DNA of 64,000 bases, from positions 1 to 64,000 of the forward strand of contig NZ_BCSI01000003.1 of assembly GCF_001570785.1 (NCBI RefSeq), given 5' to 3'. This document shows, one piece after another, positions 1 through 64,000 of the stretch. The DNA is from Dermabacter hominis NBRC 106157 (GTDB lineage: Bacteria > Actinomycetota > Actinomycetes > Actinomycetales > Dermabacteraceae). Each line of letters starts with the position of its first letter. Within the stretch, counting starts at the first letter, position 1. The position numbers and the translations under genes were made by a program. Under the pieces are notes generated by a model that saw only the letters and a list, made by a program, of their open reading frames with translations, had not been told where the DNA came from and did no database searches.

Positions 1-57
1 AAGGCATGGGCTATAGAGCCGCTGCCATTGCTCTTGGTCAGACGCGCGTGGAGGTTG

Positions 58-438
58 CTACCTCGATTTGCGGGTGGCGTACCAGGCGCCGATGATCACC
101 AGGACCTGCGCTGGGATGCGGAGTGCGACGACGGAGGTCGGGATGCCGAGCTTCTCCGTCACTTCGGGGTTGCGGAGCTGATCGATCGCAGCGGGAAGAG
201 TTCCGGCGAGCATGATGGTCGCGGCCCAACGAGCGATGGGGTTGAGGGGCGGGATGAGGAAGCTCGCCCCGATCCCTGTGAGGGCGACGGTCGCGGCGCC
301 CTGCACCCGGTCGCCATGTTCAGCGATCTGTTCCGGGACGAGGGCGGTGAAGAATTCGCGGTGAGTGGCTTGGATGATGCCGGCTCCGATGAACAGGGTC
401 CCGAGGCCGGTGCGTAGAACGGTCTGCTTCTTCGACAT
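58..438 (-). CDS. DoxX-like integral membrane protein
   Basis: A 126-residue hydrophobic protein with about four membrane segments (roughly residues 9-26, 46-64, 70-88 and 104-121). The N-terminal run TGLGTLFIGAGIIQATH and the short four-helix layout fit the DoxX/DoxD family of small membrane proteins; substrate and role are unknown. The ATG at 438 follows an AGGAGAAC ribosome-binding site. A second DoxX-type protein lies at 54650-55219 and shares the helix layout but has a long charged tail that this one lacks. The gene stands alone next to an IS remnant. Family assignment is fairly safe; function is not. Confidence 0.75.
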   Translation of the reverse strand: MSKKQTVLRTGLGTLFIGAGIIQATHREFFTALVPEQIAEHGDRVQGAATVALTGIGASFLIPPLNPIARWAATIMLAGTLPAAIDQLRNPEVTEKLGIPTSVVALRIPAQVLVIIGAWYATRKSR

Positions 439-466
439 GGTGTTCTCCTAGTTGTGCTGGTGGGCC

Positions 467-848
467 TGGCCCCTGGAAAGTAGACACGTCGGGGGCTAAC
501 TATGCTGCTTGGGTCAGTGTAGCTGAATTAAGCGCTTCGAAATCAACGGGGGCTAGGAAGTCAACGGGGGCTAGAAGGTTGCACCAGGAGTGCCGCCTGC
601 GCGTGTTGTAGCGCATGCACCACCGGAAGATTTCCTGGGAGCGAACCAACCCCCGGATAGCACATGAGGATGCCGTTCTGATGGATTGGACCAGAATCGG
701 GCGTGTATAAGGTGCGAAACCTTATACACGCCCGATTTATACCGTTTGATCAGTAAGAACCCCGAAAATCAGACACACATTTTGCTACTTACCCCCCCTT
801 GAAGCCCTAACCGCCTAGAGTTAAACCAGTCCAACTTTCGGGGGCCAG
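467..848 (-). mobile_element. Internally deleted IS3-family element (transposase C-terminus plus both ends)
   Basis: On the minus strand 500-660 encodes the last ~50 residues of an IS3 OrfB: 'EIFRWCMRYNTRRRHSW' followed by two copies of APVDF and a stop at 500-502. The repeated APVDF reflects an 18-bp tandem duplication (about 541-580). The left end reads TGGCCCCTGGAAAGTAGAC (467 on) and the reverse complement of the right end reads TGGCCCCCGAAAGTTGGAC (848 back), so both terminal repeats look preserved while most of the transposase is gone. The rest of the 439-984 gap holds only the palindrome and the direct repeats listed separately. Confidence 0.7.
695..737. repeat. Perfect 19-bp inverted repeat with 5-nt loop
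   Basis: AATCGGGCGTGTATAAGGT (695-713), loop GCGAA, then its exact reverse complement (719-737). It lies inside the IS3 remnant near its right end. No T-run follows either arm, so it is not a standard intrinsic terminator, although a bidirectional transcription stop is possible. It could also be a hairpin-type target or a recombination product. Confidence 0.8.
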
Positions 849-887
849 TTCAGATGCCGGGCCTTTCGCTATTGGGAGTGGTCGGAG

Positions 888-980
888 GTCAAACCCCCGT
901 GGCCCCCGTGCAATTCAGGGCAATGGGGGAGAGAGCTTGGGTCAAACCCCCACAACCCCTATGCAATTCAGGGCGATGGG
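888..980. repeat. Two 40-bp imperfect direct repeats
   Basis: Copies at 888-927 and 941-980 start GTCAAACCCCC and end CAATTCAGGGC(A/G)ATGGG, separated by 13 bp (53-bp period). They sit directly downstream of the kbl stop codon. No terminator hairpin or gene is visible here. The role is unknown. Confidence 0.7.
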
Positions 981-984
981 AAAC

Positions 985-2181
985 TCAGTTTTCGGCGTCG
1001 CGAGCCGCGACAAATGCCTGGACGGCGCGGTCGATATCCTCGCTCGTGTGGGCCGCCGAGAGCTGTACGCGGATACGTGCCTTCTCCTTCGGCACGACCG
1101 GGTAGCTGAACGCCGTGACATACACGCCGTGCTCAAGCATACGATCGGCAATGCGGCCCGCGAGGGCGGCGTCGCCGAACATCACGGGGACGATGGCGTG
1201 TTCGCCCTCGAGCAGCTCAAACCCGGCTTCGGTCATAGCGCTGCGGAAATGCTCCGCATTCTCGAACAGCTTCGTGCGAAGCTCACCCGAATTCTTCACG
1301 AGGTCGAGAGCGGTAATGGTCGCTTCGACGATCGCCGGCGCGAGTGAGTTCGAGAAGAGGTAGGGGCGGGCGCGCTGACGCAGAACATCGATGATCTCCT
1401 GATGCGCCGACACGTACCCACCGCTTGCGCCGCCGAGGGCCTTACCGAACGTGCCCGTGTAGATATCGACGCGATCCGAAACTCCGAAGTGCTCGGGGGT
1501 GCCCGCACCCGTCTCGCCCATGAAGCCCACGGCGTGCGAGTCGTCCACGAGCACGAGCGCGCCGAACTCATCGGCGAGGTCGCAGATCTTGTCGAGCGGA
1601 GCGAGGTAGCCGTCCATGGAGAAGACGCCGTCGGTCACGATGACGGTGCGGCGGGCGCCCTTCGCGGCCTCGAGCTGGGTGCGAAGATCGTCCATGTCGG
1701 CGTTCTTGTAGCGGTAACGCGCGGCCTTCGACAGGCGGATGCCATCGATGAGGCTCGCGTGGTTGAGCTCATCGGAAATGATGGCGTCTTCTTTCGTGAA
1801 GAGTGACTCGAAAACGCCACCGTTCGCATCGAAGCACGAGGAAAACAGGATCGTATCGTCGGTTCCGAGGAACTCGCTCAGCTTCTGTTCGAGGACCAGG
1901 TGGCGATCCTGGGTGCCGCAGATGAAGCGCACGCTCGCCATGCCGAACCCGCGCTCGTCCAGGGCGCGCTTTGCGGCGGCGATGAGCTCGGGGTGATCGG
2001 CGAGACCGAGGTAGTTGTTCGCGCAGAAGTTCAGGACGTCGCGGCCTTCTGCATCGCGCGCGGAAGCAGCCGAGACCGCATTCGACTGCGGGGTGAGAAT
2101 CGGGCGCTCATTCTTGTACGTTCCGGCCTCGCGAATGGCGTTGAGTTCCGCGGTCAGCTCGTCTTTCATGCTCGTGTACAT
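985..2181 (-). CDS. kbl: 2-amino-3-ketobutyrate CoA ligase (glycine C-acetyltransferase)
   Basis: A PLP-dependent enzyme that cleaves 2-amino-3-oxobutyrate with CoA to glycine and acetyl-CoA, the second step of threonine catabolism in the cytosol. The 398 residues match family length. Visible signatures are [10 protein letters not shown] (~51-60), the cofactor-binding [11 protein letters not shown] (~212-222) and the Schiff-base lysine in [10 protein letters not shown] (K247). The ATG at 2181 has AAGGAG five bases upstream. It is 9 bp downstream of tdh on the same strand, and the two genes form the classical tdh-kbl operon. Confidence 0.95.
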
Positions 2182-2190
2182 CGATACTCC

Positions 2191-3252
2191 TTAAATGTTT
2201 TCCCAGTCGAGAACGATCTTGCCAGCTTCGCCTGAGCGCGCGAGCGCGTAGGCATCCGCCCACTTTTCAGCGGGCAGCACGTCGGTCACGGTCGACAGCA
2301 CGCGCTCGCGAAGAATCTTCGAGGTGCGCACCATAGCGTTCATGGCGTTCCACGTTTCGAACATTTCGCGTCCGTAGATGCCCTGGAGGGTGAGCATGCG
2401 CGTCACGACGGTCGTCCAGTTGATCTCGAACTGCTTCGAGGGCAGGCCAAGCATGGAGATTTTGCCGCCGTGGTTCATATTGTCGATCATGTCTTGGAGG
2501 GCGCTTGCCTGCCCGGAGATCTCAAGGCCGACATCGAAGCCCTCGCGCATGCCGAGAGACGCCTGCGTGTCGCGAATACTTGTGTTCGAGACGTCAATCT
2601 GGGCATCCGTGCCCATGTCCTTTGCCATCGCGAGGCGGTGCTCCTTGACGTCGGTGATCGCGATGTAGCGTGCACCGGCGTGGCGAGCAACGGCGGCGCA
2701 CATGAGCCCGATCGGGCCAGCGCCGGTGATGAGAACATCCTCGCCAACGAGTGGGAATTTAAGCGTCGTGTGCACGGCATTGCCGAGCGGATCGAAAATC
2801 GCGCCGAGCTCGGGCGTGATGACCTTTTCGCCACCATCGTCGTGATGAACCCACACGTTTTGCTGCGGGATGACGACGTACTCGGCAAACGCGCCATCGC
2901 GCTGCACACCGATCGAGCGCGTGCGAATGCACATGTGGCGGCGTCCCGCGCGGCAGTTGCGGCAAATGTCGCACACGACGTGGCCCTCGCCCGAGATGCG
3001 ATCGCCAACGCGCACGTCCACGACGTCGTCACCGATCTCGGTGACTTCCCCGTAGAACTCGTGGCCCGGCGTGAACGGGACCGAATCGCACATGTCCTGT
3101 GCGGAAGCATCCCACTCGAGGATGTGCAGGTCGGTGCCGCAGATACCGGCGCGCATGACACGCACTTTGACATCGTTGGGGCCGACCTGCGGCTCCGGGA
3201 TGTCAACGATCTCGAGTCCCTTTTGTGGGGCGGACTTGCGAAGGGCTTTCAT
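2191..3252 (-). CDS. tdh: L-threonine 3-dehydrogenase
   Basis: A zinc-dependent medium-chain dehydrogenase that oxidises L-threonine to 2-amino-3-oxobutyrate with NAD+, feeding kbl immediately downstream. The 353 residues show the catalytic-zinc cysteine in GICGTDLHI (C38), the GHE motif (H64), the four structural-zinc cysteines C94, C97, C100 and C108, and the Rossmann motif in ITGAGPIGLM. The ATG follows an AGGTTCTT/AGAGG leader. Coupling with kbl supports threonine dehydrogenase over other alcohol dehydrogenases. Confidence 0.93.
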   Translation of the reverse strand: MKALRKSAPQKGLEIVDIPEPQVGPNDVKVRVMRAGICGTDLHILEWDASAQDMCDSVPFTPGHEFYGEVTEIGDDVVDVRVGDRISGEGHVVCDICRNCRAGRRHMCIRTRSIGVQRDGAFAEYVVIPQQNVWVHHDDGGEKVITPELGAIFDPLGNAVHTTLKFPLVGEDVLITGAGPIGLMCAAVARHAGARYIAITDVKEHRLAMAKDMGTDAQIDVSNTSIRDTQASLGMREGFDVGLEISGQASALQDMIDNMNHGGKISMLGLPSKQFEINWTTVVTRMLTLQGIYGREMFETWNAMNAMVRTSKILRERVLSTVTDVLPAEKWADAYALARSGEAGKIVLDWENI

Positions 3253-3404
3253 AAGAACCTCTCTGTTCGGTAGGGATGCGCCTCAATGGTAGGGGTGTCG
3301 TGCTGAACGAGACTCGGATGCGGGCGCACCTGCCGCATGTGAGGGATGCTTGTGTCCACTCCCACGGACGAATGCGGCGATCCGGCGACTACGATGGAGG
3401 CGAT

Positions 3405-6400
3405 ATGACCTCCAGCAACGAGAACACTGGCGCGCGCCCCGGCAGGGCGAAGCCGCGCCTTGCGATCACCTACCCCGCTGACCTTCCCGTCTCTCAGCGG
3501 CGTGAGGAAATCCAGCGAGCGATTCGCGACAACCAAATCGTGATCGTCGCTGGCGAGACAGGTTCCGGCAAAACCACGCAGCTTCCGAAAATGCTCCTCG
3601 AACTCGGCTACGGTGGCCGCGGTCGCATGATCGGTCACACGCAGCCCCGAAGGATCGCCGCCCGAAGCGTCGCGAGTCGCATCGCGGAGGAATTGGGCGA
3701 GAAGCTTGGCGAGGGAAGCGTCGGATACCAGGTGCGGTTTACGAAAAACACCGCCACATCCACGCGCCTCAAGGTCATGACCGACGGCATCCTCCTCTCG
3801 GAGATTCACGGCGACAGGCTGCTGAAGAAATACGACGCCATCATCATCGACGAGGCTCACGAGCGCAGTCTCACGATCGACATGCTGCTCGGCTACCTCA
3901 AGCGCATTGCCCGCCGTAGGCCCGAGCTGAAAATCATCATTACCTCGGCGACAATCGACCCCGAGCGCTTCGCCGAGTTCTTCGGAAAGAAGGATCGCGC
4001 GGGCGACCTGCACCCCGCCCCCATCATCGAGGTGTCGGGCCGCACCTACCCCGTTGAGGTGCGCTACCGGCCGCTCGTCCTCGAGCCCGAGATCGGTGAG
4101 GTGGACGAACTCGCAGACATCCGCAGCGAGGAGCGTGACCTCACCGAGGCGATCGTCGATGCTTGCGATGAACTGATCGCCGAGGGGCCCGGCGACATCC
4201 TTGTGTTTCTCCCGGGTGAGCGTGAGATCCGCGAGGTGGGAGAGGAGCTCCAAACGCACGTGAAGAAACGAGTGGGGGCGGCGAGTCGAATCGACGTTCT
4301 GCCTCTCTTTGGCCGTCTCTCAGAGCAGGACCAGCAGAAGATCTTCAGCCTGCCGAAAGACGGCCGCCGTCGGATCGTTCTCGCGACGAATGTCGCGGAA
4401 ACCTCCCTCACCGTTCCGGGCATTAAATACGTCGTCGACTCGGGCCTCGCCCGCATTTCACGTTACTCGCAGCGTACGAAAGTGCAGCGCCTCCCGATCG
4501 AGCCGATCAGTCAGGCGAGCGCGAAGCAGCGTTCGGGTCGATCTGGGCGCACGAGCCCCGGCATAGCGATTCGCCTCTATTCCGAGCAGGATTTCGACAC
4601 GCGGCCCGAGTTCACCGAACCAGAAATTCTTCGTACGGCCCTTGCGAGCGTCGTCCTGCAGATGACCGCTCTTGGGCTCGGCGACATAGAGAGCTTCGAG
4701 TTCGTTGAAGCCCCCGATAAGCGCGCGGTGCGTGATGGCGTGCGCCTCCTCGAGGAGCTCGGTGCGATTCGCAGCGAGAAAAATGCCCCCGGTGGACGAG
4801 CGCTCACGGCGATCGGCGAGCAGATCTCGCGTTTTCCGCTCGACCCGCGTATGGCGCGCATGCTCCTCGAGGCCGATAAGCGCGGTGCACTCCGCGAAGT
4901 CCTCGTGATCGTCGCCGCGCTCTCGATTCAGGATCCGCGCGAGCGGCCCCTCGAGAAGAAAGCGCAGGCGGATCAACTGCACGCGCGTTTCACTCACGAC
5001 ACGAGTGACTTCCTCACCTACCTCAACCTCTGGCGGCACTTGAGAGAGCGCCGCAAGGCGCTCTCCAACTCGGCATTCAAGCGCGAAGTTAAGAGCGAAT
5101 ACCTGCACTACGTGCGTATCCGCGAATGGTGGGACCTCCACGCGCAACTCAAAGACATGTGCCGCGACGTGGGGCTGCGGCCGTCGGATAACCCGGCGAG
5201 CGACGCGACCATCCACCAAAGCCTGCTGGCCGGGCTTCTGAGCCACGTGGGGCTCTACGACGAGCGCACGCGCGACTACCAGGGTGCGCGCAATTCGCGG
5301 TTCGTGATCTGGCCCGGAAGCACGATCGCGAGAAAACGCCACGATTACGTCATGGCCGCGGAACTCGTGGAAACATCACGCCTGTTCGCCCGCACGGCCG
5401 CGAAGATCGATCCCGCGTGGATTGAGGACGTCGGCCCTCACGTCATGAAGCGCAGCTACTCCGAGCCGCATTGGAGCTCGAAGAAGGCAAGCGCGATGGC
5501 GTACGAAAAAGCGACCCTGTTTGGCGTCCCGATTTTCGCGCGCCGCCCCGTCGCCTACGGCCGCATCGATCCCGAACTTTCGCGCGAGATTTTCATTCAA
5601 CATGCCCTCATCGAGGGGCAGTGGAACACCCGCCACCACTTCTTTCGCGACAATGTGCGACTCATCGAGGAACTCGAAGAGCTTGAAAACAAGGCGCGGC
5701 GCAGGGACCTCATCGCGGGCGACGCCGCACTGTTCGAGTTTTATGACGCGCGTATCCCCGCGAAGGTGACGAGCGGGCGGCACTTCGATGCGTGGTGGAA
5801 GAAGCAGCGTCACGAAACTCCCGAGCTCTTGCATCTCACTCGTGAGATCCTGCTCGAGGACGACGCGGAGGACCAGGCCGCAGGCTTCCCTGACACGTGG
5901 GTGCAGGGGGACATCACGCTCGCGCTTCGCTATACATTCGAGCCTTCGGCTCGAGGTGCCTGCGACGGTGACCAGCCGAAATCGACGGCCCACTTCAAGG
6001 ATGGTGTCACGGCCCTCGTTCCCCTCGCCGTGCTCGGCAGGCTCGAGCCGAAGGGCTTTGATTGGCTCGTGCCTGGCATGCGCGAGGAAAAAATTGCCGA
6101 GCTCATTCGGACCCTCCCGAAGCCAATTCGCCGCCACCTCATCCCCGCGCCGGACAAGGCACGCGCCGTCGCCCAGATCCTGCGCGACGACGACCCGAAT
6201 ACGGGTGAGCGCTTCGTCGAAGCTGTTGCCGACGAACTCGTGGCACTTCCCGGTGTCCCCGACGACCTGCCGCTCTACGGCGATGAATTTGATGCGAGCA
6301 AACTTCCCGCGCACCTTCGCATGCATTTCTCGGTTCGCGATGATCGCGGGCGCGAGATCGGCTCGGGCGATGACCTTCTCGCACTCAAGAAGGCACACCG

Positions 6401-7325
6401 CGCACGTGTCGAGTCAAGCGCGGCCCGGCAAGCCGAGTCCTTTGGCGACCGCGATCTCGATGGGTTTCCTGACTTCGAGATTCCCCGCACGAAACGCAAC
6501 CGGCAAGGTGGGCTCAATGTTGTCGTGTATCCCGCGCTCAAACTCCGCGAGGATAGCGGCGGTGTGAGTGTCGACCTCACCGCGATGCCGACTGCCCTCG
6601 ATCAGCGCCGCGAGCACGTCCGTGCCGTGACGCACCTCGTGACCGAAACTCTCGGGTCGAACTCTGCGCAGGTGCTCGGCTCGCTCCCGAACCCCACGAA
6701 GCTCGCGATTTCTCAATCCAGTTACGGGAGCGCAAAGGCGCTTTTGAGCGATGCGGCGCTCGCCGCGAGCGCCGAGTTGATTTCCCGAACGGAAAACGGC
6801 GGTCTTGTGTGGACGAAGGCTGAATTCGACGCGCTCGTCGAGGCCGTGCGTGCCGAGCACGCTGGCCTTTCACGCACGCTCGTGCTCGCCGCCGTCGACG
6901 CTCTCGCCCTTCACGCGAAGCTTCAGCGGGCCGTCTCCAAAGTTTCGAGCCTCTCGGTGCTGCAGCAACTCACCCAAATCCGCGAGCACGCCGACTCGCT
7001 TACCTCCGGGAGGTTCATTTCGCGCACGCCTGCGCACATCGTTCCCGAGATTCCTCGCTACCTGAAGGCAGACATCCACAGGATCGAGAAAATGCAGGAC
7101 AACCCTGCGCGCGATGCTCAACTTGCGTGGCAGATCGAGGATCTTGCCGGCATGTTCGAGAAGGCGAAATCGAAAATCTCGGCAGAAACGCTCGAAAGCG
7201 AAGAGGCGCGCGAGATTCCCTGGATGCTCGAAGAGCTGCGAGTCTCGTTCTTTGCGCAGCAACTTGGAACGCGGTACACGGTTTCGGAAAAGAGAGTGCG
7301 CCGCGCGATCGCGGATCTTCGGTAA
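3405..7325 (+). CDS. hrpA: ATP-dependent RNA helicase HrpA
   Basis: A DEAH-box RNA helicase of about 1306 residues. Motif I is GETGSGKTT (~50-58), motif II DEAH (~149-152), motif III SAT (~185), and motif VI lies in QRSGRSGRTSPG; HA2/OB-fold regions and the long DUF3418-type C-terminal half typical of bacterial HrpA follow. The open frame extends upstream to 3276, but the ATG at 3405 is preferred: it has GGAGG seven bases upstream, and the sequence before it lacks family similarity. It is transcribed divergently from tdh. Its physiological RNA target cannot be seen in the sequence. Confidence 0.93.
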   Translation: MTSSNENTGARPGRAKPRLAITYPADLPVSQRREEIQRAIRDNQIVIVAGETGSGKTTQLPKMLLELGYGGRGRMIGHTQPRRIAARSVASRIAEELGEKLGEGSVGYQVRFTKNTATSTRLKVMTDGILLSEIHGDRLLKKYDAIIIDEAHERSLTIDMLLGYLKRIARRRPELKIIITSATIDPERFAEFFGKKDRAGDLHPAPIIEVSGRTYPVEVRYRPLVLEPEIGEVDELADIRSEERDLTEAIVDACDELIAEGPGDILVFLPGEREIREVGEELQTHVKKRVGAASRIDVLPLFGRLSEQDQQKIFSLPKDGRRRIVLATNVAETSLTVPGIKYVVDSGLARISRYSQRTKVQRLPIEPISQASAKQRSGRSGRTSPGIAIRLYSEQDFDTRPEFTEPEILRTALASVVLQMTALGLGDIESFEFVEAPDKRAVRDGVRLLEELGAIRSEKNAPGGRALTAIGEQISRFPLDPRMARMLLEADKRGALREVLVIVAALSIQDPRERPLEKKAQADQLHARFTHDTSDFLTYLNLWRHLRERRKALSNSAFKREVKSEYLHYVRIREWWDLHAQLKDMCRDVGLRPSDNPASDATIHQSLLAGLLSHVGLYDERTRDYQGARNSRFVIWPGSTIARKRHDYVMAAELVETSRLFARTAAKIDPAWIEDVGPHVMKRSYSEPHWSSKKASAMAYEKATLFGVPIFARRPVAYGRIDPELSREIFIQHALIEGQWNTRHHFFRDNVRLIEELEELENKARRRDLIAGDAALFEFYDARIPAKVTSGRHFDAWWKKQRHETPELLHLTREILLEDDAEDQAAGFPDTWVQGDITLALRYTFEPSARGACDGDQPKSTAHFKDGVTALVPLAVLGRLEPKGFDWLVPGMREEKIAELIRTLPKPIRRHLIPAPDKARAVAQILRDDDPNTGERFVEAVADELVALPGVPDDLPLYGDEFDASKLPAHLRMHFSVRDDRGREIGSGDDLLALKKAHRARVESSAARQAESFGDRDLDGFPDFEIPRTKRNRQGGLNVVVYPALKLREDSGGVSVDLTAMPTALDQRREHVRAVTHLVTETLGSNSAQVLGSLPNPTKLAISQSSYGSAKALLSDAALAASAELISRTENGGLVWTKAEFDALVEAVRAEHAGLSRTLVLAAVDALALHAKLQRAVSKVSSLSVLQQLTQIREHADSLTSGRFISRTPAHIVPEIPRYLKADIHRIEKMQDNPARDAQLAWQIEDLAGMFEKAKSKISAETLESEEAREIPWMLEELRVSFFAQQLGTRYTVSEKRVRRAIADLR

Positions 7326-7364
7326 GTCCCGGCGGAAATGTCGTGGCCGTGGAAGGATGAAATC

Positions 7365-8564
7365 ATGGCTACGCACACACCTGACAGCACCGAACCCACG
7401 CGTCTTGAGATCGGAACCGAAGCCGTCGAACGTCGCATTTTTGAGGCCCACGAAGGCGGAAAGCTCACAGTCGAGCCCACCGCTCCGATCGACAACGCTG
7501 ACGATCTCGCGATCGTCTACACGCCGGGCGTGGCCCGCGTCGTCGAGGAAATCGCGGAAAAGCCCGAGAAAGCCCGCGAGTACACGATCAAGAAGAACAC
7601 CGTCGCGGTCGTGACCGACGGCTCCGCCATCCTAGGGCTCGGCGATCGAGGCCCCCTCGCCGCGCTACCCGTGATGGAAGGAAAGGCAGCGCTCTTTTCA
7701 CGTTTCGCGGACGTGGATGCCTTCCCGATCTGCCTCGATGCGCACGAGGTTGAGGACATCGTCGCGCACGTCAAGGCGATCGCACCCGCTTTCGCGGGAA
7801 TCAACCTCGAAGACATCTCCGCGCCGCGCTGTTTCGAGATCGAAGACCGACTGCGTGCCGAGCTCGACATTCCTGTGTTCCACGACGACCAGCACGGTAC
7901 CGCCGTGTGCGTTCTTGCGGCGCTCACGAACGCGCTCACGATCGTGGAAAAGCCGATTGAAGAGGTTCGCATCGCGATGTCGGGTGCGGGCGCTGCGGGC
8001 ACGGCAATCCTGCGGCTTCTCCTTGCGGCGGGCGCGCGCGATGTGATCGTCACAAACTCGAAGGGCATCGTTCGAGAGGGTCGCGAGGCCGGAGATCGTC
8101 TCGAGTGGATCGCTCGCCACACGAACCCTCGCAAAGTGGAGGGTGGGCTGCGCGAGGCCGTTGAGGGAGCCGATGTGTTTATCGGCGTGAGCGTCCCGAA
8201 CATTCTCGATGAGTCGATGCTGAGGAGCATGAACGAGCGCGCGATCGTCTTCGCGCTCTCGAACCCCGTGCCCGAGGTCGACCCCGAGATCGCCTGGAAG
8301 CACGCCGCCGTCGTAGCGACGGGACGCAGTGATTTTGCGAATCAGATCAACAATGTCCTTGCGTTCCCCGGTGTGTTCCGCGGGCTTATCGACGCCCACG
8401 CGTGCGAGGTCACCGACGAGGCACTTCTCGCGGCGGCCCAGGCGATCGCCTCCGTTGTCAGCAACGACGAGCTTTCAGCGCGCCACATTGTGCCGAGCGT
8501 GTTTGACGAGCGCGTCACGCCCGCGGTTGCGCGCGCCGTGGCCCGCGCGGGGGAGCCCCGCTAG
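7365..8564 (+). CDS. NAD(P)-dependent malic enzyme
   Basis: Oxidative decarboxylation of malate to pyruvate. The roughly 399-residue short bacterial form has the tyrosine motif VYTPGVA (~51-57), the loop TDGSAILGLGDRGPLA, the metal-binding LEDI plus DDQHGTA, and a Rossmann GAGAAG motif. Start codons at 7338 and 7365 are possible. The second has GGAAGGATG upstream and begins MATHTPDS, where family similarity starts, so it was chosen. It follows hrpA by 39 bp and could be cotranscribed. Cofactor preference (NAD or NADP) is not decidable here. Confidence 0.92.
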   Translation: MATHTPDSTEPTRLEIGTEAVERRIFEAHEGGKLTVEPTAPIDNADDLAIVYTPGVARVVEEIAEKPEKAREYTIKKNTVAVVTDGSAILGLGDRGPLAALPVMEGKAALFSRFADVDAFPICLDAHEVEDIVAHVKAIAPAFAGINLEDISAPRCFEIEDRLRAELDIPVFHDDQHGTAVCVLAALTNALTIVEKPIEEVRIAMSGAGAAGTAILRLLLAAGARDVIVTNSKGIVREGREAGDRLEWIARHTNPRKVEGGLREAVEGADVFIGVSVPNILDESMLRSMNERAIVFALSNPVPEVDPEIAWKHAAVVATGRSDFANQINNVLAFPGVFRGLIDAHACEVTDEALLAAAQAIASVVSNDELSARHIVPSVFDERVTPAVARAVARAGEPR

Positions 8565-8573
8565 GATCGAGGC

Positions 8574-8981
8574 ATGAGTACGACACGCATTCGCTTCACG
8601 GCCTCGATCTCGGACCCGAACTCCCCGGACCACGGTGCCCCGCAGGCACCCACTGCCCCCGGCGCTGCGCCGAGCTCGACAGCGGTGCTCGAACGTGAGG
8701 AACAGACGGAGGACGCCGATCCAGGCGATCACGATCGCTTCGCCCACTACGTGCAGAAGGAAAAAATCGCGAAAGCTGCGCTAAACAACTCGCCGGTGAT
8801 CGCGCTGTGCGGCAAAGTGTGGGTTCCTGGCCGCGACCCGAAGAAGTACCCCGTGTGCCCGCAGTGCAAAGAGATCTACGACGGCATTGGTGACGGAAGC
8901 AACTCGGGCGACGGCGAGGATAAAGGCCGAGGTAAAGGCGGCTTTGGCGGCTTTCGGGGGCTTTTCGGCTCGGGTCGCTGA
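8574..8981 (+). CDS. DUF3039 family protein
   Basis: A 135-residue protein of the actinobacterial DUF3039 family. The conserved core runs from about residue 52 (HDRFAHYVQKEKI) through ALCGKVWVPGRDP to a C-terminal cysteine pair, CPQC, which with the earlier cysteine in ALCG suggests a small metal-binding module. The tail is Gly-rich. Function is unknown. The gene commonly accompanies the neighbouring DEAD/DEAH helicase and pncB in actinobacteria, as here. It begins 9 bp after the malic enzyme stop. Confidence 0.85.
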   Translation: MSTTRIRFTASISDPNSPDHGAPQAPTAPGAAPSSTAVLEREEQTEDADPGDHDRFAHYVQKEKIAKAALNNSPVIALCGKVWVPGRDPKKYPVCPQCKEIYDGIGDGSNSGDGEDKGRGKGGFGGFRGLFGSGR

Positions 8982-9012
8982 GATGCTCTAGCCGCTGCCG
9001 GGTTTATCGTGG

Positions 9013-10887
9013 ATGGCGCTTATGAATGCCCACGATTCTTCCGCTTCGCCCGACCTGTTCTCGAGCTATCTGGAGTCGACGCGCACCAGCGAGCAACACG
9101 CGCCGGCTGTGCACACCCAGTCGACCCCCCGCAAGCCCTCGTCGTTTGCGGCGCAGCAGATGCCGCCCGCATTCCCCGAACGCGCAGCGTGGGGCACGGC
9201 GCCGAAGCTCCGTGCGTGGCAGGCCGAAGCCCTGAACCTTTACCAAGAGCGCCAGCCGCGCGACTTCATGACCGTGGCGACCCCGGGCGCCGGCAAAACA
9301 ACCTTTGCTTTGCAGATCGCCGCGGGCCTGCTCAAGGAAGGGGTGGTGCGCCGCGTTACCGTGGTTGCCCCGACCGAGCACCTGAAGACCCAGTGGGCGG
9401 ATTCCGCGCTGCGTGTGGGCATTCAGATCGACCCGAACTTCTCTAATTCCCAGGGTCGGCACGGCGATCACTATCAGGGCGTTGCCCTCACGTACGCGCA
9501 AGTGGGGGCGAACCCGAGGTTGCACCGAGCGAGAACCGAGGCGGCTCCCACCCTCGTCATTCTTGATGAGATCCACCATGCGGGCGACGCGCTCACGTGG
9601 GGCGATGGTGTCCGCGAGGCCTTTGACCCCGCGAAACGTCGCCTCGCACTCACGGGTACCCCGTTCCGCTCGGACGATGCCCACATCCCCTTCGTGCGCT
9701 ACGAACCTGACGCCGAGGGGTTCATGCGCTCAAAGGCCGACTACACGTACGGCTACCGTCAGGCTTTGCAGGACCACGTGGTGCGACCCGTGTTGTTCAT
9801 GACATATTCGGGGCGAATGCACTGGCGGACGAAGAGCGGGGACGAGGTTTCGGCGCAGCTTGGCGGCCTCGAAACGAAAGACATCATGCAGCAGGCGTGG
9901 CGCACTGCGCTCGATCCGAAGGGCGAGTGGATCCCCACTGTTCTTGCGGCAGCCGATCAACGCCTCACCGAGGTTCGTCGCGGCGTGAGCGACGCGGGCG
10001 GCCTCGTGATCGCGACGGATCAGTCCACTGCGCGCGCGTACGCAAAGATTCTCGAACGCATCACGGGTGAGAAACCCACCCTCGTCCTCTCGGATGACGC
10101 GACCGCGGGCCGCAAGATCGAAGAGTTCAGCGCCTCGCAGGATCGATGGATGGTCGCGGTGCGCATGGTGTCCGAAGGGGTCGACGTTCCGCGCCTTTCC
10201 GTGGGCGTGTATGCAACGTCGACTTCGACCCCGATGTTCTTTGCGCAGGCGGTGGGCCGCTTCGTGCGCTCTCGCACGCGTGGAGAGACCGCGAGCGTGT
10301 TTCTTCCCTCGGTCCCCGTTCTTCTCGGCCTCGCAAACGAGATGGAGGTCGAGCGTGACCACGTCCTCGACATGCGCGAAAAAGACCAGCTTGACCCGGA
10401 GACGGGCCTCGATGAGGAAGCGCTGCGCGAGGCCAATCGCGAGGAGAAGGCGAGCAGTGAGCTTGAGGGCAGCTACGAAGCCCTCGAATCAGATGCCCAC
10501 TTTGACCGCGTCCTCTTCGACGGTGGCGAGTACGGGACCCTCGCGATGGCGGGGAGCGAGGAAGAGCAGGCGTTTTTGGGAATCCCAGGCCTGCTTGAGC
10601 CGGAGCAAGTGACGACGCTCTTGCGCGAGCGTCAAAAGAGCCAGCAGCGGCGCTCGTCCGCACGCCCGAGCGCGCCCGCAGCAGCAACGCATCGCGACGT
10701 GACGGCTCTCCGCAAGGAACTCAGCTCGCTCGTATCGGGCTGGGCGCGCCGCACCGGAACCCCGCACGGTCAGGTGCACAACGAACTGCGCCGCCGCTCG
10801 GGTGGCCCGGCCGTTCCGCAGGCGAGCGCGGAACAGATCCAAAAAAGGATCGACATACTGCGCGGCTGGTTCGTGGGCAAGAAGTAG
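9013..10887 (+). CDS. DEAD/DEAH-box superfamily 2 helicase
   Basis: A 624-residue SF2 helicase resembling the restriction-type/UvrB-like helicases conserved next to DUF3039. Walker A is TPGAGKTTFALQ (~residue 93), motif Ia lies near VVAPTEHLKTQW, motif II is DEIHH, motif III TGTPF, and motif VI lies in FAQAVGRFVRSR. It acts on nucleic acids in the cytosol; the substrate is unknown. ATGs at 9013 and 9022 are both possible, neither with a strong Shine-Dalgarno. It converges on pncB with a hairpin between them. Confidence 0.88.
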   Translation: MALMNAHDSSASPDLFSSYLESTRTSEQHAPAVHTQSTPRKPSSFAAQQMPPAFPERAAWGTAPKLRAWQAEALNLYQERQPRDFMTVATPGAGKTTFALQIAAGLLKEGVVRRVTVVAPTEHLKTQWADSALRVGIQIDPNFSNSQGRHGDHYQGVALTYAQVGANPRLHRARTEAAPTLVILDEIHHAGDALTWGDGVREAFDPAKRRLALTGTPFRSDDAHIPFVRYEPDAEGFMRSKADYTYGYRQALQDHVVRPVLFMTYSGRMHWRTKSGDEVSAQLGGLETKDIMQQAWRTALDPKGEWIPTVLAAADQRLTEVRRGVSDAGGLVIATDQSTARAYAKILERITGEKPTLVLSDDATAGRKIEEFSASQDRWMVAVRMVSEGVDVPRLSVGVYATSTSTPMFFAQAVGRFVRSRTRGETASVFLPSVPVLLGLANEMEVERDHVLDMREKDQLDPETGLDEEALREANREEKASSELEGSYEALESDAHFDRVLFDGGEYGTLAMAGSEEEQAFLGIPGLLEPEQVTTLLRERQKSQQRRSSARPSAPAAATHRDVTALRKELSSLVSGWARRTGTPHGQVHNELRRRSGGPAVPQASAEQIQKRIDILRGWFVGKK

Positions 10888-10897
10888 CCCGACGCTT

Positions 10898-10920
10898 GCC
10901 GGGAACTATCGATTCCCGGC
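10898..10920. terminator. Bidirectional hairpin between helicase and pncB
   Basis: GCCGGGAA, a 7-nt loop, then TTCCCGGC, followed by GTTT on the plus strand. It lies 10 bp after the helicase stop and overlaps the last codons of the convergent pncB. The T-run is short. Confidence 0.55.
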
Positions 10921-12261
10921 GTTTCGCAGGCAGGCGAGCTCCTCGAGGGAGTGGACGACCGGCAGCGCGACATCGCCGTCCTGCCCCGTGCGGATATGCG
11001 GATCGGCGAGTGCAAGTTCGTCGAGAGCACGCTCGTGCACACTGCGTGCGGCTTCGATACGCTCCCATTGGCTGCGTGAATCCAGAACTTCGCCGCGCTC
11101 GACGAGGCGAGTGAGAAGAGGCCGGGAGCCCGGGGCTTGCGCTGGCTGCCCGTCCTGGTTATCGGCGAGGACGAGCTCGGCGCATGCCTCGCCTTCGGCG
11201 CCGCACACACGATAGGCGCGTTTGCTTCCCCCGACGGTGGCCTTTTGCGCGGACTTCTTCGCGACGGCCTCCATCTCGCCGGATAAGTTCTCGCGTTCGA
11301 CGAGTTTGAAAACGAAGCCCTGCGCGGGGTGATCGCCGCCGGTCACGAGGCGAGTGCCGATCCCGTAGCTATCGACGGGGCTGTCGCGAAGTGCAAATAC
11401 GCGGTATTCGTCGAGGTCGCTTGTCGCGGTGATTGAGGTGCTCGTCGCGCCGAGCGCATCGAGCTGGGCACGCACCTCGCGGGCCGTTTCGCCGAGGGCG
11501 CCGGAGTCGATGCGCACCGCGCCGAGGTCGGGGCCCGCGATGGCTACCGCGGATTCGACGGCCGCGGAGATATCGAACGTGTCCACGAGCAGGCTCGTGT
11601 GTGCGCCCAGCGAGTTCACTTGAGCCTGGAAGGCTTCCGCTTCGGTGTCGAACACGAGAGTGAAGGCGTGGGCGGAGGTGCCAACGACGGGAATCCCGTA
11701 GGTTCGGCCGGCCTCGAGGTTCGAGGTTGACGAAAATCCCACGATGGCCGCGGCACGCGAGGCGGCAACGGCGGCATCCTCATGCACGCGCCGCGAACCC
11801 ATCTCGATGCACGGACGCCCCGCCGCAGCCTGGATCATGCGCGAGCCCACGGACGCAATCGCCGAGTCGTGATTGAGGATGGAGAGCACGAGTGTTTCGA
11901 GAAGCACGCACTGCTCGAAGGTGCCTTCGACGCGCACGACGGGGGAGCCCGGGAAAAAGAGCTCGCCTTCCGCATACGCATCGATGTTGCCCTCGAACCG
12001 GTAGTCCGCGAGATAGGCGAGCACGTCCTCGGTGAACTGCCCCGTCGACCGCAGAAAATCGAGATCCTCAGCCTCGAAGCGAAACGATTCGAGCGCATCG
12101 AGAATGCGGCCAATCCCCGCGAACACTCCGTAGCGTCGCCCCTCGGGAAGCGAGCGGGTGAACACCTCGAACACGCATTGGCGATCCGCGACACCGGCAT
12201 CACGCGCGGCCTGGATCATGGTGAGTTCGTACAAATCGGTCTTTAGTGAGGTCGTTGGCAC
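10906..12261 (-). CDS. pncB: Nicotinate phosphoribosyltransferase
   Basis: Converts nicotinate, PRPP and ATP to nicotinate mononucleotide in NAD salvage. The 451 residues fit the family. Recognisable blocks are KTDLYELTMIQAA at the N-terminus, the SLPEGRRYGVFAG stretch, and the active-site regions GSRRVHEDAA and VGTSAHAF, with DSGALG later. The ATG at 12261 faces clpS divergently. Its position between the DUF3039/helicase pair and clpS is the usual actinobacterial arrangement. Confidence 0.93.
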   Translation of the reverse strand: MPTTSLKTDLYELTMIQAARDAGVADRQCVFEVFTRSLPEGRRYGVFAGIGRILDALESFRFEAEDLDFLRSTGQFTEDVLAYLADYRFEGNIDAYAEGELFFPGSPVVRVEGTFEQCVLLETLVLSILNHDSAIASVGSRMIQAAAGRPCIEMGSRRVHEDAAVAASRAAAIVGFSSTSNLEAGRTYGIPVVGTSAHAFTLVFDTEAEAFQAQVNSLGAHTSLLVDTFDISAAVESAVAIAGPDLGAVRIDSGALGETAREVRAQLDALGATSTSITATSDLDEYRVFALRDSPVDSYGIGTRLVTGGDHPAQGFVFKLVERENLSGEMEAVAKKSAQKATVGGSKRAYRVCGAEGEACAELVLADNQDGQPAQAPGSRPLLTRLVERGEVLDSRSQWERIEAARSVHERALDELALADPHIRTGQDGDVALPVVHSLEELACLRNAGNR

Positions 12262-12348
12262 AGAGCAAGCCTAAACGAGGAAGCCGGGTAGTCTTAGTGT
12301 TCATACCCGTAGTGGAGCCCGAAGTTGAGAGGCGAGGGAGGAAACGCC

Positions 12349-12630
12349 GTGCGCGAAGACCGCCAGAGCGAGTCCCTGGCAAGCGTCGGAACCGAAACCG
12401 ACCGAAAGTGGAACACCGTCGTGCTTAACGACTCGGTGAATGAGCAAACGTACGTGACCTACGTGTTTCGCACTCACTTCGGGTACGCCCGCTCCAAGGC
12501 CCACGCGCTCATGATGCAGGTCCATACGCAGGGGCGTGCGATCGTGTCGTGCGACGGGCGAGAGACCGCTGAGTCTCACGTGGGAGCGATGCACGAATTC
12601 GGCCTCCTCGCGATCCTCGAGGAGGCGTAG
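12349..12630 (+). CDS. clpS: ATP-dependent Clp protease adaptor ClpS
   Basis: An N-end-rule adaptor that binds the ClpC/ClpA N-domain and delivers substrates. The roughly 93 residues contain WNTVVLNDSVNEQTYVTYVF, the ALMMQVHTQGRAIV helix region and the C-terminal HEFGLLAILEEA. The frame is open from a TTG at 12325, but the GTG at 12349 follows GGGAGGAAA at good spacing and is preferred. The stop codon overlaps the GTG start of the DUF2017 gene, so translation is probably coupled. Confidence 0.9.
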   Translation: MREDRQSESLASVGTETDRKWNTVVLNDSVNEQTYVTYVFRTHFGYARSKAHALMMQVHTQGRAIVSCDGRETAESHVGAMHEFGLLAILEEA

Positions 12631-13283
12631 TGGCGCATTCGTTCATCGCGCGGGCCGACGGTCGACTGATGTGCAGGCTCGAGGCGGAAGAGCGCGCCGT
12701 TCTCGCGCAAGTAGCGGGCGAAATTACCGACCTCATCCGCGCCGATCTTGAAATCGGCGAGAGTGATGAGACCGGGCAACGCCCGAGCGAGGTGATGTCA
12801 GAGGATCCGCTCGCGAGGCTCGAGGCTGAGACCTCGCGCGCGCGGACGGAGGCCCCGCGCGACAGCGCAACTCAGCGGCTTTTCCCGCCCGCGAGCGAGA
12901 ACGATGAAGAGGCGGGCGAGTATCGGCGGCTCACGCAGGGCAATCTCGCCGATGCCCATATCGTGAACTTGAGCGTGCTTCGCGCGAGCCTGGAAGTTGC
13001 CGGAGACATCGGGGGAGAGGGGCCGCACGATGAGATCGTGATCGAGCGCTCCGATGCGCTCTCATGGCTCAAGGCGCTCAACATTATTCGCCTTGTTCTC
13101 GCGGACCGCATGGGGATCGAGAACGACGGCGACTTCGAAGCGCTCCAGCTTTTGTGTTCGAACGACCTCGAACAGGTTGAGGCCGAGCCGGGAGTTGCCG
13201 GTTTGGAGTTCCTCGCGACCCTGTATGAGTTCGCCTCGTGGCTTCAGGCGACGTTGATCGGGGCCCTGAACGCTCGCTCCTAG
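12630..13283 (+). CDS. DUF2017 family protein
   Basis: A 217-residue protein of the DUF2017 family, almost always found directly after clpS in actinobacteria. No catalytic motif is visible; the protein is acidic and helical, with a conserved middle part (SDALSWLKALNIIRLVLADR) and C-terminal LYEFASWLQATLIGAL. The GTG start overlaps the clpS stop by one base. Function is unknown; the context suggests a link to Clp proteolysis. Confidence 0.85.
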   Translation: MAHSFIARADGRLMCRLEAEERAVLAQVAGEITDLIRADLEIGESDETGQRPSEVMSEDPLARLEAETSRARTEAPRDSATQRLFPPASENDEEAGEYRRLTQGNLADAHIVNLSVLRASLEVAGDIGGEGPHDEIVIERSDALSWLKALNIIRLVLADRMGIENDGDFEALQLLCSNDLEQVEAEPGVAGLEFLATLYEFASWLQATLIGALNARS

Positions 13284-13355
13284 GTGCCTGTGAGATCCCT
13301 TGCACGGGTGGGCCGAAGCGCTCTCGGTCAGCGCGCAGGTCGATAGATTGAAAGC

Positions 13356-14177
13356 GTGAACGATTCACCCATCGGGATTTTTGATAGCGGGATCGGCGGG
13401 CTCACTGTCGCACGCGCGATCATCGATCAGTTGCCGAATGAAGAGCTTTTCTACATCGGCGACACGGCCCACACGCCCTATGGCGACAAACCGCTCGCGA
13501 AGGTGCGGGAATACGCTCTCGGGGTCATGGACGAACTCGTCGAGCACGACGTCAAGATGCTCGTGATCGCGTGCAACACGGCAACCGCGGCAGTTCTTGC
13601 CGATGCGCGCGAGCGCTACAGCGTTCCCGTTCTCGAAGTCATCAAACCGGCCGTGCGCCGCGCCGTGTCCGTGACCCACAACAAGCGAATCGGCGTGATC
13701 GGTACGCGTGCGACCGTGAAGTCGGGGGCCTACCAGGATGCCTTTTCAGCGGCGCTTGACGTTCATGTGGAGGCCGCAGCCTGCCCCCGCTTCGTCGAGT
13801 TCCTCGAGAGCGGGACCGATTCGGGCGAGGAGGTCCTCGCTGCCGCGGAAGAGTACCTCGCGCCCCTCAAAGCAGCGGGCGTGGACACGCTCGTGCTTGG
13901 CTGCACGCACTATCCGCTGCTCGCCGGCGTAATCAGCTACGTGATGGGGCCGGACGTCACGCTCGTGTCATCCTCGGAAGAAACCGCAATCGACGTGTAC
14001 CGCACACTTCAGGGTGAAAACCTCATGCGCACGGCGGCCACCGCGCCGAGCCACATCTTCGCTGAGACGGCGCCGCGCGTGGGCCGCACGAGCAACTTCG
14101 CACGCCTCTCGCAGCGCTTCCTCGGCCCCGCGATTACCCACACGACCTCCATCCCCGCCCGTGAGGAGAATGCATGA
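13356..14177 (+). CDS. murI: Glutamate racemase
   Basis: Interconverts L- and D-glutamate for peptidoglycan. The 273 residues contain [16 protein letters not shown] at the N-terminus, the first catalytic cysteine in VIACNTATA, the substrate loop [10 protein letters not shown] and the second catalytic cysteine in [11 protein letters not shown]. It overlaps the next gene by four bases (ATGA), indicating an operon with the MBL-fold gene, rph and rdgB. Confidence 0.95.
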
Positions 14178-14956
14178 GCATCGAATTGACAGTGGTGGGC
14201 TGCTCCGGCAGCTATGAGGGTCCGGGCGAGCCGGCCTCGTGCTACCTCGTGACCGTGCCCGGTAAACGCGGTAAGCCGTTTCGCATCCTCATCGATTGTG
14301 GCAATGGTGCCCTCTCTAACCTTCACAAGGTCATCGACCCGTCTCACATCGACATCATTCTCATTTCGCACCTGCATGCGGATCACTTCCTTGACCTCGC
14401 GGGACTCGAGGTCTACCTCGCCTACCACCCGCTGGTCAACTGCCCGACGGTCCGCGTTTTCGCGCCCGAAGGTATCGATGAACGCTTGAGCGCCGCGACC
14501 GGCAATCCCGACCCCATCCCGCCTGGCGCAAGCCGCGCCCCCTACGAGTTCATTGCGCTATCGGAGGGGGACAGCATCGAAGCGGGGCGCGCGATCATCA
14601 CGGCGGTTCCCGTGGAGCACCCCGTTCCCGCATTCGGCTTCCGTATCGCCGTGGGCGACACCGTACTCGCCTACACGGGCGATACCGACGTGTGCGAGGG
14701 CGCCTCGGCTCTCGCAAGTGGCGTTGACCTTCTATTGTGCGAGGCCGGGTACGTTGAGGGGCGCGACGACCACTTCCAGGGCATCCACTTGACGGGCAAG
14801 CGTGCCGGAATTCTGGCGCGCGAAGCCGGTGTGAAGAAGCTTGTGCTGACCCACATCCCGCCGTGGACCGATCGCAAAGTCCCGCTCGAAGAGGCGAGGG
14901 CCGAGTTCGACGGGCCTCTCGAACTCGCCGAGTCACTTCGCACCTACACGCTTTAA
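14174..14956 (+). CDS. MBL-fold metallohydrolase (RNase Z/phosphodiesterase-like)
   Basis: A 260-residue metallo-beta-lactamase-fold protein. The metal motif [10 protein letters not shown] (HxHxDH) follows IDCGNGA, and further ligands are expected at VPVEHP, the DTD segment ([11 protein letters not shown]) and LTHIPPW. The sequence resembles the RNase Z/cyclic-nucleotide phosphodiesterase branch found between murI and rph in actinobacteria. The substrate is not determinable from sequence; RNA 3' processing would suit the rph neighbour, but that is inference. Confidence 0.85.
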
Positions 14957-14987
14957 TTCCCAGCTCGCAACCAACGAGGAGAAAGCC

Positions 14988-15731
14988 ATGACCGAGCAGA
15001 TCACCCGAGTCGACGGGCGCACCGTCGATCAGCTCCGCGACGTAAGGATCACGCGCGGTTGGCTTGACCACGCCGAAGGCAGCTGCCTGATCGAATTTGG
15101 GCGCACGCGCGTGCTGTGCGCGGCGAGCTTCACGGAGGGTGTGCCGCGCTGGAAGAAGGGCAGCGGCACGGGCTGGGTTACGGCGGAATACGCCATGCTT
15201 CCGCGCGCGACCGGGAGCCGCTCGGATCGCGAGAGCGTCAAGGGCAAGATCGGTGGGCGCACCCACGAAATCTCGCGACTCATCGGTCGCTCGCTTCGAA
15301 GCGTCGTCGATATGAAGGCGCTTGGCGAGAACACGATTCAGCTCGATTGTGACGTTCTGCAAGCTGACGGTGGAACGCGGACCGCAGCAATCACGGGCGC
15401 GTATGTCGCCCTCGTCGACGCGATCACGTGGGGCAAACGCCATGCCTCGATCCCGGTGCTCGCCGACGTCTTGCGCGACTCCGTGTCGGCGGTGAGCGTC
15501 GGCATCATTGATGGCACCCCGATGCTTGACCTCGAGTACCGCGAGGACGTCAAGGCCGAAACCGACATGAACGTCGTCATGACCGGTTCGGGCGAGTTCG
15601 TTGAGGTTCAGGGAACAGCCGAGGGAGCACCCTTTAGCTACGACGAGCTGAACCAACTCCTTGGCCTGGCCTCCCAGGGCTGTGAACAGTTGATCCAGAT
15701 GCAGCTCGCGGCGTTTGAGGAGCGCCAGTGA
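14988..15731 (+). CDS. rph: Ribonuclease PH
   Basis: A phosphorolytic 3'-5' exoribonuclease trimming tRNA 3' ends. The 247 residues match the family: [13 protein letters not shown] near the start, [14 protein letters not shown], the phosphate/RNA-binding [16 protein letters not shown], and [15 protein letters not shown] with its catalytic aspartates. An AGGAGAAAG site precedes the ATG. The GTG start of rdgB overlaps its stop. Confidence 0.95.
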
Positions 15732-16357
15732 GTACCGGTGCGAAGATCGTTCTCGCGAGCCACAACGCCAAGAAGCTCAAGGAACTGCGCGAGGTACTCG
15801 CGGGGGCGATCGACGGCTTCGACCCGGCTCTTGTCGTCTCCAGTGCCGAATTGGGCCTCACCGACCCGGTTGAGGATGGCGTGAGCTTCGAGGAGAACGC
15901 TCTGATCAAGGCACGTTCGGCGGCGCGAGAGAGCGGCCTCATCGCGATCGCCGATGACTCGGGTCTTGCCGTTGATATTCTCGGCGGAAGCCCGGGGATC
16001 TTCAGTGCCCGCTGGTCGGGCCGCCACGGCGATGACGCCGCCAACAACGCCCTCCTTCTCGCTCAGCTCGCCGATATCGCACCGGCCCACCGCGGAGCGC
16101 AGTTTGTGTGTGCGGCCGCAGCGGTCATTCCCCATTCCGACGGTGGCAGCGCTCGAGAGGTTGTCGAGCTCGGCACGATGCGAGGGGCCCTCCTTCGCGA
16201 GCCGCGCGGCGAGGGCGGGTTTGGCTACGATCCGCTTTTCGTCCCTGAGGGGTACGAAAAGACGTCGGCTGAACTCACTGCCGAGGAGAAAAATGCGATC
16301 AGCCACCGCGGCAAGGCGTTTCGCGCGTTGGCCGGGCGACTCGCGAGCCTGATCTGA
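15728..16357 (+). CDS. rdgB: RdgB/HAM1 non-canonical purine NTP pyrophosphatase
   Basis: Hydrolyses ITP, XTP and dITP to monophosphates, cleaning the nucleotide pool. The 209 residues include [14 protein letters not shown] (nucleotide binding), [13 protein letters not shown], the catalytic ADDSGLAVD and the C-terminal [10 protein letters not shown] and [11 protein letters not shown]. The GTG start overlaps the rph stop (GTGA), giving translational coupling. Confidence 0.94.
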
Positions 16358-16401
16358 TTCCCGCGGGGCGCTTGCGCGCCTGAGACGCTAGGCGTTTGTT
16401 G

Positions 16402-16938
16402 CTAGTTGATGCCCCCGGCTGCAAGGGCGCGGCGCACGAGAATCGCATGCGACTGCTCAAGTTCGTTCATGACGGCTGACTCAAGGATCGTCGCCGCATC
16501 GAACCATCCGAGATCGAGTGCATCTTCTTGCGGGGCGCAGTCGCCCTCGACGGGAACGATGTACGCGAGTGAAACCGCGTGCTGGCGCGGGTCCACGAAC
16601 GGCGACTGGCCCGGGGTGGGGAAGTATTCCGCAACGGTAAAAGGCACCATCGACGTGGGGACCTTCGGAAGCGCCACGGTACCGAGATCCTTCTCGACGT
16701 GGCGAATGATGGCCTCGCGAAGGCTCTCGTGCACGAGGACGCGGCCAGAGACGAGGGAGCGAATGATGCGCCCGGAACCGTCGGCGCGAAGAAGCAGACC
16801 GATGTCCTTGATCGCCCCGTAGGGGTCGAGTCGAACGGGGACGACATCGATGTAGAGGATCGGGAGCTTACGACGGAGCTCACGGATCTCGTCGTCGTCA
16901 AACCAGTTGGATTCGGTTCCCACTGCGGTGCGCGTCAT
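16402..16938 (-). CDS. NUDIX hydrolase-like protein (DUF4916 type)
   Basis: A 178-residue protein of the actinobacterial NUDIX-like DUF4916 group. The N-terminal segment WFDDDEIRELRRKLPILYIDVVPV and the central RIIRSLVSGRVLVHESLREAI, which stands where a NUDIX box would lie, support this. The canonical GX5EX7REUXEEXGU box is not intact (LREAIIRH instead), so activity is uncertain. It overlaps the upstream phosphatase gene by four bases (ATGA). Confidence 0.75.
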   Translation of the reverse strand: MTRTAVGTESNWFDDDEIRELRRKLPILYIDVVPVRLDPYGAIKDIGLLLRADGSGRIIRSLVSGRVLVHESLREAIIRHVEKDLGTVALPKVPTSMVPFTVAEYFPTPGQSPFVDPRQHAVSLAYIVPVEGDCAPQEDALDLGWFDAATILESAVMNELEQSHAILVRRALAAGGIN

Positions 16939-17663
16939 CGTGACTCCTCGGTGGTGTGGCTAGGTGCTTTTTCGGTTGTCGGGCGGTACTCCTCGAGTGC
17001 GGAGCGTTCGGCGAGCGGGAGGGTGGCCGGGTCAATGCCGCTTGGCGCGTCCCAGGCGGGATCGAAGCGGGGGAGCGCACCCTCCTCGTGTGCCCATTCG
17101 AATGGTTCGCGTAGCGAATAGCCCGCGATCATAGGGACTCGCCAGAGCGTGGGGGAGACCTCGAGGAGCGTGAGCGAGGTGTTAGGGAGCGAGGTGAAGT
17201 CGCGCTGTGCGACGGCACTGGCCAGGTATCGAATGAGAGTCCCGTGCGCGACCACGAGAATCCGTCCATCGGGGTGCTGCGCCGATACGTCGCGCACCGC
17301 TGCGCATGCGCGCTCGAGGACAGCATCGACGCTTTCCCGGTCGGGAAAATCACGCTCTGGATAGGCCGCGTAGGCCTCGGCGCTGGGTTTGCCTTCCGCC
17401 CAGCCAAAATCGACTTCGCGGAACCCCTCGTGGACGCCGATCAACGGAAGGCTGTGGTCGGTCGCGATCACTTCGGCGGTGAGGCGGGCACGAATGAGAG
17501 GTGAGCTCATGACGCCGTCCCAGGCGAACTCCGGGGTGGAATCGAGAGCGTGATGGGCCTGCTCAACCCCGGTCGCGTTGAGGGGAACATCGCTTGCCCC
17601 CTGGAAGATGTGCGCGAGGTTCCAGTCCGTCTGGCCGTGACGGACGAGGCCAATCAGGGTCAT
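16935..17663 (-). CDS. Histidine phosphatase superfamily protein
   Basis: A 242-residue cytosolic phosphoglycerate mutase-like phosphatase. The catalytic RHG motif lies in GLVRHGQTDWN (H9) and the second catalytic histidine in VVAHGTLIRYL, with ESVDAVLERA and GFREVDFGWAEGK typical of the family. The substrate is unknown. It is coupled to the downstream NUDIX-like gene, so the pair may act on phosphorylated metabolites; that is inference. Confidence 0.88.
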   Translation of the reverse strand: MTLIGLVRHGQTDWNLAHIFQGASDVPLNATGVEQAHHALDSTPEFAWDGVMSSPLIRARLTAEVIATDHSLPLIGVHEGFREVDFGWAEGKPSAEAYAAYPERDFPDRESVDAVLERACAAVRDVSAQHPDGRILVVAHGTLIRYLASAVAQRDFTSLPNTSLTLLEVSPTLWRVPMIAGYSLREPFEWAHEEGALPRFDPAWDAPSGIDPATLPLAERSALEEYRPTTEKAPSHTTEESR

Positions 17664-17706
17664 CGCTTCCTCCTCAACGCTGGCGCGTTGTCGAGATGAG
17701 AGGGAG

Positions 17707-17788
<82 letters not shown>

Positions 17789-17822
17789 ATACCCGTCTAG
17801 CCTACCCGGCCAAGGGGTCGCG

Positions 17823-17851
17823 GTGAAAGTCCAGCCTACGACCGGTAGACT
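17823..17851 (+). promoter_or_regulatory. Putative sigma-A type promoter for the DUF3618 gene
   Basis: GTGAAA (17823-17828) and TAGACT (17846-17851) with a 17-bp spacer, about 43 bp upstream of the GTG start at 17894. Confidence 0.45.
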
Positions 17852-17893
17852 CGAGCGGTACGACCACGCGACCATACATCCCGGGAGGAACTC

Positions 17894-18208
17894 GTGGGAA
17901 AGAAGAAGGAAAGCCTCGAGGAGATGAAGGGCGAGGCCCTGCGCCGCCAGGACAATCTCGCCGCTGACATCGACGAGCTGCTCGACCGCATCAACCCCGT
18001 CAACGCCATCCAGCGCTGGAAGAACGAAGCAACGGATTCCGCGAAGTCTTTTTTCGTCGCCGATAGCGGCGCCGTCAAGCCCGCACCGGTCGCGGGCCTC
18101 ATCGGTGGCGCTCTCGGCCTTCTCGCGATTACCGCTGGCGCGATTGTCCTCGTGACGCGCACGCCGAAGGACGGCGACTACTACGACCGGGACTACCGTC
18201 AGAAGTGA
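17894..18208 (+). CDS. DUF3618-like small membrane protein
   Basis: A 104-residue protein with a charged, helical N-terminal half (DIDELLDRINPVNAIQRWKNEA, DUF3618-like) and one membrane helix near residues 68-90. The GTG start at 17894 has GGGAGGAAC upstream. Its stop overlaps the GTG start of the GroES-like gene by four bases, so the two are translated together. Function is unknown; a membrane-associated anchor or stress role is possible but not shown. Confidence 0.75.
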   Translation: MGKKKESLEEMKGEALRRQDNLAADIDELLDRINPVNAIQRWKNEATDSAKSFFVADSGAVKPAPVAGLIGGALGLLAITAGAIVLVTRTPKDGDYYDRDYRQK

Positions 18209-18528
18209 GTGACACACCCGCGCTTCCGCTCCGGATGCTTCACGACCGCCTCTTGGTCGAGCCGGATCCCGAGGGCGAGCGCCGCAGCAAGTCCGGGATT
18301 CTGATCCCGGCAACCGTAAGCGTGTCGACTCGCCTGTCGTGGGCGAACGTCGTCGCCGCCGGTAGCAACGTGCGCCAAGTGCGCGTAGGCGATCGCGTGC
18401 TCTTTGATCCGGGCGACCGTGCCGAGGTCGAACTCGACGCGAAGGTATACGTGCTCCTTCGCGAACGCGACGTGCACGCTGTGTACGAAGATGCGCACGA
18501 AGGCGACGTCACCGGCCTCTATCTCTGA
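18205..18528 (+). CDS. GroES/Cpn10-like co-chaperone paralogue
   Basis: A 107-residue protein of Cpn10 fold: PLRMLHDRLLVEPDPEGERRSKSGILIP at the start, then VRVGDRVLFDPGDRAEVELD, and LRERDVHAVYED near the end. No groEL is adjacent, and the gene is fused into a DUF3618 operon rather than a chaperonin operon, so this looks like the extra GroES-like copy seen in some actinobacteria. The mobile loop (RRSKSGILIPATV) is present, so it could still dock to GroEL. Confidence 0.8.
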   Translation: MSDTPALPLRMLHDRLLVEPDPEGERRSKSGILIPATVSVSTRLSWANVVAAGSNVRQVRVGDRVLFDPGDRAEVELDAKVYVLLRERDVHAVYEDAHEGDVTGLYL

Positions 18529-18561
18529 ACCTCTTGCTCCTCCGATTGGAAGGAATCATTC

Positions 18562-19314
18562 ATGACCACCACAAAAACCGCCGTCATCACGGGTTCGTCG
18601 CGAGGCGTAGGTGCTGACACCGCGAAGATTCTCGCCGCGGAAGGTTACAACGTCGTCGTCAACTATCGTCAAAAGGCGCCGCGGGCGAACAAGGTCGTGA
18701 AAGAAATCGAAGAGGCCGGCGGTCGCGCCGTCGCCGTGGGCGCCGACCTCACGAGCGAAGAGGATCTCGACCGCCTCATGCAAACGGCGATCGACGAGTT
18801 TGGTTCGCTCGATCTGCTCGTTCTCAACGCCTCAGGCGGTATGGAGAAGGATCTCGGCGACAACTACGCGCTTCGCCTCAATCGCGACGCACAATCGAAC
18901 GCTCTCACCGCGGCGCTCTCGCGCATGAATCCCGGCGGTCGCGTCATCTTCGTGACGAGCCACCAGGCGCACTTCATCAACGACGTTGACACCATGGACG
19001 CGTACGACGCGGTCGCGAAGTCGAAGCGTGCGGGCGAGGACGAGCTGACATCGCGCATCCCCGAGATGAGCGAGAAGGGCGTGAGCTTTGTGGTCGTCTC
19101 GGGCGACATGATCGAGGGAACGGTCACGGCGACCCTCCTCAACCGCATGGAGCCGGGTGCGCTCGAGGCACGTCGCGAGGCAGCCGGGAAGCTGTACTCG
19201 GTGCGCGAGTTTGCAGAAGAGATCGCGAAGCTCGCGACGGCTGACCTGCCCACGGGGCACATTGAGCTCGTGGGCGGCGCACAGGACTTCCTCGCGCAGG
19301 TGGACGCGAAGTAA
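18562..19314 (+). CDS. SDR-family oxidoreductase, divergent active site
   Basis: A 250-residue Rossmann protein with the SDR cofactor motif TGSSRGVG (~10-17), NYRQK, ADLTSEEDLDRL and the LVLNASGG segment in place of NNAG. The catalytic YxxxK is not canonical: after YDAVAKSKRAGED the lysines sit at +5 and +7 from the tyrosine. Reductase activity is therefore uncertain, although the NAD(P)-binding half looks intact. It precedes the antiporter by 44 bp on the same strand. Confidence 0.8.
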   Translation: MTTTKTAVITGSSRGVGADTAKILAAEGYNVVVNYRQKAPRANKVVKEIEEAGGRAVAVGADLTSEEDLDRLMQTAIDEFGSLDLLVLNASGGMEKDLGDNYALRLNRDAQSNALTAALSRMNPGGRVIFVTSHQAHFINDVDTMDAYDAVAKSKRAGEDELTSRIPEMSEKGVSFVVVSGDMIEGTVTATLLNRMEPGALEARREAAGKLYSVREFAEEIAKLATADLPTGHIELVGGAQDFLAQVDAK

Positions 19315-19358
19315 GCATTATGACAGTGGGCCCCGCGCGCACGAGGAAAGAGCCATAA

Positions 19359-21077
19359 ATGGAACTCATCGTCCTCGCGCTCGTGGGGCTCACCGTTCTT
19401 GTTGCCTCCGCGCTTTTCTCGCGCCGCACCGGCATCGCGGCGCCGCTCCTCCTTCTCGTGCTCGGGATCGTCGCGAGTTTCACCCCGTGGATTCCCGACG
19501 TTGAACTCACGAACGAGATGGTTCTCCTCGGCGTGCTTCCGCCGATTCTTTTCGCCTCGGGTCGCAACGTGCCCGTGATTGAGCTTCGACGAAACCTCAA
19601 GCCGATTGCGTGGCTCAGTATCGTCATGGTCATAGTGCCGGCCGTCCTCGTGGGCGTGATCGTGCACCTGCTTTTTTGCGAGATCTCCCTTCCACTCGCC
19701 ATCGCACTTGGGGCCGCGGTATCGCCGATCGATGCGGTCGCGGCGACGAGCATCGGCCGGCGTCTCGGCCTTCCCGATCGCCTCATGACTTTGCTCGAGG
19801 GGGAGAGCCTCTTCAACGACGCGGCCGCTCTCGTGACGATGCGGATGGCGGTCGCAACCCTCGCGACCGGATTCTCACTCGTCGAAGCGAGCCTCGGCTT
19901 CCTGTGGGCTGTCGCGGGCGGGCTGGCGATCGGGTATGTGACGGGTCGGGTCATTAATTGGGCCCGTGGCCGACTCAACGACCCGGTCCTCGTCACCATC
20001 GTGACTCTCGCGAGCCCGTGGGCCTCGTATATTCCTGCCGAGCAAGTGCACGCTTCCGGCGTGATTGCCGTTGTAGTGTGCGCGGTTGTGATGGCGCATC
20101 TCGCGCCGCGGTCCCTCAATGCGGAGGAACGCGCGATGGTCCGCTCGACCTGGGCAACTACGAGCTACGTGCTCGAGCACGCGGTGTTCCTTCTCATGGG
20201 CATGCAAGTGGCGCGGCTCGTGAACGACTCGCGCGTGAGTGGAAGCCTGGGGCGCGTGTGGCTTATGGCGCTCGTTGTGCTCGCCGTGTTGATCGTGCTG
20301 CGTGCGTGTGGCGTCGCGGTTGTCGTGTGGATGTCGAATCACCGCGAGGCCCGTGCCCGCGCGCTCGGGCACACGCTCAAGGGCGGCCTCACCGAGAAGG
20401 GCGAGCAGCGTGCGCGTAACCGCTTCGGTTCGAACTGGGAATCGGAAAGCTCGCGATGGCTCAATCGCACTCGTGCCGACATCGATTACGCGCTCACCGA
20501 GCAGATTTCGCCGAAGGGCGGAATCGTGCTGGCATGGGCGGGGATGCGAGGAGTCGTGACCCTCGCGGCGATCCAAACCCTCCCCTATGTTGCGGGAGGT
20601 CAGCTCGTCGAGTATCGCGGCGCGGTCATATTTGTCGCCTTCCTCGTAGCCGTGGGGTCGCTGCTGCTCTTCGGGGGGACGCTCCCGTTCGTTATTCGCG
20701 CAACGGGTCTTGCGGCACCCGGCATTGATGAGCGGCGGCACGAGGAAAAGATGCTCGTGAGGAGCATGCTGGAGACGGTCAACCGTGAGCTCGGCCCCCT
20801 CGCCGAGCAGACGATCGACGGCAAGCCGGTTCCGCCGCACGTCATCACGAAGCTTGAAAGGCGAATGGCGGCGCTCAACAACCGCACGAACACGGAAGCT
20901 CTTCGGCTCGAGAGGGATACGCGCGATGTCTACTGGGCGCTCTTCACGCGCTATCTGGATGCGCTCCGGCTCGCTCTCGAGGAGGAGCGTTCGGTGGGCG
21001 CCTACTCTCATCACGCGTTCCACGCGGTAGAGGACATGCTCGATAGGTTCGAGGTCAACGCGCGTTCGCGCGTATGA
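19359..21077 (+). CDS. Na+/H+ antiporter (CPA1/NhaP type)
   Basis: A 572-residue cytoplasmic-membrane monovalent cation/proton antiporter with about 12 helices over residues 1-450 and a soluble C-terminal domain. The ion-binding region carries AVSPIDAVAATSIGRRLGLP followed by LLEGESLFNDAAALV, the CPA1 signature with the aspartate of FND. A loop near residues 330-380 is rich in charged residues. Probable role: pH and sodium homeostasis. It converges on the response regulator gene. Confidence 0.9.
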   Translation: MELIVLALVGLTVLVASALFSRRTGIAAPLLLLVLGIVASFTPWIPDVELTNEMVLLGVLPPILFASGRNVPVIELRRNLKPIAWLSIVMVIVPAVLVGVIVHLLFCEISLPLAIALGAAVSPIDAVAATSIGRRLGLPDRLMTLLEGESLFNDAAALVTMRMAVATLATGFSLVEASLGFLWAVAGGLAIGYVTGRVINWARGRLNDPVLVTIVTLASPWASYIPAEQVHASGVIAVVVCAVVMAHLAPRSLNAEERAMVRSTWATTSYVLEHAVFLLMGMQVARLVNDSRVSGSLGRVWLMALVVLAVLIVLRACGVAVVVWMSNHREARARALGHTLKGGLTEKGEQRARNRFGSNWESESSRWLNRTRADIDYALTEQISPKGGIVLAWAGMRGVVTLAAIQTLPYVAGGQLVEYRGAVIFVAFLVAVGSLLLFGGTLPFVIRATGLAAPGIDERRHEEKMLVRSMLETVNRELGPLAEQTIDGKPVPPHVITKLERRMAALNNRTNTEALRLERDTRDVYWALFTRYLDALRLALEEERSVGAYSHHAFHAVEDMLDRFEVNARSRV

Positions 21078-21104
21078 GAGGGGCGCCCGACGCTTGCCTT
21101 CTCT

Positions 21105-21710
21105 CTAGAGCCATCCTCGTTCGTCGGCGCGTTTTGCGGCGGCAGCCCTCGTCGCGGCGCCGGTTTTGTGGATTGCCGAGGATAGGTAATTTCGCACCGT
21201 TCCCTCGCTCAGGTGAACCTTTCTTGCGATGCTTGAGATTTTGTCGCCGTCGCGGGCGATGCGCAGGATTTCTTGCTCGCGTTCGGTGAGGGGGTTTGCT
21301 CCGTCGAAAAGCGACTCGGTCGCGAGCGCGGGATCGACGACGCGCCCGCCAGCGTGAACTTTTCTGACGGCTTCGGCGAGCTGATCGGCGGGTGTTTCCT
21401 TGACCACGAAGCCGCTTGCGCCGGCGTCGAGGGCGCGGCGAAGGTAGCCGGGCCGGCCGAAGGTCGTCACGATGAGGCAACGCGCATCGAGTCCCTCGCG
21501 CGTGATCGCAGCGGTCGCCTCGATGCCGTCGAGGCCTGGCATTTCGATGTCCAGGAGTGCAACGTCGATGTCGGTTGTTCGCGCAATCGCGAGTGCCTCT
21601 TCGCCGTGTGCCGCTTGCGCGACGACGTCGATGTCGTCCTCGAGACTCAGGAGCGCCGCGAGGGCGCCGCGCACCATCGCTTGGTCGTCCGCGATAAGAA
21701 CCCTGATCAC
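21105..21710 (-). CDS. NarL/LuxR-family response regulator
   Basis: A 201-residue two-component response regulator. The receiver domain (1-120) has acidic D8/D9, phosphoacceptor D54 in LLDIEMPGLDG, and the conserved K near VVKETPADQ. The C-terminal LuxR HTH (~135-200) contains LTEREQEILRIARDGDK. An open frame runs further upstream, but the true start is the GTG at 21710, which overlaps the kinase stop (ATGTGA). It probably regulates the ABC transporter genes of the same operon. Confidence 0.9.
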   Translation of the reverse strand: MIRVLIADDQAMVRGALAALLSLEDDIDVVAQAAHGEEALAIARTTDIDVALLDIEMPGLDGIEATAAITREGLDARCLIVTTFGRPGYLRRALDAGASGFVVKETPADQLAEAVRKVHAGGRVVDPALATESLFDGANPLTEREQEILRIARDGDKISSIARKVHLSEGTVRNYLSSAIHKTGAATRAAAAKRADERGWL

Positions 21711-22798
21711 ATCTGCACCTGCACTGTCGTTCCGTCGTTGCCGCCCGTGAGTGTGAGCGTTCCGCCCGCGCCTTCGACCCTTTCGCGTAGGCCGCGCAGG
21801 CCGTTTCCGCTCGTGCCCGAGAACCCTACGCCGTTGTCGGTGATGTCGATGCTGCGGGGACGAATCGTGATGACCGCTTTTTTGGCGTGTGAGTGGCGCA
21901 CGATGTTCGTCATGGCCTCGCGCAGGCCCCACGCAAAGAGGGTCCTGTACTGCGGGTCGACGTCGGTGGCGTCGCCGCATACCGTGAGCTCGATCCCGGC
22001 TTCGCGCGCAACGGTTCGTGCCTGCTCGAGTTCGGCGCCAAGCTGACGCACGCGAAGGCCGAGCACCGTGGAGCGCACGTCGGCAATGCCTTCGCGCGAC
22101 AGCTGGGTGATGAGGGCGATCTCGCGCTTCGCCGCGGCCGAGTCCTTATCCACGAGGCGCTCGGCGAGTTCGGATTTCAGCGCGATCGCGGTGAGCGTGT
22201 GCCCGAGGACGTCATGGATGTCGCGCGCGACTCTTTCGCGCTCGTCGAGAACGGCTTCCTGAGACGCGACGCGGGAGTCATCGATCGCGGACTTTGTGAA
22301 GAACACCGAACCCGCGCAGCCGAGGAACACACACGAGGCGATGATCCCGAACGACATCGACCACGGCTCTCGCGCGAGCAGGGGATAGGCGAGGATCGCG
22401 ACCACGACGCATGCACCGGCGATATAACCGGGTTTCGGAGGTAAGAGGAAGACCGCCACGGGTACAAGAAACACCACGAGGCCGAGAGCATCGGTGCCAA
22501 TGAGGAACATCTGCGCGACACACAGCGCTACAAGGAGCGTCATGAAGCCGACTGTTCTAGAGGTGATCGTCTCGGTGATCCGATCCGGATCGCGAAAGTG
22601 CCGAACCATCGACGCTGCATAGAGCGCAGCAAACGCGAGCGTCAGGAGGATTGAGAGTACGCCGGCAAGCGTCGGAATCCCTCCCTGGCATGCCGTTATC
22701 AGCGGGAAGGCGAGGAAAAGGAGCCACACGAGCGACATGGCATACGCGATTGCGCGCCTGCGCTCCACGGTGGCTCCTTGTTCCGTTTTGTCGAGCAT
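21707..22798 (-). CDS. Sensor histidine kinase (HisKA_3 type)
   Basis: About 363 residues. The N-terminal half has about five hydrophobic helices with no large extracellular loop, and is followed by the phosphoacceptor histidine in RERVARDIHDVLGHTLTAI and a HATPase domain with the N box ITDNGVGFSG and G box GNGLRGLRERV. The ATG at 22798-22796 overlaps the permease stop as TAATG; the longer upstream frame is only the permease read out of frame. The short-loop sensor next to an ABC exporter resembles intramembrane-sensing DesK/LiaS-like kinases. Confidence 0.9.
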   Translation of the reverse strand: MLDKTEQGATVERRRAIAYAMSLVWLLFLAFPLITACQGGIPTLAGVLSILLTLAFAALYAASMVRHFRDPDRITETITSRTVGFMTLLVALCVAQMFLIGTDALGLVVFLVPVAVFLLPPKPGYIAGACVVVAILAYPLLAREPWSMSFGIIASCVFLGCAGSVFFTKSAIDDSRVASQEAVLDERERVARDIHDVLGHTLTAIALKSELAERLVDKDSAAAKREIALITQLSREGIADVRSTVLGLRVRQLGAELEQARTVAREAGIELTVCGDATDVDPQYRTLFAWGLREAMTNIVRHSHAKKAVITIRPRSIDITDNGVGFSGTSGNGLRGLRERVEGAGGTLTLTGGNDGTTVQVQM

Positions 22799-23544
22799 TA
22801 CTGCCTTTCGCGAGTCTTCCGGGCAAGCACGAGGGCGAGGACTACGAAGATCACGAGCCACACCGCCATGTTCACAAGCCCGTACCACAGCGGGTCCTCG
22901 TAAAAGTCCGCGCCGGTGGAGTACATCTTCCCATGGACCACGGGGTATTTGGCGAGCATCGCATATCCGTAAAGCGGCGTGAACCGGCCGATCTGGAGAA
23001 GCGTGCCGCTGAGGGGAATGAAGAGATTCCCGAGGAAGCCGAACAACACGAGAAGGCCGGTCGAAGCGTTGGCAGCGCCCTCGCTTCGCATGGCGAAGGC
23101 AAAAATAAGGCCGTAGAAGCCAAACATCATTGAGCCCACGAAGAGAATGAGGAACGAGACGATCCAATCCTCGAGCGGGGCCTCCGCTTTGGTGAGGGCG
23201 CCGATCGCATACACGATCACGAGCGGGAGGAGAGCGATGATGCTTCCAACTCCCACCTTGACCGCGATGTAGCGTGCGTCGCTCAGCGGCGTGAGTCCGA
23301 GCTGCCTGCCCCAACCGCGGATTTTTTCAACGCCGGCCTGCGTGGCAATGCCGGTTGTCGCGCTTGCGGCTCCATACGCGGCGAGGGCAATCATGATCGA
23401 CATGGCAATGTTGCCGTCGCCGAAGTTGATATCGGCAAAGTCGTTTGTCGTCCCGATCGCGATGTAAATGAGGACCGGCAACCCCACGATGAAGAAGAGA
23501 TTGACGAGATCTCTGAATTGGCGCTTGAGTTCGATCGCAAACAT
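22798..23544 (-). CDS. ABC-2 type transporter permease
   Basis: A 248-residue membrane subunit with six predicted helices, starting MFAIELKRQFRDLVNLFFIVGLPVLIY, typical of ABC-2 exporters for drugs or lipids. It is coupled on both sides by TAATG overlaps, to the ATPase upstream and the kinase downstream. The substrate is unknown. Confidence 0.88.
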   Translation of the reverse strand: MFAIELKRQFRDLVNLFFIVGLPVLIYIAIGTTNDFADINFGDGNIAMSIMIALAAYGAASATTGIATQAGVEKIRGWGRQLGLTPLSDARYIAVKVGVGSIIALLPLVIVYAIGALTKAEAPLEDWIVSFLILFVGSMMFGFYGLIFAFAMRSEGAANASTGLLVLFGFLGNLFIPLSGTLLQIGRFTPLYGYAMLAKYPVVHGKMYSTGADFYEDPLWYGLVNMAVWLVIFVVLALVLARKTRERQ

Positions 23545-24443
23545 TAGCTGACCTTCCGATCTTTCGTGAGGCGAACAAAGGAGTCTTCGAGGGAGGGATG
23601 TGAGATTTCGAGTGCACTTACGCCGTCCATGGCGAGGAGGAACCGGGCCACGTCGTCGCTTTCGCTGCTGACGGTCGCCACACTCGAACCGTTGATCTCA
23701 ACGCGCTGGCTCGGGAAGCGCTCGCGAAGGGCGGCCATGACAGTTTCGGGATTGTTCGCGCGCACACGCACTTCGCGCGCGCCGGTGAGATCGCGAATCT
23801 GGTCCGTGGGGCCGTCGGCCACGATCGAACCCTCGGAGATGAAAACGACGCGCCGCGCAAACTGCTCGGCCTCTTCGAGGTAGTGGGTGGCAAAAATGAC
23901 CGTGCGTCCGGAGGTTGCCTCGGCCTGCATTCGATCCCAAAAAGCGCGGCGAGCCGTGACGTCCATGCCAGCCGTTGGCTCATCGAGGATGAGTACCTCG
24001 GGATCAGGCAGGAGCGCGAGCGCGAACTTGAGGCGTTGCTGCTCGCCGCCTGAACACGCCTTGACTTTGCGATCCGCGAGGTCCGTGATGCCCGCGAGCT
24101 CAAGAGCACGCCTGCCCATCGTGGGCTTCGGAAAGGTTGAGGCGATGTAATCGACGGTTTCTCCTACCGTGATGTCGGCAATGAGTCCGCCCGTTTGCAA
24201 AAGCGCCGAGACTTTGCCGGCCTTGATCGCTTCGCGTGGCGTGGTGCCGCATACCCGGAGGCGCCCCGACGAGGGTTGCGAAAGGCCGAGCACCATGTCG
24301 AGCGTTGTGGTTTTTCCCGCGCCGTTCGGCCCGAGAAACGCAAGAATCTCGCCGCGCTCGACCGTGAGGTCGATGTCGTTGACGGCAAGCACCGAGGGGA
24401 ATTGTTTACGGAGCCCCGTGATCTCCACTGCGATGGTGTTCAT
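23544..24443 (-). CDS. ABC transporter ATP-binding protein
   Basis: A 299-residue ATPase of the DrrA/CcmA type. Walker A is GPNGAGKTT, the Q loop lies in LLQTGGL, the signature is CSGGEQQRLKFAL, Walker B is VLILDEPTAGMD, and the H loop is FATHYLEE. The extra C-terminal ~75 residues are usual in ABC-2 exporters. It is the first gene of a four-gene operon ATPase-permease-kinase-regulator, a layout typical of self-regulated antimicrobial or envelope-stress exporters. Confidence 0.92.
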   Translation of the reverse strand: MNTIAVEITGLRKQFPSVLAVNDIDLTVERGEILAFLGPNGAGKTTTLDMVLGLSQPSSGRLRVCGTTPREAIKAGKVSALLQTGGLIADITVGETVDYIASTFPKPTMGRRALELAGITDLADRKVKACSGGEQQRLKFALALLPDPEVLILDEPTAGMDVTARRAFWDRMQAEATSGRTVIFATHYLEEAEQFARRVVFISEGSIVADGPTDQIRDLTGAREVRVRANNPETVMAALRERFPSQRVEINGSSVATVSSESDDVARFLLAMDGVSALEISHPSLEDSFVRLTKDRKVS

Positions 24444-24536
24444 GCCTCTAGTCTTTTTCAGGCACGAGTTCCTCGCTATCGGGAGCTGTCACGTGATTGA
24501 CGTGACAGGTGTCATGTGTCGTCGAGCGGCAACGTG

Positions 24537-25433
24537 CTACATGCGCGACCAACCGAGACTCGACGGCCCGATCGTGGGGCGCCAGCCCGTTTCGCGCATG
24601 AAGCGAATTGACGAGACCCGCAGCGAGCGACGCTGCACGTCCATTTTCGCGGGCAGCACCGCTTGCGTTGCGGCGGGAAAGAACTTCGCATCCATGCCCG
24701 CGCGCGCTTCACGACCGAGGTCCTTCGCCCACCGTGCACGTGTGATCGGTTCGCCGCCCACGTTGTAGAAACCGGAACGGGCATCGAGGGCCGCGAGGAA
24801 GGCTCGGCCGGCGTCGATGTGGTGCACGAGAGTGAGGTAGTCGCTCGGCTTGCCTAGGAGAACCGCTTCTCCCTCACGGGTCTTGCGAAGAGCGTAGGTG
24901 GTGCCGGGGTCGCGGCCGTACAGCTGCCCGAGGCGGAGGATGACGGCGCTGCGTCCATTTTCCGCGAAGTTGACGGCGGCGCGCATTTCGCGCACGCGCG
25001 GCTTGAACGCGGGATTCTTAACAGCCAGCGGATGCTCCTCGCTGATCCACTTGCTTCCGTTGTCGGGGTACATGAACATCGAGGATTCTTGAATGAGTTT
25101 TCCGACCCCCGCACGCGCGGCGGCTGTAGCGATTGCTGCGGAGGCTTCAAGGTGAAGGCGGTCGTCCTCGCGCCAGGCGAAGGGGCGAAGTGCGCCCATT
25201 CCCGTGGGGATCTTCGCAAGGGTATTGATCACGACGTCGTGGCCGCGAAAGGTGCGCTCGAGGTCGCTTGCGGAGAAGACATCGGCGATGACGCCGTGAG
25301 CGCCGCGCCCCTCGACAATGGGAAGGCCGCGCTCGCGACGCGTGACACCCGTGACTTCGTGCCCGGCCGCGACGAGGGCCTCGACAGCCTGCTGCCCAAG
25401 GACTCCCGTGGCACCCGTGACTGCGATCCTCAC
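24537..25433 (-). CDS. NAD(P)-binding epimerase/dehydratase family protein
   Basis: A 298-residue extended-SDR-like protein beginning with the Rossmann motif AVTGATGVLGQQAVEAL. The segments HDVVINTLAKIP and LIQESSMFMYPD resemble nucleotide-sugar epimerases, but no YxxxK is visible near the usual place. The substrate is unknown. A TTATGG leader and the tRNA-Lys gene lie on its 5' side. It is the last core gene before the island. Confidence 0.8.
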   Translation of the reverse strand: MRIAVTGATGVLGQQAVEALVAAGHEVTGVTRRERGLPIVEGRGAHGVIADVFSASDLERTFRGHDVVINTLAKIPTGMGALRPFAWREDDRLHLEASAAIATAAARAGVGKLIQESSMFMYPDNGSKWISEEHPLAVKNPAFKPRVREMRAAVNFAENGRSAVILRLGQLYGRDPGTTYALRKTREGEAVLLGKPSDYLTLVHHIDAGRAFLAALDARSGFYNVGGEPITRARWAKDLGREARAGMDAKFFPAATQAVLPAKMDVQRRSLRVSSIRFMRETGWRPTIGPSSLGWSRM

Positions 25434-25568
25434 CGCTCAGCTCCTTATGGTTCGGCTACGACTCACCGTCACAGTCTAAGTGGCGGCACTGAATGTGTGC
25501 TTCGGCATAAAAAGCCAGGCTCGATTGGCGCAAGCGGCACAGTGCGGCGTAAAGTATTTCTTCGTTAG

Positions 25569-25642
25569 GCGCCATTAGCTCAGTTGGTTAGAGCAACTGA
25601 CTCTTAATCAGTGGGTCCGGGGTTCGAGTCCCTGATGGCGCA
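25569..25642 (+). tRNA. tRNA-Lys (anticodon CUU), island integration site
   Basis: Cloverleaf: acceptor GCGCCAT/ATGGCGC, D-arm GCTC-AGTTGGTTA-GAGC, anticodon stem-loop ACTGA-CTCTTAA-TCAGT (CUU), T-arm CGGGG-TTCGAGT-CCCTG, discriminator A. The 3' half from the anticodon loop on is repeated at 30309 and 32305, marking it as the attachment site for integrated elements. Confidence 0.97.
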
Positions 25643-25643
25643 C
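25599..25643 (+). repeat. Attachment-site copy 1 (3' half of tRNA-Lys)
   Basis: 45 bp, GACTCTTAATCAG through GGCGCAC. It is identical to 30309-30353; identity with 32305 onward extends about 61 bp into the following terminator. Confidence 0.9.
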
Positions 25644-25937
25644 GACACGGAAGCCCCCGCTCGGAAGAGCGGGGGCTTCTTCATTGTTAACGGCAGCCAT
25701 CCCATCGAAAATGATAGAGATCGGCACACCGAAGTATTCCGCCACCAGTGCCACCTCAGCCGCCTTCCAAGGTGAGTCGCCGCGCAACTTCATAAACACA
25801 GAGTTCTGCCCGATGCCAAGCACATCTGCTAGGTCGGCGTTCCTCATGCCGTGGAGTGCTACCAGTGCGCGAGTGGCCGCAGAAATTCGTTCGTCTACCG
25901 TTTGCTTTATGATTCCTACCTGATTCAGTGTCAACAT
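25608..25937 (-). CDS. Island HTH regulator reading antisense into the tRNA
   Basis: A 109-residue protein with a Cro/CI-like helix-turn-helix: ISAATRALVALHGMRNADLADVLGIGQNSVFMKLRG is followed by SPWKAAEVALVAEYFGVPI. The stop codon lies inside att copy 1, so the last ~13 residues (RHQGLEPRTH end) are antisense tRNA-Lys and the preceding ones are the terminator hairpin. In an excised circle the attP copy would presumably supply the same end. A frameshifted paralogue holds the same position beside att copy 2. It is probably the element's repressor or excision control gene, by position and fold only. Confidence 0.7.
   Translation of the reverse strand: MLTLNQVGIIKQTVDERISAATRALVALHGMRNADLADVLGIGQNSVFMKLRGDSPWKAAEVALVAEYFGVPISIIFDGMAAVNNEEAPALPSGGFRVVRHQGLEPRTH
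25650..25679. terminator. Terminator after tRNA-Lys
   Basis: GAAGCCCCCGCTC, loop GGAA, GAGCGGGGGCTTC, then TTCATT. Near copies follow att copies 2 and 3. Confidence 0.85.
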
Positions 25938-25996
25938 ACCCTCAGGGTGGGCGCTAACTGCATCGTTACCAATTTGTATTTAAGATGGTGCGAGGT

Positions 25997-26010
25997 TACT
26001 AAAAATAGTA
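25997..26010. promoter_or_regulatory. Candidate operator: TACTA-AAAA-TAGTA
   Basis: A 5-bp inverted repeat with a 4-bp A spacer in the 86-bp gap between the divergent HTH gene and the small gene at 26024. It is placed 14 bp before that ATG, where it would overlap a promoter. Confidence 0.4.
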
Positions 26011-26023
26011 GTCCGCTGTCCTT

Positions 26024-26257
26024 ATGACTACTAGTGCTCGAATTGCAGACATCCTGCTCACACAAAAGGGCTACCCCGGACTTTATGACTGGGCAATGGA
26101 CCAAAGGCGTTCCGTTCGGCCTGCGACCTGGGACGAAGTCGCATTGTCCTTACGAGCCGCGACTGACGAAAAAATTAACGTTCGCGGCCAAATGCTTCGC
26201 CGATGGGGTGAAGCTGCCGAGCAAGCGCGTGAGTCCGACGAGGGCTCGGCGCAGTAG
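26024..26257 (+). CDS. Small phage-like protein, possibly HTH
   Basis: A 77-residue protein: ARIADILLTQKGYPGLYDWAMDQ, then TWDEVALSLRAAT and a C-terminal QMLRRWGEAAEQARE. The pattern resembles small helix-turn-helix proteins of actinophages and integrated elements, where a wHTH precedes a terminal RRW-containing helix. No Shine-Dalgarno is visible before the ATG, so the message may be leaderless. It is divergent from the HTH regulator. Function is unknown. Confidence 0.6.
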   Translation: MTTSARIADILLTQKGYPGLYDWAMDQRRSVRPATWDEVALSLRAATDEKINVRGQMLRRWGEAAEQARESDEGSAQ

Positions 26258-26268
26258 GCGGTAGCGCG

Positions 26269-26735
26269 ATGACTGACCAAGCGAGGTTTCGGGGAATCTT
26301 GGGCGGGCTAGCCGAAGACGGCTGGCACGGCGAAGCAGGTCCTGAGTTCGTGGAGCTCATCGGTGAAGTGCTTTCAGCTAAGTCTTCGACGCTCGAATGC
26401 AGTGGGGACTGCGTGAGCGAAGCGGTCTTGGTTGTGGCTGGCTGCGGTGGCGGTGATTTAGGGGTTTTCGCGGCGCGGTTGCTGGCGATGGATAACCCTC
26501 TCGGTTACGTGATTACGAGTGTCGCGACGAATCTTGATCGGGCTGCGGTTGAGGACGTGATGGGGGTTGGGTCTCGTCAGGTGGGGCCTGGAGTTGAGGC
26601 GGTGACACGGTTTTCGGAGCTGTCGCGTGCTGATGACGGCGACGGTTTTGACCATGTGCTGATGCAGGATGCGTGGGCTCGTGGTGTCGCGGGTGGCTCG
26701 GTTGCCACGTTTCAGTGGTGCTCATGGGCATCTGG
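26269..26735 (+). pseudogene. Element gene truncated by IS debris
   Basis: The frame starting MTDQARFRGILGGLAEDGW is compositionally protein-like for about 150 residues (AARLLAMDNPLGYVITSVATNLDRAAVEDVM). It then runs into antisense transposase sequence from about 26740, so the native 3' end is lost although the frame stays open to 27147. The start is 11 bp after the previous stop, suggesting an original two-gene operon. Helical segments with NPLGYV hint at a replication- or sigma-like phage protein, but no family was recognised. Confidence 0.5.
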
Positions 26736-26741
26736 GGGCGT

Positions 26742-26937
26742 GGGGATGCGGCGCGGAGTTCTTCGGCTTCGGCTTTCGTGGTGCCGGACTTGTTGCCGGC
26801 CTCGGCCTCGGCCTGGCGGACCCAGTTCGTCAGGCAGGAGAAGCTGGTGCCGAAGTCCTCGGCGATGTCCTTCAGGTGGGTGCCGTGCTCACGGTTCAGG
26901 GCGACACGGACGACGTCATCGCGGCCAGGTTAGTCGG
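26742..26937 (-). mobile_element. IS3-family OrfA fragment
   Basis: The minus strand encodes RDDVVRVALNREHGTHLKDI and the continuing HTH of an IS3 OrfA (EDFGTSFSCLTNWVRQAEAEAG, given here in two pieces), ending near ELRAA. No OrfB and no ends are seen. It differs from the OrfA at 28928, so it is a separate element. Confidence 0.75.
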
Positions 26938-27105
26938 GAAATAGCCTCGGCGGTATGCGCCTCCACAAAGGGCTATCGCCGCCCGACTACACACCTCGTT
27001 TGTTCACGAAATCCAAACCGATCTCCGAGAGCAACACGTTTGACCAACTCCCCATGCTTGGTCCTTAGAACTGGCCCGGAGTTCAGAGGAAGCTCACTTG
27101 AGATC

Positions 27106-27134
27106 TTGACCACACTAGAGTCGGCTGCTAGTTT
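27106..27134 (+). promoter_or_regulatory. Putative promoter of the Cys-rich precursor cassette
   Basis: TTGACC (27106-27111), 17-bp spacer, TAGTTT (27129-27134), about 52 bp before the ATG at 27187. The rest of 26940-27186 shows no gene. Confidence 0.55.
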
Positions 27135-27186
27135 GACTCAGGGGTGACCAACCGGTGCCTTCCGAAAAAGCCACAGGAGTACAGTA

Positions 27187-28395
27187 ATGACGCAGGACTC
27201 ACTGTACTATTCGAAAACCTACATCGCCTTTGATTCAGGGTGCGGGGAATGTAGCGCCATCTCTCACTCACTGGAGCAGGAAACCAACGGCAAACTCCTC
27301 GCACGACCTCTTTCCGACCCAGAGGTCGAACAGATCCGCATCAACCACTTCGGCCCAAACCCGCCACACATCCCCGTGGCGATCACGTTCAATCGTACTA
27401 CCCCAAAGGTATACTCAGGCCCGCGGCTTGTTGCTCTCATGGCCCGCCGCTTTGGCCCGACTACGTCCCTTCTGTTGGCCCGAATTATCGGAGTTCACCG
27501 CAATAATGAACATCTAGCATTTACTACTCCTCATGCGGAGCGACGGTTCTTCAGTAGGCGCGCCGCGCTTCAAAGCGCAGCCGGGCTCGCGGCCGTCGCT
27601 ACCATTGCAACCATCCATACACGGGTTGGCTCAGGGGTGGCGCATGCCCTCGAGCCGAAGCCGCTAAAGTCCAAGACTAGTGGTCTCGACCAGCCCAGCA
27701 TCGACGAGCTGATGCAAGAGCTTTCGGAAGATAGCAACACAAGAGCTGCCCTCGCCGCACTTGACCTCGACCTGGCAACGAGTCTCCCGCGGAGCACAGC
27801 CATCGCTCAGAAGGGATTACGTGGTAAGGAGGCCACCGAGGCCGGGCAGCGTCCCGATGCGCCCGAAGCAATGCAATCGGAGTTCGCCCGGACAAGCTTC
27901 AGCGACGGCTCCCACCGGTCCGTCGCAGCCCTCCAGCTTCCCGACTCTCGGTTCCTCGTTTATACAAAAGAGACCGCCGAAGACGGCTCCACCGGAGTCG
28001 GCGTCGAAATATATAGGTATGACCAGGAAAACGACGCTCTCTCCCTTTCAGCCGCAAGTGTCAATGGTCGCGCGGAAAAGCCAATCCCAGCTGCCCAATT
28101 AGCTGCCACGTACGATGCTCACACAGCGAGAGCATCAAAGAAAGATCCTTGTGGCGGTTGCGCGAAGACGAACTATCAGGTGAGTGGATCCTGCCAGTCA
28201 AAGAACGTCATGCAGTGTCTGGAGCGAGCAGCAGGATGCGCTACATGCGCGGCACCATGCGCCTCATCTCCCACCGGCGCCGGTATCGCCCTCTGCCTAG
28301 CGTGCGCCTTCGCTTCATGCGGTCCCGCGTTGCGAGCATGCTGTTCAAAGTTTGGCGCCCCCAATGTCTGCGTTCCGTGCATGCGCCTTCCCTAA
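27187..28395 (+). CDS. Cys-rich bacteriocin-like precursor with N-terminal CxxC segment
   Basis: A 402-residue protein. Residues 1-110 start with YIAFDSGCGECSAI (C19/C22), a thioredoxin- or DCC-like CxxC context. Residues 119-154 form a Tat-like signal (ERRFFSRRAALQS, hydrophobic run, AHA-L cleavage-like site). Residues 155-320 are a soluble linker (DLDLATSLPRS, DSRFLVYTKE). Residues 322-398 hold 14 cysteines in Gly/Ala-rich sequence (CATCAAPCA, CLACAFASC, RACCSKFG), reminiscent of halocin C8-type mature peptides. AGGAG precedes the ATG at good spacing, so the unusual N-terminus is real. Codon use is less GC-rich than in core genes. Secretion and killing are inference. Confidence 0.6.
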   Translation: MTQDSLYYSKTYIAFDSGCGECSAISHSLEQETNGKLLARPLSDPEVEQIRINHFGPNPPHIPVAITFNRTTPKVYSGPRLVALMARRFGPTTSLLLARIIGVHRNNEHLAFTTPHAERRFFSRRAALQSAAGLAAVATIATIHTRVGSGVAHALEPKPLKSKTSGLDQPSIDELMQELSEDSNTRAALAALDLDLATSLPRSTAIAQKGLRGKEATEAGQRPDAPEAMQSEFARTSFSDGSHRSVAALQLPDSRFLVYTKETAEDGSTGVGVEIYRYDQENDALSLSAASVNGRAEKPIPAAQLAATYDAHTARASKKDPCGGCAKTNYQVSGSCQSKNVMQCLERAAGCATCAAPCASSPTGAGIALCLACAFASCGPALRACCSKFGAPNVCVPCMRLP

Positions 28396-28423
28396 CACGA
28401 CGGCCCGAGAGATAGGAACCGCC

Positions 28424-28684
28424 ATGATGAAAGACCGGTTAATCGGTGCGCTATTCGGCATATGCTTAGGCGTATCTAGCTCCATCGCAGTAAGTGATGC
28501 CTTCACTCAACAGACGCATGCTATTTGGTCCAGCATTGGGGCACTCGCAGTCCTTGTCGCGACCGGGGGCTTCGTGTTCAAGGGACGCAGTGCACACTCA
28601 CAGCCGTCGCCGCCACGAGAGGCAGAACGCGGACCGAACCGCAGCACGCGCACTGCGGCAGAGCCCAACCGGGTCGACTCCTAG
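28424..28684 (+). CDS. Small two-helix membrane protein, candidate immunity protein
   Basis: An 86-residue protein with helices at about 6-24 (LIGALFGICLGVSSSIAV) and 35-53 (WSSIGALAVLVATGGFVF) and a polar, Arg/Pro-rich cytoplasmic tail. The ATG at 28424 follows GATAGGAA and lies 29 bp after the Cys-rich precursor, so the two are probably cotranscribed. Size and topology suit a bacteriocin immunity protein; this rests on position only, with no sequence family recognised. Confidence 0.55.
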   Translation: MMKDRLIGALFGICLGVSSSIAVSDAFTQQTHAIWSSIGALAVLVATGGFVFKGRSAHSQPSPPREAERGPNRSTRTAAEPNRVDS

Positions 28685-28715
28685 GACCTCGGGCGGCTGA
28701 AAACGCCCCCGCGGC

Positions 28716-28754
28716 GGGTGCGCTGCCGATGCGATCACATTCGGCAGCGCACCC
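28716..28754. terminator. 14-bp stem hairpin after the cassette
   Basis: GGGTGCGCTGCCGA, 11-nt loop, TCGGCAGCGCACCC. It lies 32 bp after the small membrane protein gene. No T-run follows, so termination is only probable. Confidence 0.5.
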
Positions 28755-28927
28755 ATCAACAGGCAGATGTAGCCGACGCACGAGCACCTCCCAACAACGT
28801 ATGCACCAGGCTCTTCCTCGGCGCAGGAGTTTAAGCGCGATTTGAAAAGCAATCAGGAGGGACTGCTGCGCGGAAAGGTGACATCTGATCTGGCTTGCCC
28901 GCAGGGCGGCCTGGAACGATGTGCCCT

Positions 28928-29236
28928 ATGCCCGCTCCCTACCCTCGAGAGTTCCGCGATGACGTCGTACGGGTGGCCCGGTCCCGTGAGGACGGCGTCA
29001 CGCTCGCGCAGATCGCGAAGGACTTCGGAATCCACGAGATGGCGCTCCATAAATGGATCCGCCAGGCCGATATCGATGACGGCAACCGCCCCGGGAGGAC
29101 CCGTGAGGACTCGACGGAACTGCGCGATCTCCGTCGCCGCAACCGGGTGCTGGAGCAGGAGAACGAGGTCCTCCGTCGAGCGGCCGCCTACCTGTCCCAG
29201 ACGAATCTGCCGGGAAATGGTTCTAACCGCTCGTGA
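28928..29236 (+). CDS. IS3 transposase OrfA
   Basis: About 102 residues: PREFRDDVVRVARSREDG, the HTH ITLAQIAKDFGI-like segment (VTLAQIAKDFGIHEMALHKW) and the C-terminal leucine zipper LRDLRRRNRVLEQENEVLRR typical of IS3 OrfA. It appears intact. Its stop overlaps the GTG where the OrfB frame begins, in place of the usual -1 frameshift context. Confidence 0.85.
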   Translation: MPAPYPREFRDDVVRVARSREDGVTLAQIAKDFGIHEMALHKWIRQADIDDGNRPGRTREDSTELRDLRRRNRVLEQENEVLRRAAAYLSQTNLPGNGSNRS

Positions 29237-30097
29237 GCGAGCTCGCCGCTGACGGGATCCCCGTCGCGGTGTCCTTGCGGGTCCTGAACCTCTCCCGCCA
29301 GCCCTACTACCGCTGGCGAAACCGGCAGGTCACCGCCTCCGAGCTGACCGAGGCCTACCGGGCAAACGCTCTGTTCGACGCCCACCGGGACGATCCCGAG
29401 TTCGGATCCAGATTCCTAGTAGGGGAGGGGAGGCCCGCGCCGCGGGCGAAGTGATGTGCGAGAAAACCGCGTGGCGGATCTGCCGAGATAACCAGTGGTG
29501 GCCCGTGTTCGGGAAGAAGCGCGGTAAGAACAGGAAACGCCCAGGCCCGAGCGTGCACGACGATCTCGTCCAGCGGGACTTCACCGCAGGTGACGTCAAC
29601 GAGCTCTGGCTGACCGACATCACCGAGCACTGGACCGACGAGGGCAAGCTCTACCTGTGCGCGATCAAAGACGAGTTCTTCGGGAGGATCGTGGGCTACT
29701 CGATCAGCGGCCGGATGAAGGCCCGTCTCGCGGTGAACGCCCTGAACAACGCGGTATCGCGCCGTTCCGATGCTGCTGGGTGCATCGTGCACGCGGACCG
29801 AGGATTCCAGTTCCGAGCGCGAAGCTTCGTGCACGCCCTGAACCGCCACCACCTCATCGGGTGGATGGGCAAAGTTGGTGCGGCCGGCGACAACGCAGCG
29901 ATGGACTCCTTCTTCGCACTCCTGCAGAAAAACGTTCCGGACCGCAAGCGGTGGCGGACCCGCGAAGAACTCCGCATCGCAATCGGCACCTGGATCGAGA
30001 GAACGTACCACCCGCGCCGCCGACAAACGCGACTGGGCCGACTGCCCCCATCGAATACGAGACCATCATGAACCAGGCCGTGAGCCTCGCAGCCTGA
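29233..30097 (+). pseudogene. IS3 transposase OrfB, frameshifted twice
   Basis: The N-terminal part (SLRVLNLSRQPYYRWRNRQV) runs to about 29425 and then leaves frame in a GGGGAGGGGAGG run. The catalytic part resumes from about 29430 (EARAAGEVMCEKTAWRICRD), with LTDITEH, VHADRGFQF and the DDE-region glutamate. A further frame loss near 30047 separates the C-terminal PIEYETIMNQAVSLAA. Two indels make an active transposase unlikely. Confidence 0.8.
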
Positions 30098-30114
30098 CAC
30101 CACCATTGTCACCT

Positions 30115-30246
30115 AATCGTGCAGAAGTTCCCTTTGTCTGTGGGACTGAGTTTTGCGTACCACTCGGACACTTCCATGCTGCAGTGCAGTGTCCACGTCG
30201 TGCCATCACCATATTGCCCAAGATATATATCGTCAAAGGTGTAGCG
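30115..30246 (-). pseudogene. Coding remnant between IS3 and att copy 2
   Basis: The minus strand reads RYTFDDIYLGQYGDGTTW and on to a C-terminal stretch with EVSEWYAKLSP before meeting the IS end. It looks protein-like but is cut at both sides, with a separate piece (GDLIEVDFTGGSG, stop) just upstream. No family recognised. Confidence 0.35.
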
Positions 30247-30308
30247 TCACTCAGGCGGTCATCCGCTGCCGCCGGTGAAATCAACCTCGATAAGGTCGCC
30301 TGGTTTGG

Positions 30309-30353
30309 GACTCTTAATCAGTGGGTCCGGGGTTCGAGTCCCTGATGGCGCAC
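30309..30353 (+). repeat. Attachment-site copy 2
   Basis: An exact 45-bp copy of 25599-25643 (3' half of tRNA-Lys) without the 5' half, so it is not a functional tRNA. It separates the two tandem elements. Confidence 0.9.
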
Positions 30354-30357
30354 AACA

Positions 30358-30386
30358 GAAGCCCCCGCTCCTTGAGCGGGGGCTTC
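30358..30386. terminator. Terminator copy after att 2
   Basis: GAAGCCCCCGCTC, loop CTT, GAGCGGGGGCTTC. It is homologous to the hairpins after att copies 1 and 3. Confidence 0.75.
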
Positions 30387-30408
30387 ACTGCTATATAACG
30401 ACGCAAGG

Positions 30409-30600
30409 TCGGTGTAGGACGAGGCGATGGGGATACCGAAGTGCTCCGCCATGATCGCCACTTCCGAGGCCTTCCAAGGTGAATCGCCTCGAAGTTGGCG
30501 TAGACGGCTCCGTATGGCAAGCCGAGCACGTCCATCAATTGTTCATTTTTGCCATTGAAGGCCGCGAGGGCGCGTGTCGCCGACGTCAAAGACGCCATGT
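30409..30600 (-). pseudogene. Frameshifted paralogue of the island HTH regulator
   Basis: The minus strand starts MASLTSATRALAAFNGKNEQ and runs to GAVYAN. It then needs a frame change to continue RGDSPWKASEVAIMAEHFGI, matching RGDSPWKAAEVALVAEYFGV of the gene at 25608. It holds the same position relative to its att copy, so both elements carried the same regulator; this one is broken. Confidence 0.75.
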
Positions 30601-30862
30601 GTGCGCTCGACCCGAATGCCAAGAAGGCGCCCGCCTACATCACGTTTGATCGCGGCACCACCGGAAAGATCATCGTTCCGCGCACGTGACCGGCACGACT
30701 GCTCCACGAGACTCCAACCTCGTCGTCCCAACGTAAGTTCCGCCGCACAAGAAGAAGTTTGACCTTCCCGACGACTCCAAGGTCATCATCGAAGGAATCG
30801 TGCTCGATTCCGACAACACCGCACCGGCGAGGCCGGTGAAGCCAGTGCCTCGGGCAGGCTGA
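30582..30862 (+). pseudogene. Decayed coding fragments of element 2
   Basis: Two short in-frame pieces: DPNAKKAPAYITFDRGTTGK to a stop at 30689, and KKKFDLPDDSKVIIEGIVLD to a stop at 30862. Each looks like a protein C-terminus. No family recognised. Both are compositionally coding but far too short. Confidence 0.35.
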
Positions 30863-30960
30863 CACTGGGGACGGATAAGCGCACGCGGCGCGTGAACTTG
30901 TCGGGGAACTCGCACGAGCTTGAGCCGCCGCGCGTTCGCGTTGAGCGCGATGGAGCGGGC

Positions 30961-31126
30961 CCGTTGTCTCGCTGGTTCGTGATCGTACGCTGCGGTCGTT
31001 GGGCGAAACTGACGCCAGTGATGGGGGTGAGCTCCTGCGCGAGGTGGTATGGCTGCCCGCTGATCTGAACCACGAGGGAAATAACTTGAACCAGGTGGCG
31101 CGAGTGCTCAACGCGGCTCATACATA
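30961..31126 (+). pseudogene. Remnant of a MobC-like mobilisation protein
   Basis: The frame around 31061-31118 encodes GNNLNQVARVLNAA, the hallmark GNNLNQ(I/L)AR motif of relaxosome protein MobC. The upstream part (VVWLPADLNHE) is in frame only briefly and a stop follows at 31126. It suggests element 2 was once mobilisable by conjugation. No relaxase is visible. From 31150 to 31560 nothing convincing was seen. Confidence 0.5.
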
Positions 31127-31579
31127 GCGCGCGAATAAGCTCAAGGGGTTTGCGGGTACCGGAGGGTACCGCGGTGATGCGTCGGCAGTCGGGGGAGATT
31201 CGCGCCTGGACGAGTGAGCAGCTGTGATCGTAACGACCACCGGAGGGGAGCGGCTGGCAGCATTGCGGCCTATCTGCATGGCTAGGGAAAGGCGAACGAG
31301 TCTCAGTACAAGTGCAGCGAGTGTGAGGAAGCCCGTTCCGCTGCCCCGCCATGGGGAAAGCCGTAGCAGTGGCAGACATGCTCGCAAAAGCGCCCCTACA
31401 GCGCATAGGAGCTCCAGCACGGTAGGGAGCGATGAAGTTCCCTCGCACCTCTGTTGCCCCTTGGGAACGCGGCGCACATACCCCTACCCGCAGCGCTTGC
31501 CCTCGCAAAGGTACGGCAACATGCGGCCTGCATTGAACCCACGTAGGTCGTAGGCCGGATGAATTGACACCCCCAGTGG

Positions 31580-31867
31580 TTACGAATGCCACCAACGAGC
31601 GTCTTGCTCAACGTCGATTCCTTCAGCGAGAAGTCGTGAAGTCAGCTCATCAAACTTGTTATCGAGTTTGGCGGCTGTTGAAGGTGATGGTCGGACGAGA
31701 CCAGTCTCATCCGCATACGCTTCGCACATCTCTTCGGCCCACTGCGCGAGAGCATTGGCGAGATCGGGAGATATTTGGGAGCGGATGTCTGGATACGGAT
31801 CGCTGCCGGTCGTGCTGCTAAATATCGGCCAGCTCGTGTAGTCCCAACCAAAGGTGATGCGTTCCAT
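31580..31867 (-). CDS. Hypothetical acidic protein of element 2
   Basis: An acidic protein of about 95 residues beginning MERITFGWDYTSWPIF (a start six codons upstream at 31885 is also possible) and ending LLAEGIDVEQDARWWHS. The Trp-rich start, DLANALAQWAEEM helix and acidic end resemble small actinobacterial immunity-like or housekeeping hypotheticals, but no family can be named. It is the only open, natural-looking gene in the decayed second element. Confidence 0.5.
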   Translation of the reverse strand: MERITFGWDYTSWPIFSSTTGSDPYPDIRSQISPDLANALAQWAEEMCEAYADETGLVRPSPSTAAKLDNKFDELTSRLLAEGIDVEQDARWWHS

Positions 31868-31878
31868 CTTGGTGCATT

Positions 31879-32304
31879 TTAGCAAGCACTGCGGGCAGGC
31901 GGAATGGAAGTGATGATTTTCTTGGTCTTTTGAGAGGTCGCAACAGACTCTTCCGCGATTATTGCGGCTGCGCAGCTGCGGCCGCGGCTGAAGAGCTCAC
32001 CCACAACGTCGTGTTCGGCTGCGGTGTACGGGTTCTGCGCGATGGAGGAGGGCTCAGGGAGCCCTTTTAGCTCGGCAATTCGGTCACCTTCGACCTCGTC
32101 ATGATCCGTGATGATGAAGGAGCGGAAAACATGGGGGTTCTCCTCGATGTAGGGGAGAGAGCGGCTCCTCGACTCGTCCGGCCCGCGACCGCTTTGTTGA
32201 CGCCATCGAAGGGGCTTCGGCTCCGCCAGTGCGCGTCGATCACGCTCGCGAAGGATATGCACACGGCCAATTACACGGAGGAAACTACTCGGGTAGGAAC
32301 ACAC
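31879..32304 (-). pseudogene. Open frame of uncertain status before att copy 3
   Basis: A 141-residue frame. Only the middle, YIEENPHVFRSFIITDHDE to ELFSRGRSCAAAII, looks protein-like; the ends are Arg/Ser-rich and improbable. It is probably a degraded element gene. No family recognised. Confidence 0.3.
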
Positions 32305-32366
32305 CTTAATCAGTGGGTCCGGGGTTCGAGTCCCTGATGGCGCACGACACGGAAGCCCCCGCTCGA
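32305..32366 (+). repeat. Attachment-site copy 3 (outer island boundary)
   Basis: CTTAATCAG onward through GGCGCACGACACGG and into the terminator, matching copy 1 for about 61 bp. Downstream sequence is core (rib operon), so this marks the right end of the island. Confidence 0.88.
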
Positions 32367-32381
32367 ACGAGCGGGGGTTTC
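32352..32381. terminator. Terminator copy after att 3
   Basis: GAAGCCCCCGCTC, loop GAAC, GAGCGGGGGTTTC. Presumably the ancestral tRNA-Lys terminator displaced by the insertion. Confidence 0.8.
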
Positions 32382-32417
32382 GTCGTTCCCTCCCGCATGC
32401 GCGCTAAACTGGTGGCG

Positions 32418-32558
32418 CATGTTCCGGGAACTCGGTGCAATTCCGAACTGGCGGTGAAAGCCCGCTAACCCGGGCGCGTTTCACTCCGTGGGGCGAGCCT
32501 TGGGCCTGACCGGTGGAATTCCGGTGCCGACAGTACAGTCTGGATGGGAGGTTCATGC
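32418..32558 (+). promoter_or_regulatory. FMN riboswitch (RFN element)
   Basis: The conserved RFN segments are present in order: GGTGCAATTCCGAACTGGCGGTG (32434 on, given here only as landmark GGTGCAATTCC), AAAGCCCGC, then CCGGTGGAATTCCGGTGCCGAC and AGTCTGGATGGGAG (here landmarks GAATTCCGGTGCCGACAGT and GGATGGGAG). It sits about 95 bp before ribD. Bound FMN would lower expression of the rib operon. A TAAACT -10-like hexamer lies at 32404. Confidence 0.93.
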
Positions 32559-32651
32559 GGGCGAAGCGTGCCGCTTTTACGCGCCGTGCTCTCGCAGGTT
32601 TCCCTTCTCCCGGATCATCGATTGAGATGAGCGATGCGGGAGGCGAGGACC

Positions 32652-33782
32652 ATGGGCATGAATCAGCCCCCTCACGACGCCGCGGGTGACAGCACCATGC
32701 GTGAGGCGTGTGAGCGCGCGCTTGAACAGGCACAGCGCGGACCCCTCGGTGCCAACCCACGCGTTGGCGCAGCGCTCCTAAGCCCCTCCGGGGAGCTCCT
32801 CGCCACAGGCTTCCACCGAGGCGCCCGAACCCCGCATGCCGAAGCAGATGCCCTCGCGGTCGCCCGAGAACGTGGCCTCGATGTGCACGGCGCGACCTGC
32901 ATCGTGACTCTTGAACCGTGCGCCCACGCGGGCCGTACGCCCTCGTGCGCGCGCACTCTTATCGACGCGGGCGTTGCGCGTGTGCTCTACGCCGTTCAAG
33001 ACCCGCACGACATCGCCGCGAACGGGGGTGCTCTTCTTCGCGATGCCGGCATCGACGCCCGTCTGTGGAGTGACGCGCTGCCGACTACCGTCGGAGGGGA
33101 CCTCACTGCCCGCGCAACGGAACTGAACCGCCGCTGGTTCCAGGCCACGCGTGAGTCGCGGCCATTCGTCACAGCAAAGATCGCGCACACCCTCGATGGA
33201 TACGTCGCAGCGGCCGATGGCACGAACGCGTGGATTACCGGAGAGGATGCCCGCGCAGAGGGCCACGCGCTCAGGAGCACCGTGGATGCGATCGCCGTGG
33301 GCACGGGAACCGCGCGCGCCGATGACCCCGCGCTCACGGCACGCGACGCGCACGGCCGCCTCGGCGCTCGTCAACCGCGCCGCGTGGTGATCGGTGAAAG
33401 CCCGCTCGAGCCACACTCGTGGCTCGCGAAAGCCGCACAGGGCCCTGAACACGCACGCCCCCTTCTTTACCGCACGCACGATATTCGCGGCGTACTCGAA
33501 AATCTCCGTGCCGACCACGGAGTTGAGCACCTCCTTATCGAAGGCGGTCCGCGCCTCATATCCGCGGCGCTCAAGCTCGACCTCGTCGACGACCTCTGGA
33601 TCCATCAGGCTCCGACCATGCTCGGCGCGGGCACGCCCTCCGTCGCGGGCCTCGGTATCGGAACCCTCAAGAACCGGCTCGACTTCGACATCGTTCCCGA
33701 ATCACTCCATGTGAGCGGTTCAGATCTTCTCTTCCACGCGATCCCGCGTGCGCGGCAGCAAACTCCCACGAAAGGTGAGTGA
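32652..33782 (+). CDS. ribD: Bifunctional riboflavin deaminase/reductase
   Basis: Catalyses deamination and then reduction of the pyrimidine intermediate of riboflavin synthesis. The N-terminal deaminase carries the zinc ligands HAE (H62, E64) and PCAHAGRTPSC (C90, C99). The C-terminal reductase has TAKIAHTLDGYVA and LLIEGGPRLISA. The ATG at 32652 follows GGGAGGCGAGG and is preferred over one at 32634. It is the first gene after the FMN riboswitch and 3 bp before ribE. Confidence 0.93.
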   Translation: MGMNQPPHDAAGDSTMREACERALEQAQRGPLGANPRVGAALLSPSGELLATGFHRGARTPHAEADALAVARERGLDVHGATCIVTLEPCAHAGRTPSCARTLIDAGVARVLYAVQDPHDIAANGGALLRDAGIDARLWSDALPTTVGGDLTARATELNRRWFQATRESRPFVTAKIAHTLDGYVAAADGTNAWITGEDARAEGHALRSTVDAIAVGTGTARADDPALTARDAHGRLGARQPRRVVIGESPLEPHSWLAKAAQGPEHARPLLYRTHDIRGVLENLRADHGVEHLLIEGGPRLISAALKLDLVDDLWIHQAPTMLGAGTPSVAGLGIGTLKNRLDFDIVPESLHVSGSDLLFHAIPRARQQTPTKGE

Positions 33783-33785
33783 ACA

Positions 33786-34436
33786 ATGTTTACAGGAATT
33801 ATCAGCGCGAAGGGCACCGTGACGGGGCTTGAGAAAGGGGCGGACGACACGGCGCGCCTCACCCTCGCGGCACCGGCGCCTCTGCTCGACGGCCTCGCGC
33901 TCGGCGGATCTCTCGCCGTGAACGGCGTGTGCCTGACGGCGATTGAAACGCCCGAAACCCAGGGCGAGGAGGCTCGCTTCACCGCGATCGCCATGGGGGA
34001 GACCCTCGCGCGCACGAGCCTCGGCGACCTCGCCGTCGGAAGCCGCGTGAATCTCGAGCGCTGCACCGAGGTCGGCGCCCGCCTCGACGGCCACATCGTG
34101 CAGGGGCACGTCGACGGCGTGGGAGCCGTTGCCCGCATTGACGATGAGGGGACGTGGCGCCGCATGCGCATCGAGATCCCCGACAACCTTGAAGAGCAGG
34201 TCGCCGAAAAGGGCTCGATCACCCTCGATGGTGTTTCGCTCACCGTCACGGCCGTGAATACGCCGGGGGAGAGCCCCGCGTTCGTCGAGGTGGCCCTCAT
34301 CCCCGAGACGCTCGAGGCTACGACGCTCGGCGAGGCAACCGTCGGAACCCGAGTGAACGTCGAGACCGACGTAATCGCCAAATACACGGCGCGTCTAGTA
34401 GCCGTGCGCGCCGCTCGCAAGGAGTGCACGAAATGA
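33786..34436 (+). CDS. ribE: Riboflavin synthase alpha chain
   Basis: Dismutates two 6,7-dimethyl-8-ribityllumazine molecules to riboflavin. The 216 residues comprise two lumazine-binding beta-barrel repeats, seen in the paired starts MFTGIISAKG and DGHIVQGHVDGVG and the repeated VNGVCLTAIE/LDGVSLTVTAV segments. The stop overlaps the ribB start by ATGA. Confidence 0.94.
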   Translation: MFTGIISAKGTVTGLEKGADDTARLTLAAPAPLLDGLALGGSLAVNGVCLTAIETPETQGEEARFTAIAMGETLARTSLGDLAVGSRVNLERCTEVGARLDGHIVQGHVDGVGAVARIDDEGTWRRMRIEIPDNLEEQVAEKGSITLDGVSLTVTAVNTPGESPAFVEVALIPETLEATTLGEATVGTRVNVETDVIAKYTARLVAVRAARKECTK

Positions 34437-35068
34437 GCTTTGCGATTGACCTGACTCCTATGGACGAGGCGCTCGCCCTGCTGGCGCGCGGAGAGATCCT
34501 CGTGGTGCTCGACGACGAGAACCGCGAAAACGAAGGCGATCTCATCATGGCCGCCGAGCTCGCGAGCCCCGAGAAGGTCGGTTTCTTTGTGCGGCACAGC
34601 TCCGGGTACCTGTGTGCGCCCATGACCACTGAGCGCGCCGCTGCCCTTGAGCTTCCGCTCATGGTTCCGAACAGTGAGGATCCGCTGCGCACCGCCTACA
34701 CGATTAGCTGCGATGCACGCGCGGTTGAAGCGACAGGTATTTCCGCGGTGGATCGGGCGATCACGGCGCGCACGCTCGCGACCGCAAGCGCGGCAGACCT
34801 CATTCGTCCGGGTCACGTCCTTCCCCTTATCGCGAAGGACGGCGGCGTGCGCGAGCGTCCCGGCCACACCGAGGCCGCTGTTGAACTCACGCGGCTTGCA
34901 GGCCTGACCCCCGTGGGGCTCATCGGCGAGGTTGTGTACGACGACGGATCGATGATGCACGCGGAAGCCCTCGCGGCGTTCGCTCGCGAGCACGGGCTGG
35001 GCATCATCACGATTGAGCAGCTCACGGCGTATCTCGAGGATCGGGACGCCCGCGAGGCGGCCCAGTGA
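34433..35068 (+). CDS. ribB: 3,4-dihydroxy-2-butanone-4-phosphate synthase
   Basis: Forms the four-carbon unit from ribulose 5-phosphate. About 211 residues. The acidic loop LDDENRENEGDLIMAAE and RPGHTEAAVELTRLAGL with HAEALAAFAREHGL are family landmarks. The ATG at 34433 (AAGGAG, 8 bp) was chosen over a GTG at 34424. It is separate from GTP cyclohydrolase II, while many actinobacteria fuse the two; here the genes overlap by four bases. Confidence 0.93.
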   Translation: MSFAIDLTPMDEALALLARGEILVVLDDENRENEGDLIMAAELASPEKVGFFVRHSSGYLCAPMTTERAAALELPLMVPNSEDPLRTAYTISCDARAVEATGISAVDRAITARTLATASAADLIRPGHVLPLIAKDGGVRERPGHTEAAVELTRLAGLTPVGLIGEVVYDDGSMMHAEALAAFAREHGLGIITIEQLTAYLEDRDAREAAQ

Positions 35069-35688
35069 GCGAGGCGCGCGTTCGCGGCACTGAGCCGATT
35101 CAGATGCCAACGCCTCACGGCACGTTTGAGGTGCGTGCGTGGCGCGGTCGCGATGCGGAACACGTGAGTCTGCTCGCGCGTGGCGCCGCGTGGCCGGGGG
35201 AGGGTTCCGACGCTTCCCAGCCTCCTCTCGTGCGCGTGCACTCCGAATGTGCGACGGGCGATATTTTCGGCTCGTACCGCTGCGATTGCGGCGAGCAGCT
35301 GGAAAAAGCGCTCGAGACGATCCAGCGCGAAGGAGGGGCCGTGATCTACATGCGCGGCCACGAAGGGCGAGGCATCGGTCTATTCGAGAAGATTCGCGCC
35401 TACCACCTTCAGGATCTCGGTGACGACACGGTCGAGGCGAATGTCCACCTAGGCCTGCCCGTTGACGCACGCCGCTACGACGATGCGGCGGACATTCTTC
35501 GCGCCCTGGGCATGGGGCGCGTGCGTCTCATGACGAATAACCCCGAAAAGGACGGCGCGCTTGCGGGCCTCGGCATCGAGGTTGCCGAGATCGTGCCGAG
35601 CGTCATCGCACCGCGCGGGGCAAATAGGCGCTACCTTGAAACCAAACGCGAGAAGATGGCGCATCGCCTCGGCCCCTCGCACGACTAA
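35065..35688 (+). CDS. ribA: GTP cyclohydrolase II
   Basis: Opens GTP in the first committed step of riboflavin synthesis. The 207 residues have the zinc cysteines in SECATGDIFGSYRCDCGEQ and the catalytic arginine/glutamate region MRGHEGRGIGLFEK, plus MTNNPEKDGAL. The GTG start overlaps the ribB stop. Confidence 0.94.
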   Translation: MSEARVRGTEPIQMPTPHGTFEVRAWRGRDAEHVSLLARGAAWPGEGSDASQPPLVRVHSECATGDIFGSYRCDCGEQLEKALETIQREGGAVIYMRGHEGRGIGLFEKIRAYHLQDLGDDTVEANVHLGLPVDARRYDDAADILRALGMGRVRLMTNNPEKDGALAGLGIEVAEIVPSVIAPRGANRRYLETKREKMAHRLGPSHD

Positions 35689-35713
35689 CCCCACGACATC
35701 GAAGGAGAACCCT

Positions 35714-36196
35714 ATGGCTGGATACGGCACCCCCTCCTCGGCGCTTGGCACGCATGATGCCGGCCCGGCGACGATCGGTATCGCGGCGGCGAGCTGGCAC
35801 ACGGAAATCATGGATGCCTTGCTCGACGGTGCCAGGCGCGCGGCCGCCGATGCGGGCTGCACGGTGACGGAAGTGCGTGTGCCCGGCTCGTTCGAGCTCC
35901 CGGTTGCCGCGCAAGCGCTTGCGCGCACGTGCGATGTCGTGGTTGCGCTCGGCGTCGTGATTCGCGGCGAGACTCCACACTTCGAGTACATTTCCGGCGC
36001 GACGACGGAGGGTCTTGCACGCGTCGCCCTCGACGAGTCCACCCCCGTGGGCAATGGCGTGCTCACGGTCAATACCCGCGAACAGGCCGTTGACCGTTCG
36101 GGTGTGGAAGGCGCGAGCGAGGACGCTGGCTATGCCGCGGCCGAGGCGGCGATCCGCACGTTCCGCGCCCTCGCCCCGCTTTCTGACATGCGGTGA
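35714..36196 (+). CDS. ribH: 6,7-dimethyl-8-ribityllumazine synthase
   Basis: The penultimate step of riboflavin synthesis, usually a 60-mer shell. The 160 residues include VPGSFELPVAAQAL, VALGVVIRGETPHFEY and VLTVNTREQAVDR. GAAGGAGAA precedes the ATG at 35714; the frame is open further upstream, but that part is the ribA shadow. Last gene of the rib operon. Confidence 0.94.
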   Translation: MAGYGTPSSALGTHDAGPATIGIAAASWHTEIMDALLDGARRAAADAGCTVTEVRVPGSFELPVAAQALARTCDVVVALGVVIRGETPHFEYISGATTEGLARVALDESTPVGNGVLTVNTREQAVDRSGVEGASEDAGYAAAEAAIRTFRALAPLSDMR

Positions 36197-36284
36197 GATT
36201 CACATCCCTTTCTCCTGCAAGGATTCGCGAAGTCCCGGGGCAGCCGGGTAGAGTATTTATCCGTTGCGGGAGACCCCGCACAAT

Positions 36285-36358
36285 GGTGGTCGTAGCTCAG
36301 TTGGTAGAGCTCCTGGTTGTGGTCCAGGCGGTCGCGGGTTCAAATCCCGTCGATCACC
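36285..36358 (+). tRNA. tRNA-His (anticodon GUG)
   Basis: Acceptor GTGGTCG/CGATCAC with the extra G at -1 facing discriminator C, anticodon stem-loop CCTGG-TTGTGGT-CCAGG (GUG), T-arm CGGGTTCAAATCCCG. Confidence 0.96.
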
Positions 36359-36363
36359 CCGCT

Positions 36364-36391
36364 AAAGAGCCCCTCGAGCGAGGGGCTCTTT
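36364..36391. terminator. Terminator after tRNA-His
   Basis: AAAGAGCCCCT, loop CGAGCG, AGGGGCTCTTT, then CC and TTT. Confidence 0.85.
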
Positions 36392-36432
36392 CCTTTAAGC
36401 GCGCAAAACCGGCACTCGCGAAATGAGGACAC

Positions 36433-37317
36433 ATGAGCGACACGAAGGCCCTCGTGGGAGAGGGCGCTGCCTCGAGCGTTGTGCTCGCGGAAAACCTCGA
36501 GGTACTCCGCACTCTCCCGAGCGAGTCGATCCAGCTTATCTACATCGACCCGCCGTTCAACACGGGGCGGCGCCAACAGCGCCAGTCCCTCCAGACCGTG
36601 CGCGCTAAGGAGGGTGCCGAAGGTGCACGCGTGGGCTTCAAAGGGCGCAGTTACACGAGCATCAAGGGCGCCCTTTACGGTTACGACGACGCGTTCGAGG
36701 ACTACTGGGAGTTCCTCGAACCGAGGCTCATCGAGGCACATCGCGTGCTCGCCCAGTCGGGAACGCTCTACCTCCACCTCGACTATCGCGAGGCGCACTA
36801 TGCGAAGGTTCTCCTCGATGCGCTCTTTGGCCGCGAGTCGTTTCTCAACGAGATCATCTGGGCGTACGACTACGGAGCGCGTACGAAGAAGCGATGGCCC
36901 GCGAAGCACGACACGATCCTCGTGTACGTCAAGGACCCAAAAAGCTATTTCTTCAACTCGGAGGACGTCGATCGCGAGCCCTACATGGCGCCCGGCCTCG
37001 TCACGAAAGAAAAAGCGGAGCGGGGCAAACTTCCCACCGACGTGTGGTGGCACACGATTGTGTCACCCACGGGGCGCGAAAAGACCGGCTACGCGACCCA
37101 AAAGCCCGAGGGGATTCTCAGGCGAATCGTGCAAGCGAGCAGTCGCGAGGGCGATTGGGTGCTCGATTTCTTTGCCGGCTCGGGTACGACCGCTTCGGTC
37201 GCGCACAAACTGGGCCGACGGTTCCTTGCGATCGACTCGAACCCGCAAGCCTTCGAAGTGATGCAGCGGAGGCTCGCGGGGTCGAACGCGCGGTTTATCG
37301 AGAGCGAGCTTCCGTAG
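36433..37317 (+). CDS. Site-specific DNA methyltransferase (beta class), orphan
   Basis: A 294-residue amino-methyltransferase. The catalytic motif IV is DPPFNTG (~42-48) near the N-terminus and the AdoMet motif I is DFFAGSGTTASVAHKLGR near residue 240, the order of beta-class N6-adenine or N4-cytosine enzymes (the DPPF form suggests adenine). No restriction endonuclease is adjacent, so it is likely an orphan or regulatory methyltransferase. Its 3' end overlaps the convergent AGE gene by 23 bp. Recognition sequence unknown. Confidence 0.88.
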   Translation: MSDTKALVGEGAASSVVLAENLEVLRTLPSESIQLIYIDPPFNTGRRQQRQSLQTVRAKEGAEGARVGFKGRSYTSIKGALYGYDDAFEDYWEFLEPRLIEAHRVLAQSGTLYLHLDYREAHYAKVLLDALFGRESFLNEIIWAYDYGARTKKRWPAKHDTILVYVKDPKSYFFNSEDVDREPYMAPGLVTKEKAERGKLPTDVWWHTIVSPTGREKTGYATQKPEGILRRIVQASSREGDWVLDFFAGSGTTASVAHKLGRRFLAIDSNPQAFEVMQRRLAGSNARFIESELP

Positions 37318-38581
37318 CGACGGCGTGAGCGAGAGGCGGCCATGCGGGAAGGCGCGGAATAAGCGTGACCTGGTAGGCGTGGTAAATGTCTGGCTGGCCC
37401 TTCCAGGTCGTTTCGCTCATCTCGCCCGTGGCGGTGAGCTCGTGGACCCAGCTGCCGAGCTTTCCGGGAACGATGGTTGTCGCCTTTGCCCACTGCCACC
37501 AGGACTCATAGCGTTCTTCCCAGGCAGCATCGCCGCTCGTACGGAACAGCACAGCGGCCGCACCGATGGCCTCAGCGACGACCCAGTGCATGCGTTCGTG
37601 CACGACGGGTGAGCCATCCCAGTCCACCGTGTACGGGAAGCCGCCGTCACCATCGATTCCCCACGTCTCACACGCCTTCTCGGCGAGGGCGAGCGCGCCA
37701 TAGCGCAAAGCTGAGGCGCGTTCCTGAGCCCGGGTGGCGTCGGAAAACTGCCCCTCGAAACCGGCGGCGGTGTGCAGGGCGAGGCGCGCCCATTCAAACG
37801 AATGGCCGATCGTCGCACCATAGGGGCGGAACGGGTGGGCGGGATCCTCCCGGTTGTAGTCGGGGCGGGGCTCCCACGCGGTCGTGAAGTGCTCGGGCAG
37901 GAACCAGCCGTTGCCCTTCGCGAACGCGAGCGCGCGCTCGACGATAACCGCGGCGCGCTCGAAAAGCTCGAGGCGGCCGGTCGCTGCCGAGGCTGCGAGA
38001 AGCCCCTCGACACTGTGCATATTCGCGTTGATCCCGCGGTAGTCCTCGCAGTTCGAGAAATCGCGCGAGTAGGTGTCGGCAAACATCTCGTGCTCGGATT
38101 CGAAAAAGCGTGCATGTGCCTCGAGCGCGGTTTCAAGGAGTTCGCCCGCGCCAGGGATCTTTGCCTCGACGAGACTCGAAGCGGCGAGTACCACGAACGC
38201 GTGGGCGTAGGCCTGCTTCGAATCATCAACCGGCTCACCCGTTTCACGGGCGATGATCGAGTAGAAACCGCCGTGTTCGACATCGTGAAACGCGCCCGAA
38301 AGCGCCGAGAGGCCGTGGGCTGCGAGCTCGGCATAATCGCGAGAGGACTCGGTGCCGCGGATGCTTGCGAGGGCGAAGCAGTGTGTCATGCGGCAATTGA
38401 TCCACAGTTCGAGGTCGTGATCCGGATCGAGAGTACCGCTTGAGTCGAGCCATCCGAAGCCATGCTCCGTGCGCGAGGCTGCGCCCCACTCGAGTAGATC
38501 CTTCCCCACATCCTCAAGCCACGCGGCATGCGCGGGGTCGGTCTTCGTTGCCTCGAGAAGGAGGGGTGTCGTCATTGTCAA
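37295..38581 (-). CDS. AGE-family epimerase/isomerase
   Basis: A 428-residue (alpha/alpha)6-barrel protein of the N-acylglucosamine 2-epimerase superfamily. Landmarks: CRMTHCFALAS with the active-site histidine, GGFYSIIARETGEP, YAHAFVVLAASSL, GINANMHSVEGLLAA, GHSFEWARLAL and HERMHWVVAEAIGAA. The pattern is closest to mannose/sulfoquinovose isomerase-like members (YihS type); the sugar cannot be decided from sequence. Confidence 0.87.
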   Translation of the reverse strand: MTMTTPLLLEATKTDPAHAAWLEDVGKDLLEWGAASRTEHGFGWLDSSGTLDPDHDLELWINCRMTHCFALASIRGTESSRDYAELAAHGLSALSGAFHDVEHGGFYSIIARETGEPVDDSKQAYAHAFVVLAASSLVEAKIPGAGELLETALEAHARFFESEHEMFADTYSRDFSNCEDYRGINANMHSVEGLLAASAATGRLELFERAAVIVERALAFAKGNGWFLPEHFTTAWEPRPDYNREDPAHPFRPYGATIGHSFEWARLALHTAAGFEGQFSDATRAQERASALRYGALALAEKACETWGIDGDGGFPYTVDWDGSPVVHERMHWVVAEAIGAAAVLFRTSGDAAWEERYESWWQWAKATTIVPGKLGSWVHELTATGEMSETTWKGQPDIYHAYQVTLIPRLPAWPPLAHAVATEARSR

Positions 38582-38614
38582 AACTCCTGTGTGGTGTGAG
38601 AGTGCGGGAAGAGT

Positions 38615-39241
38615 CTACTGAGGCGTGATTTCGAACTTCTTCGAGGCTGCTCGGGCCTCATCGCTCGTGGGGCCGGGCTCCTTCACGAAGAGAACTTCGC
38701 GGTAGTACTTGAGCTCCTGAATCGACTCGCGAATATCGGCGAGTGCGCGGTGGCCGCCGTGTTTCTCCGGCGTATTGAAGAACACGCGCGGGAACCAGCG
38801 CTTGGCGAGTTCCTTGAGGCTTGAGACATCGATCGTGCGGTAGCTCATGAACTGGGCAAACTCCGGGAGGTCGCGGTCGATGAAAGCACGGTCGGTGCCC
38901 ACCGAATTGCCCGCGAGAGGCGCCTTGCCGGGCTCGGGGCAATGCTCCTTGACATAGGCGAGGCACGCCTCTTCGGCTTCGACGAGGGTGATGCCACCGT
39001 CGAGCTCCTCGAGCAGACCCGAAGTCGTGTGCATGTTCCGCACGAAATCATCCATCGACTCGAGCGCGCCTGCCGGGGGTTTGATGACGACATCCACCCC
39101 TTCGCCGAGGATTTCGAGGTCCCCGTCGGTCACGAGAACGGCGACTTCGATAAGAGCATCGTTTGTCTTATCGAGGCCCGTCATCTCGCAATCCACCCAG
39201 ATGATGCGGTCGTTACCTGGTTTCGTCGTTGTAGAACTCAC
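38615..39241 (-). CDS. orn: Oligoribonuclease
   Basis: A 3'-5' exoribonuclease that degrades 2-5-nt RNA and pGpG. The 208 residues show the DEDD motifs: [10 protein letters not shown] (Exo I), [16 protein letters not shown] (Exo II) and [17 protein letters not shown] (Exo III). Typical length for actinobacterial Orn. Confidence 0.95.
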
Positions 39242-39357
39242 GCCTCTATCGTAAACCCGAGTTCACACTGAACACCCAATGGGAATCGATAGGCTTTCGA
39301 CGTGCGCATGCATTCCCTGCATGCCCCGCACGCAAGCGTCGAAGAAAGGTGGCCGTC

Positions 39358-39987
39358 ATGGCTGAATACACTCTTCCCGATCTCGGATACGACTACGCCG
39401 CTCTCGAGTCCTCGATCTCGGGCCGCATCATGGAGCTGCATCACGATAAGCACCACCAGACGTACGTCAACGGCGCGAACCAGGCGCTCGAACAGCTCGC
39501 GGAAGCTCGCGACAAGAACGACTTCGGCACGATCAACCAGCTTCAGAAGAACCTCGCGTTCAACCTCGCCGGCCACGTGAACCACACGATCTTCTGGGAG
39601 AACCTTTCGCCCGAAGGCGGCGACAAGCCCGAGGGTGAGCTCGCTCAGGCAGTCGAAGAGTTCTTCGGTTCGTTTGATGGCCTGCGCGCCCAGTTCACCG
39701 CTGCCGCGCTCGGCATTCAGGGCTCCGGCTGGGCGATCCTCGCATGGGATTCGCTCGGCGAGAAGCTCATCATCGAGCAGCTCTACGACCACCAGGGCAA
39801 CCTTGCAGCGGCAACCGTGCCGCTGCTCCTCCTCGACATGTGGGAGCACGCTTTCTACCTCGACTACCAGAACGTCAAGGCTGACTACGTGAAGGCATTC
39901 TGGAACATCGTCGACTGGGCCGATGTCGCTGAGCGCTTCTCGCGCGCGACCTCCCAGACGAAGGGCCTCATCACCCCGGTGGCCTGA
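39358..39987 (+). CDS. sodA: Superoxide dismutase (Mn/Fe)
   Basis: Detoxifies superoxide. The 209 residues include [20 protein letters not shown], the metal histidines in [11 protein letters not shown] and GHVNHTIFW, and [13 protein letters not shown] with the last Asp and His ligands. No signal peptide, so cytosolic. The start at 39358 lies behind AAAGG; an in-frame ATG three codons earlier is less likely. Confidence 0.95.
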
Positions 39988-40162
39988 GCATCTCAATTGT
40001 GTGGGTGGGGCGTCGCGACGGCGGCGCCCCACCTTTGTGCTTTCGCGCGCTATGCCCCATCGGCAGCAGGCACCAACACGCCACAATCATTCTTCCGCCG
40101 CCACTCTTCTCGCGTTGGTGGTGCGGTAGGGATCGGAAGGTCGCTGTTGTTACGGTGGAGTC

Positions 40163-41398
40163 ATGACCGAAATCGAATCTCAAGACCCGCCCACCTTCGA
40201 AAGCGAGCACACGAAACCGGCAGGGAAGCCGGGCCTTTTTAACGGCTCCACGCGCCACGGGCTGCTGGGGGATCTTTCCCTTCGGCATCCGTGGGACATC
40301 CCGCTGTTTGCCGTGGGAGTTCTCATCACGTGCCTTCTCTTCGTCGCGTGGGTCGGTGCCGTCGTGTTCATCATTTACATGGCGGCGACGGGAAAGTGGT
40401 CGAGCATCCAGCCCGCCTTCGAGGGGGAGTCGGCAGACGGCGGGCTCTCGAACCCCTACAGCCCCATCTCCATCGGGATCCAGCTGTTCGTTGCCTTCAT
40501 GTTGATCCCATGGGTGCTATGGATCGCCCGCGCGCTCATGTACGCGCAGCTTCGAGCCTCCGGCGTGCGCATGAGCCCCACGCAGTTCCCCGAGGGATAC
40601 CGGATGGTCGCCGAAGCTGCCGAACAGTTCGGAATGCGCCGCGTACCCGACGCCTATGTGCTCTCCGGTAACGGCATGATCAACGCCTTTGCCGCCGGCC
40701 ACGGTTATAGGCGCTTCGTGTGTGTCTATTCCGACCTCTTCGAAGTGGGCGGCAAAGTCCGCGACCCCGAGGCCCTTCGCTTTGTGATCGCGCACGAGGT
40801 TGGCCACCACGCCGCCGGCCACACCTCGTATTTCCGCCTGCTGTTTTCGAACTTCATGATGCGCATTCCGATCCTCGGAAAGGCCCTTTCACGCGCCCAG
40901 GAGTACACCGCGGATAACTACGGTTACGCCCACGTACCCGAGGGCGCCCCGGGAACGATGGCCCTTCTCTCGGGAGGAAAGTACCTCAACGCGCACGTCA
41001 ACGTGCATGAGCTCGCCGATCGCGCCGCAACCGAAAAGGGCCTGTGGATCCACCTCGTCAACCTTTCGGTGACTCACCCGGTCATCACGTGGCGCGCCCA
41101 CGCACTGCGGGACCGCTCCAAGCCCGGGCGAATGTGGCTGCGTCCCAAGAATCGAATCTTCGAGCCCTACCTTCCCGCCGGCTCCACCTTCAGCGGCAAG
41201 TACCCGACCCCCGAGGAGGCGCTCGCACTCCTTGACCGGGCCCGGGCCGAGGGGCATGTGATCGGGGAGGAACAGTTTGGTCGCTTCCCCTTCGGTCAGT
41301 CCTACCCCGAGCCGCAGCAGATGCGTCCGCTACAGGTGCGCCAACCGTCGGCCGAAGCGGCGAACCCTCTCGTATCCCGCAAGCCGGGAGCCCACTGA
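40163..41398 (+). CDS. M48-family membrane metalloprotease
   Basis: A 411-residue protein with two membrane helices (about 46-72 and 105-125) and a zinc-peptidase domain with HEVGHHAAGH (HExxH, ~211) and the third ligand in AQEYTADNYG. It resembles HtpX/Oma1-type envelope quality-control proteases. The long basic C-terminal tail (PKNRIFEPYL onward) is typical of the actinobacterial branch. An independent terminator follows. Confidence 0.88.
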   Translation: MTEIESQDPPTFESEHTKPAGKPGLFNGSTRHGLLGDLSLRHPWDIPLFAVGVLITCLLFVAWVGAVVFIIYMAATGKWSSIQPAFEGESADGGLSNPYSPISIGIQLFVAFMLIPWVLWIARALMYAQLRASGVRMSPTQFPEGYRMVAEAAEQFGMRRVPDAYVLSGNGMINAFAAGHGYRRFVCVYSDLFEVGGKVRDPEALRFVIAHEVGHHAAGHTSYFRLLFSNFMMRIPILGKALSRAQEYTADNYGYAHVPEGAPGTMALLSGGKYLNAHVNVHELADRAATEKGLWIHLVNLSVTHPVITWRAHALRDRSKPGRMWLRPKNRIFEPYLPAGSTFSGKYPTPEEALALLDRARAEGHVIGEEQFGRFPFGQSYPEPQQMRPLQVRQPSAEAANPLVSRKPGAH

Positions 41399-41418
41399 TC
41401 CGCACGGATCACAAAGCG

Positions 41419-41449
41419 AAAGCGCCAGTGGAGGACACTGGCGCTTTTT
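41419..41449. terminator. Terminator after the M48 protease gene
   Basis: AAAGCGCCAGTG, loop GAGGA, CACTGGCGCTTT, then TTC. Confidence 0.88.
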
Positions 41450-41451
41450 CG

Positions 41452-41524
<73 letters not shown>

Positions 41525-41707
41525 ATGCCGCGCGGGCGGATCCAGTGTACCGGGAGCGCACGGTGGAGCCGAATGCGCGGCAGCTCGCGCTCCACAATTC
41601 AGTGCTCTCCACATACACGTATGAGTCTCTTTTCGAGGACGCGAACGAGCGGCATGCTCGTGGGTGAGCGCCGCACCAGGCGGCGACCGATCCCAGGGGG
41701 AACTTCA

Positions 41708-42259
41708 ATGAACGCAATCGTGACAACCATCCAGGGCAACGCGACCGCGGATGCCACAATCTTCAAGTTTGATGGTGGCGGCTGCCGCACGTCCGTTACC
41801 GTCGCCGTCAATGATCGGTACTACGACGTACAGGCGAAGGAATGGAAGGAACGTAAGCCTGAATACGTGCGCGTGCAGGTACGGCGCGAATCGCTTGCGA
41901 ACAACGTTGTGCTATCGGTGAAGCGTGGCCAGCCGCTTTTGTGCACGGGCCGCCTCGTGACGCAGACGTGGGAGGACCGCGACGGCAACACTCGCACCGA
42001 GCTGCTTTTGCATGCCGATCACGTCGCTATCGACCTCACCTACGGAACCGCGCAGTACGCGAAGAGTGCGCCGTCGTGGGTGGATGAGAACACCGGTGAG
42101 GTGCGCACCACGTCTCCCGATGTCGAAGAAGAGGCTGCAGAGGGCGAGTCGAATGACGCTGCGCACGCTCAACTCGAGAGCCACACAGGCGTCGAGGGGG
42201 AGTTGAGCGAGAGCGATCTCGAGGCGCTCACCGAGGTGGAGGAACCCAGCTACGCCTGA
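41708..42259 (+). CDS. Single-stranded DNA-binding protein
   Basis: A 183-residue OB-fold SSB: residues 1-105 (IVTTIQGNATADATIF, YDVQAKEWKERKPEYVRV, GQPLLCTGRLVTQTWED) match the ssDNA-binding domain. The C-terminal half is acidic (DVEEEAAEGESND) but ends EEPSYA instead of the DDDIPF-type tip that recruits partner proteins. It is therefore probably a second SSB rather than the replication one. The longer upstream open frame crosses tRNA-Arg and is not coding. Confidence 0.87.
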   Translation: MNAIVTTIQGNATADATIFKFDGGGCRTSVTVAVNDRYYDVQAKEWKERKPEYVRVQVRRESLANNVVLSVKRGQPLLCTGRLVTQTWEDRDGNTRTELLLHADHVAIDLTYGTAQYAKSAPSWVDENTGEVRTTSPDVEEEAAEGESNDAAHAQLESHTGVEGELSESDLEALTEVEEPSYA

Positions 42260-42269
42260 ACGTGGAGTG

Positions 42270-42320
42270 AAGCGTCGGCTTCCGCACGTGCGCAATGCGG
42301 GCGTGCGGGGTCCGACGCTT
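42270..42320. terminator. Bidirectional terminator between ssb and PPA1309
   Basis: AAGCGTCGG and CCGCACG on the left pair with CGTGCGG and CCGACGCTT on the right, with a 3-nt internal loop and a 13-nt apical loop. It separates two convergent genes. Confidence 0.65.
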
Positions 42321-42335
42321 GTGTGCTTCACGCGT

Positions 42336-42878
42336 TTACTCGGTTGGCGCAGCGGCGCCCGCACCAGGTGAGTCGATGCCGAGACTCGCACAGAGGGCTG
42401 CGACGAGCTCGGGGATCAGGTCGCGGCCGACGCGGAGGTCCTCGCCTTCGCGTGCGACCGCGCTGAACGTTTCGCCTGTGTTCAGGGCGCCAGCGGCGAC
42501 GAACACAGGCGCGGGAGTTGCGCCGGGCGCACCATCGACCGCGCCGCGGATGCGGGCTTGGATGTAGCCGCCCGCGCAGCTTTCTGGCCACAACGCGTGT
42601 TCGAGCTCGTCGGCGACATCGCCATGCTGTGTTCCGGTCTCGATGCTCGTGAGATGGTGGGGGTCGCCGCTGGCGAGGTCGAGCGTCTCTTGTGGGAGAA
42701 GGCGAGAAAACTCGGGGCGTTCTTCGAGAAGGGCTTCGGTGCTGAAGAGGGCGAAGCGCGCGATGTGTTCGGGTCCCGGGGAATCCTGTTCGCGCGTGTG
42801 GCGAACGAGCTCGAGTACCGCGGCCGCGAGGGCCCCTTCGGTTTCGCTCAAGTTGAGGTCTCGCGTTTCTGAATGCAC
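42336..42878 (-). CDS. PPA1309 family protein
   Basis: A 180-residue protein of the actinobacterial PPA1309 family, typically beside the UPF0182 gene as here. Conserved stretches: ALAAAVLELVRHTREQ, QDSPGPEHIARFALFST, and DELEHALWPESCAGGYI. Acidic and cytosolic. Function unknown. Transcribed divergently from UPF0182. Confidence 0.82.
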   Translation of the reverse strand: MHSETRDLNLSETEGALAAAVLELVRHTREQDSPGPEHIARFALFSTEALLEERPEFSRLLPQETLDLASGDPHHLTSIETGTQHGDVADELEHALWPESCAGGYIQARIRGAVDGAPGATPAPVFVAAGALNTGETFSAVAREGEDLRVGRDLIPELVAALCASLGIDSPGAGAAAPTE

Positions 42879-42976
42879 AGCGCTTGCTCCTTACTGGGAC
42901 AATAGTGGCACTTGCCTCTAGGCGGGGTGAGTACTCCTCCCACGATAGTTCCCCACGATGTGAGCCGAGGTCGCCG

Positions 42977-45900
42977 TTGAGTTTTACGAATCCCTTTGCC
43001 GGTGCTGCCCAGCCAGGTCCAAGGCCCGCGGGCTCTGCGAGTAAGAAGGGCGCGAAGAAGGTGTCGCCGCTCACGATCACACTCGTCGTGATCGTTGCGC
43101 TGATCGTGGCTTTTGCGTGGTTCGCCGAGGTTGCGACGAGCTACATGTGGTTCGACCAACTCGGCTTCAACGACTTCCTCGTGAAGAAGTGGGTGACGGA
43201 GGGGATCTTGTTCCTCGTGGGGCTCGTGGCTGTTGCCGCCCCGATTTTCGTATGCCTGTGGGTGAGCCACAAGTACAGACCGCAGATCGTGCCCGTCACC
43301 CGCGAAGACATCGCGATCGCGGGGTTCCGCGACGCGGTCGAGCCGCTTCGCAAGATCATCACTATTGCTGCCCCGGTAATTCTCGGGATTTTTGGTGGAC
43401 TGACCCTGACTCGGCAGTGGCAAGAGATCTTGCTCATGCTCAACCAGGAGCCGTTTGGGAAAACCGATCCGGTCTTCCATAAAGACATTGCGTTTTACGT
43501 GTTCACTCTTCCCGTGATCGAGACGGCGCTCGGGCTCGTCAACTTCGTGATTCTCGCGAGCGCGTTCGCCGCTGTCCTCGGGCACTTCATCTACGGCGGC
43601 ATCGAGTGGGACCACAAGAAGGGGCTCAACCTTACTCGCGCCGCGCGCACGCATGTGGGCATCATCGCGATGGCGTACATGCTTGTGCTCGCGGCCCAGC
43701 ACTGGTTCGAACGGTATGCGGCCCTCACTGCCTCGCACGAGAAGTTTGATGGCGCCGCCTACACCGACGTTCACGCTCTGATCCCGGGGAAAACGATTCT
43801 CGCGATTTCGGCGATTATCGTCGCACTCCTTCTGCTCGCGTGGATCCTCAAGGGCAACTGGAAGCTTCCCGCTGCTGCGGCGGGCCTCATCGTGCTTTCG
43901 ACGGTCGCGGTGGGAATGGTCTACCCCTACCTCATTCAGACGTTCAAGGTGGAGCCGAACGAGCGCAATCTCGAAAAGCCGTTCATCGAACAGAACATGG
44001 CTGCCACGCGCGCAGCGTATGGGCTCGAAGACGTCAACGAGATTTCCTATCGCGCAAAGTCGACGGCAACGTCGGGTCAGCTGCGCGAGGATGCCGCGAC
44101 GACGGCGCAGATCCGCCTTCTCGACCCCGCGGTGGTGTCGCCAACATTCGGCCAGCGCGAGGCGAACCGACGCTACTGGGGCTTCGAAGAGACACTGAGC
44201 GTGGACCGCTACGACATCGACGGGCAAAAACAAGACACCGTGATCGGCGTGCGCGAGCTACGGCCCGACAAGCTCGAGCTCTCCTCGCAGTCGTGGGTGA
44301 ATCAGCACGTCGTGTACACCCACGGATTCGGCGTTGCTGCGGCCTACGGTAACCAGCGGCGCCCCGATGGCGAGCCCGCCTTCTATCAGTCCGGTGTTCC
44401 CGGCTCGGGCAAGCTCGGCGACTTCCAAGAGCGCGTGTACTTCGGGCGTCATTCGCCGAGCTATTCGATCGTCGGTGCCCCCGAAGGCGCCGATCCCCAG
44501 GAGTTCGACTACCAGTCCGGAACAGATGGCGATGATCAGGGCAGCCAGGTTTCGAACACCTATACCGGTAACGGTGGCCCGAGTGTCGGCAACTTCTTTA
44601 ACCGAATGCTGTTTGCCATTAAGTTCCGCGAGTTCAACATCTTGATTTCGAGCTACGTGAACGAAAAGTCGCAGATCCTCTACGATCGCGACCCGCAGCA
44701 GCGCGTGAAAACGGTTGCGCCGTTCCTGTCGCTCGACACCGAGATGTACCCGGCAGTCGTGGACGGCAAGCTCAAGTGGGTCATCGATGCCTACACCACG
44801 AGCGATCGCTACCCGTACGCACAGGCCACTAATTTCGACGCTGTCGTGACCGACTCGAAGGTTAACGGCGCCGATACGGCCGGTCTTCGTGAGCGGCGCG
44901 TGAACTACATGCGTAATTCGGTGAAGGCCACCGTCGACGCCTTCGATGGCAGCGTGACCCTGTATGCCTGGGATACGGAAGATCCCATCCTCAAGGCGTG
45001 GGAGAAGTCCTTCCCGGAGTCCGTCAAGCCCTCGAGCGACATCTCCGGTGAACTCATGAGCCACCTTCGCTACCCGGCAGATTACTTCAAGGTGCAGCGC
45101 TCGATTCTCGGTAAGTACCACATCGACAAAGCCGAGGATTTTTACGTGGGTCAGGACTTCTGGCAGACCACCCCGGACCCCACCCAAGCGCGCGATAGCG
45201 AGAGTAGCTCGGCTCCGCTTCAAGCCCCGCACTACCTCACGATGCAGATGCCCGACGAGAGCGCGCCACAGTTCACGCTCTCCTCGAGCTATATCCCCGA
45301 ATCCGGCCAGGATGTTCTCACGGGCCTGCTTGCAGTCAACTCCGAGACGGGGATGAAGGCGGGCAATCCCGCGAAGGACTACGGCAAGCTCACGCTCCTC
45401 GTGCTCCCGAGCTCGAACCCGGTGAGTGCCCCGCGCCAGGTGCAAAACACGTTCAACTCCAACCCACAGGTCTCGAATGAGCTGAACCTCTTGCGGCAAG
45501 GCAACTCGAAGGTCATCAACGGCAACCTGCTTACGCTCCCCGTTGGCGGCGGTCTCCTGTATGTCCAGCCGGTGTACGTCATGAGCTCGAGTGCAGGTGG
45601 CGGCACCTCGTATCCGCTGCTGCGCAAGGTCCTCGTGAGTTTCGGCGACAAGGTGGGCTACGCTGACACGCTCGACGAGGCACTCGATGCCGTCTTTGGC
45701 GGCGATTCGGGCGCGAGCGCAGGCGACGCCGAGGTCCCCACAACGGGAGAGGCTAAAGCCGTTGAAGACGCGGTCTCGGATCCGGCTAAGGGCGGCAACG
45801 ACGCAAAACCGTCGCCATCGCCAAGCCCCGAGCCGAGCCCCAGTCCGAGCGATGCCCCGGCGCCCGCTGAAGGCTCGGGCGACCCGAAGGCAGATCTCGA

Positions 45901-46057
45901 CGCTGCGCTCAAGGATCTGGATGCCGCATGGAAGGACGCCGAGACTGCGCGTGCTCAGGGTGATTGGGCGAAGTACGGCGAGGCGCAGAAGAGGCTGAAG
46001 GATGCCATTGAGCGCGCCGATGCGGCAAACGCCCAGCTCTCTAACGGCGGGAGTTAG
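42977..46057 (+). CDS. UPF0182 family membrane protein
   Basis: A protein of about 1026 residues with seven membrane helices in the first ~330 residues, then a large extracytoplasmic region and an acidic Pro/Ser-rich tail (PSPSPSPEPSPSPSD). MWFDQLGFNDF after helix 1 and AATRAAYGLEDV are family landmarks. A TTG at 42977 (GAGG, 7 bp upstream), beginning LSFTNPFAG, is preferred over the more distal frame start. Function unknown. Confidence 0.9.
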   Translation: MSFTNPFAGAAQPGPRPAGSASKKGAKKVSPLTITLVVIVALIVAFAWFAEVATSYMWFDQLGFNDFLVKKWVTEGILFLVGLVAVAAPIFVCLWVSHKYRPQIVPVTREDIAIAGFRDAVEPLRKIITIAAPVILGIFGGLTLTRQWQEILLMLNQEPFGKTDPVFHKDIAFYVFTLPVIETALGLVNFVILASAFAAVLGHFIYGGIEWDHKKGLNLTRAARTHVGIIAMAYMLVLAAQHWFERYAALTASHEKFDGAAYTDVHALIPGKTILAISAIIVALLLLAWILKGNWKLPAAAAGLIVLSTVAVGMVYPYLIQTFKVEPNERNLEKPFIEQNMAATRAAYGLEDVNEISYRAKSTATSGQLREDAATTAQIRLLDPAVVSPTFGQREANRRYWGFEETLSVDRYDIDGQKQDTVIGVRELRPDKLELSSQSWVNQHVVYTHGFGVAAAYGNQRRPDGEPAFYQSGVPGSGKLGDFQERVYFGRHSPSYSIVGAPEGADPQEFDYQSGTDGDDQGSQVSNTYTGNGGPSVGNFFNRMLFAIKFREFNILISSYVNEKSQILYDRDPQQRVKTVAPFLSLDTEMYPAVVDGKLKWVIDAYTTSDRYPYAQATNFDAVVTDSKVNGADTAGLRERRVNYMRNSVKATVDAFDGSVTLYAWDTEDPILKAWEKSFPESVKPSSDISGELMSHLRYPADYFKVQRSILGKYHIDKAEDFYVGQDFWQTTPDPTQARDSESSSAPLQAPHYLTMQMPDESAPQFTLSSSYIPESGQDVLTGLLAVNSETGMKAGNPAKDYGKLTLLVLPSSNPVSAPRQVQNTFNSNPQVSNELNLLRQGNSKVINGNLLTLPVGGGLLYVQPVYVMSSSAGGGTSYPLLRKVLVSFGDKVGYADTLDEALDAVFGGDSGASAGDAEVPTTGEAKAVEDAVSDPAKGGNDAKPSPSPSPEPSPSPSDAPAPAEGSGDPKADLDAALKDLDAAWKDAETARAQGDWAKYGEAQKRLKDAIERADAANAQLSNGGS

Positions 46058-46161
46058 AGAGGGAAAGGGAGTGTAAACGGGGCGTGAACGTGAACTACGA
46101 AACGTTTACGCGCTCAAAACTAGACTCCGCGGTGGAGGCCTACTAAGTTAGAGATCACCGA

Positions 46162-46236
<75 letters not shown>

Positions 46237-46240
46237 GAGT

Positions 46241-46281
46241 AGCGGCCCTCATGAGTATCAACTTCATGAGGGCCGCTTTTT
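46241..46281. terminator. Terminator after tRNA-fMet
   Basis: AGCGGCCCTCATGA, loop of nine bases, TCATGAGGGCCGCT, then TTTT. Confidence 0.9.
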
Positions 46282-46300
46282 CATGCCCACTCACTCAGGG

Positions 46301-46377
46301 TGGCGAAAAACGACATGACAGACCCCAAGACGGCTTCCCTGGTCTATTTTGTCCACCTTTTGCCCACCCTGAACTGG
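46301..46377. repeat. Left degenerate direct repeat of the Abi region
   Basis: Aligns without gaps with 47321-47397 at roughly 70 percent by eye; best blocks are CGGCTT(C/G)CCTGGTCT and CACCCTGAA. The two copies flank the Abi gene, 1020 bp apart. Confidence 0.7.
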
Positions 46378-46422
46378 CATCAAGGTCGGGCTCCACTTTC
46401 TCCACTTGAGTGGCCTTTGAGG

Positions 46423-47112
46423 TCAAGGTTGCGGTTTGCCCTCGATGCGTGTCCGTAGTGAATTCTTCGATGCCACCCAAGCACCGACGTCCGGTGAAAC
46501 CCAAGATGCGAGATCTATAGCCGCCCGAAGGTCCCGGCCCAGATCCCGGCGATGGATCGGCTCGTGGTGCGCGGCACGGTTTCGCACGGTGGTGAGCTGC
46601 TTCATGCGCAGCGCGACTTCTTCTTGTCGTGTGCGGAGATCTTTGGCCCCGTGCGGAAACGCAGTATGAGAAGCCGGTACCCAGAGGCGGGTGAGGTAGC
46701 GCGACTCGACGAGAAAGCGCCAGAATCCCAATGTTAGTTCTGAGATCACACTGCCATGCACCTCCGGCCGTCTTCCATGCCGCGTTGCCCGGCGTCTCGC
46801 TTTTGCTATGTCTGATTGTGCATGCGCGTCAAGCGGCGCCGCATCGAACCACGACGCCCCTGGGTGGTGAGTGGAGACCCATGCGATGAGTGACGCGTCA
46901 AGTGAATTTCGAACGATGACCTCCACCATCGACGTCAGCTCTAAGACAGATGCTGAAGCTCTCATGTTCCACTCGTATAGGTGGAGTGCTTGGCGGACGC
47001 TCCCATCGGTGTCAGTAAAATACGATGCTAGGCGCTCCGATGTAATGAAGCGACAGATCTCATCCGCATTCCACGCCCCGCAGTTGGGTACGGCGTTCGG
47101 AACCGTAGACAT
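46423..47112 (-). CDS. Abi-like protein with HEPN motif
   Basis: A 229-residue protein of the Abi_2 type. It shows LTSMVEVIVRNSLDASL (~60-76), ELTLGFWRFLVESRYLTRLW (~125-144) and the HEPN-type R-x4-H motif RNRAAHHEP (R177 to H182/H183), the predicted RNase site. An abortive phage-defence role follows from the family, not from this sequence. The ATG at 47112 was chosen because similarity starts there; the frame is open to 47301. It is an isolated gene between repeats, next to initiator tRNA, with lower GC than its neighbours. Confidence 0.75.
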   Translation of the reverse strand: MSTVPNAVPNCGAWNADEICRFITSERLASYFTDTDGSVRQALHLYEWNMRASASVLELTSMVEVIVRNSLDASLIAWVSTHHPGASWFDAAPLDAHAQSDIAKARRRATRHGRRPEVHGSVISELTLGFWRFLVESRYLTRLWVPASHTAFPHGAKDLRTRQEEVALRMKQLTTVRNRAAHHEPIHRRDLGRDLRAAIDLASWVSPDVGAWVASKNSLRTRIEGKPQP

Positions 47113-47320
47113 CGCGACTCCCCCTACGTTATAGTCATCTCCGAAGACCCCGGAACGATCACTGGCCTCGGCTATATCGCCGGGGTTACATTTTGTTCGT
47201 ACCGTCTGGGGTTCCGGTGACAACCCCGCCCCTGTCGTGAATTGTGCGTGTGTACCCCCGATGTGGTTGCTTGTTCGGCACCTCGCCGTTGTGTCAGCCA
47301 ACCGTCGTGCGTATTTCAGA

Positions 47321-47397
47321 TGCAGGAAAACGGTATGACAGCCCTCATGGCGGCTTGCCTGGTCTCATTTCTTCACCCTCGGTTCACCCTGAAACCG
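47321..47397. repeat. Right degenerate direct repeat of the Abi region
   Basis: Partner of 46301-46377. The alignment spans about 77 bp without gaps. Could be old attachment sites or remnants of a duplicated gene end. Confidence 0.7.
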
Positions 47398-47596
47398 GAC
47401 GAGGGCGTCCGGTAGGGGGGCAGTAGCGAGTAGTGGCTCCGGGAACTATCCGGGCTCGCGATGCGCGTGGGCGTGAAGGTTCGTGAATTGCAGGGGAGTA
47501 CACTCGTGGGCGGCGAGGCGCGTGCGGACAATGTTATTTAGCTGTGCAGGTTCGTGCGAGTGCTCGCTTTCCAATACTTTCGACGAAGGAAGAATC

Positions 47597-49246
47597 GTGT
47601 CGCCGCTTCTTGAAACCCGTCCTATTCGCCGCCGCACCGCTCTCGCCGGACTTTCAGCTGGTGCCGTTGCCGGCCTCGCTGCCTGCTCGAATGCAGGGGA
47701 TGGAAAGAACGGCGGTAAGGCCTCTGGTAAGGGTGGCGCGCAGTCACCGAGCACGAGTCCCGAACCGTCGACCGAGTGGACGAGCGCAGATGCTTCGCTC
47801 CTCGAAATGGTTGACGTTACGCTCAACCCCGAAGCCGAAGGCAAGACCGTCACGACCCCGCGATTTCCGAAGGCACGCAATCTGACCCAGGCGACCGAGG
47901 TCGTGCGAAACCGTCTGCTGCGCGAGGCGCACTGGGGAGACATCGAGAAGGCCGAGATCAAGGCTACGATTCTCGCCGCCGCTCAGGACGTCGTGGGCGT
48001 CGCGGTTGTGGGGAGCCTCGGCGACGAGGCGGATGTGCCCTGCTCGATCTGGTACGACGCACGAAAGAAGCAGTCGTTTGCCCCAGCCGCGCTTATCGAG
48101 GCTGCGAAGTGGGGCGAGTTTGCGAAAGCCGTCCACGATGCCGCAGGCAAGGCCAAGGTTGATGCCTCGGCCGTCGATAAAGCTCTCATTGACAAGAGTG
48201 CCCCGTACGGCAATGGCCCGGCGATGGCATTCAATCCCGAGGGCAAACTCGTGCTCGCGTTCCGTACGGGAGCGGCCGGTGAAGCCCCGGCACGGCTCGT
48301 CGTCGACGCGGAACCGTTCCTTTCTGATCTCGGAAAGCTCGCGAAGGACGCGAGCGCAAAGCCCGCGAAATTCACGGGTGAGCCGAGCGAAGAACTCGAC
48401 CACTTCACGCCTAAGCGCCATGTTGCAAAGCCGATCGATTCGCCGAACCGACCGTCGGACGGTTCCGAAGCGGCGAGCCCCGCGGCATCGGATGGTGGAC
48501 AGTCCGACGGCGCCGAGGGCGAAGGCGCCTCGACTGAGGTACCGTCGCCCACTCCCGGTGGTGCGGTGCGCCCGACTACCGCGATCGGCTACGACGTGTT
48601 CCTCGAGCACTGCGTCGCTCTGACCTATGATGACGGCCCCGGCGCCCGTACTCCCGAGCTCCTTGACGTCTACAAGAAGGCGAAAGCGGCAACGACGTTC
48701 TTCGAAATGGGCAACAGCATCAAAGAGCACCGCAAGACGACTCTCATGGTCGCGGCAGCGGGCTTTGAACTGGGCAACCACTCCGTGACCCACCCCGACC
48801 TCAAGCGCAAGTCGCGCGAGCGCGTGGAGAAGGAAGTCAACGAGAACTCTGATCTTCTCGCGGAGACCACGGGTTTCGAGCCGCTTCTGTTCCGCCCGCC
48901 GTATGGCAGCCACAACGAAACCGTGGATGAGATTGTTGCCTCTCGCGGCATGGCGATCGTGCAGTGGGACGTCGACACTCTCGACTGGAAAACGAAGGAC
49001 ACGGCCAAAACGATCGAGGCAGCCGTCGAGGGTGCAAACGCCTACGCCGAGCCGATCGCTCTCATGCACGATATTCACGATTCGACCGTGGATGCGGCTG
49101 AGCAGATCCTCAGCCAGGTCAATGACGCCGGCTATATTCCCGTGACGGTCAGCGAGCTGACTCTGAACACGGGCGGCCTCGAGGCCGGACACGCCTACTG
49201 CTCCGGCACCGGCAAGAAGCAGAACGGCTTCAACTGTAAGGGCTGA
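47597..49246 (+). CDS. Polysaccharide deacetylase lipoprotein
   Basis: A 549-residue exported protein. The start is the GTG at 47597 (AAGGAAG upstream). The signal RRRTALAGLSAGAVAGLAAC has twin arginines and a lipobox cysteine. Residues ~50-300 form an RsiV/DUF3298-like domain, followed by a Pro/Ser linker. The NodB domain (from ~330) has TYDDGPG, the metal histidines in HSVTHPDL, RPPYGSHN, and LMHDIHD at the end. Likely acts on peptidoglycan or cell-surface glycan, by family. Confidence 0.88.
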   Translation: MSPLLETRPIRRRTALAGLSAGAVAGLAACSNAGDGKNGGKASGKGGAQSPSTSPEPSTEWTSADASLLEMVDVTLNPEAEGKTVTTPRFPKARNLTQATEVVRNRLLREAHWGDIEKAEIKATILAAAQDVVGVAVVGSLGDEADVPCSIWYDARKKQSFAPAALIEAAKWGEFAKAVHDAAGKAKVDASAVDKALIDKSAPYGNGPAMAFNPEGKLVLAFRTGAAGEAPARLVVDAEPFLSDLGKLAKDASAKPAKFTGEPSEELDHFTPKRHVAKPIDSPNRPSDGSEAASPAASDGGQSDGAEGEGASTEVPSPTPGGAVRPTTAIGYDVFLEHCVALTYDDGPGARTPELLDVYKKAKAATTFFEMGNSIKEHRKTTLMVAAAGFELGNHSVTHPDLKRKSRERVEKEVNENSDLLAETTGFEPLLFRPPYGSHNETVDEIVASRGMAIVQWDVDTLDWKTKDTAKTIEAAVEGANAYAEPIALMHDIHDSTVDAAEQILSQVNDAGYIPVTVSELTLNTGGLEAGHAYCSGTGKKQNGFNCKG

Positions 49247-49248
49247 CC

Positions 49249-50016
49249 CTACGAACCTTCGCGTGAGCGCCCGAGTGGCTGGTCAAGCACGTCGACTGAG
49301 AGGAACGCGCGGCGGAACTCTCGCTTGTTGAGTGTGACCCAGGCACCCGGGCGCCACGGGTTACGAAGCACGATCTCGCCGGTATCAGGCTTCGCACCCA
49401 CAACCGCCATGACGTGCATCGGCGGAATAGCTCCCGACTGTCGCTTGCGCGAGAGCGCGGGGGAGAACATGTGGGTGGAGGCGACGATGGGCCGCCTCTT
49501 GGCGAGAAGGTCTTCGACTTCGCCGGGGGAGGGAAGCGTGAGACGCGTCGAGGCGCGCACGCCGCTAAGCGCTGGAAACCCCCATTTCGCAAAGCCCCGC
49601 GCAATCCACGCGTATGATCCCGCGAACTCCGCTGCGCACGCCTTCTCGAGAATTCCGGGCCAGCCGGGGCCGCCCCCTTCTTCTGTCGCGTAGGCGAAGT
49701 GGCCACCATCGGTGGCAGGAAAGCGCATATTCACGCTGCGCCACGCCGGGGCACCCTCCACGAACACACGCGCGAGCGCTTTGGGTGACCCGGGCTGAAC
49801 CTTGATGGCGTTCGCAAAAAACTCGGGATCGAGCGCGTGAATTGCGAGCATCGGCGCCATGAGCCAGCAATCGCCCAGGGCACCCTGGCGCGGCCGCCGC
49901 GAGAAATTCAGGACGCCGCTCCAAGCCTCGTAGTGATCAGCGTGCGGCCCCAGCGGCGGCTCCCCACTCTCGCGTGCATGCGGCGGGAAGAGTGCGGTCA
50001 GCGTGTGGCGAATCAA
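49249..50016 (-). CDS. Calpain-family (C2) cysteine protease
   Basis: A 255-residue single-domain protein with a complete papain-like triad in calpain context: QGALGDCWLMAP (oxyanion Q44, catalytic C50), PPMHVMAVVG (H201) and RNPWRPGAW (N219). No signal peptide or calcium-binding domain is seen. A TTG at 50016 behind AAAGGGG is the likely start. Calpain domains are uncommon in bacteria; the substrate is unknown. It converges on the deacetylase gene 3 bp away. Confidence 0.8.
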   Translation of the reverse strand: MIRHTLTALFPPHARESGEPPLGPHADHYEAWSGVLNFSRRPRQGALGDCWLMAPMLAIHALDPEFFANAIKVQPGSPKALARVFVEGAPAWRSVNMRFPATDGGHFAYATEEGGGPGWPGILEKACAAEFAGSYAWIARGFAKWGFPALSGVRASTRLTLPSPGEVEDLLAKRRPIVASTHMFSPALSRKRQSGAIPPMHVMAVVGAKPDTGEIVLRNPWRPGAWVTLNKREFRRAFLSVDVLDQPLGRSREGS

Positions 50017-50046
50017 GCGTCGGACCCCTTTCGCAGTTAATAAAAC

Positions 50047-50077
50047 CCGGGCACGAGCGCAAAACGCACGTGCCCGG
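50047..50077 (-). terminator. Terminator after the phosphofructokinase gene
   Basis: On the minus strand CCGGGCACG, 13-nt loop, CGTGCCCGG, followed by GTTTTATT. Confidence 0.8.
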
Positions 50078-50111
50078 TCCTCTCAGGCGATCATCCCGCC
50101 TAACGGGGAGA

Positions 50112-51332
50112 TCAGTGCTTCTCGGCCTTCACGAGCTTCTGGCCCGTGCGCTCGAGAACGCCGGCGAACCATTCCTGGTCCACGTCGAAGGCCTTGTGAC
50201 CGGCGATGCGCTCGAACTCGATCGCGCGAAGCTGGTCGCCCTTTTCTTCGTCGTGGCCGATCACGCCGGTGCCGCCTTCAAGGGCGACCTGCACGGCGAG
50301 GTCGGTCATCGACTTGATGAGGCGCAGGTCATCAGCGTTAGCTTTCGCAGAGCGAGCGAAGTAACCGGACTTTTGCACCATGACCTTTTCGGCCCCGAGG
50401 CGCTCCGCGAACTGCTTCGCGAACCACTGGCCGGGGTTGATCTTGTCGAGCTTCACGTGGCCGAACGGATCGCGCTCGACCTCTTCGCCCTTGGCTTCGA
50501 GCTCGGCGATGATCTCGGGGATGCCGGCGCCCTCCGAGAGGAAGATGTTGACGCAACCGACCTCGTCCATAACCTTCTTGAGGCGCTCCGCTTCACCCTC
50601 GATATCGAGCGCAAGCTCGGGCAGGAATACGGCGTGGACATCCCACCGACGCTCATCGTGGCCGATCGACGGCAGCCACTGCTGCTTCGAATGCCAATCC
50701 TGGTAGTAGCGTGCGGCCTCCGCCGTGAGGTAGCCGCATGCGCGACCCATGATCTCGTGGATGATGAGCATGCGCGGGTTCGAGCCGTTCTCCGCAATAA
50801 CGTTTTGCGCGAAGAGGGAGGTCTGCTCCGCGGCGGTGCGAGCACCGAGCGACTGGCGGATCGGAACGATGTCGTTGTCGATCGTCTTCGGCAGACCCAC
50901 GACCTGGAGCGGGTAGTTGTTGTCGGCGAGGTACTTCGCGAGATCAGCGGCGGTTGTGTTCGTGTCATCGCCACCGATCGTGTGGAGCACGTCAACGCCA
51001 TCAGCCTTGAGCTTGTTCGCAGCGACCTCGAGGGCATTCTCGCCCTCCTTGATGAGGCCGCGCTCGACGAGGTTCTTCGTGTTTGTGAGCTTCACGCGTG
51101 AGTTGCCAATGGGCGAGCCGCCGTAGTTGTGCAGGAGGTGCGCGTTCTTGCGGGCCTCATCGTCGATCACGATCTTCTCGCCGGAGAGCAGGCCCCAGTA
51201 GCCGTGCTTGTAGGCGATGATCTCGATCTCGGGGTTCAGCTCGTTATAGCGCTCGATCAGGCCGCCGACGGCGGACGAGAGGCACGGGGCGTAACCGCCC
51301 GCGGTCAGGAGAGCAACGCGCTTGACGCTCAT
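50112..51332 (-). CDS. 6-phosphofructokinase, PPi-dependent type
   Basis: About 406 residues. LLTAGGYAPCLSSAVGG starts the nucleotide-fold domain. The phosphoryl-donor site is GGDDTNTTA, with GGDD (Asp instead of the Gly of ATP enzymes) characteristic of pyrophosphate-dependent PFK, and PKTIDND carries the catalytic base. Reversible conversion of fructose 6-phosphate and PPi to fructose 1,6-bisphosphate is expected. The ATG at 51332 follows GGAAGGA; the frame upstream is not similar. Donor preference is inferred from motif only. Confidence 0.88.
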   Translation of the reverse strand: MSVKRVALLTAGGYAPCLSSAVGGLIERYNELNPEIEIIAYKHGYWGLLSGEKIVIDDEARKNAHLLHNYGGSPIGNSRVKLTNTKNLVERGLIKEGENALEVAANKLKADGVDVLHTIGGDDTNTTAADLAKYLADNNYPLQVVGLPKTIDNDIVPIRQSLGARTAAEQTSLFAQNVIAENGSNPRMLIIHEIMGRACGYLTAEAARYYQDWHSKQQWLPSIGHDERRWDVHAVFLPELALDIEGEAERLKKVMDEVGCVNIFLSEGAGIPEIIAELEAKGEEVERDPFGHVKLDKINPGQWFAKQFAERLGAEKVMVQKSGYFARSAKANADDLRLIKSMTDLAVQVALEGGTGVIGHDEEKGDQLRAIEFERIAGHKAFDVDQEWFAGVLERTGQKLVKAEKH

Positions 51333-51429
51333 GAGGGTCCTTCCCAGGTGGTGTGGTGCGCGGCGATAACGCCGCACGTGTGCGCCACTATTCTACAGTT
51401 TTCTCCTTCGCGTCCGCCGAGGCAGAAGC

Positions 51430-52221
51430 TTAGCGAGAGGACTGCAGAGCCTCGAGGATCGCGCCGTGAAGTGGCCCGTTACTCGCGATTGCACTCGCCC
51501 CGTAGGGGCCGTCAGTACCGTCGAGATCGGTGAAGCGCCCGCCTGCTTCGCAAATAATCGGTACGAGAGCCGCCATGTCGTGGAGCTTGAGGGAGGGTTC
51601 GATCGCGGCGTCAATTCCCCCCTCGGCAAGGAGCATGTAGCTCCAAAAATCGCCAAACCCGCGGGTGCGTTCGACTCTCTGAAGGAGGTTCACGAACTCG
51701 CGGAGTTTCCCGGCGCGCGCCCAGCCCTCGAGGCTCCCGTAGGACAGCACGGCTTGCTCAAGATGCTCGGTGGAGGAGACATGAAGGCGTTGGGCGGCAG
51801 ACAGGCGCGGGCCCGTGAAGGCCCCGGCTCCGACGGCTGCCCACCACCGCCGATTCAAAGCGGGCGCTGACACGACGCCCACGACGACCTCGCCGTCTTC
51901 CTCGAGGGCGATGAGCGTCGCCCACACGGGAACGCCGCGCGCGAAGTTCGCGGTGCCGTCGATGGGGTCGATGATCCACTTTCGGTTGCTCTCGCCGTGC
52001 GAGCCGAACTCTTCGCCGATGACCTGGTCGCGGCTGCGGGTACGAGAAAGCTGAGCGCGAATGAGTTCTTCCGCCGCTCGATCGGCATCGGTCACGATCG
52101 AGTCGTCGTCCTTGCGCTCGCGCGTGAGGTCTTCAGACTTGAAACGCGACATCGTGAGCTGGTCGACGGAGTCGGCGAGAACGTGGGCGAGGCGGATATC
52201 GTCCTGGTGTGCCGAGGCCAT
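51430..52221 (-). CDS. Inositol monophosphatase family protein (HisN-like)
   Basis: A 263-residue Mg-dependent, Li-sensitive-type phosphatase. The metal sites are GEEFGSHGE, the central WIIDPIDGTANFARG (DPIDGT) and the C-terminal WSYMLLAEGGIDAAIEP. The TDADRAAEELI segment and neighbouring aroA/rsgA match the actinobacterial histidinol-phosphatase (HisN) context, but inositol phosphate cannot be excluded. Confidence 0.87.
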   Translation of the reverse strand: MASAHQDDIRLAHVLADSVDQLTMSRFKSEDLTRERKDDDSIVTDADRAAEELIRAQLSRTRSRDQVIGEEFGSHGESNRKWIIDPIDGTANFARGVPVWATLIALEEDGEVVVGVVSAPALNRRWWAAVGAGAFTGPRLSAAQRLHVSSTEHLEQAVLSYGSLEGWARAGKLREFVNLLQRVERTRGFGDFWSYMLLAEGGIDAAIEPSLKLHDMAALVPIICEAGGRFTDLDGTDGPYGASAIASNGPLHGAILEALQSSR

Positions 52222-52251
52222 ACGTGGTTTCTCCTTCGCTCTGGTGGGCAG

Positions 52252-53310
52252 CTACAGGGCCCAGGGGTCATTGGTGCGCAGCGTCGAGTTGAGGCGCCTG
52301 AAGCTTGCGAGTCGGGCGGGGCCGGCGCTTCCCGCGCGCCCGTCGGCGACGAGTGCATCGAGGGCGCAGCCCTCGTCGGCACTGATGTGGGTGCAGCCGC
52401 GCGGGCACTCCTCCATGAGGGGAGCGAGGTCCTCGAATGCGGATTCGAGTTCTTCGGGGCTCACGTGGCCAAGGCCGAACGAGCGTACCCCGGGCGTGTC
52501 GATCACCCAGCCGTCGCTGCCCGGAAGGCGCAACGCGAGGGCGGAACTCGAGGTGTGGCGCCCGCGGCCCGTGACGGCGTTGACATGGCCCGTTGCGCGG
52601 TCGGTGCCCGGCACTAGCGCGTTGATGAGCGTCGATTTGCCGACCCCCGAGTGGCCCACGAGTACGCTCAGATGCCCGCTGAGACGTTCGCGTAGCGCGT
52701 CGATACCGGCGATGCTGCCGTCGGCATTCATATGAGTGGTGAGGTGCTCGATGCCGAGCGGCGCGTACCTTTCGAGGAACGTCGCGGGGCCAGCGAGGTC
52801 GGCTTTCGTGAGGCACAGCAGTGGCGTGATACCCGCGACATAGGCAGCGACGAGGCAGCGGTCAATCATGCCTCCGCGCGGTTCGGGGTTCGCGAGGGCC
52901 GTCACGATCACGAGGGTGTCAGCGTTAGCGACGAGGGGGCGCTCGCTCGCGTCGTCATCGTCGGCGCTTCGACGCAGGAAACTTGTGCGTTCGCCAACCT
53001 CGACGATCCGGGCGATCGTGTCGGTGCGCCCGGAGGTGTCGCCCGTGAGACGCACGAGGTCGCCGGGCACGATGGGGGTGCGCCCGAGGGCACGCGCGCG
53101 CATAGCGGTCACTGCGCGTTCGTTCTCGGTGCCTTCCTCCGCGATGGTGCGCCAGCGGCCACGGTCGACTCCCACGACACGCGCGGTGATGGCATCGGCA
53201 TAGGTGGGGCGTTCCTTCGTGCGGGGTCGGGAGCCGCGACGATTGGGGCGCGAACGCACCGAGGATTCATCAAAATCCTCGTAGTTTGTGAGATTCCCTG
53301 CGCGCCTCAC
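52252..53310 (-). CDS. rsgA: Ribosome small-subunit GTPase RsgA
   Basis: A 30S maturation GTPase of about 352 residues: an OB domain after a basic N-terminal tail, a circularly permuted GTPase with CLTKADL (G4) before GHSGVGKSTLINAL (G1) and DTPGVRSFGL (G3), and a zinc finger C-x4-C-x-H-x6-C in ECPRGCTHISADEGC. The GTG at 53310 overlaps the aroA stop (GTGA), so the frame to 53355 is not needed. Confidence 0.92.
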   Translation of the reverse strand: MRRAGNLTNYEDFDESSVRSRPNRRGSRPRTKERPTYADAITARVVGVDRGRWRTIAEEGTENERAVTAMRARALGRTPIVPGDLVRLTGDTSGRTDTIARIVEVGERTSFLRRSADDDDASERPLVANADTLVIVTALANPEPRGGMIDRCLVAAYVAGITPLLCLTKADLAGPATFLERYAPLGIEHLTTHMNADGSIAGIDALRERLSGHLSVLVGHSGVGKSTLINALVPGTDRATGHVNAVTGRGRHTSSSALALRLPGSDGWVIDTPGVRSFGLGHVSPEELESAFEDLAPLMEECPRGCTHISADEGCALDALVADGRAGSAGPARLASFRRLNSTLRTNDPWAL

Positions 53311-54635
53311 CACGTGTTCCCCGCGGGGCTTTCCGTGTGCAGCATTGAGGTCCACATTCCCACGAAGTCAGGAAGGGTCTTGTTCGTCGTGTCGACGTTC
53401 ACGACCCGAACGCCGGGAACGCGCAGCCCGATGATCGCGGCGGCGGTTGCCATGCGGTGGTCCTTGTAGGTTTCGACAACGGTGCCCGTCATGGGGCCCG
53501 GTGTGATCTCGAGGAAGTCCTCGCCCTCGTGAACACGCGCGCCAAGTTTTGTGAGCTCGACGGCGAGGGCGTGGACGCGGTCCGTCTCGTGGCCGCGCAG
53601 GTGTCCGATGCCTGAAAGGCGACTCGGAGTGTCGGCGAGAGCGGCGAGGGCTGCGATGGTGGGGGTGAGCTCGCCGACGGCCGACAGGTCAATATCGATC
53701 CCTCGAAGGGGACCCGTGCCCGAAAACTCGACGTCCGGCCCGATGCGCTCGACGCGCGCGCCCATGAGGGGGAGGATCCTTCGGAATTCATCTCCCGGTT
53801 GGGTTGTCTGTTCCGGCCAGTTCTCGATCGAGACGGTGCCGCCGGCAACGAGGGCCGCCGCGATGAACGGGCCAGCGTTGGAAAGATCGGGCTCAACGGT
53901 AACCGGATCGGGCAGGCGCAGCTCGCCTGGTGTCACGGTCCATTCGTGATGACCATCCGTGACCTCATGGCGAGCGTCGATGCCGCACTCGCGAAGGAGT
54001 GCGAGGGTCATCTCGATATGGGGGAGTGAGGGGAGGCGCTCGCCGACATGGCGAATGGTGAGGGGGGAATCGGCGCGGACGGCCGTGAGAAGGAGGGCAG
54101 AGACGAACTGGCTCGAGCCGCTCGCATCGATCGTCACCGTGCCGCCGCGAAGGCCGTTGCCGTGCACCGTGAAGGGCAAGAACCCTTCCTGGCCGTGGCA
54201 TGTCACCTCGACGCCTTGCTGGCGAAGCGCATCGAGAAGCGCTGCCATGGGGCGCACGAGCGCGCCCTCATCGCCCGTGAACGTCACGGGTCGGCCCGAG
54301 AGCGCGGCAAGCGGCGGCACGAAACGCATGACCGTTCCCGCAAGGCCGCAGTGAATCTCGAGCGGCGTCTCGTTATCGGTGCTCGGTGCGCCGGGATTGA
54401 GCGGCTCGACGACGAGCGCGCGATCACTCTTGCGGACATTCCCGCCGAGCGCTTCGAGCGCTTCGATCATGAGGCGTGAATCGCGAGACGCAAGTGCCCC
54501 CACGAGCGCGGTGGGTGTGCTCGCAAGAGAGGCGAGCACAAGCCACCGATTCGTGAGGGACTTTGAGCCGGGAATGCTGACGTGAGCGTCGATGGGCCCG
54601 TGGGCAACGGGCGCCGTCCACTGAACGTCAGACAC
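53307..54635 (-). CDS. aroA: 3-phosphoshikimate 1-carboxyvinyltransferase (EPSP synthase)
   Basis: Shikimate pathway step from shikimate 3-phosphate and PEP to EPSP. The 442 residues show IPGSKSLTNRWLVLAS, LAGTVMRFVPPLAAL, RPMAALLDALRQQGV, EPDLSNAGPFIAAALVA and ETYKDHRMATAAA. The pairing rsgA-aroA with translational coupling is common in actinobacteria. Confidence 0.95.
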   Translation of the reverse strand: MSDVQWTAPVAHGPIDAHVSIPGSKSLTNRWLVLASLASTPTALVGALASRDSRLMIEALEALGGNVRKSDRALVVEPLNPGAPSTDNETPLEIHCGLAGTVMRFVPPLAALSGRPVTFTGDEGALVRPMAALLDALRQQGVEVTCHGQEGFLPFTVHGNGLRGGTVTIDASGSSQFVSALLLTAVRADSPLTIRHVGERLPSLPHIEMTLALLRECGIDARHEVTDGHHEWTVTPGELRLPDPVTVEPDLSNAGPFIAAALVAGGTVSIENWPEQTTQPGDEFRRILPLMGARVERIGPDVEFSGTGPLRGIDIDLSAVGELTPTIAALAALADTPSRLSGIGHLRGHETDRVHALAVELTKLGARVHEGEDFLEITPGPMTGTVVETYKDHRMATAAAIIGLRVPGVRVVNVDTTNKTLPDFVGMWTSMLHTESPAGNTW

Positions 54636-54649
54636 GGAAAACCTCGGAC

Positions 54650-55219
54650 TCAGGCAGCGCGCTTGATCTTCTTCGCGAGCGTGCGGTCGAGCTCGTCGAG
54701 GCTCTTCGACGACTTCTTCTTGTTCTTCTTAGCGGCCTTTTCGAGCTCGCGCTGCTTTTCGGCAGCGGACTTCTGGGCGCGCTCGATGGCCTTGTCGACG
54801 CGGTAGGCGAGCGAAGGCTTACCGTCGGTGTCGACAGCGGCGAGGAGAATGCCACCGAGGAGGCCGAGGTCACCGGCGATCGCACGCAGTTCCTCGGTGC
54901 GCTCGGTGCCCTTGAGCTCCCAGACACGCTTGCGGCCTGCGAGGCCGACCGTGGTGGTGAGAAGGAGGGTGGCGGAGGCAAGGCGCGGCTTCTTGTTGAG
55001 CGCGAAGGCAGCGCCAGCGACAGCGGCAAGGCCACCGGCGGTGCGAAGAATCGTTTCGGCGTCGGTCGGGAGCGGGCTCTTGGAGACCTGCTCGTCGATG
55101 TCGGCGATCGTTACGGGAAGAGCATCGAGAACGCGATCCGGGCGGATGGCGGTCTGCACACCCTCGAAGATGAACGGTGCGGCGAGAAGGGGGCGTGCGA
55201 TGCGGCGAACGAGGGACAT
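54650..55219 (-). CDS. DoxX family membrane protein with basic tail
   Basis: A 189-residue protein: RRIARPLLAAPFIFEGVQTAI, four hydrophobic helices through ~130, then a long Lys-rich coiled tail (KAAKKNKKKSSKSLDELD). The ATG at 55219 follows a GAGGAAAG site; the frame to 55417 is not conserved. Divergent from sigR; a redox or membrane-associated function is possible for DoxX family members. Confidence 0.83.
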   Translation of the reverse strand: MSLVRRIARPLLAAPFIFEGVQTAIRPDRVLDALPVTIADIDEQVSKSPLPTDAETILRTAGGLAAVAGAAFALNKKPRLASATLLLTTTVGLAGRKRVWELKGTERTEELRAIAGDLGLLGGILLAAVDTDGKPSLAYRVDKAIERAQKSAAEKQRELEKAAKKNKKKSSKSLDELDRTLAKKIKRAA

Positions 55220-55317
55220 GCTTTCCTCAGCTTCCTTTGTAAAGCCATGCGAATCGGAACACGCCAAGACTACCGCACCGCATGAAACTCCCACCTGAAC
55301 AGCGTAGAGTCGAAGCG

Positions 55318-56013
55318 ATGAGCGAGAACGAGAAGTTCCCCGGTCCGGGGAGCGATGTGGAGGGTGCTGTGGAGCGCGGTGAACAGGCTGCCGCAGCACA
55401 GGCGGACTCCGAGTCACCCACGACGCTCAGCCCCGAGGACTTTGAGCACGAGGCGCTCAGCCACATCGACGCACTGTATTCGGGCGCGCTTCGCCTCACG
55501 CGGCATCAGCACGACGCCGAGGACCTGGTTCAAGATACCTATGTGCGGGCATTTCGCGCCTCCACGAGCTTCAAGGCGGGTACGAACATGCGCGCCTGGC
55601 TTTTCCGCATTATGCACAACGCCTTCATCTCGTCGTACCGCAAAGCGCAGCGCCGCCCCAAGGAATCCGGAGGCGAGCAGGTTGAAGATTGGCAGCTTGC
55701 CCGCGCGGCCTCTCACGACAGCACGGGGCTTCGCAGCGCCGAGGCCGAGGCCCTCGCGCTTCTTCCCGAAGGCGATATTCAAGATGCGTTGAACGACCTC
55801 CGTGACGACTACCGCGAAGCGGTCTACCTTGCGGATGTCGAGGGGTTCTCATACAAGGAAATCGCCGAGATCATGGGCACGCCGATCGGCACCGTGATGT
55901 CGCGTATCCACCGGGGGCGCGGGCTCCTGCGTGCGTCGCTCGAGCAGTACGCGCGCGAGCGCGGCTATTTGCGCGAAGCCGATTCCGCCGCGGGCGAGGA
56001 GACGCAAGCGTGA
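55318..56013 (+). CDS. ECF sigma factor SigR/SigH-like
   Basis: About 231 residues with sigma region 2 ([30 protein letters not shown]) and region 4 ([37 protein letters not shown]). Best fit is the SigR/SigH thiol-stress branch, supported by rsrA directly downstream. Start codons at 55282 and 55318 are both possible; the second opens with MSENEK. It would direct the mycothiol/thioredoxin regulon. Confidence 0.88.
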
Positions 56014-56112
56014 GGGGAATAAAAGGTGCACGTGAGGCGTTCAGTGTCCGTGTAAACGCCGCGAGCCGCGGCACCGAGTCGGCAGGGCTGAGACCAACGA
56101 AAGGGGCTACTC

Positions 56113-56439
56113 GTGGGTGATCCAGCGCTTGAGCGCCTCATGGATCGGGTCGATCGCGCCCTCACCGGGCGGCTGAGCGACGCCGAAGCGGTTGAACTCG
56201 AAAGCCACCTTGGAGAGTGCGCCGCATGTGCGCGAGAAATCGAGCAGGCGCGACTTGTACGCCAGCTTTTGCGCGCGTCATGCGCGGGTCGTGCCTCCGA
56301 AGAACTTCGCGAGCGCGTGCGCGGTTCGGCGCGCACCCTCACCTATCGCGAGGTGCGCGTGAGCTATGGGCCCGACGGCACCGTGCGCAGTGAATCGATC
56401 GCCGTTACCCGCACGAGTGAGGGTCCCGCGCGCGGCTAG
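56113..56439 (+). CDS. Anti-sigma factor RsrA-like
   Basis: A 108-residue zinc-binding anti-sigma factor: ELESHLGECAACAREIEQ gives the redox-sensing H-x3-C-x2-C motif. In the family, disulfide stress releases zinc and frees SigR. The GTG start lies 99 bp after sigR. The C-terminal tail (TYREVRVSYGPDG) is family-typical. Confidence 0.87.
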   Translation: MGDPALERLMDRVDRALTGRLSDAEAVELESHLGECAACAREIEQARLVRQLLRASCAGRASEELRERVRGSARTLTYREVRVSYGPDGTVRSESIAVTRTSEGPARG

Positions 56440-56462
56440 CTGCTCCGCCACCGTGAACGAAG

Positions 56463-56495
56463 AAACGCCCGGCTGATGTGTCAGCCGGGCGTTTT
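56463..56495. terminator. Bidirectional terminator between rsrA and the bS22 gene
   Basis: AAACGCCCGGCTGA, loop TGTG, TCAGCCGGGCGTTT, then TA. T-runs occur on both strands. Confidence 0.88.
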
Positions 56496-56521
56496 ACGGA
56501 TTCGCGTGCCGAGCGCGTTGC

Positions 56522-56596
56522 TCAGGCGCTGGGGCGCTTACCGTGGTTCGCGCTGTTCTTCCTACGCGACTTGCGCTTGCGTCCGCGCTTGCTCAT
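56522..56596 (-). CDS. bS22 / AURKAIP1-COX24-like small basic protein
   Basis: A 24-residue protein, MSKRGRKRKSRRKNSANHG then KRPSA, matching the tiny actinobacterial ribosome-associated protein (bS22 in mycobacteria). A GGAGAG site precedes the ATG. It is much shorter than normal gene-calling limits. Confidence 0.9.
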   Translation of the reverse strand: MSKRGRKRKSRRKNSANHGKRPSA

Positions 56597-56736
56597 GGCA
56601 CTCTCCTTCTCGATCGATTCGTGAGTCACTGCCCGCACATCAGGTGCGAAGGCAACCCCGGTATTGTCTCACACTTCACGCGCGTGACCGCGGGGTCATG
56701 CCGCTAGGGGGGATCAACATCACGCGCTGTCGGAGC

Positions 56737-57369
56737 CTACTGGGCGGCGAGGAATTCCGAGAATTCGCCGTGAAGCACGAGCCACGTGATGAGCCCGTAT
56801 CCGGTTTGCGACGGCAAATCGCGCGGCGAGCGCGCGACATCGGCGAGGAATTGATCGTGGTGGGCAAGCGCGGCCGCTGGGTCCACGTAGGGGATGCGGC
56901 GGCGTGCGCACACGTCGTGGAAAGCGTGCGAAAGCTCCAGGATCGCGTCGGTGCGTTCACGGTCCTTTGAGGGGGCAGGGCCGACGACGAAGACGGGGAT
57001 CCGAAGGTGGCCGAGGCCGTCGAGGACCGTTGCGAGATTGAGGCGCGAGCGCGCGATGCTGATGCCAGCGCCGAGGTCGGCGCGGCCGAGAGCGATCACG
57101 ACGCGGTGCTGCGTGTCATCGCTTTCGCCCGTGTTGTGCGTGTCGAGCAGGCGAGTGACGTCGGCTTCCCATCGCCGTGCGAGTTCCGCGGTTGTTTCGC
57201 CGGGGATCGCGGCGGTGTAGGAGTCCACGAGATCGCCCGAACCGTTGTGCTGGGCGAGGGCGCGCGTGAACCATCCCATCGCGCGCTGGTCGCCGGCGCC
57301 GGCGAGCATTTCATCGCCAAGCGCGATGACGCGAACGCGCGGCTGTGCTGGGGCGGGGGAAGAAGTCAC
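56737..57369 (-). CDS. SGNH/GDSL-fold protein lacking catalytic residues
   Basis: A 210-residue protein with the SGNH-hydrolase outline: block I reads IALGDEMLAGAG, where the nucleophilic serine of GDS is Glu (E20). Block III, normally GxND, is ALGRADLGAG. The C-terminal DxxHP is SPRDLPSQTGYGL with no histidine. All catalytic positions appear changed, so it is probably a binding or structural protein. The GTG at 57369 (GAAGGGACC upstream) was chosen; the upstream frame is not similar. It sits beside kgd, as in related genomes. Confidence 0.72.
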   Translation of the reverse strand: MTSSPAPAQPRVRVIALGDEMLAGAGDQRAMGWFTRALAQHNGSGDLVDSYTAAIPGETTAELARRWEADVTRLLDTHNTGESDDTQHRVVIALGRADLGAGISIARSRLNLATVLDGLGHLRIPVFVVGPAPSKDRERTDAILELSHAFHDVCARRRIPYVDPAAALAHHDQFLADVARSPRDLPSQTGYGLITWLVLHGEFSEFLAAQ

Positions 57370-57481
57370 GTGCGGTCCCTTCGGTTGGCTTCGATGGCGG
57401 TTGTGGCGGTGAAGGCCACGGGGCGGGGTTCCGACGCTTGCCCACGACCCGATGGCGCTCCTACGCGAGTGGGAATTCCCT

Positions 57482-60400
57482 CTACTTCTCGAGTGTGTCC
57501 CGTGCAAAGGCGCGGTCGAGAAGTTCGCGTTGCTCAACAAGGTGCCTCTTCATGGTACCCGCTGCGGGGCTCGCCGAGGCGGGGCGTGCGAGCACGTGCA
57601 GCCGCGCGGAAATATCGCGGGGAAGATTCATTGCGAGGTGGCCCCACGCACCTTGATTGAGTGGCTCCTCTTGGACCCACGTGAGCGGGACGTCACCGAA
57701 TGGGGCGAGGGCATCGCGCAGCGCGTCGCTCGGGATCGGGGCGAGCTGCTCGAGGCGCACGATTGCCGTGGTCTCCTCGCCGCGCCTCTTTCGCTCCTTG
57801 TCGAGTTCCCAGTAGATCTTGCCCGAACACAGCAGCACACGTGTCACGCTCTCGGCGTTGCGGCCTTGGTCGGGGACCACCGGCATGAACGTTCCGGAGG
57901 TGAATTCTTCGACGCTGCTCGCTGCGGCTTTGTTTCGCAGCATCGACTTGGGCGTGAGAACGATGAGGGGGCGCTTTCGGGGGCGTTTTGCCTGTCGGCG
58001 AAGCAAGTGGAAGTAGTTCGCCGGCGTTGAGGGGGCGACGACGCGCATGTTCTGTTCGGCGCACAGTTGGAGGAGGCGTTCGGGGCGCGCGGAGCTGTGG
58101 TCTGGGCCCTGGCCTTCATACCCGTGGGGGAGCAGGAGCGTCACGCCGGAACGCTGACCCCATTTTTGCTCGCTGCTTGCGATGAACTCGTCGATGATCG
58201 TTTGGGCGCCGTTCGCAAAGTCGCCGAACTGCGCCTCCCACAGCACGAGGGAATCGAGCGCTTCGACCGAGTAGCCGTATTCGAATCCGAGGGCCGCGAA
58301 CTCGCTCAGCGAGGAATCGAACACGCTGAACGTTGCTTGCTGGCGGTCGATGTGCTGCAGCGGGGTCCACGTGTCCTGGGTTTTACCGTCGATGAACACG
58401 GCATGGCGCTGGGTAAACGTGCCGCGCCGTGAATCCTGGCCGGCGAGGCGAACCGAGCAACCTTCGACGAGAAGGGAGCCGAATGCGAGGATCTCCCCGA
58501 AGCCCCAGTCAATGCCACCTTGACGGCTCATCGCAATACGCCTGGTCGCGAGCTGCGCGATCTTGGGGTGCGGCGTGAACTCGTCGGGGTAGGCGGCGTG
58601 GGCATCGGCGATCTTCTCGAGGATGTCACGACTCACGCCCGTGTCGAACGCGGGCACTTCGTGCGGTGGTTCGCTCGCCTGTTGCGAATCGGGCAGCTCG
58701 AGCCCGCGAACGCTCGCCCCCGTCACACTGGCGCCCGCGCGTGAGCCGGCGAAAGCGTTTTCGAGGTGAGAGTGGAAGTTCTCGACGACGCCTTGAAGCT
58801 CATCGTCGGAGAGGTCGCCTCTCTCGAGCAGCGTTGCCGTGAACAGATTGCGTACGCTCGGCTTGTTTTCGATGATCTTGTACATGAGCGGCTGTGTCAT
58901 CGACGGGTCGTCCCCCTCGTTGTGACCGCGGCGGCGGTAGCACACCATGTCGATCACGATGTCGCGGTGGAAGCGCTGACGGTACGCGAATGCGATTTCA
59001 GCAGCCCGCACGACGGCCTCGGGGTCGTCGCCGTTGACGTGGAAAATCGGCAGCTGCGTGCCCTTCGCGATATCGGTCGAATAGAACGAGCTGCGCGATG
59101 AATCCGGCGAAGTCGTGAATCCGATTTGGTTGTTGACCACCACGTGAATCGTGCCGCCCGTGCGGTACCCGCGAAGCTCGGAAAGGTTGAGCGTTTCGGT
59201 CACGACACCCTGGCCTGCAAACGCCGCGTCGCCGTGCACGAGGATCGGCAGGATGGGGAAGTCGAGCGTGCGGTTCGTCGAGCGGTCTTGCTTTGCGCGC
59301 ACGATCCCCTCAAGAACGGGGTTGACGGCTTCGAGATGGCTCGGGTTAGCGGCGAGATACACCTTCGTGCTGTGACCATCCCACGACGTGAACGAGCCCT
59401 CGGTGCCGAGGTGGTATTTGACGTCGCCCGAACCGAGTTCATCGGCATCCTCCGTGCCTTCGAACTCCTGGAAGATCTGCGCGTGGCTTTTGCCCGCGAG
59501 GTTTGCGAGGACGTTGAGACGCCCGCGGTGGGACATGCCGATGCACACTTCGTCCATGCCGGCGCGCGCCGCGCCCGACATGATGGCGTCGAGGAGCGGG
59601 ATCATCGCTTCGCCGCCCTCGAGCGAGAAGCGCCGCTGGCCCACGTACTTCGTTTGAAGGAACTGCTCGAAGGCCTCGGCGGCGTTGAGGCGATCCATGA
59701 TGTGCGTGAGCTCTTGCTTCGTGAACGGCTCGCGGGGGCGCTCAATCTGAGCCTGGAACCAGAGTCGTTCTTCCGGATCGGTGAGGTGCATGTACTCGAC
59801 CCCGGTTGTGCGCGAGTACGCATCGCGAAGTTTCTCGATGATGTCGCGAAGGGTCGCCCTCTCGGTTCCGCCGAAGCCGCGCGTGGGGAATGTGCGGTCG
59901 AGGTCCCAGAGCGTGAGTCCGTAGGTGGAGACGTCGAGGTCGGGGTGTTTCCGCTGGCGATATTGGAGCGGGTCGATGTCGGCGACGAGGTGCCCGCGCG
60001 TACGGTACGCGTGGATCAGATCCATGACGTGCGCGAACTTTTCCTGGTCGGAATCTTTGAACGGGTTGTCGGGAACCCATTGGATCGGCTCGTACGGCAC
60101 GCGCATCGAGGTGAAGATCCGCTCATAGAAACCATCGAGGCCCATGAGCTTGTTCGCCATGACCTTGAGGAACTCGCCGGAGGTTGCCCCCTGAATCACG
60201 CGGTGGTCGTAAGTCGAGGTCAGCGTCATGACCTTTGAGATGGCGAGCTGTGAGAGCGTCTCGGGGCTTGCCCCTTGGAACGCCGCCGGGTAGTTCATAG
60301 CACCCACGCCCACGATCACGCCCTGGCCCTTCATGAGGCGCGGCACCGAGTGGACGGTGCCGATGCCGCCGGGGTTCGTGAGCGAGACCGTCGTGTCCTC

Positions 60401-61204
60401 GAAGTCGGCAATTGTGAGTTGGCCCGCGCGGGCGCGCTTCACGATCCTGTCGTATTCATTGCGGAACTGCCGGAATGAGAGGCGGCCGGCGCCTTTAATG
60501 TTGGGCACGACGAGGCCTCGGCGGCCGTCGGCCCTGTGAATATCGATCGCGAGGCCGAAGTTGATGTCTTCGCGCGTGAGAAGCGTGGGCTTGCCGTCCC
60601 GCATTTCAAAGCCGTTGTTCATGTCGGGGACTTCGCTGATCGCCTCGACCATCGCGTAGCCGATGAGGTGGGTGAAGCTCACTTTGCCGTCGCGCATGCG
60701 GCGCAGGTGCCCGTTGATGACCTCGCGGTTGTCGAACATGAGCTTGACGGGAATGTCGCGCACGCTCGTTGCCGTGGGAATCGTGAGCGATTCGTCCATG
60801 TTCTTGACGATCGCGGCGGCGGGCCCGCGCATTCGGCTCGGCTCGGGTTCGGTTGGTTCGAACGTGGTGAGGGCGGGGATTTCGGTGGTCGGGTTGCGGG
60901 GGCGGTCCGACGCTGACGAGATGCCGCTGTGGCTGTGGGTCACCGTCGACTCTTTTTCACGCGAGCAGCGTTCGGCGGGTTCGGGCTTGGCAGCCGGGCG
61001 TGTCTCAGCGGGCTCGTGAGCCTTTGTCGTTGCGGCGGTCTCTGGGCCCGGGTCTGTGCCCGTGCGCGGGTGAGACGTGAAATACGCCGCCCAAGTGGGA
61101 TCGACGCTGTGGGGATCTTGTTCGAACTGCGCCCGGAGCTCGTCGACGAGCCACTGGTTAGGCCCGAAGGAGTTCTCCGGTTCTTCATGCTGAGCGTCGC
61201 TCAC
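57482..61204 (-). CDS. kgd: Multifunctional 2-oxoglutarate decarboxylase/dehydrogenase E1-E2o
   Basis: A 1240-residue fused TCA-cycle enzyme. It has an N-terminal E1-type segment (SFGPNQWLVDELRAQFEQDP), a succinyltransferase-type acyl domain (~140-370, RMRDGKVSFTHLIGYAMVEA), then the TPP-dependent E1 part with GMSHRGRLNVLANL, GDDPEAVVRAAEIAF, NNQIGFTTSPD and YRRRGHNEGDDP, and a C-terminal transketolase-like domain. No lipoyl domain is present, as usual for this fusion. It produces succinic semialdehyde or succinyl-CoA depending on partners. Confidence 0.95.
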   Translation of the reverse strand: MSDAQHEEPENSFGPNQWLVDELRAQFEQDPHSVDPTWAAYFTSHPRTGTDPGPETAATTKAHEPAETRPAAKPEPAERCSREKESTVTHSHSGISSASDRPRNPTTEIPALTTFEPTEPEPSRMRGPAAAIVKNMDESLTIPTATSVRDIPVKLMFDNREVINGHLRRMRDGKVSFTHLIGYAMVEAISEVPDMNNGFEMRDGKPTLLTREDINFGLAIDIHRADGRRGLVVPNIKGAGRLSFRQFRNEYDRIVKRARAGQLTIADFEDTTVSLTNPGGIGTVHSVPRLMKGQGVIVGVGAMNYPAAFQGASPETLSQLAISKVMTLTSTYDHRVIQGATSGEFLKVMANKLMGLDGFYERIFTSMRVPYEPIQWVPDNPFKDSDQEKFAHVMDLIHAYRTRGHLVADIDPLQYRQRKHPDLDVSTYGLTLWDLDRTFPTRGFGGTERATLRDIIEKLRDAYSRTTGVEYMHLTDPEERLWFQAQIERPREPFTKQELTHIMDRLNAAEAFEQFLQTKYVGQRRFSLEGGEAMIPLLDAIMSGAARAGMDEVCIGMSHRGRLNVLANLAGKSHAQIFQEFEGTEDADELGSGDVKYHLGTEGSFTSWDGHSTKVYLAANPSHLEAVNPVLEGIVRAKQDRSTNRTLDFPILPILVHGDAAFAGQGVVTETLNLSELRGYRTGGTIHVVVNNQIGFTTSPDSSRSSFYSTDIAKGTQLPIFHVNGDDPEAVVRAAEIAFAYRQRFHRDIVIDMVCYRRRGHNEGDDPSMTQPLMYKIIENKPSVRNLFTATLLERGDLSDDELQGVVENFHSHLENAFAGSRAGASVTGASVRGLELPDSQQASEPPHEVPAFDTGVSRDILEKIADAHAAYPDEFTPHPKIAQLATRRIAMSRQGGIDWGFGEILAFGSLLVEGCSVRLAGQDSRRGTFTQRHAVFIDGKTQDTWTPLQHIDRQQATFSVFDSSLSEFAALGFEYGYSVEALDSLVLWEAQFGDFANGAQTIIDEFIASSEQKWGQRSGVTLLLPHGYEGQGPDHSSARPERLLQLCAEQNMRVVAPSTPANYFHLLRRQAKRPRKRPLIVLTPKSMLRNKAAASSVEEFTSGTFMPVVPDQGRNAESVTRVLLCSGKIYWELDKERKRRGEETTAIVRLEQLAPIPSDALRDALAPFGDVPLTWVQEEPLNQGAWGHLAMNLPRDISARLHVLARPASASPAAGTMKRHLVEQRELLDRAFARDTLEK

Positions 61205-61236
61205 GACCCCTCGCCCTCTTTCGATGTGGGAAACTG

Positions 61237-62325
61237 CTAACGTCCAACACTAACCGAGAGCACCCCCTCAACAGAGGGAATGTTCGGTAGGACGACCCGA
61301 ATCGTTGAACTCGGATCCGCCGCGCCACGCCCGGGATGGTCGATGACGTCGATCGTTCCGCCGTGCAGCTCGACGGCCCAGCGGGCGATAGCGAGGCCGA
61401 GACCCGTACCGCCGCTGTGATCGGGGCTCCCACCTCGCTCGAATCGCTCGAAGACGGTCTCGCGGTCGGCCTCGGCGATTCCGGGCCCCTGATCGCGCAC
61501 TTCGATGGCGACATGCTCGCGGTCCTCGAGCCTCCACGCCCGCACGTAAATCGTTCCTCCGCTCGGCGAATGCCTGGACGCATTGTCGAGGAGGTTCGCG
61601 ATGACCTGGTGGATGCGTGCGGGATCGGCATCGACGGTCAACTCTTGCGGCCGCACGTCGATCACGAAGCGCACGTCGCGTTCTTGGGTCCGGGCGGCAA
61701 GCTGAGCGGTGTCGACAGCCTCATGCAAAAACGGCGTGAGTTCAATCCGCTCGCGTTCGATATCCACGACTCCCGCTTCGAGTCTCGAAAGGTCGAGCAA
61801 GTGGGTCACGAGCCTTGTGAGGCGTTCGGTTTCGTTGAGCGCGATCTCGAGGCTTTCGGTCGTGGCGGGGGTAACGCCGTCGACCATGTTTTCGAGTTGA
61901 CCCCGCAGCGCCGCGACGGGCGTGCGCAGTTCATGGGAGACGTTGGCGACGAGGTCTCTGCGTAGCTCGTCCGTGCGGGCGAGCTCGGCGGACATCGAGT
62001 TGAAGGCCGACGCTAGCTGGCCCACCTCGTCGCGGGATTTTGTCGTGACACGCCTGCCATAGTCACCCATTGCCATCGCTTTAGCGGCGACGGTCATTTC
62101 CCGCAAGGGGCGCGTCATGCCACGCGCGAGGATCTGGGTGACAAGGAGCGCAGCGAAAACCGTGAGGGGAATGAATAGCAGTGGGCTGAGCCCTGCGGCC
62201 GATCCGGCCCAACCGAGGAGGGCAGCAACGAGCACGGAGACGGCAACGATGACCCCGAGTTTGACCTTGAACGCGCCAAAGCGCTGAAGGGGCGATCCGT
62301 CGAGAGCCTGCGTCGGAACCTTCAC
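61237..62325 (-). CDS. Sensor histidine kinase with HAMP domain
   Basis: A 362-residue kinase: two adjacent helices (about 28-75) with almost no extracellular loop, then HAMP (LREMTVAAKAMAMGDYGRRV), HisKA with the phosphohistidine in VSHELRTPVAALRG, and HATPase with NLLDNASRHS, VRDQGPGI and GGTGLGLAIARW. The minimal periplasmic part suggests sensing in the membrane. The four-base overlap with the regulator gene marks a pair. Confidence 0.9.
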   Translation of the reverse strand: MKVPTQALDGSPLQRFGAFKVKLGVIVAVSVLVAALLGWAGSAAGLSPLLFIPLTVFAALLVTQILARGMTRPLREMTVAAKAMAMGDYGRRVTTKSRDEVGQLASAFNSMSAELARTDELRRDLVANVSHELRTPVAALRGQLENMVDGVTPATTESLEIALNETERLTRLVTHLLDLSRLEAGVVDIERERIELTPFLHEAVDTAQLAARTQERDVRFVIDVRPQELTVDADPARIHQVIANLLDNASRHSPSGGTIYVRAWRLEDREHVAIEVRDQGPGIAEADRETVFERFERGGSPDHSGGTGLGLAIARWAVELHGGTIDVIDHPGRGAADPSSTIRVVLPNIPSVEGVLSVSVGR

Positions 62326-63059
62326 GCGAGCGAGCCCTCCGGAACTTCGAGCGCGTACCCGACCCCGTGCACGGTCCTCACAAGATCGCTGCCGAGTTTG
62401 CGGCGGAGCGCCTTGACATGCGAATCAACCGTCCGCGTGCCCGTAGCGTCCACCCAGTCCCACACGTCTTCGAGGAGCTGCTCGCGCGTGAGCACGGTGC
62501 CGGGGGCGAGCGCGAGGCACACGAGCAGGTCGTATTCGGTGGGGGTGAGGTGCGCCTCGGTTCCGCCACGCGTGACTCGCCGCGAGTCGCGGTCGATGTG
62601 GAGATCGCCGAGTTCGATCGTCGAGGGCGCGTTGGCGGCTGCGGGTGCGGAGGAGCTTCGGCGCACGCGCCGCACGAGAGCCTTGAGTCGCGCGACGAGT
62701 TCGCGCATCGAGAAGGGCTTGGTCATGTAGTCGTCGGCGCCCACACCGAGCCCCACGAGCATGTCGGCCTCTTCATCGCGGGCCGTGAGCATGAGCACCC
62801 CGAACTCGCCGAGACCGCGGACTCGACGACACACCTCCAGCCCATCGAACCCGGGGAGCATGACGTCAAGGACGACAGCATCGGGCTTGAAGTTTTCGAT
62901 CGCCTTGACGCCCGAGGGGCCATCGTGAGCGATTGCGACAGCCCACCCTTCAGCGCTCAGGCGGTCGCTGATCGTGCGTGCGATCGTGCGCTCATCCTCG
63001 ACAACGACGATCCGGGCGTGTTGCTCCGCGGCGCTCGCGGGGGTGATTGAGGTCCTCAT
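62322..63059 (-). CDS. OmpR/PhoB-family response regulator
   Basis: A protein of about 245 residues. The receiver has VVVEDERT, phosphoacceptor aspartate in AVVLDVMLPGFDG, and KPF in MTKPFSMRELVARL. The C-terminal winged helix has HLTPTEYDLLVCLA and GTRTVDSHVKALRRKL. Starts at 63062 and 63059 are adjacent ATGs; TTGGGAG favours the second. Cognate to the kinase downstream; targets unknown. Confidence 0.9.
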   Translation of the reverse strand: MRTSITPASAAEQHARIVVVEDERTIARTISDRLSAEGWAVAIAHDGPSGVKAIENFKPDAVVLDVMLPGFDGLEVCRRVRGLGEFGVLMLTARDEEADMLVGLGVGADDYMTKPFSMRELVARLKALVRRVRRSSSAPAAANAPSTIELGDLHIDRDSRRVTRGGTEAHLTPTEYDLLVCLALAPGTVLTREQLLEDVWDWVDATGTRTVDSHVKALRRKLGSDLVRTVHGVGYALEVPEGSLA

Positions 63060-63230
63060 CATGCTCCCAAGCCTATTGTGCGAATCGGCCCGTCGCTGTG
63101 AAGGAACCTGCACTATAGTGGCGCGTACGATGAACGAGAACGATTCACCCCCTCGAAGTTGTATGCCCCCTCACCTTGGTCGCTCGCGCTGCGCCTCATT
63201 CTTGTGTGTCGTGAGCGGTGAGCGGGCATC

Positions 63231-64000
63231 ATGACCTGGATCCTCCTCGGCGTGGGGCTTCTCCTCACTGCCGGCACCGCTATTTTTGTGGCCTCTGAGT
63301 TCTCCCTCGTTGCGCTCGATAAGCACACGGTTGAAAAGGCCGTGGCGCGCGGCGATAAAGGCGCGAGGGGCGTCATGAACGCTCTCACGCACCTCTCCAC
63401 GAACCTTTCGGGTGCGCAGGTGGGAATCACCATCACGACGTTGATCTTCGGTTTCGCGGTGAAAGAACCGCTAACCGACGTGCTCTCGAGCCTCCTCGGT
63501 TTCACTGGACTCGAACCCTCGGTGGTATCGACGACCGCGCTCGCGCTCGCGATGGTGCTCTCCTATGGCTTCTCGGTTGTGTTCGGCGAGCTTATTCCGA
63601 AGAACCTCGCGATCGCGGCGCCGTTCGAGACGGCAAAAATAGTGGCGCCCATGCAGCACGGCTTCACGATCGCGTTCAAGCCGCTCATCATGATGTTCAA
63701 CGCGACCGCGAACTTCTTCCTTCGCCTCCTCGGTGTGGAGCCGCAAGAAGAGCTCTCGGCTGCGCGCTCACCCGCCGAGCTCGATTCGCTCGTGAGGCAC
63801 TCGGCCCAGGCGGGCACGCTCGATGAGGGCACGGCGATTCTTCTTTCGCGCACGCTACAGCTTGCCGATCGCACTGCCGCCGACGTGATGACGCATCGCG
63901 GTGCGATGATCAGCATCGATATGAGCGAGCCGGCGTCGGAAGTGCTCGCCCTCACCGCTGACTCCGGCAAGTCCCGCTTTCCCGTGACTGACGAGAGCGA
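63231..64000 (+). CDS. CNNM/CorC-type membrane protein (partial, 3' end beyond window)
   Basis: The first ~256 residues of a CNNM/DUF21 hemolysin-family protein: four membrane helices (ILLGVGLLLTAGTAIFVASE at the start, then ITTLIFGF, LALAMVLSYGFSVVFGELIP, LIMMFNATANFF) and the DUF21 motifs SEFSLVALDK and FGELIPKNLAI, followed by the beginning of a CBS-pair region (ADVMTHRGAMISIDMSEP). Implicated in divalent-cation export in this family. The window ends inside the CBS domain. Confidence 0.9.
   Translation, partial: MTWILLGVGLLLTAGTAIFVASEFSLVALDKHTVEKAVARGDKGARGVMNALTHLSTNLSGAQVGITITTLIFGFAVKEPLTDVLSSLLGFTGLEPSVVSTTALALAMVLSYGFSVVFGELIPKNLAIAAPFETAKIVAPMQHGFTIAFKPLIMMFNATANFFLRLLGVEPQEELSAARSPAELDSLVRHSAQAGTLDEGTAILLSRTLQLADRTAADVMTHRGAMISIDMSEPASEVLALTADSGKSRFPVTDES

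Follow-up and report, generated by a model that had tools for sequence, protein, structure and literature searches.

A compact calpain gene behind the PPi-type phosphofructokinase gene in Dermabacter and Brachybacterium

The window, a 64,000-nucleotide stretch of Dermabacter hominis DNA, carries a gene for a compact calpain (peptidase family C2) at 49249..50016 on the minus strand, and in 36/36 genomes that bear an orthologue, the gene for a PPi-type phosphofructokinase lies immediately upstream of it on the same strand. This fixed link is new here and offers a practical handle on bacterial calpain function. The original prediction described the calpain without its strand; our analysis adds the strand, the phosphofructokinase link and a second calpain class in Brachybacterium.

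Sequence and predicted structure of the calpain

The calpain ORF reads from 50016 down to 49249 and encodes 255 aa from a TTG start, with a ribosome site (GAAAGGGG) 8 nt upstream. TTG is also the start codon in two relatives (G001 and G003), and ATG stands at the aligned place in a third (G002). The catalytic positions hold Q44, C50, H201 and N219. PF00648 (Peptidase_C2) was the sole Pfam family above its cut-off (E 1.7e-7; 31.1 bits, cut-off 23.8); the one other Pfam row at E <=1 was a sub-threshold match to C39_2 that covers part of this core. The 255 aa contain no additional Pfam domain, C2L and penta-EF-hand domains being absent, and NCBIfam gave no row at E <=1. In a phmmer search the ORF matched m-calpain at E 8.1e-7 over query residues 44–226. 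All 15 PDB sequences that it matched at E <=1 are calpains, as are the 19 distinct PDB sequences that a 21-row profile matched at E <=0.01 (best 1.1e-11).

An AlphaFold2 model from the 21-row alignment reached a pLDDT of 85.2 and a pTM of 0.85, with pLDDT below 50 only in residues 1–14 and 252–255. The top 40 Foldseek rows obtained with this model were calpain chains (best E 1e-12, TM 0.65 by query), and VIA-align placed 223 of its residues on the human calpain-1 core 1zcm with Z 21.5 and an rmsd of 2.5 Å; among the families listed in that comparison, the best non-calpain was staphopain, at Z 10.6. The model confidently predicts the PC1/PC2 protease-core fold, with both halves of the core and without the C2L and EF-hand parts. 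Because of the AlphaFold2, Foldseek and VIA-align results, the papain-like core for which the original prediction proposed a structural check stands unrefuted, and its stand-alone calpain with a complete Q44/C50/H201/N219 set is borne out by the sequence, the PF00648 profile and the predicted structure. A further histidine, H182, lies in the model after strand 177–181 and before the loop leading to H201, in what we take to be the region of the calpain gating loop.

The protein shares the predicted protease-core fold and the Q/C/H/N set with human calpain-1 and calpain-2 but differs from both in having no C2L domain, no penta-EF-hand domain and no calcium-site residues at the three positions tested. 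Its core is ~64 residues shorter than that of a classical calpain (model residues 14–246 versus chain residues 57–353). PMC4631099 lists eight calcium-site residues of the calpain protease core. At all three alignable positions of that list (3/8, leaving out Ile89, Gly91, Asp299, Gln319 and Glu323 as not alignable) the calcium-site residue is absent: Glu175 corresponds to P117 and Glu292 to A225 in the phmmer alignment, and Asp96 corresponds to R41, which lies 3 residues upstream of the aligned stretch and was read by extension. The lack of a calcium domain claimed in the original prediction holds with respect to the EF-hand and C2L domains of Pfam. So does its lack of a secretion signal: Kyte-Doolittle hydropathy gives no sign of a signal peptide or membrane segment, the highest 19-residue mean being 1.09 and falling within the core, at residue 50. 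With no signal apparent, the protein is probably cytosolic. No WXG100 row was found for the protein at E <=1, and just 43 residues precede Q44.

Rawlings (2015, PMC4631099) described calpains that consist of the peptidase domain only in two species of Brachybacterium, which belongs to the same family as Dermabacter: B. faecium (258 aa) and B. paraconglomeratum. The window's protein falls in the same length class and likewise holds the peptidase domain only. Since such forms are already in print for Brachybacterium, the window's calpain is not a new type; it is a Dermabacter-type orthologue of these proteins and, as a protein, ordinary for its clade. In B. paraconglomeratum, record NZ_ML133860.1 (L008) contains a gene for a 255-aa orthologue that follows the phosphofructokinase gene; from species and length we infer this orthologue to be the protein described by Rawlings. 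Relative to the Brachybacterium orthologues, the window's calpain has a less basic start (MIRHTLTAL versus MRTWRRTLRAL) and no long linker, and its gene sits behind a terminator-like hairpin. The view that compact cytosolic calpains are poorly characterised in actinobacteria is fair for their function, which PMC9380684 states to remain unknown in bacteria, whereas the compact type itself is already in print for Brachybacterium (PMC4631099). The matches listed in the open-licence literature included no report of a calpain from Dermabacter or of a bacterial calpain linked to phosphofructokinase.

Gene neighbourhood and the intergenic gap

The gene upstream of the calpain (50112..51377, minus strand) encodes a pyrophosphate--fructose-6-phosphate 1-phosphotransferase, the PPi-type phosphofructokinase, which matches NCBIfam NF005121 at E 1e-217 and 722.6 bits against a cut-off of 395. 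It is preceded on the minus strand by genes for an inositol-monophosphatase-family phosphatase (51430..52221; histidinol-phosphatase-like, PF00459, with TIGR02067 just below cut-off) and for the RsgA GTPase (52252..53355; TIGR00157 above cut-off). A polysaccharide deacetylase gene on the plus strand (47483..49246; PF01522) is convergent with the calpain gene and marks the 3' end of this same-strand string.

A survey of neighbouring genes in homologues had been proposed with the original prediction, and it is this survey that found phosphofructokinase upstream throughout, the enzyme being called in other genomes by 81–100% identity to the window's protein. The inositol-phosphatase-family and RsgA genes follow further upstream in 21/21 loci tabulated. 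Behind the calpain, a convergent polysaccharide deacetylase gene is present in 3/4 Dermabacter genomes (including G001 and G003), and a convergent ORF that by eye is SGNH-hydrolase-like in 14/17 Brachybacterium loci. Within 4 kb, 16/21 loci also share a third convergent ORF, which is UPF0182 in the window. As the surrounding gene order is conserved anyway, the phosphofructokinase link may reflect inherited position and not shared function. Distances between calpains correlated with distances between the phosphofructokinases (r 0.82 over 36 genomes, r 0.74 over the 32 from Brachybacterium), and 0/2000 permutations reached either value. Such a correlation is expected of a gene passed on vertically at one locus, and the calpain of the Dermabacter/Brachybacterium family looks vertically inherited at a fixed site.

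Calpain and phosphofructokinase are separated in the window by a 95-nt gap (50017..50111, minus strand), which holds a GC-rich hairpin, then TTTTATT, then GAAAGGGG 8 nt before the TTG. The hairpin folds with an MFE of -44 kcal/mol (z -2.89; 3/200 shuffles fold as well), a terminator-like match runs from 50058 to 50045, the region having three such matches where 1.0 would be expected, and the T-rich tail ends ~22 nt before the calpain start. We predict that this Dermabacter hairpin is intrinsic-terminator-like. The same layout is found in G001 and G003. When all possible start codons were taken as candidates, a calpain start lay less than 60 bp after the phosphofructokinase stop in 32/36 genomes, the others (G000, G002, G003 and G026) being at 95–171 bp; the Brachybacterium distance was 4–52 bp in 31/32 genomes. 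The start corresponding to the window's TTG is 95–96 bp past the stop in the window, G001 and G003, and in G001 it is the third candidate, at 96 bp. No sigma-70-like promoter was found in 49100–50300, where 0.1 would be expected by chance, a scan that says little for this organism.

Elsewhere in the window, a 292-aa ORF on the minus strand (46423–47301) is 95% identical in a D. indicis record and gave neither a Pfam row at E <=0.001 nor an NCBIfam row at 1e-5; it contains a VRNRAAHHEPI stretch that may resemble Abi-like proteins.

Conservation, losses and other calpains

To place the gene in its family we used 47 genomes, comprising the window's genus (g1), Brachybacterium (g2) and the genera g3–g6. 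Orthologues are present in 36/47, namely 4/4 of g1 and 32/38 of g2, counting that of G036, the final residues of which are cut off by a contig end. A search matched 38/47, these 36 with G018 and G030, the latter via other calpains. Some of the calpain loci listed are one place entered twice. The gene is missing or broken in 8/47 (G008, G014, G018 and G042–G046), and three genomes (G019, G030 and G033) are not assessable because in their incomplete assemblies the linked phosphofructokinase is missing or a fragment. In G008 and the five g3–g6 genomes (G042–G046), phosphofructokinase is kept and no calpain was found in the stretch fetched behind it; a weaker profile match in G045, of g6, lies at a different place. 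G014 (L081) has a decayed calpain remnant directly after phosphofructokinase, and the copy in G018 (L075) stops matching after ~120 residues and meets a stop ~130 bp from the contig end, which is either an interruption or an assembly fault. Losses in genomes that keep phosphofructokinase indicate that the calpain gene is not essential.

The species-representative collection gave a protein of 79% identity in CYUG01000011.1 (Dermabacter indicis) and three further loci, all Brachybacterium, at 43–44%; identity to the 17 g2 rows of our alignment was 39–46%. Most g2 orthologues begin with a basic stretch such as RTWRRTLRAL, and their linker varies. The 21-row profile had matches in 59/396 sampled genomes of the order and 45/394 sampled genomes of the class. 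Within these samples no orthologue was found outside g1 and g2, the best match beyond these two genera having an E of 3.7e-26; the phosphofructokinase-linked orthologues scored 1.4e-71 or better in one of these searches.

Orthologues in two other g1 genomes are 98% and 79% identical to the window's calpain, with dN/dS of 0.23 and 0.14, and over six pairs dN/dS was 0.14–0.34, one pair having a dS of 1.6, near saturation. The gene evolves under purifying selection. Q44, C50, H201 and H182 are invariant in 36/36 genomes. Position 219 is N in 31/36 and D in 5/36, a substitution that may still function in calpains according to PMC4631099. The W that follows NP is retained in 15/36 and replaced in 21/36, a loss that may mean altered catalysis. 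We had considered H182 unique to the clade and dropped the idea; by eye, a His stands there also in L065/L097, and we therefore claim only its invariance within the clade.

At other loci, Brachybacterium genomes have as many as three more C2 rows, of which some may be fragments, and some of these additional calpains are ~390 aa. Sub-threshold WXG100 or WXG100_2 rows were found at the N-terminus of 3/5 that were scanned (L067, L069 and L070). These three share PF00648 and a family of organisms with the window's calpain but differ in having an extra N-terminal ~150 aa or more, lying at other loci and forming a separate clade. In a tree of 35 rows (17 of the 36 phosphofructokinase-linked proteins included, L066 untrimmed and L071 a short ORF), which was rooted for drawing only and drew program warnings about long branches and, for five rows, skewed composition, the 17 formed one group (100/99) separate from the WXG100-like proteins. 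Nearest to this clade were four calpains of genus g12, from the same order (L098, L099, L102 and L104; 97/95), a join that may be false, as the tree links long branches there. The g12 calpains have a similar C-terminal ending, and the two of them that were scanned gave no WXG100 row at E <=0.1; they differ from the window's calpain in an extra N-terminal region and another locus. The neighbours of L098 are ribosomal proteins S13, S11 and L17 with RpoA (Pfam), and the same holds for L099, L102 and L104 (BLASTP), so that calpains of g12 occupy another fixed housekeeping position, beside rpsM-rpsK-rpoA-rplQ.

In contrast to the patchy distribution of calpains in print, most species of this family retain the gene, and its position is fixed; again unlike the printed picture, g2 can hold several C2 genes. 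The additional g2 calpains (L066–L073) also contrast with a printed statement of one calpain per bacterial species. Brachybacterium, Streptomyces and Frankia are actinobacteria. PMC4631099 places them under Firmicutes, which bears on that paper's reading of calpain distribution.

Proposed role and alternatives

We favor, with moderate confidence, the reading that the protein is a minimal calcium-independent cytosolic cysteine endopeptidase of the calpain type that carries out limited regulatory cleavage of one or a few cytosolic proteins. The enzyme would be proteolytically active without calcium, would stay in the cytosol and would make restricted, regulatory cuts in its few substrates there. 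In Brachybacterium the phosphofructokinase transcript would also serve for the calpain; in Dermabacter, read-through past the putative terminator would probably yield it at a lower level. A role tied to its glycolytic neighbour is possible. A narrower proposal, that the calpain processes or turns over phosphofructokinase or another glycolytic protein, draws on the unbroken same-strand linkage of the two genes and seems improbable to us: G008, G014, G018 and the five g3–g6 genomes retain phosphofructokinase but have no intact calpain gene behind it, and the nearest other clade lies elsewhere, beside ribosomal protein and rpoA genes.

A papain-fold enzyme that no longer cuts proteins and has turned binding protein, acyl-transfer enzyme or deamidating enzyme would be consistent with the D at position 219 in some genomes, the frequent replacement of the W after NP and the invariance of H182, and calpain homologues that are not peptidases exist (PMC4631099). 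We consider such a change of activity rather unlikely, given that Q, C and H are invariant in 36/36 and dN/dS is low. Export, with the calpain acting on other cells as a type VII-like or otherwise secreted effector whose signal went unrecognised, is suggested by the WXG100-type N-termini, sub-threshold, of 3/5 other g2 calpains scanned, by sub-threshold WXG100 rows elsewhere in 3/4 g1 genomes and by WXG100 domains on bacterial calpains already in print (PMC4631099). Yet the window's protein itself has no WXG100 row at E <=1, its clade is separate from the WXG100-like proteins (100/99), none of the four g1 genomes has a WXG100 match above cut-off, and the gene's place is fixed among housekeeping genes. 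We give export little credence and, for want of a WXG100 region and in view of the separate clade, set the secreted effector aside as the main explanation. Proteases are common effectors in bacterial defence, which lends some appeal to a defence or cell-death protease; that reading strikes us as very unlikely and was rejected, the calpain having no PADLOC or PHROGs match at E <=1 and a fixed position among housekeeping genes. A chagasin-type inhibitor (PF09394) was also sought: there was no match in the four g1 genomes, and rows in 4/47 family genomes were none of them above cut-off.

In the boldest reading, which we regard as a long shot, the protein would be a vertically inherited housekeeping calcium-free calpain within a PPi-phosphofructokinase expression unit, with a clade-invariant H182, and its conserved regulatory cleavage would be tied to central carbon metabolism. 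If true, a cellular role could be defined for this calpain of bacteria, and the protein would be a present-day relative of the ancestral calpain core. The patchy distribution of calpains has been read in print as gene transfer. One compact calpain that occupies a constant position in 36 genomes, is under constraint and has natural losses beside it makes the role of calpains in bacteria testable.
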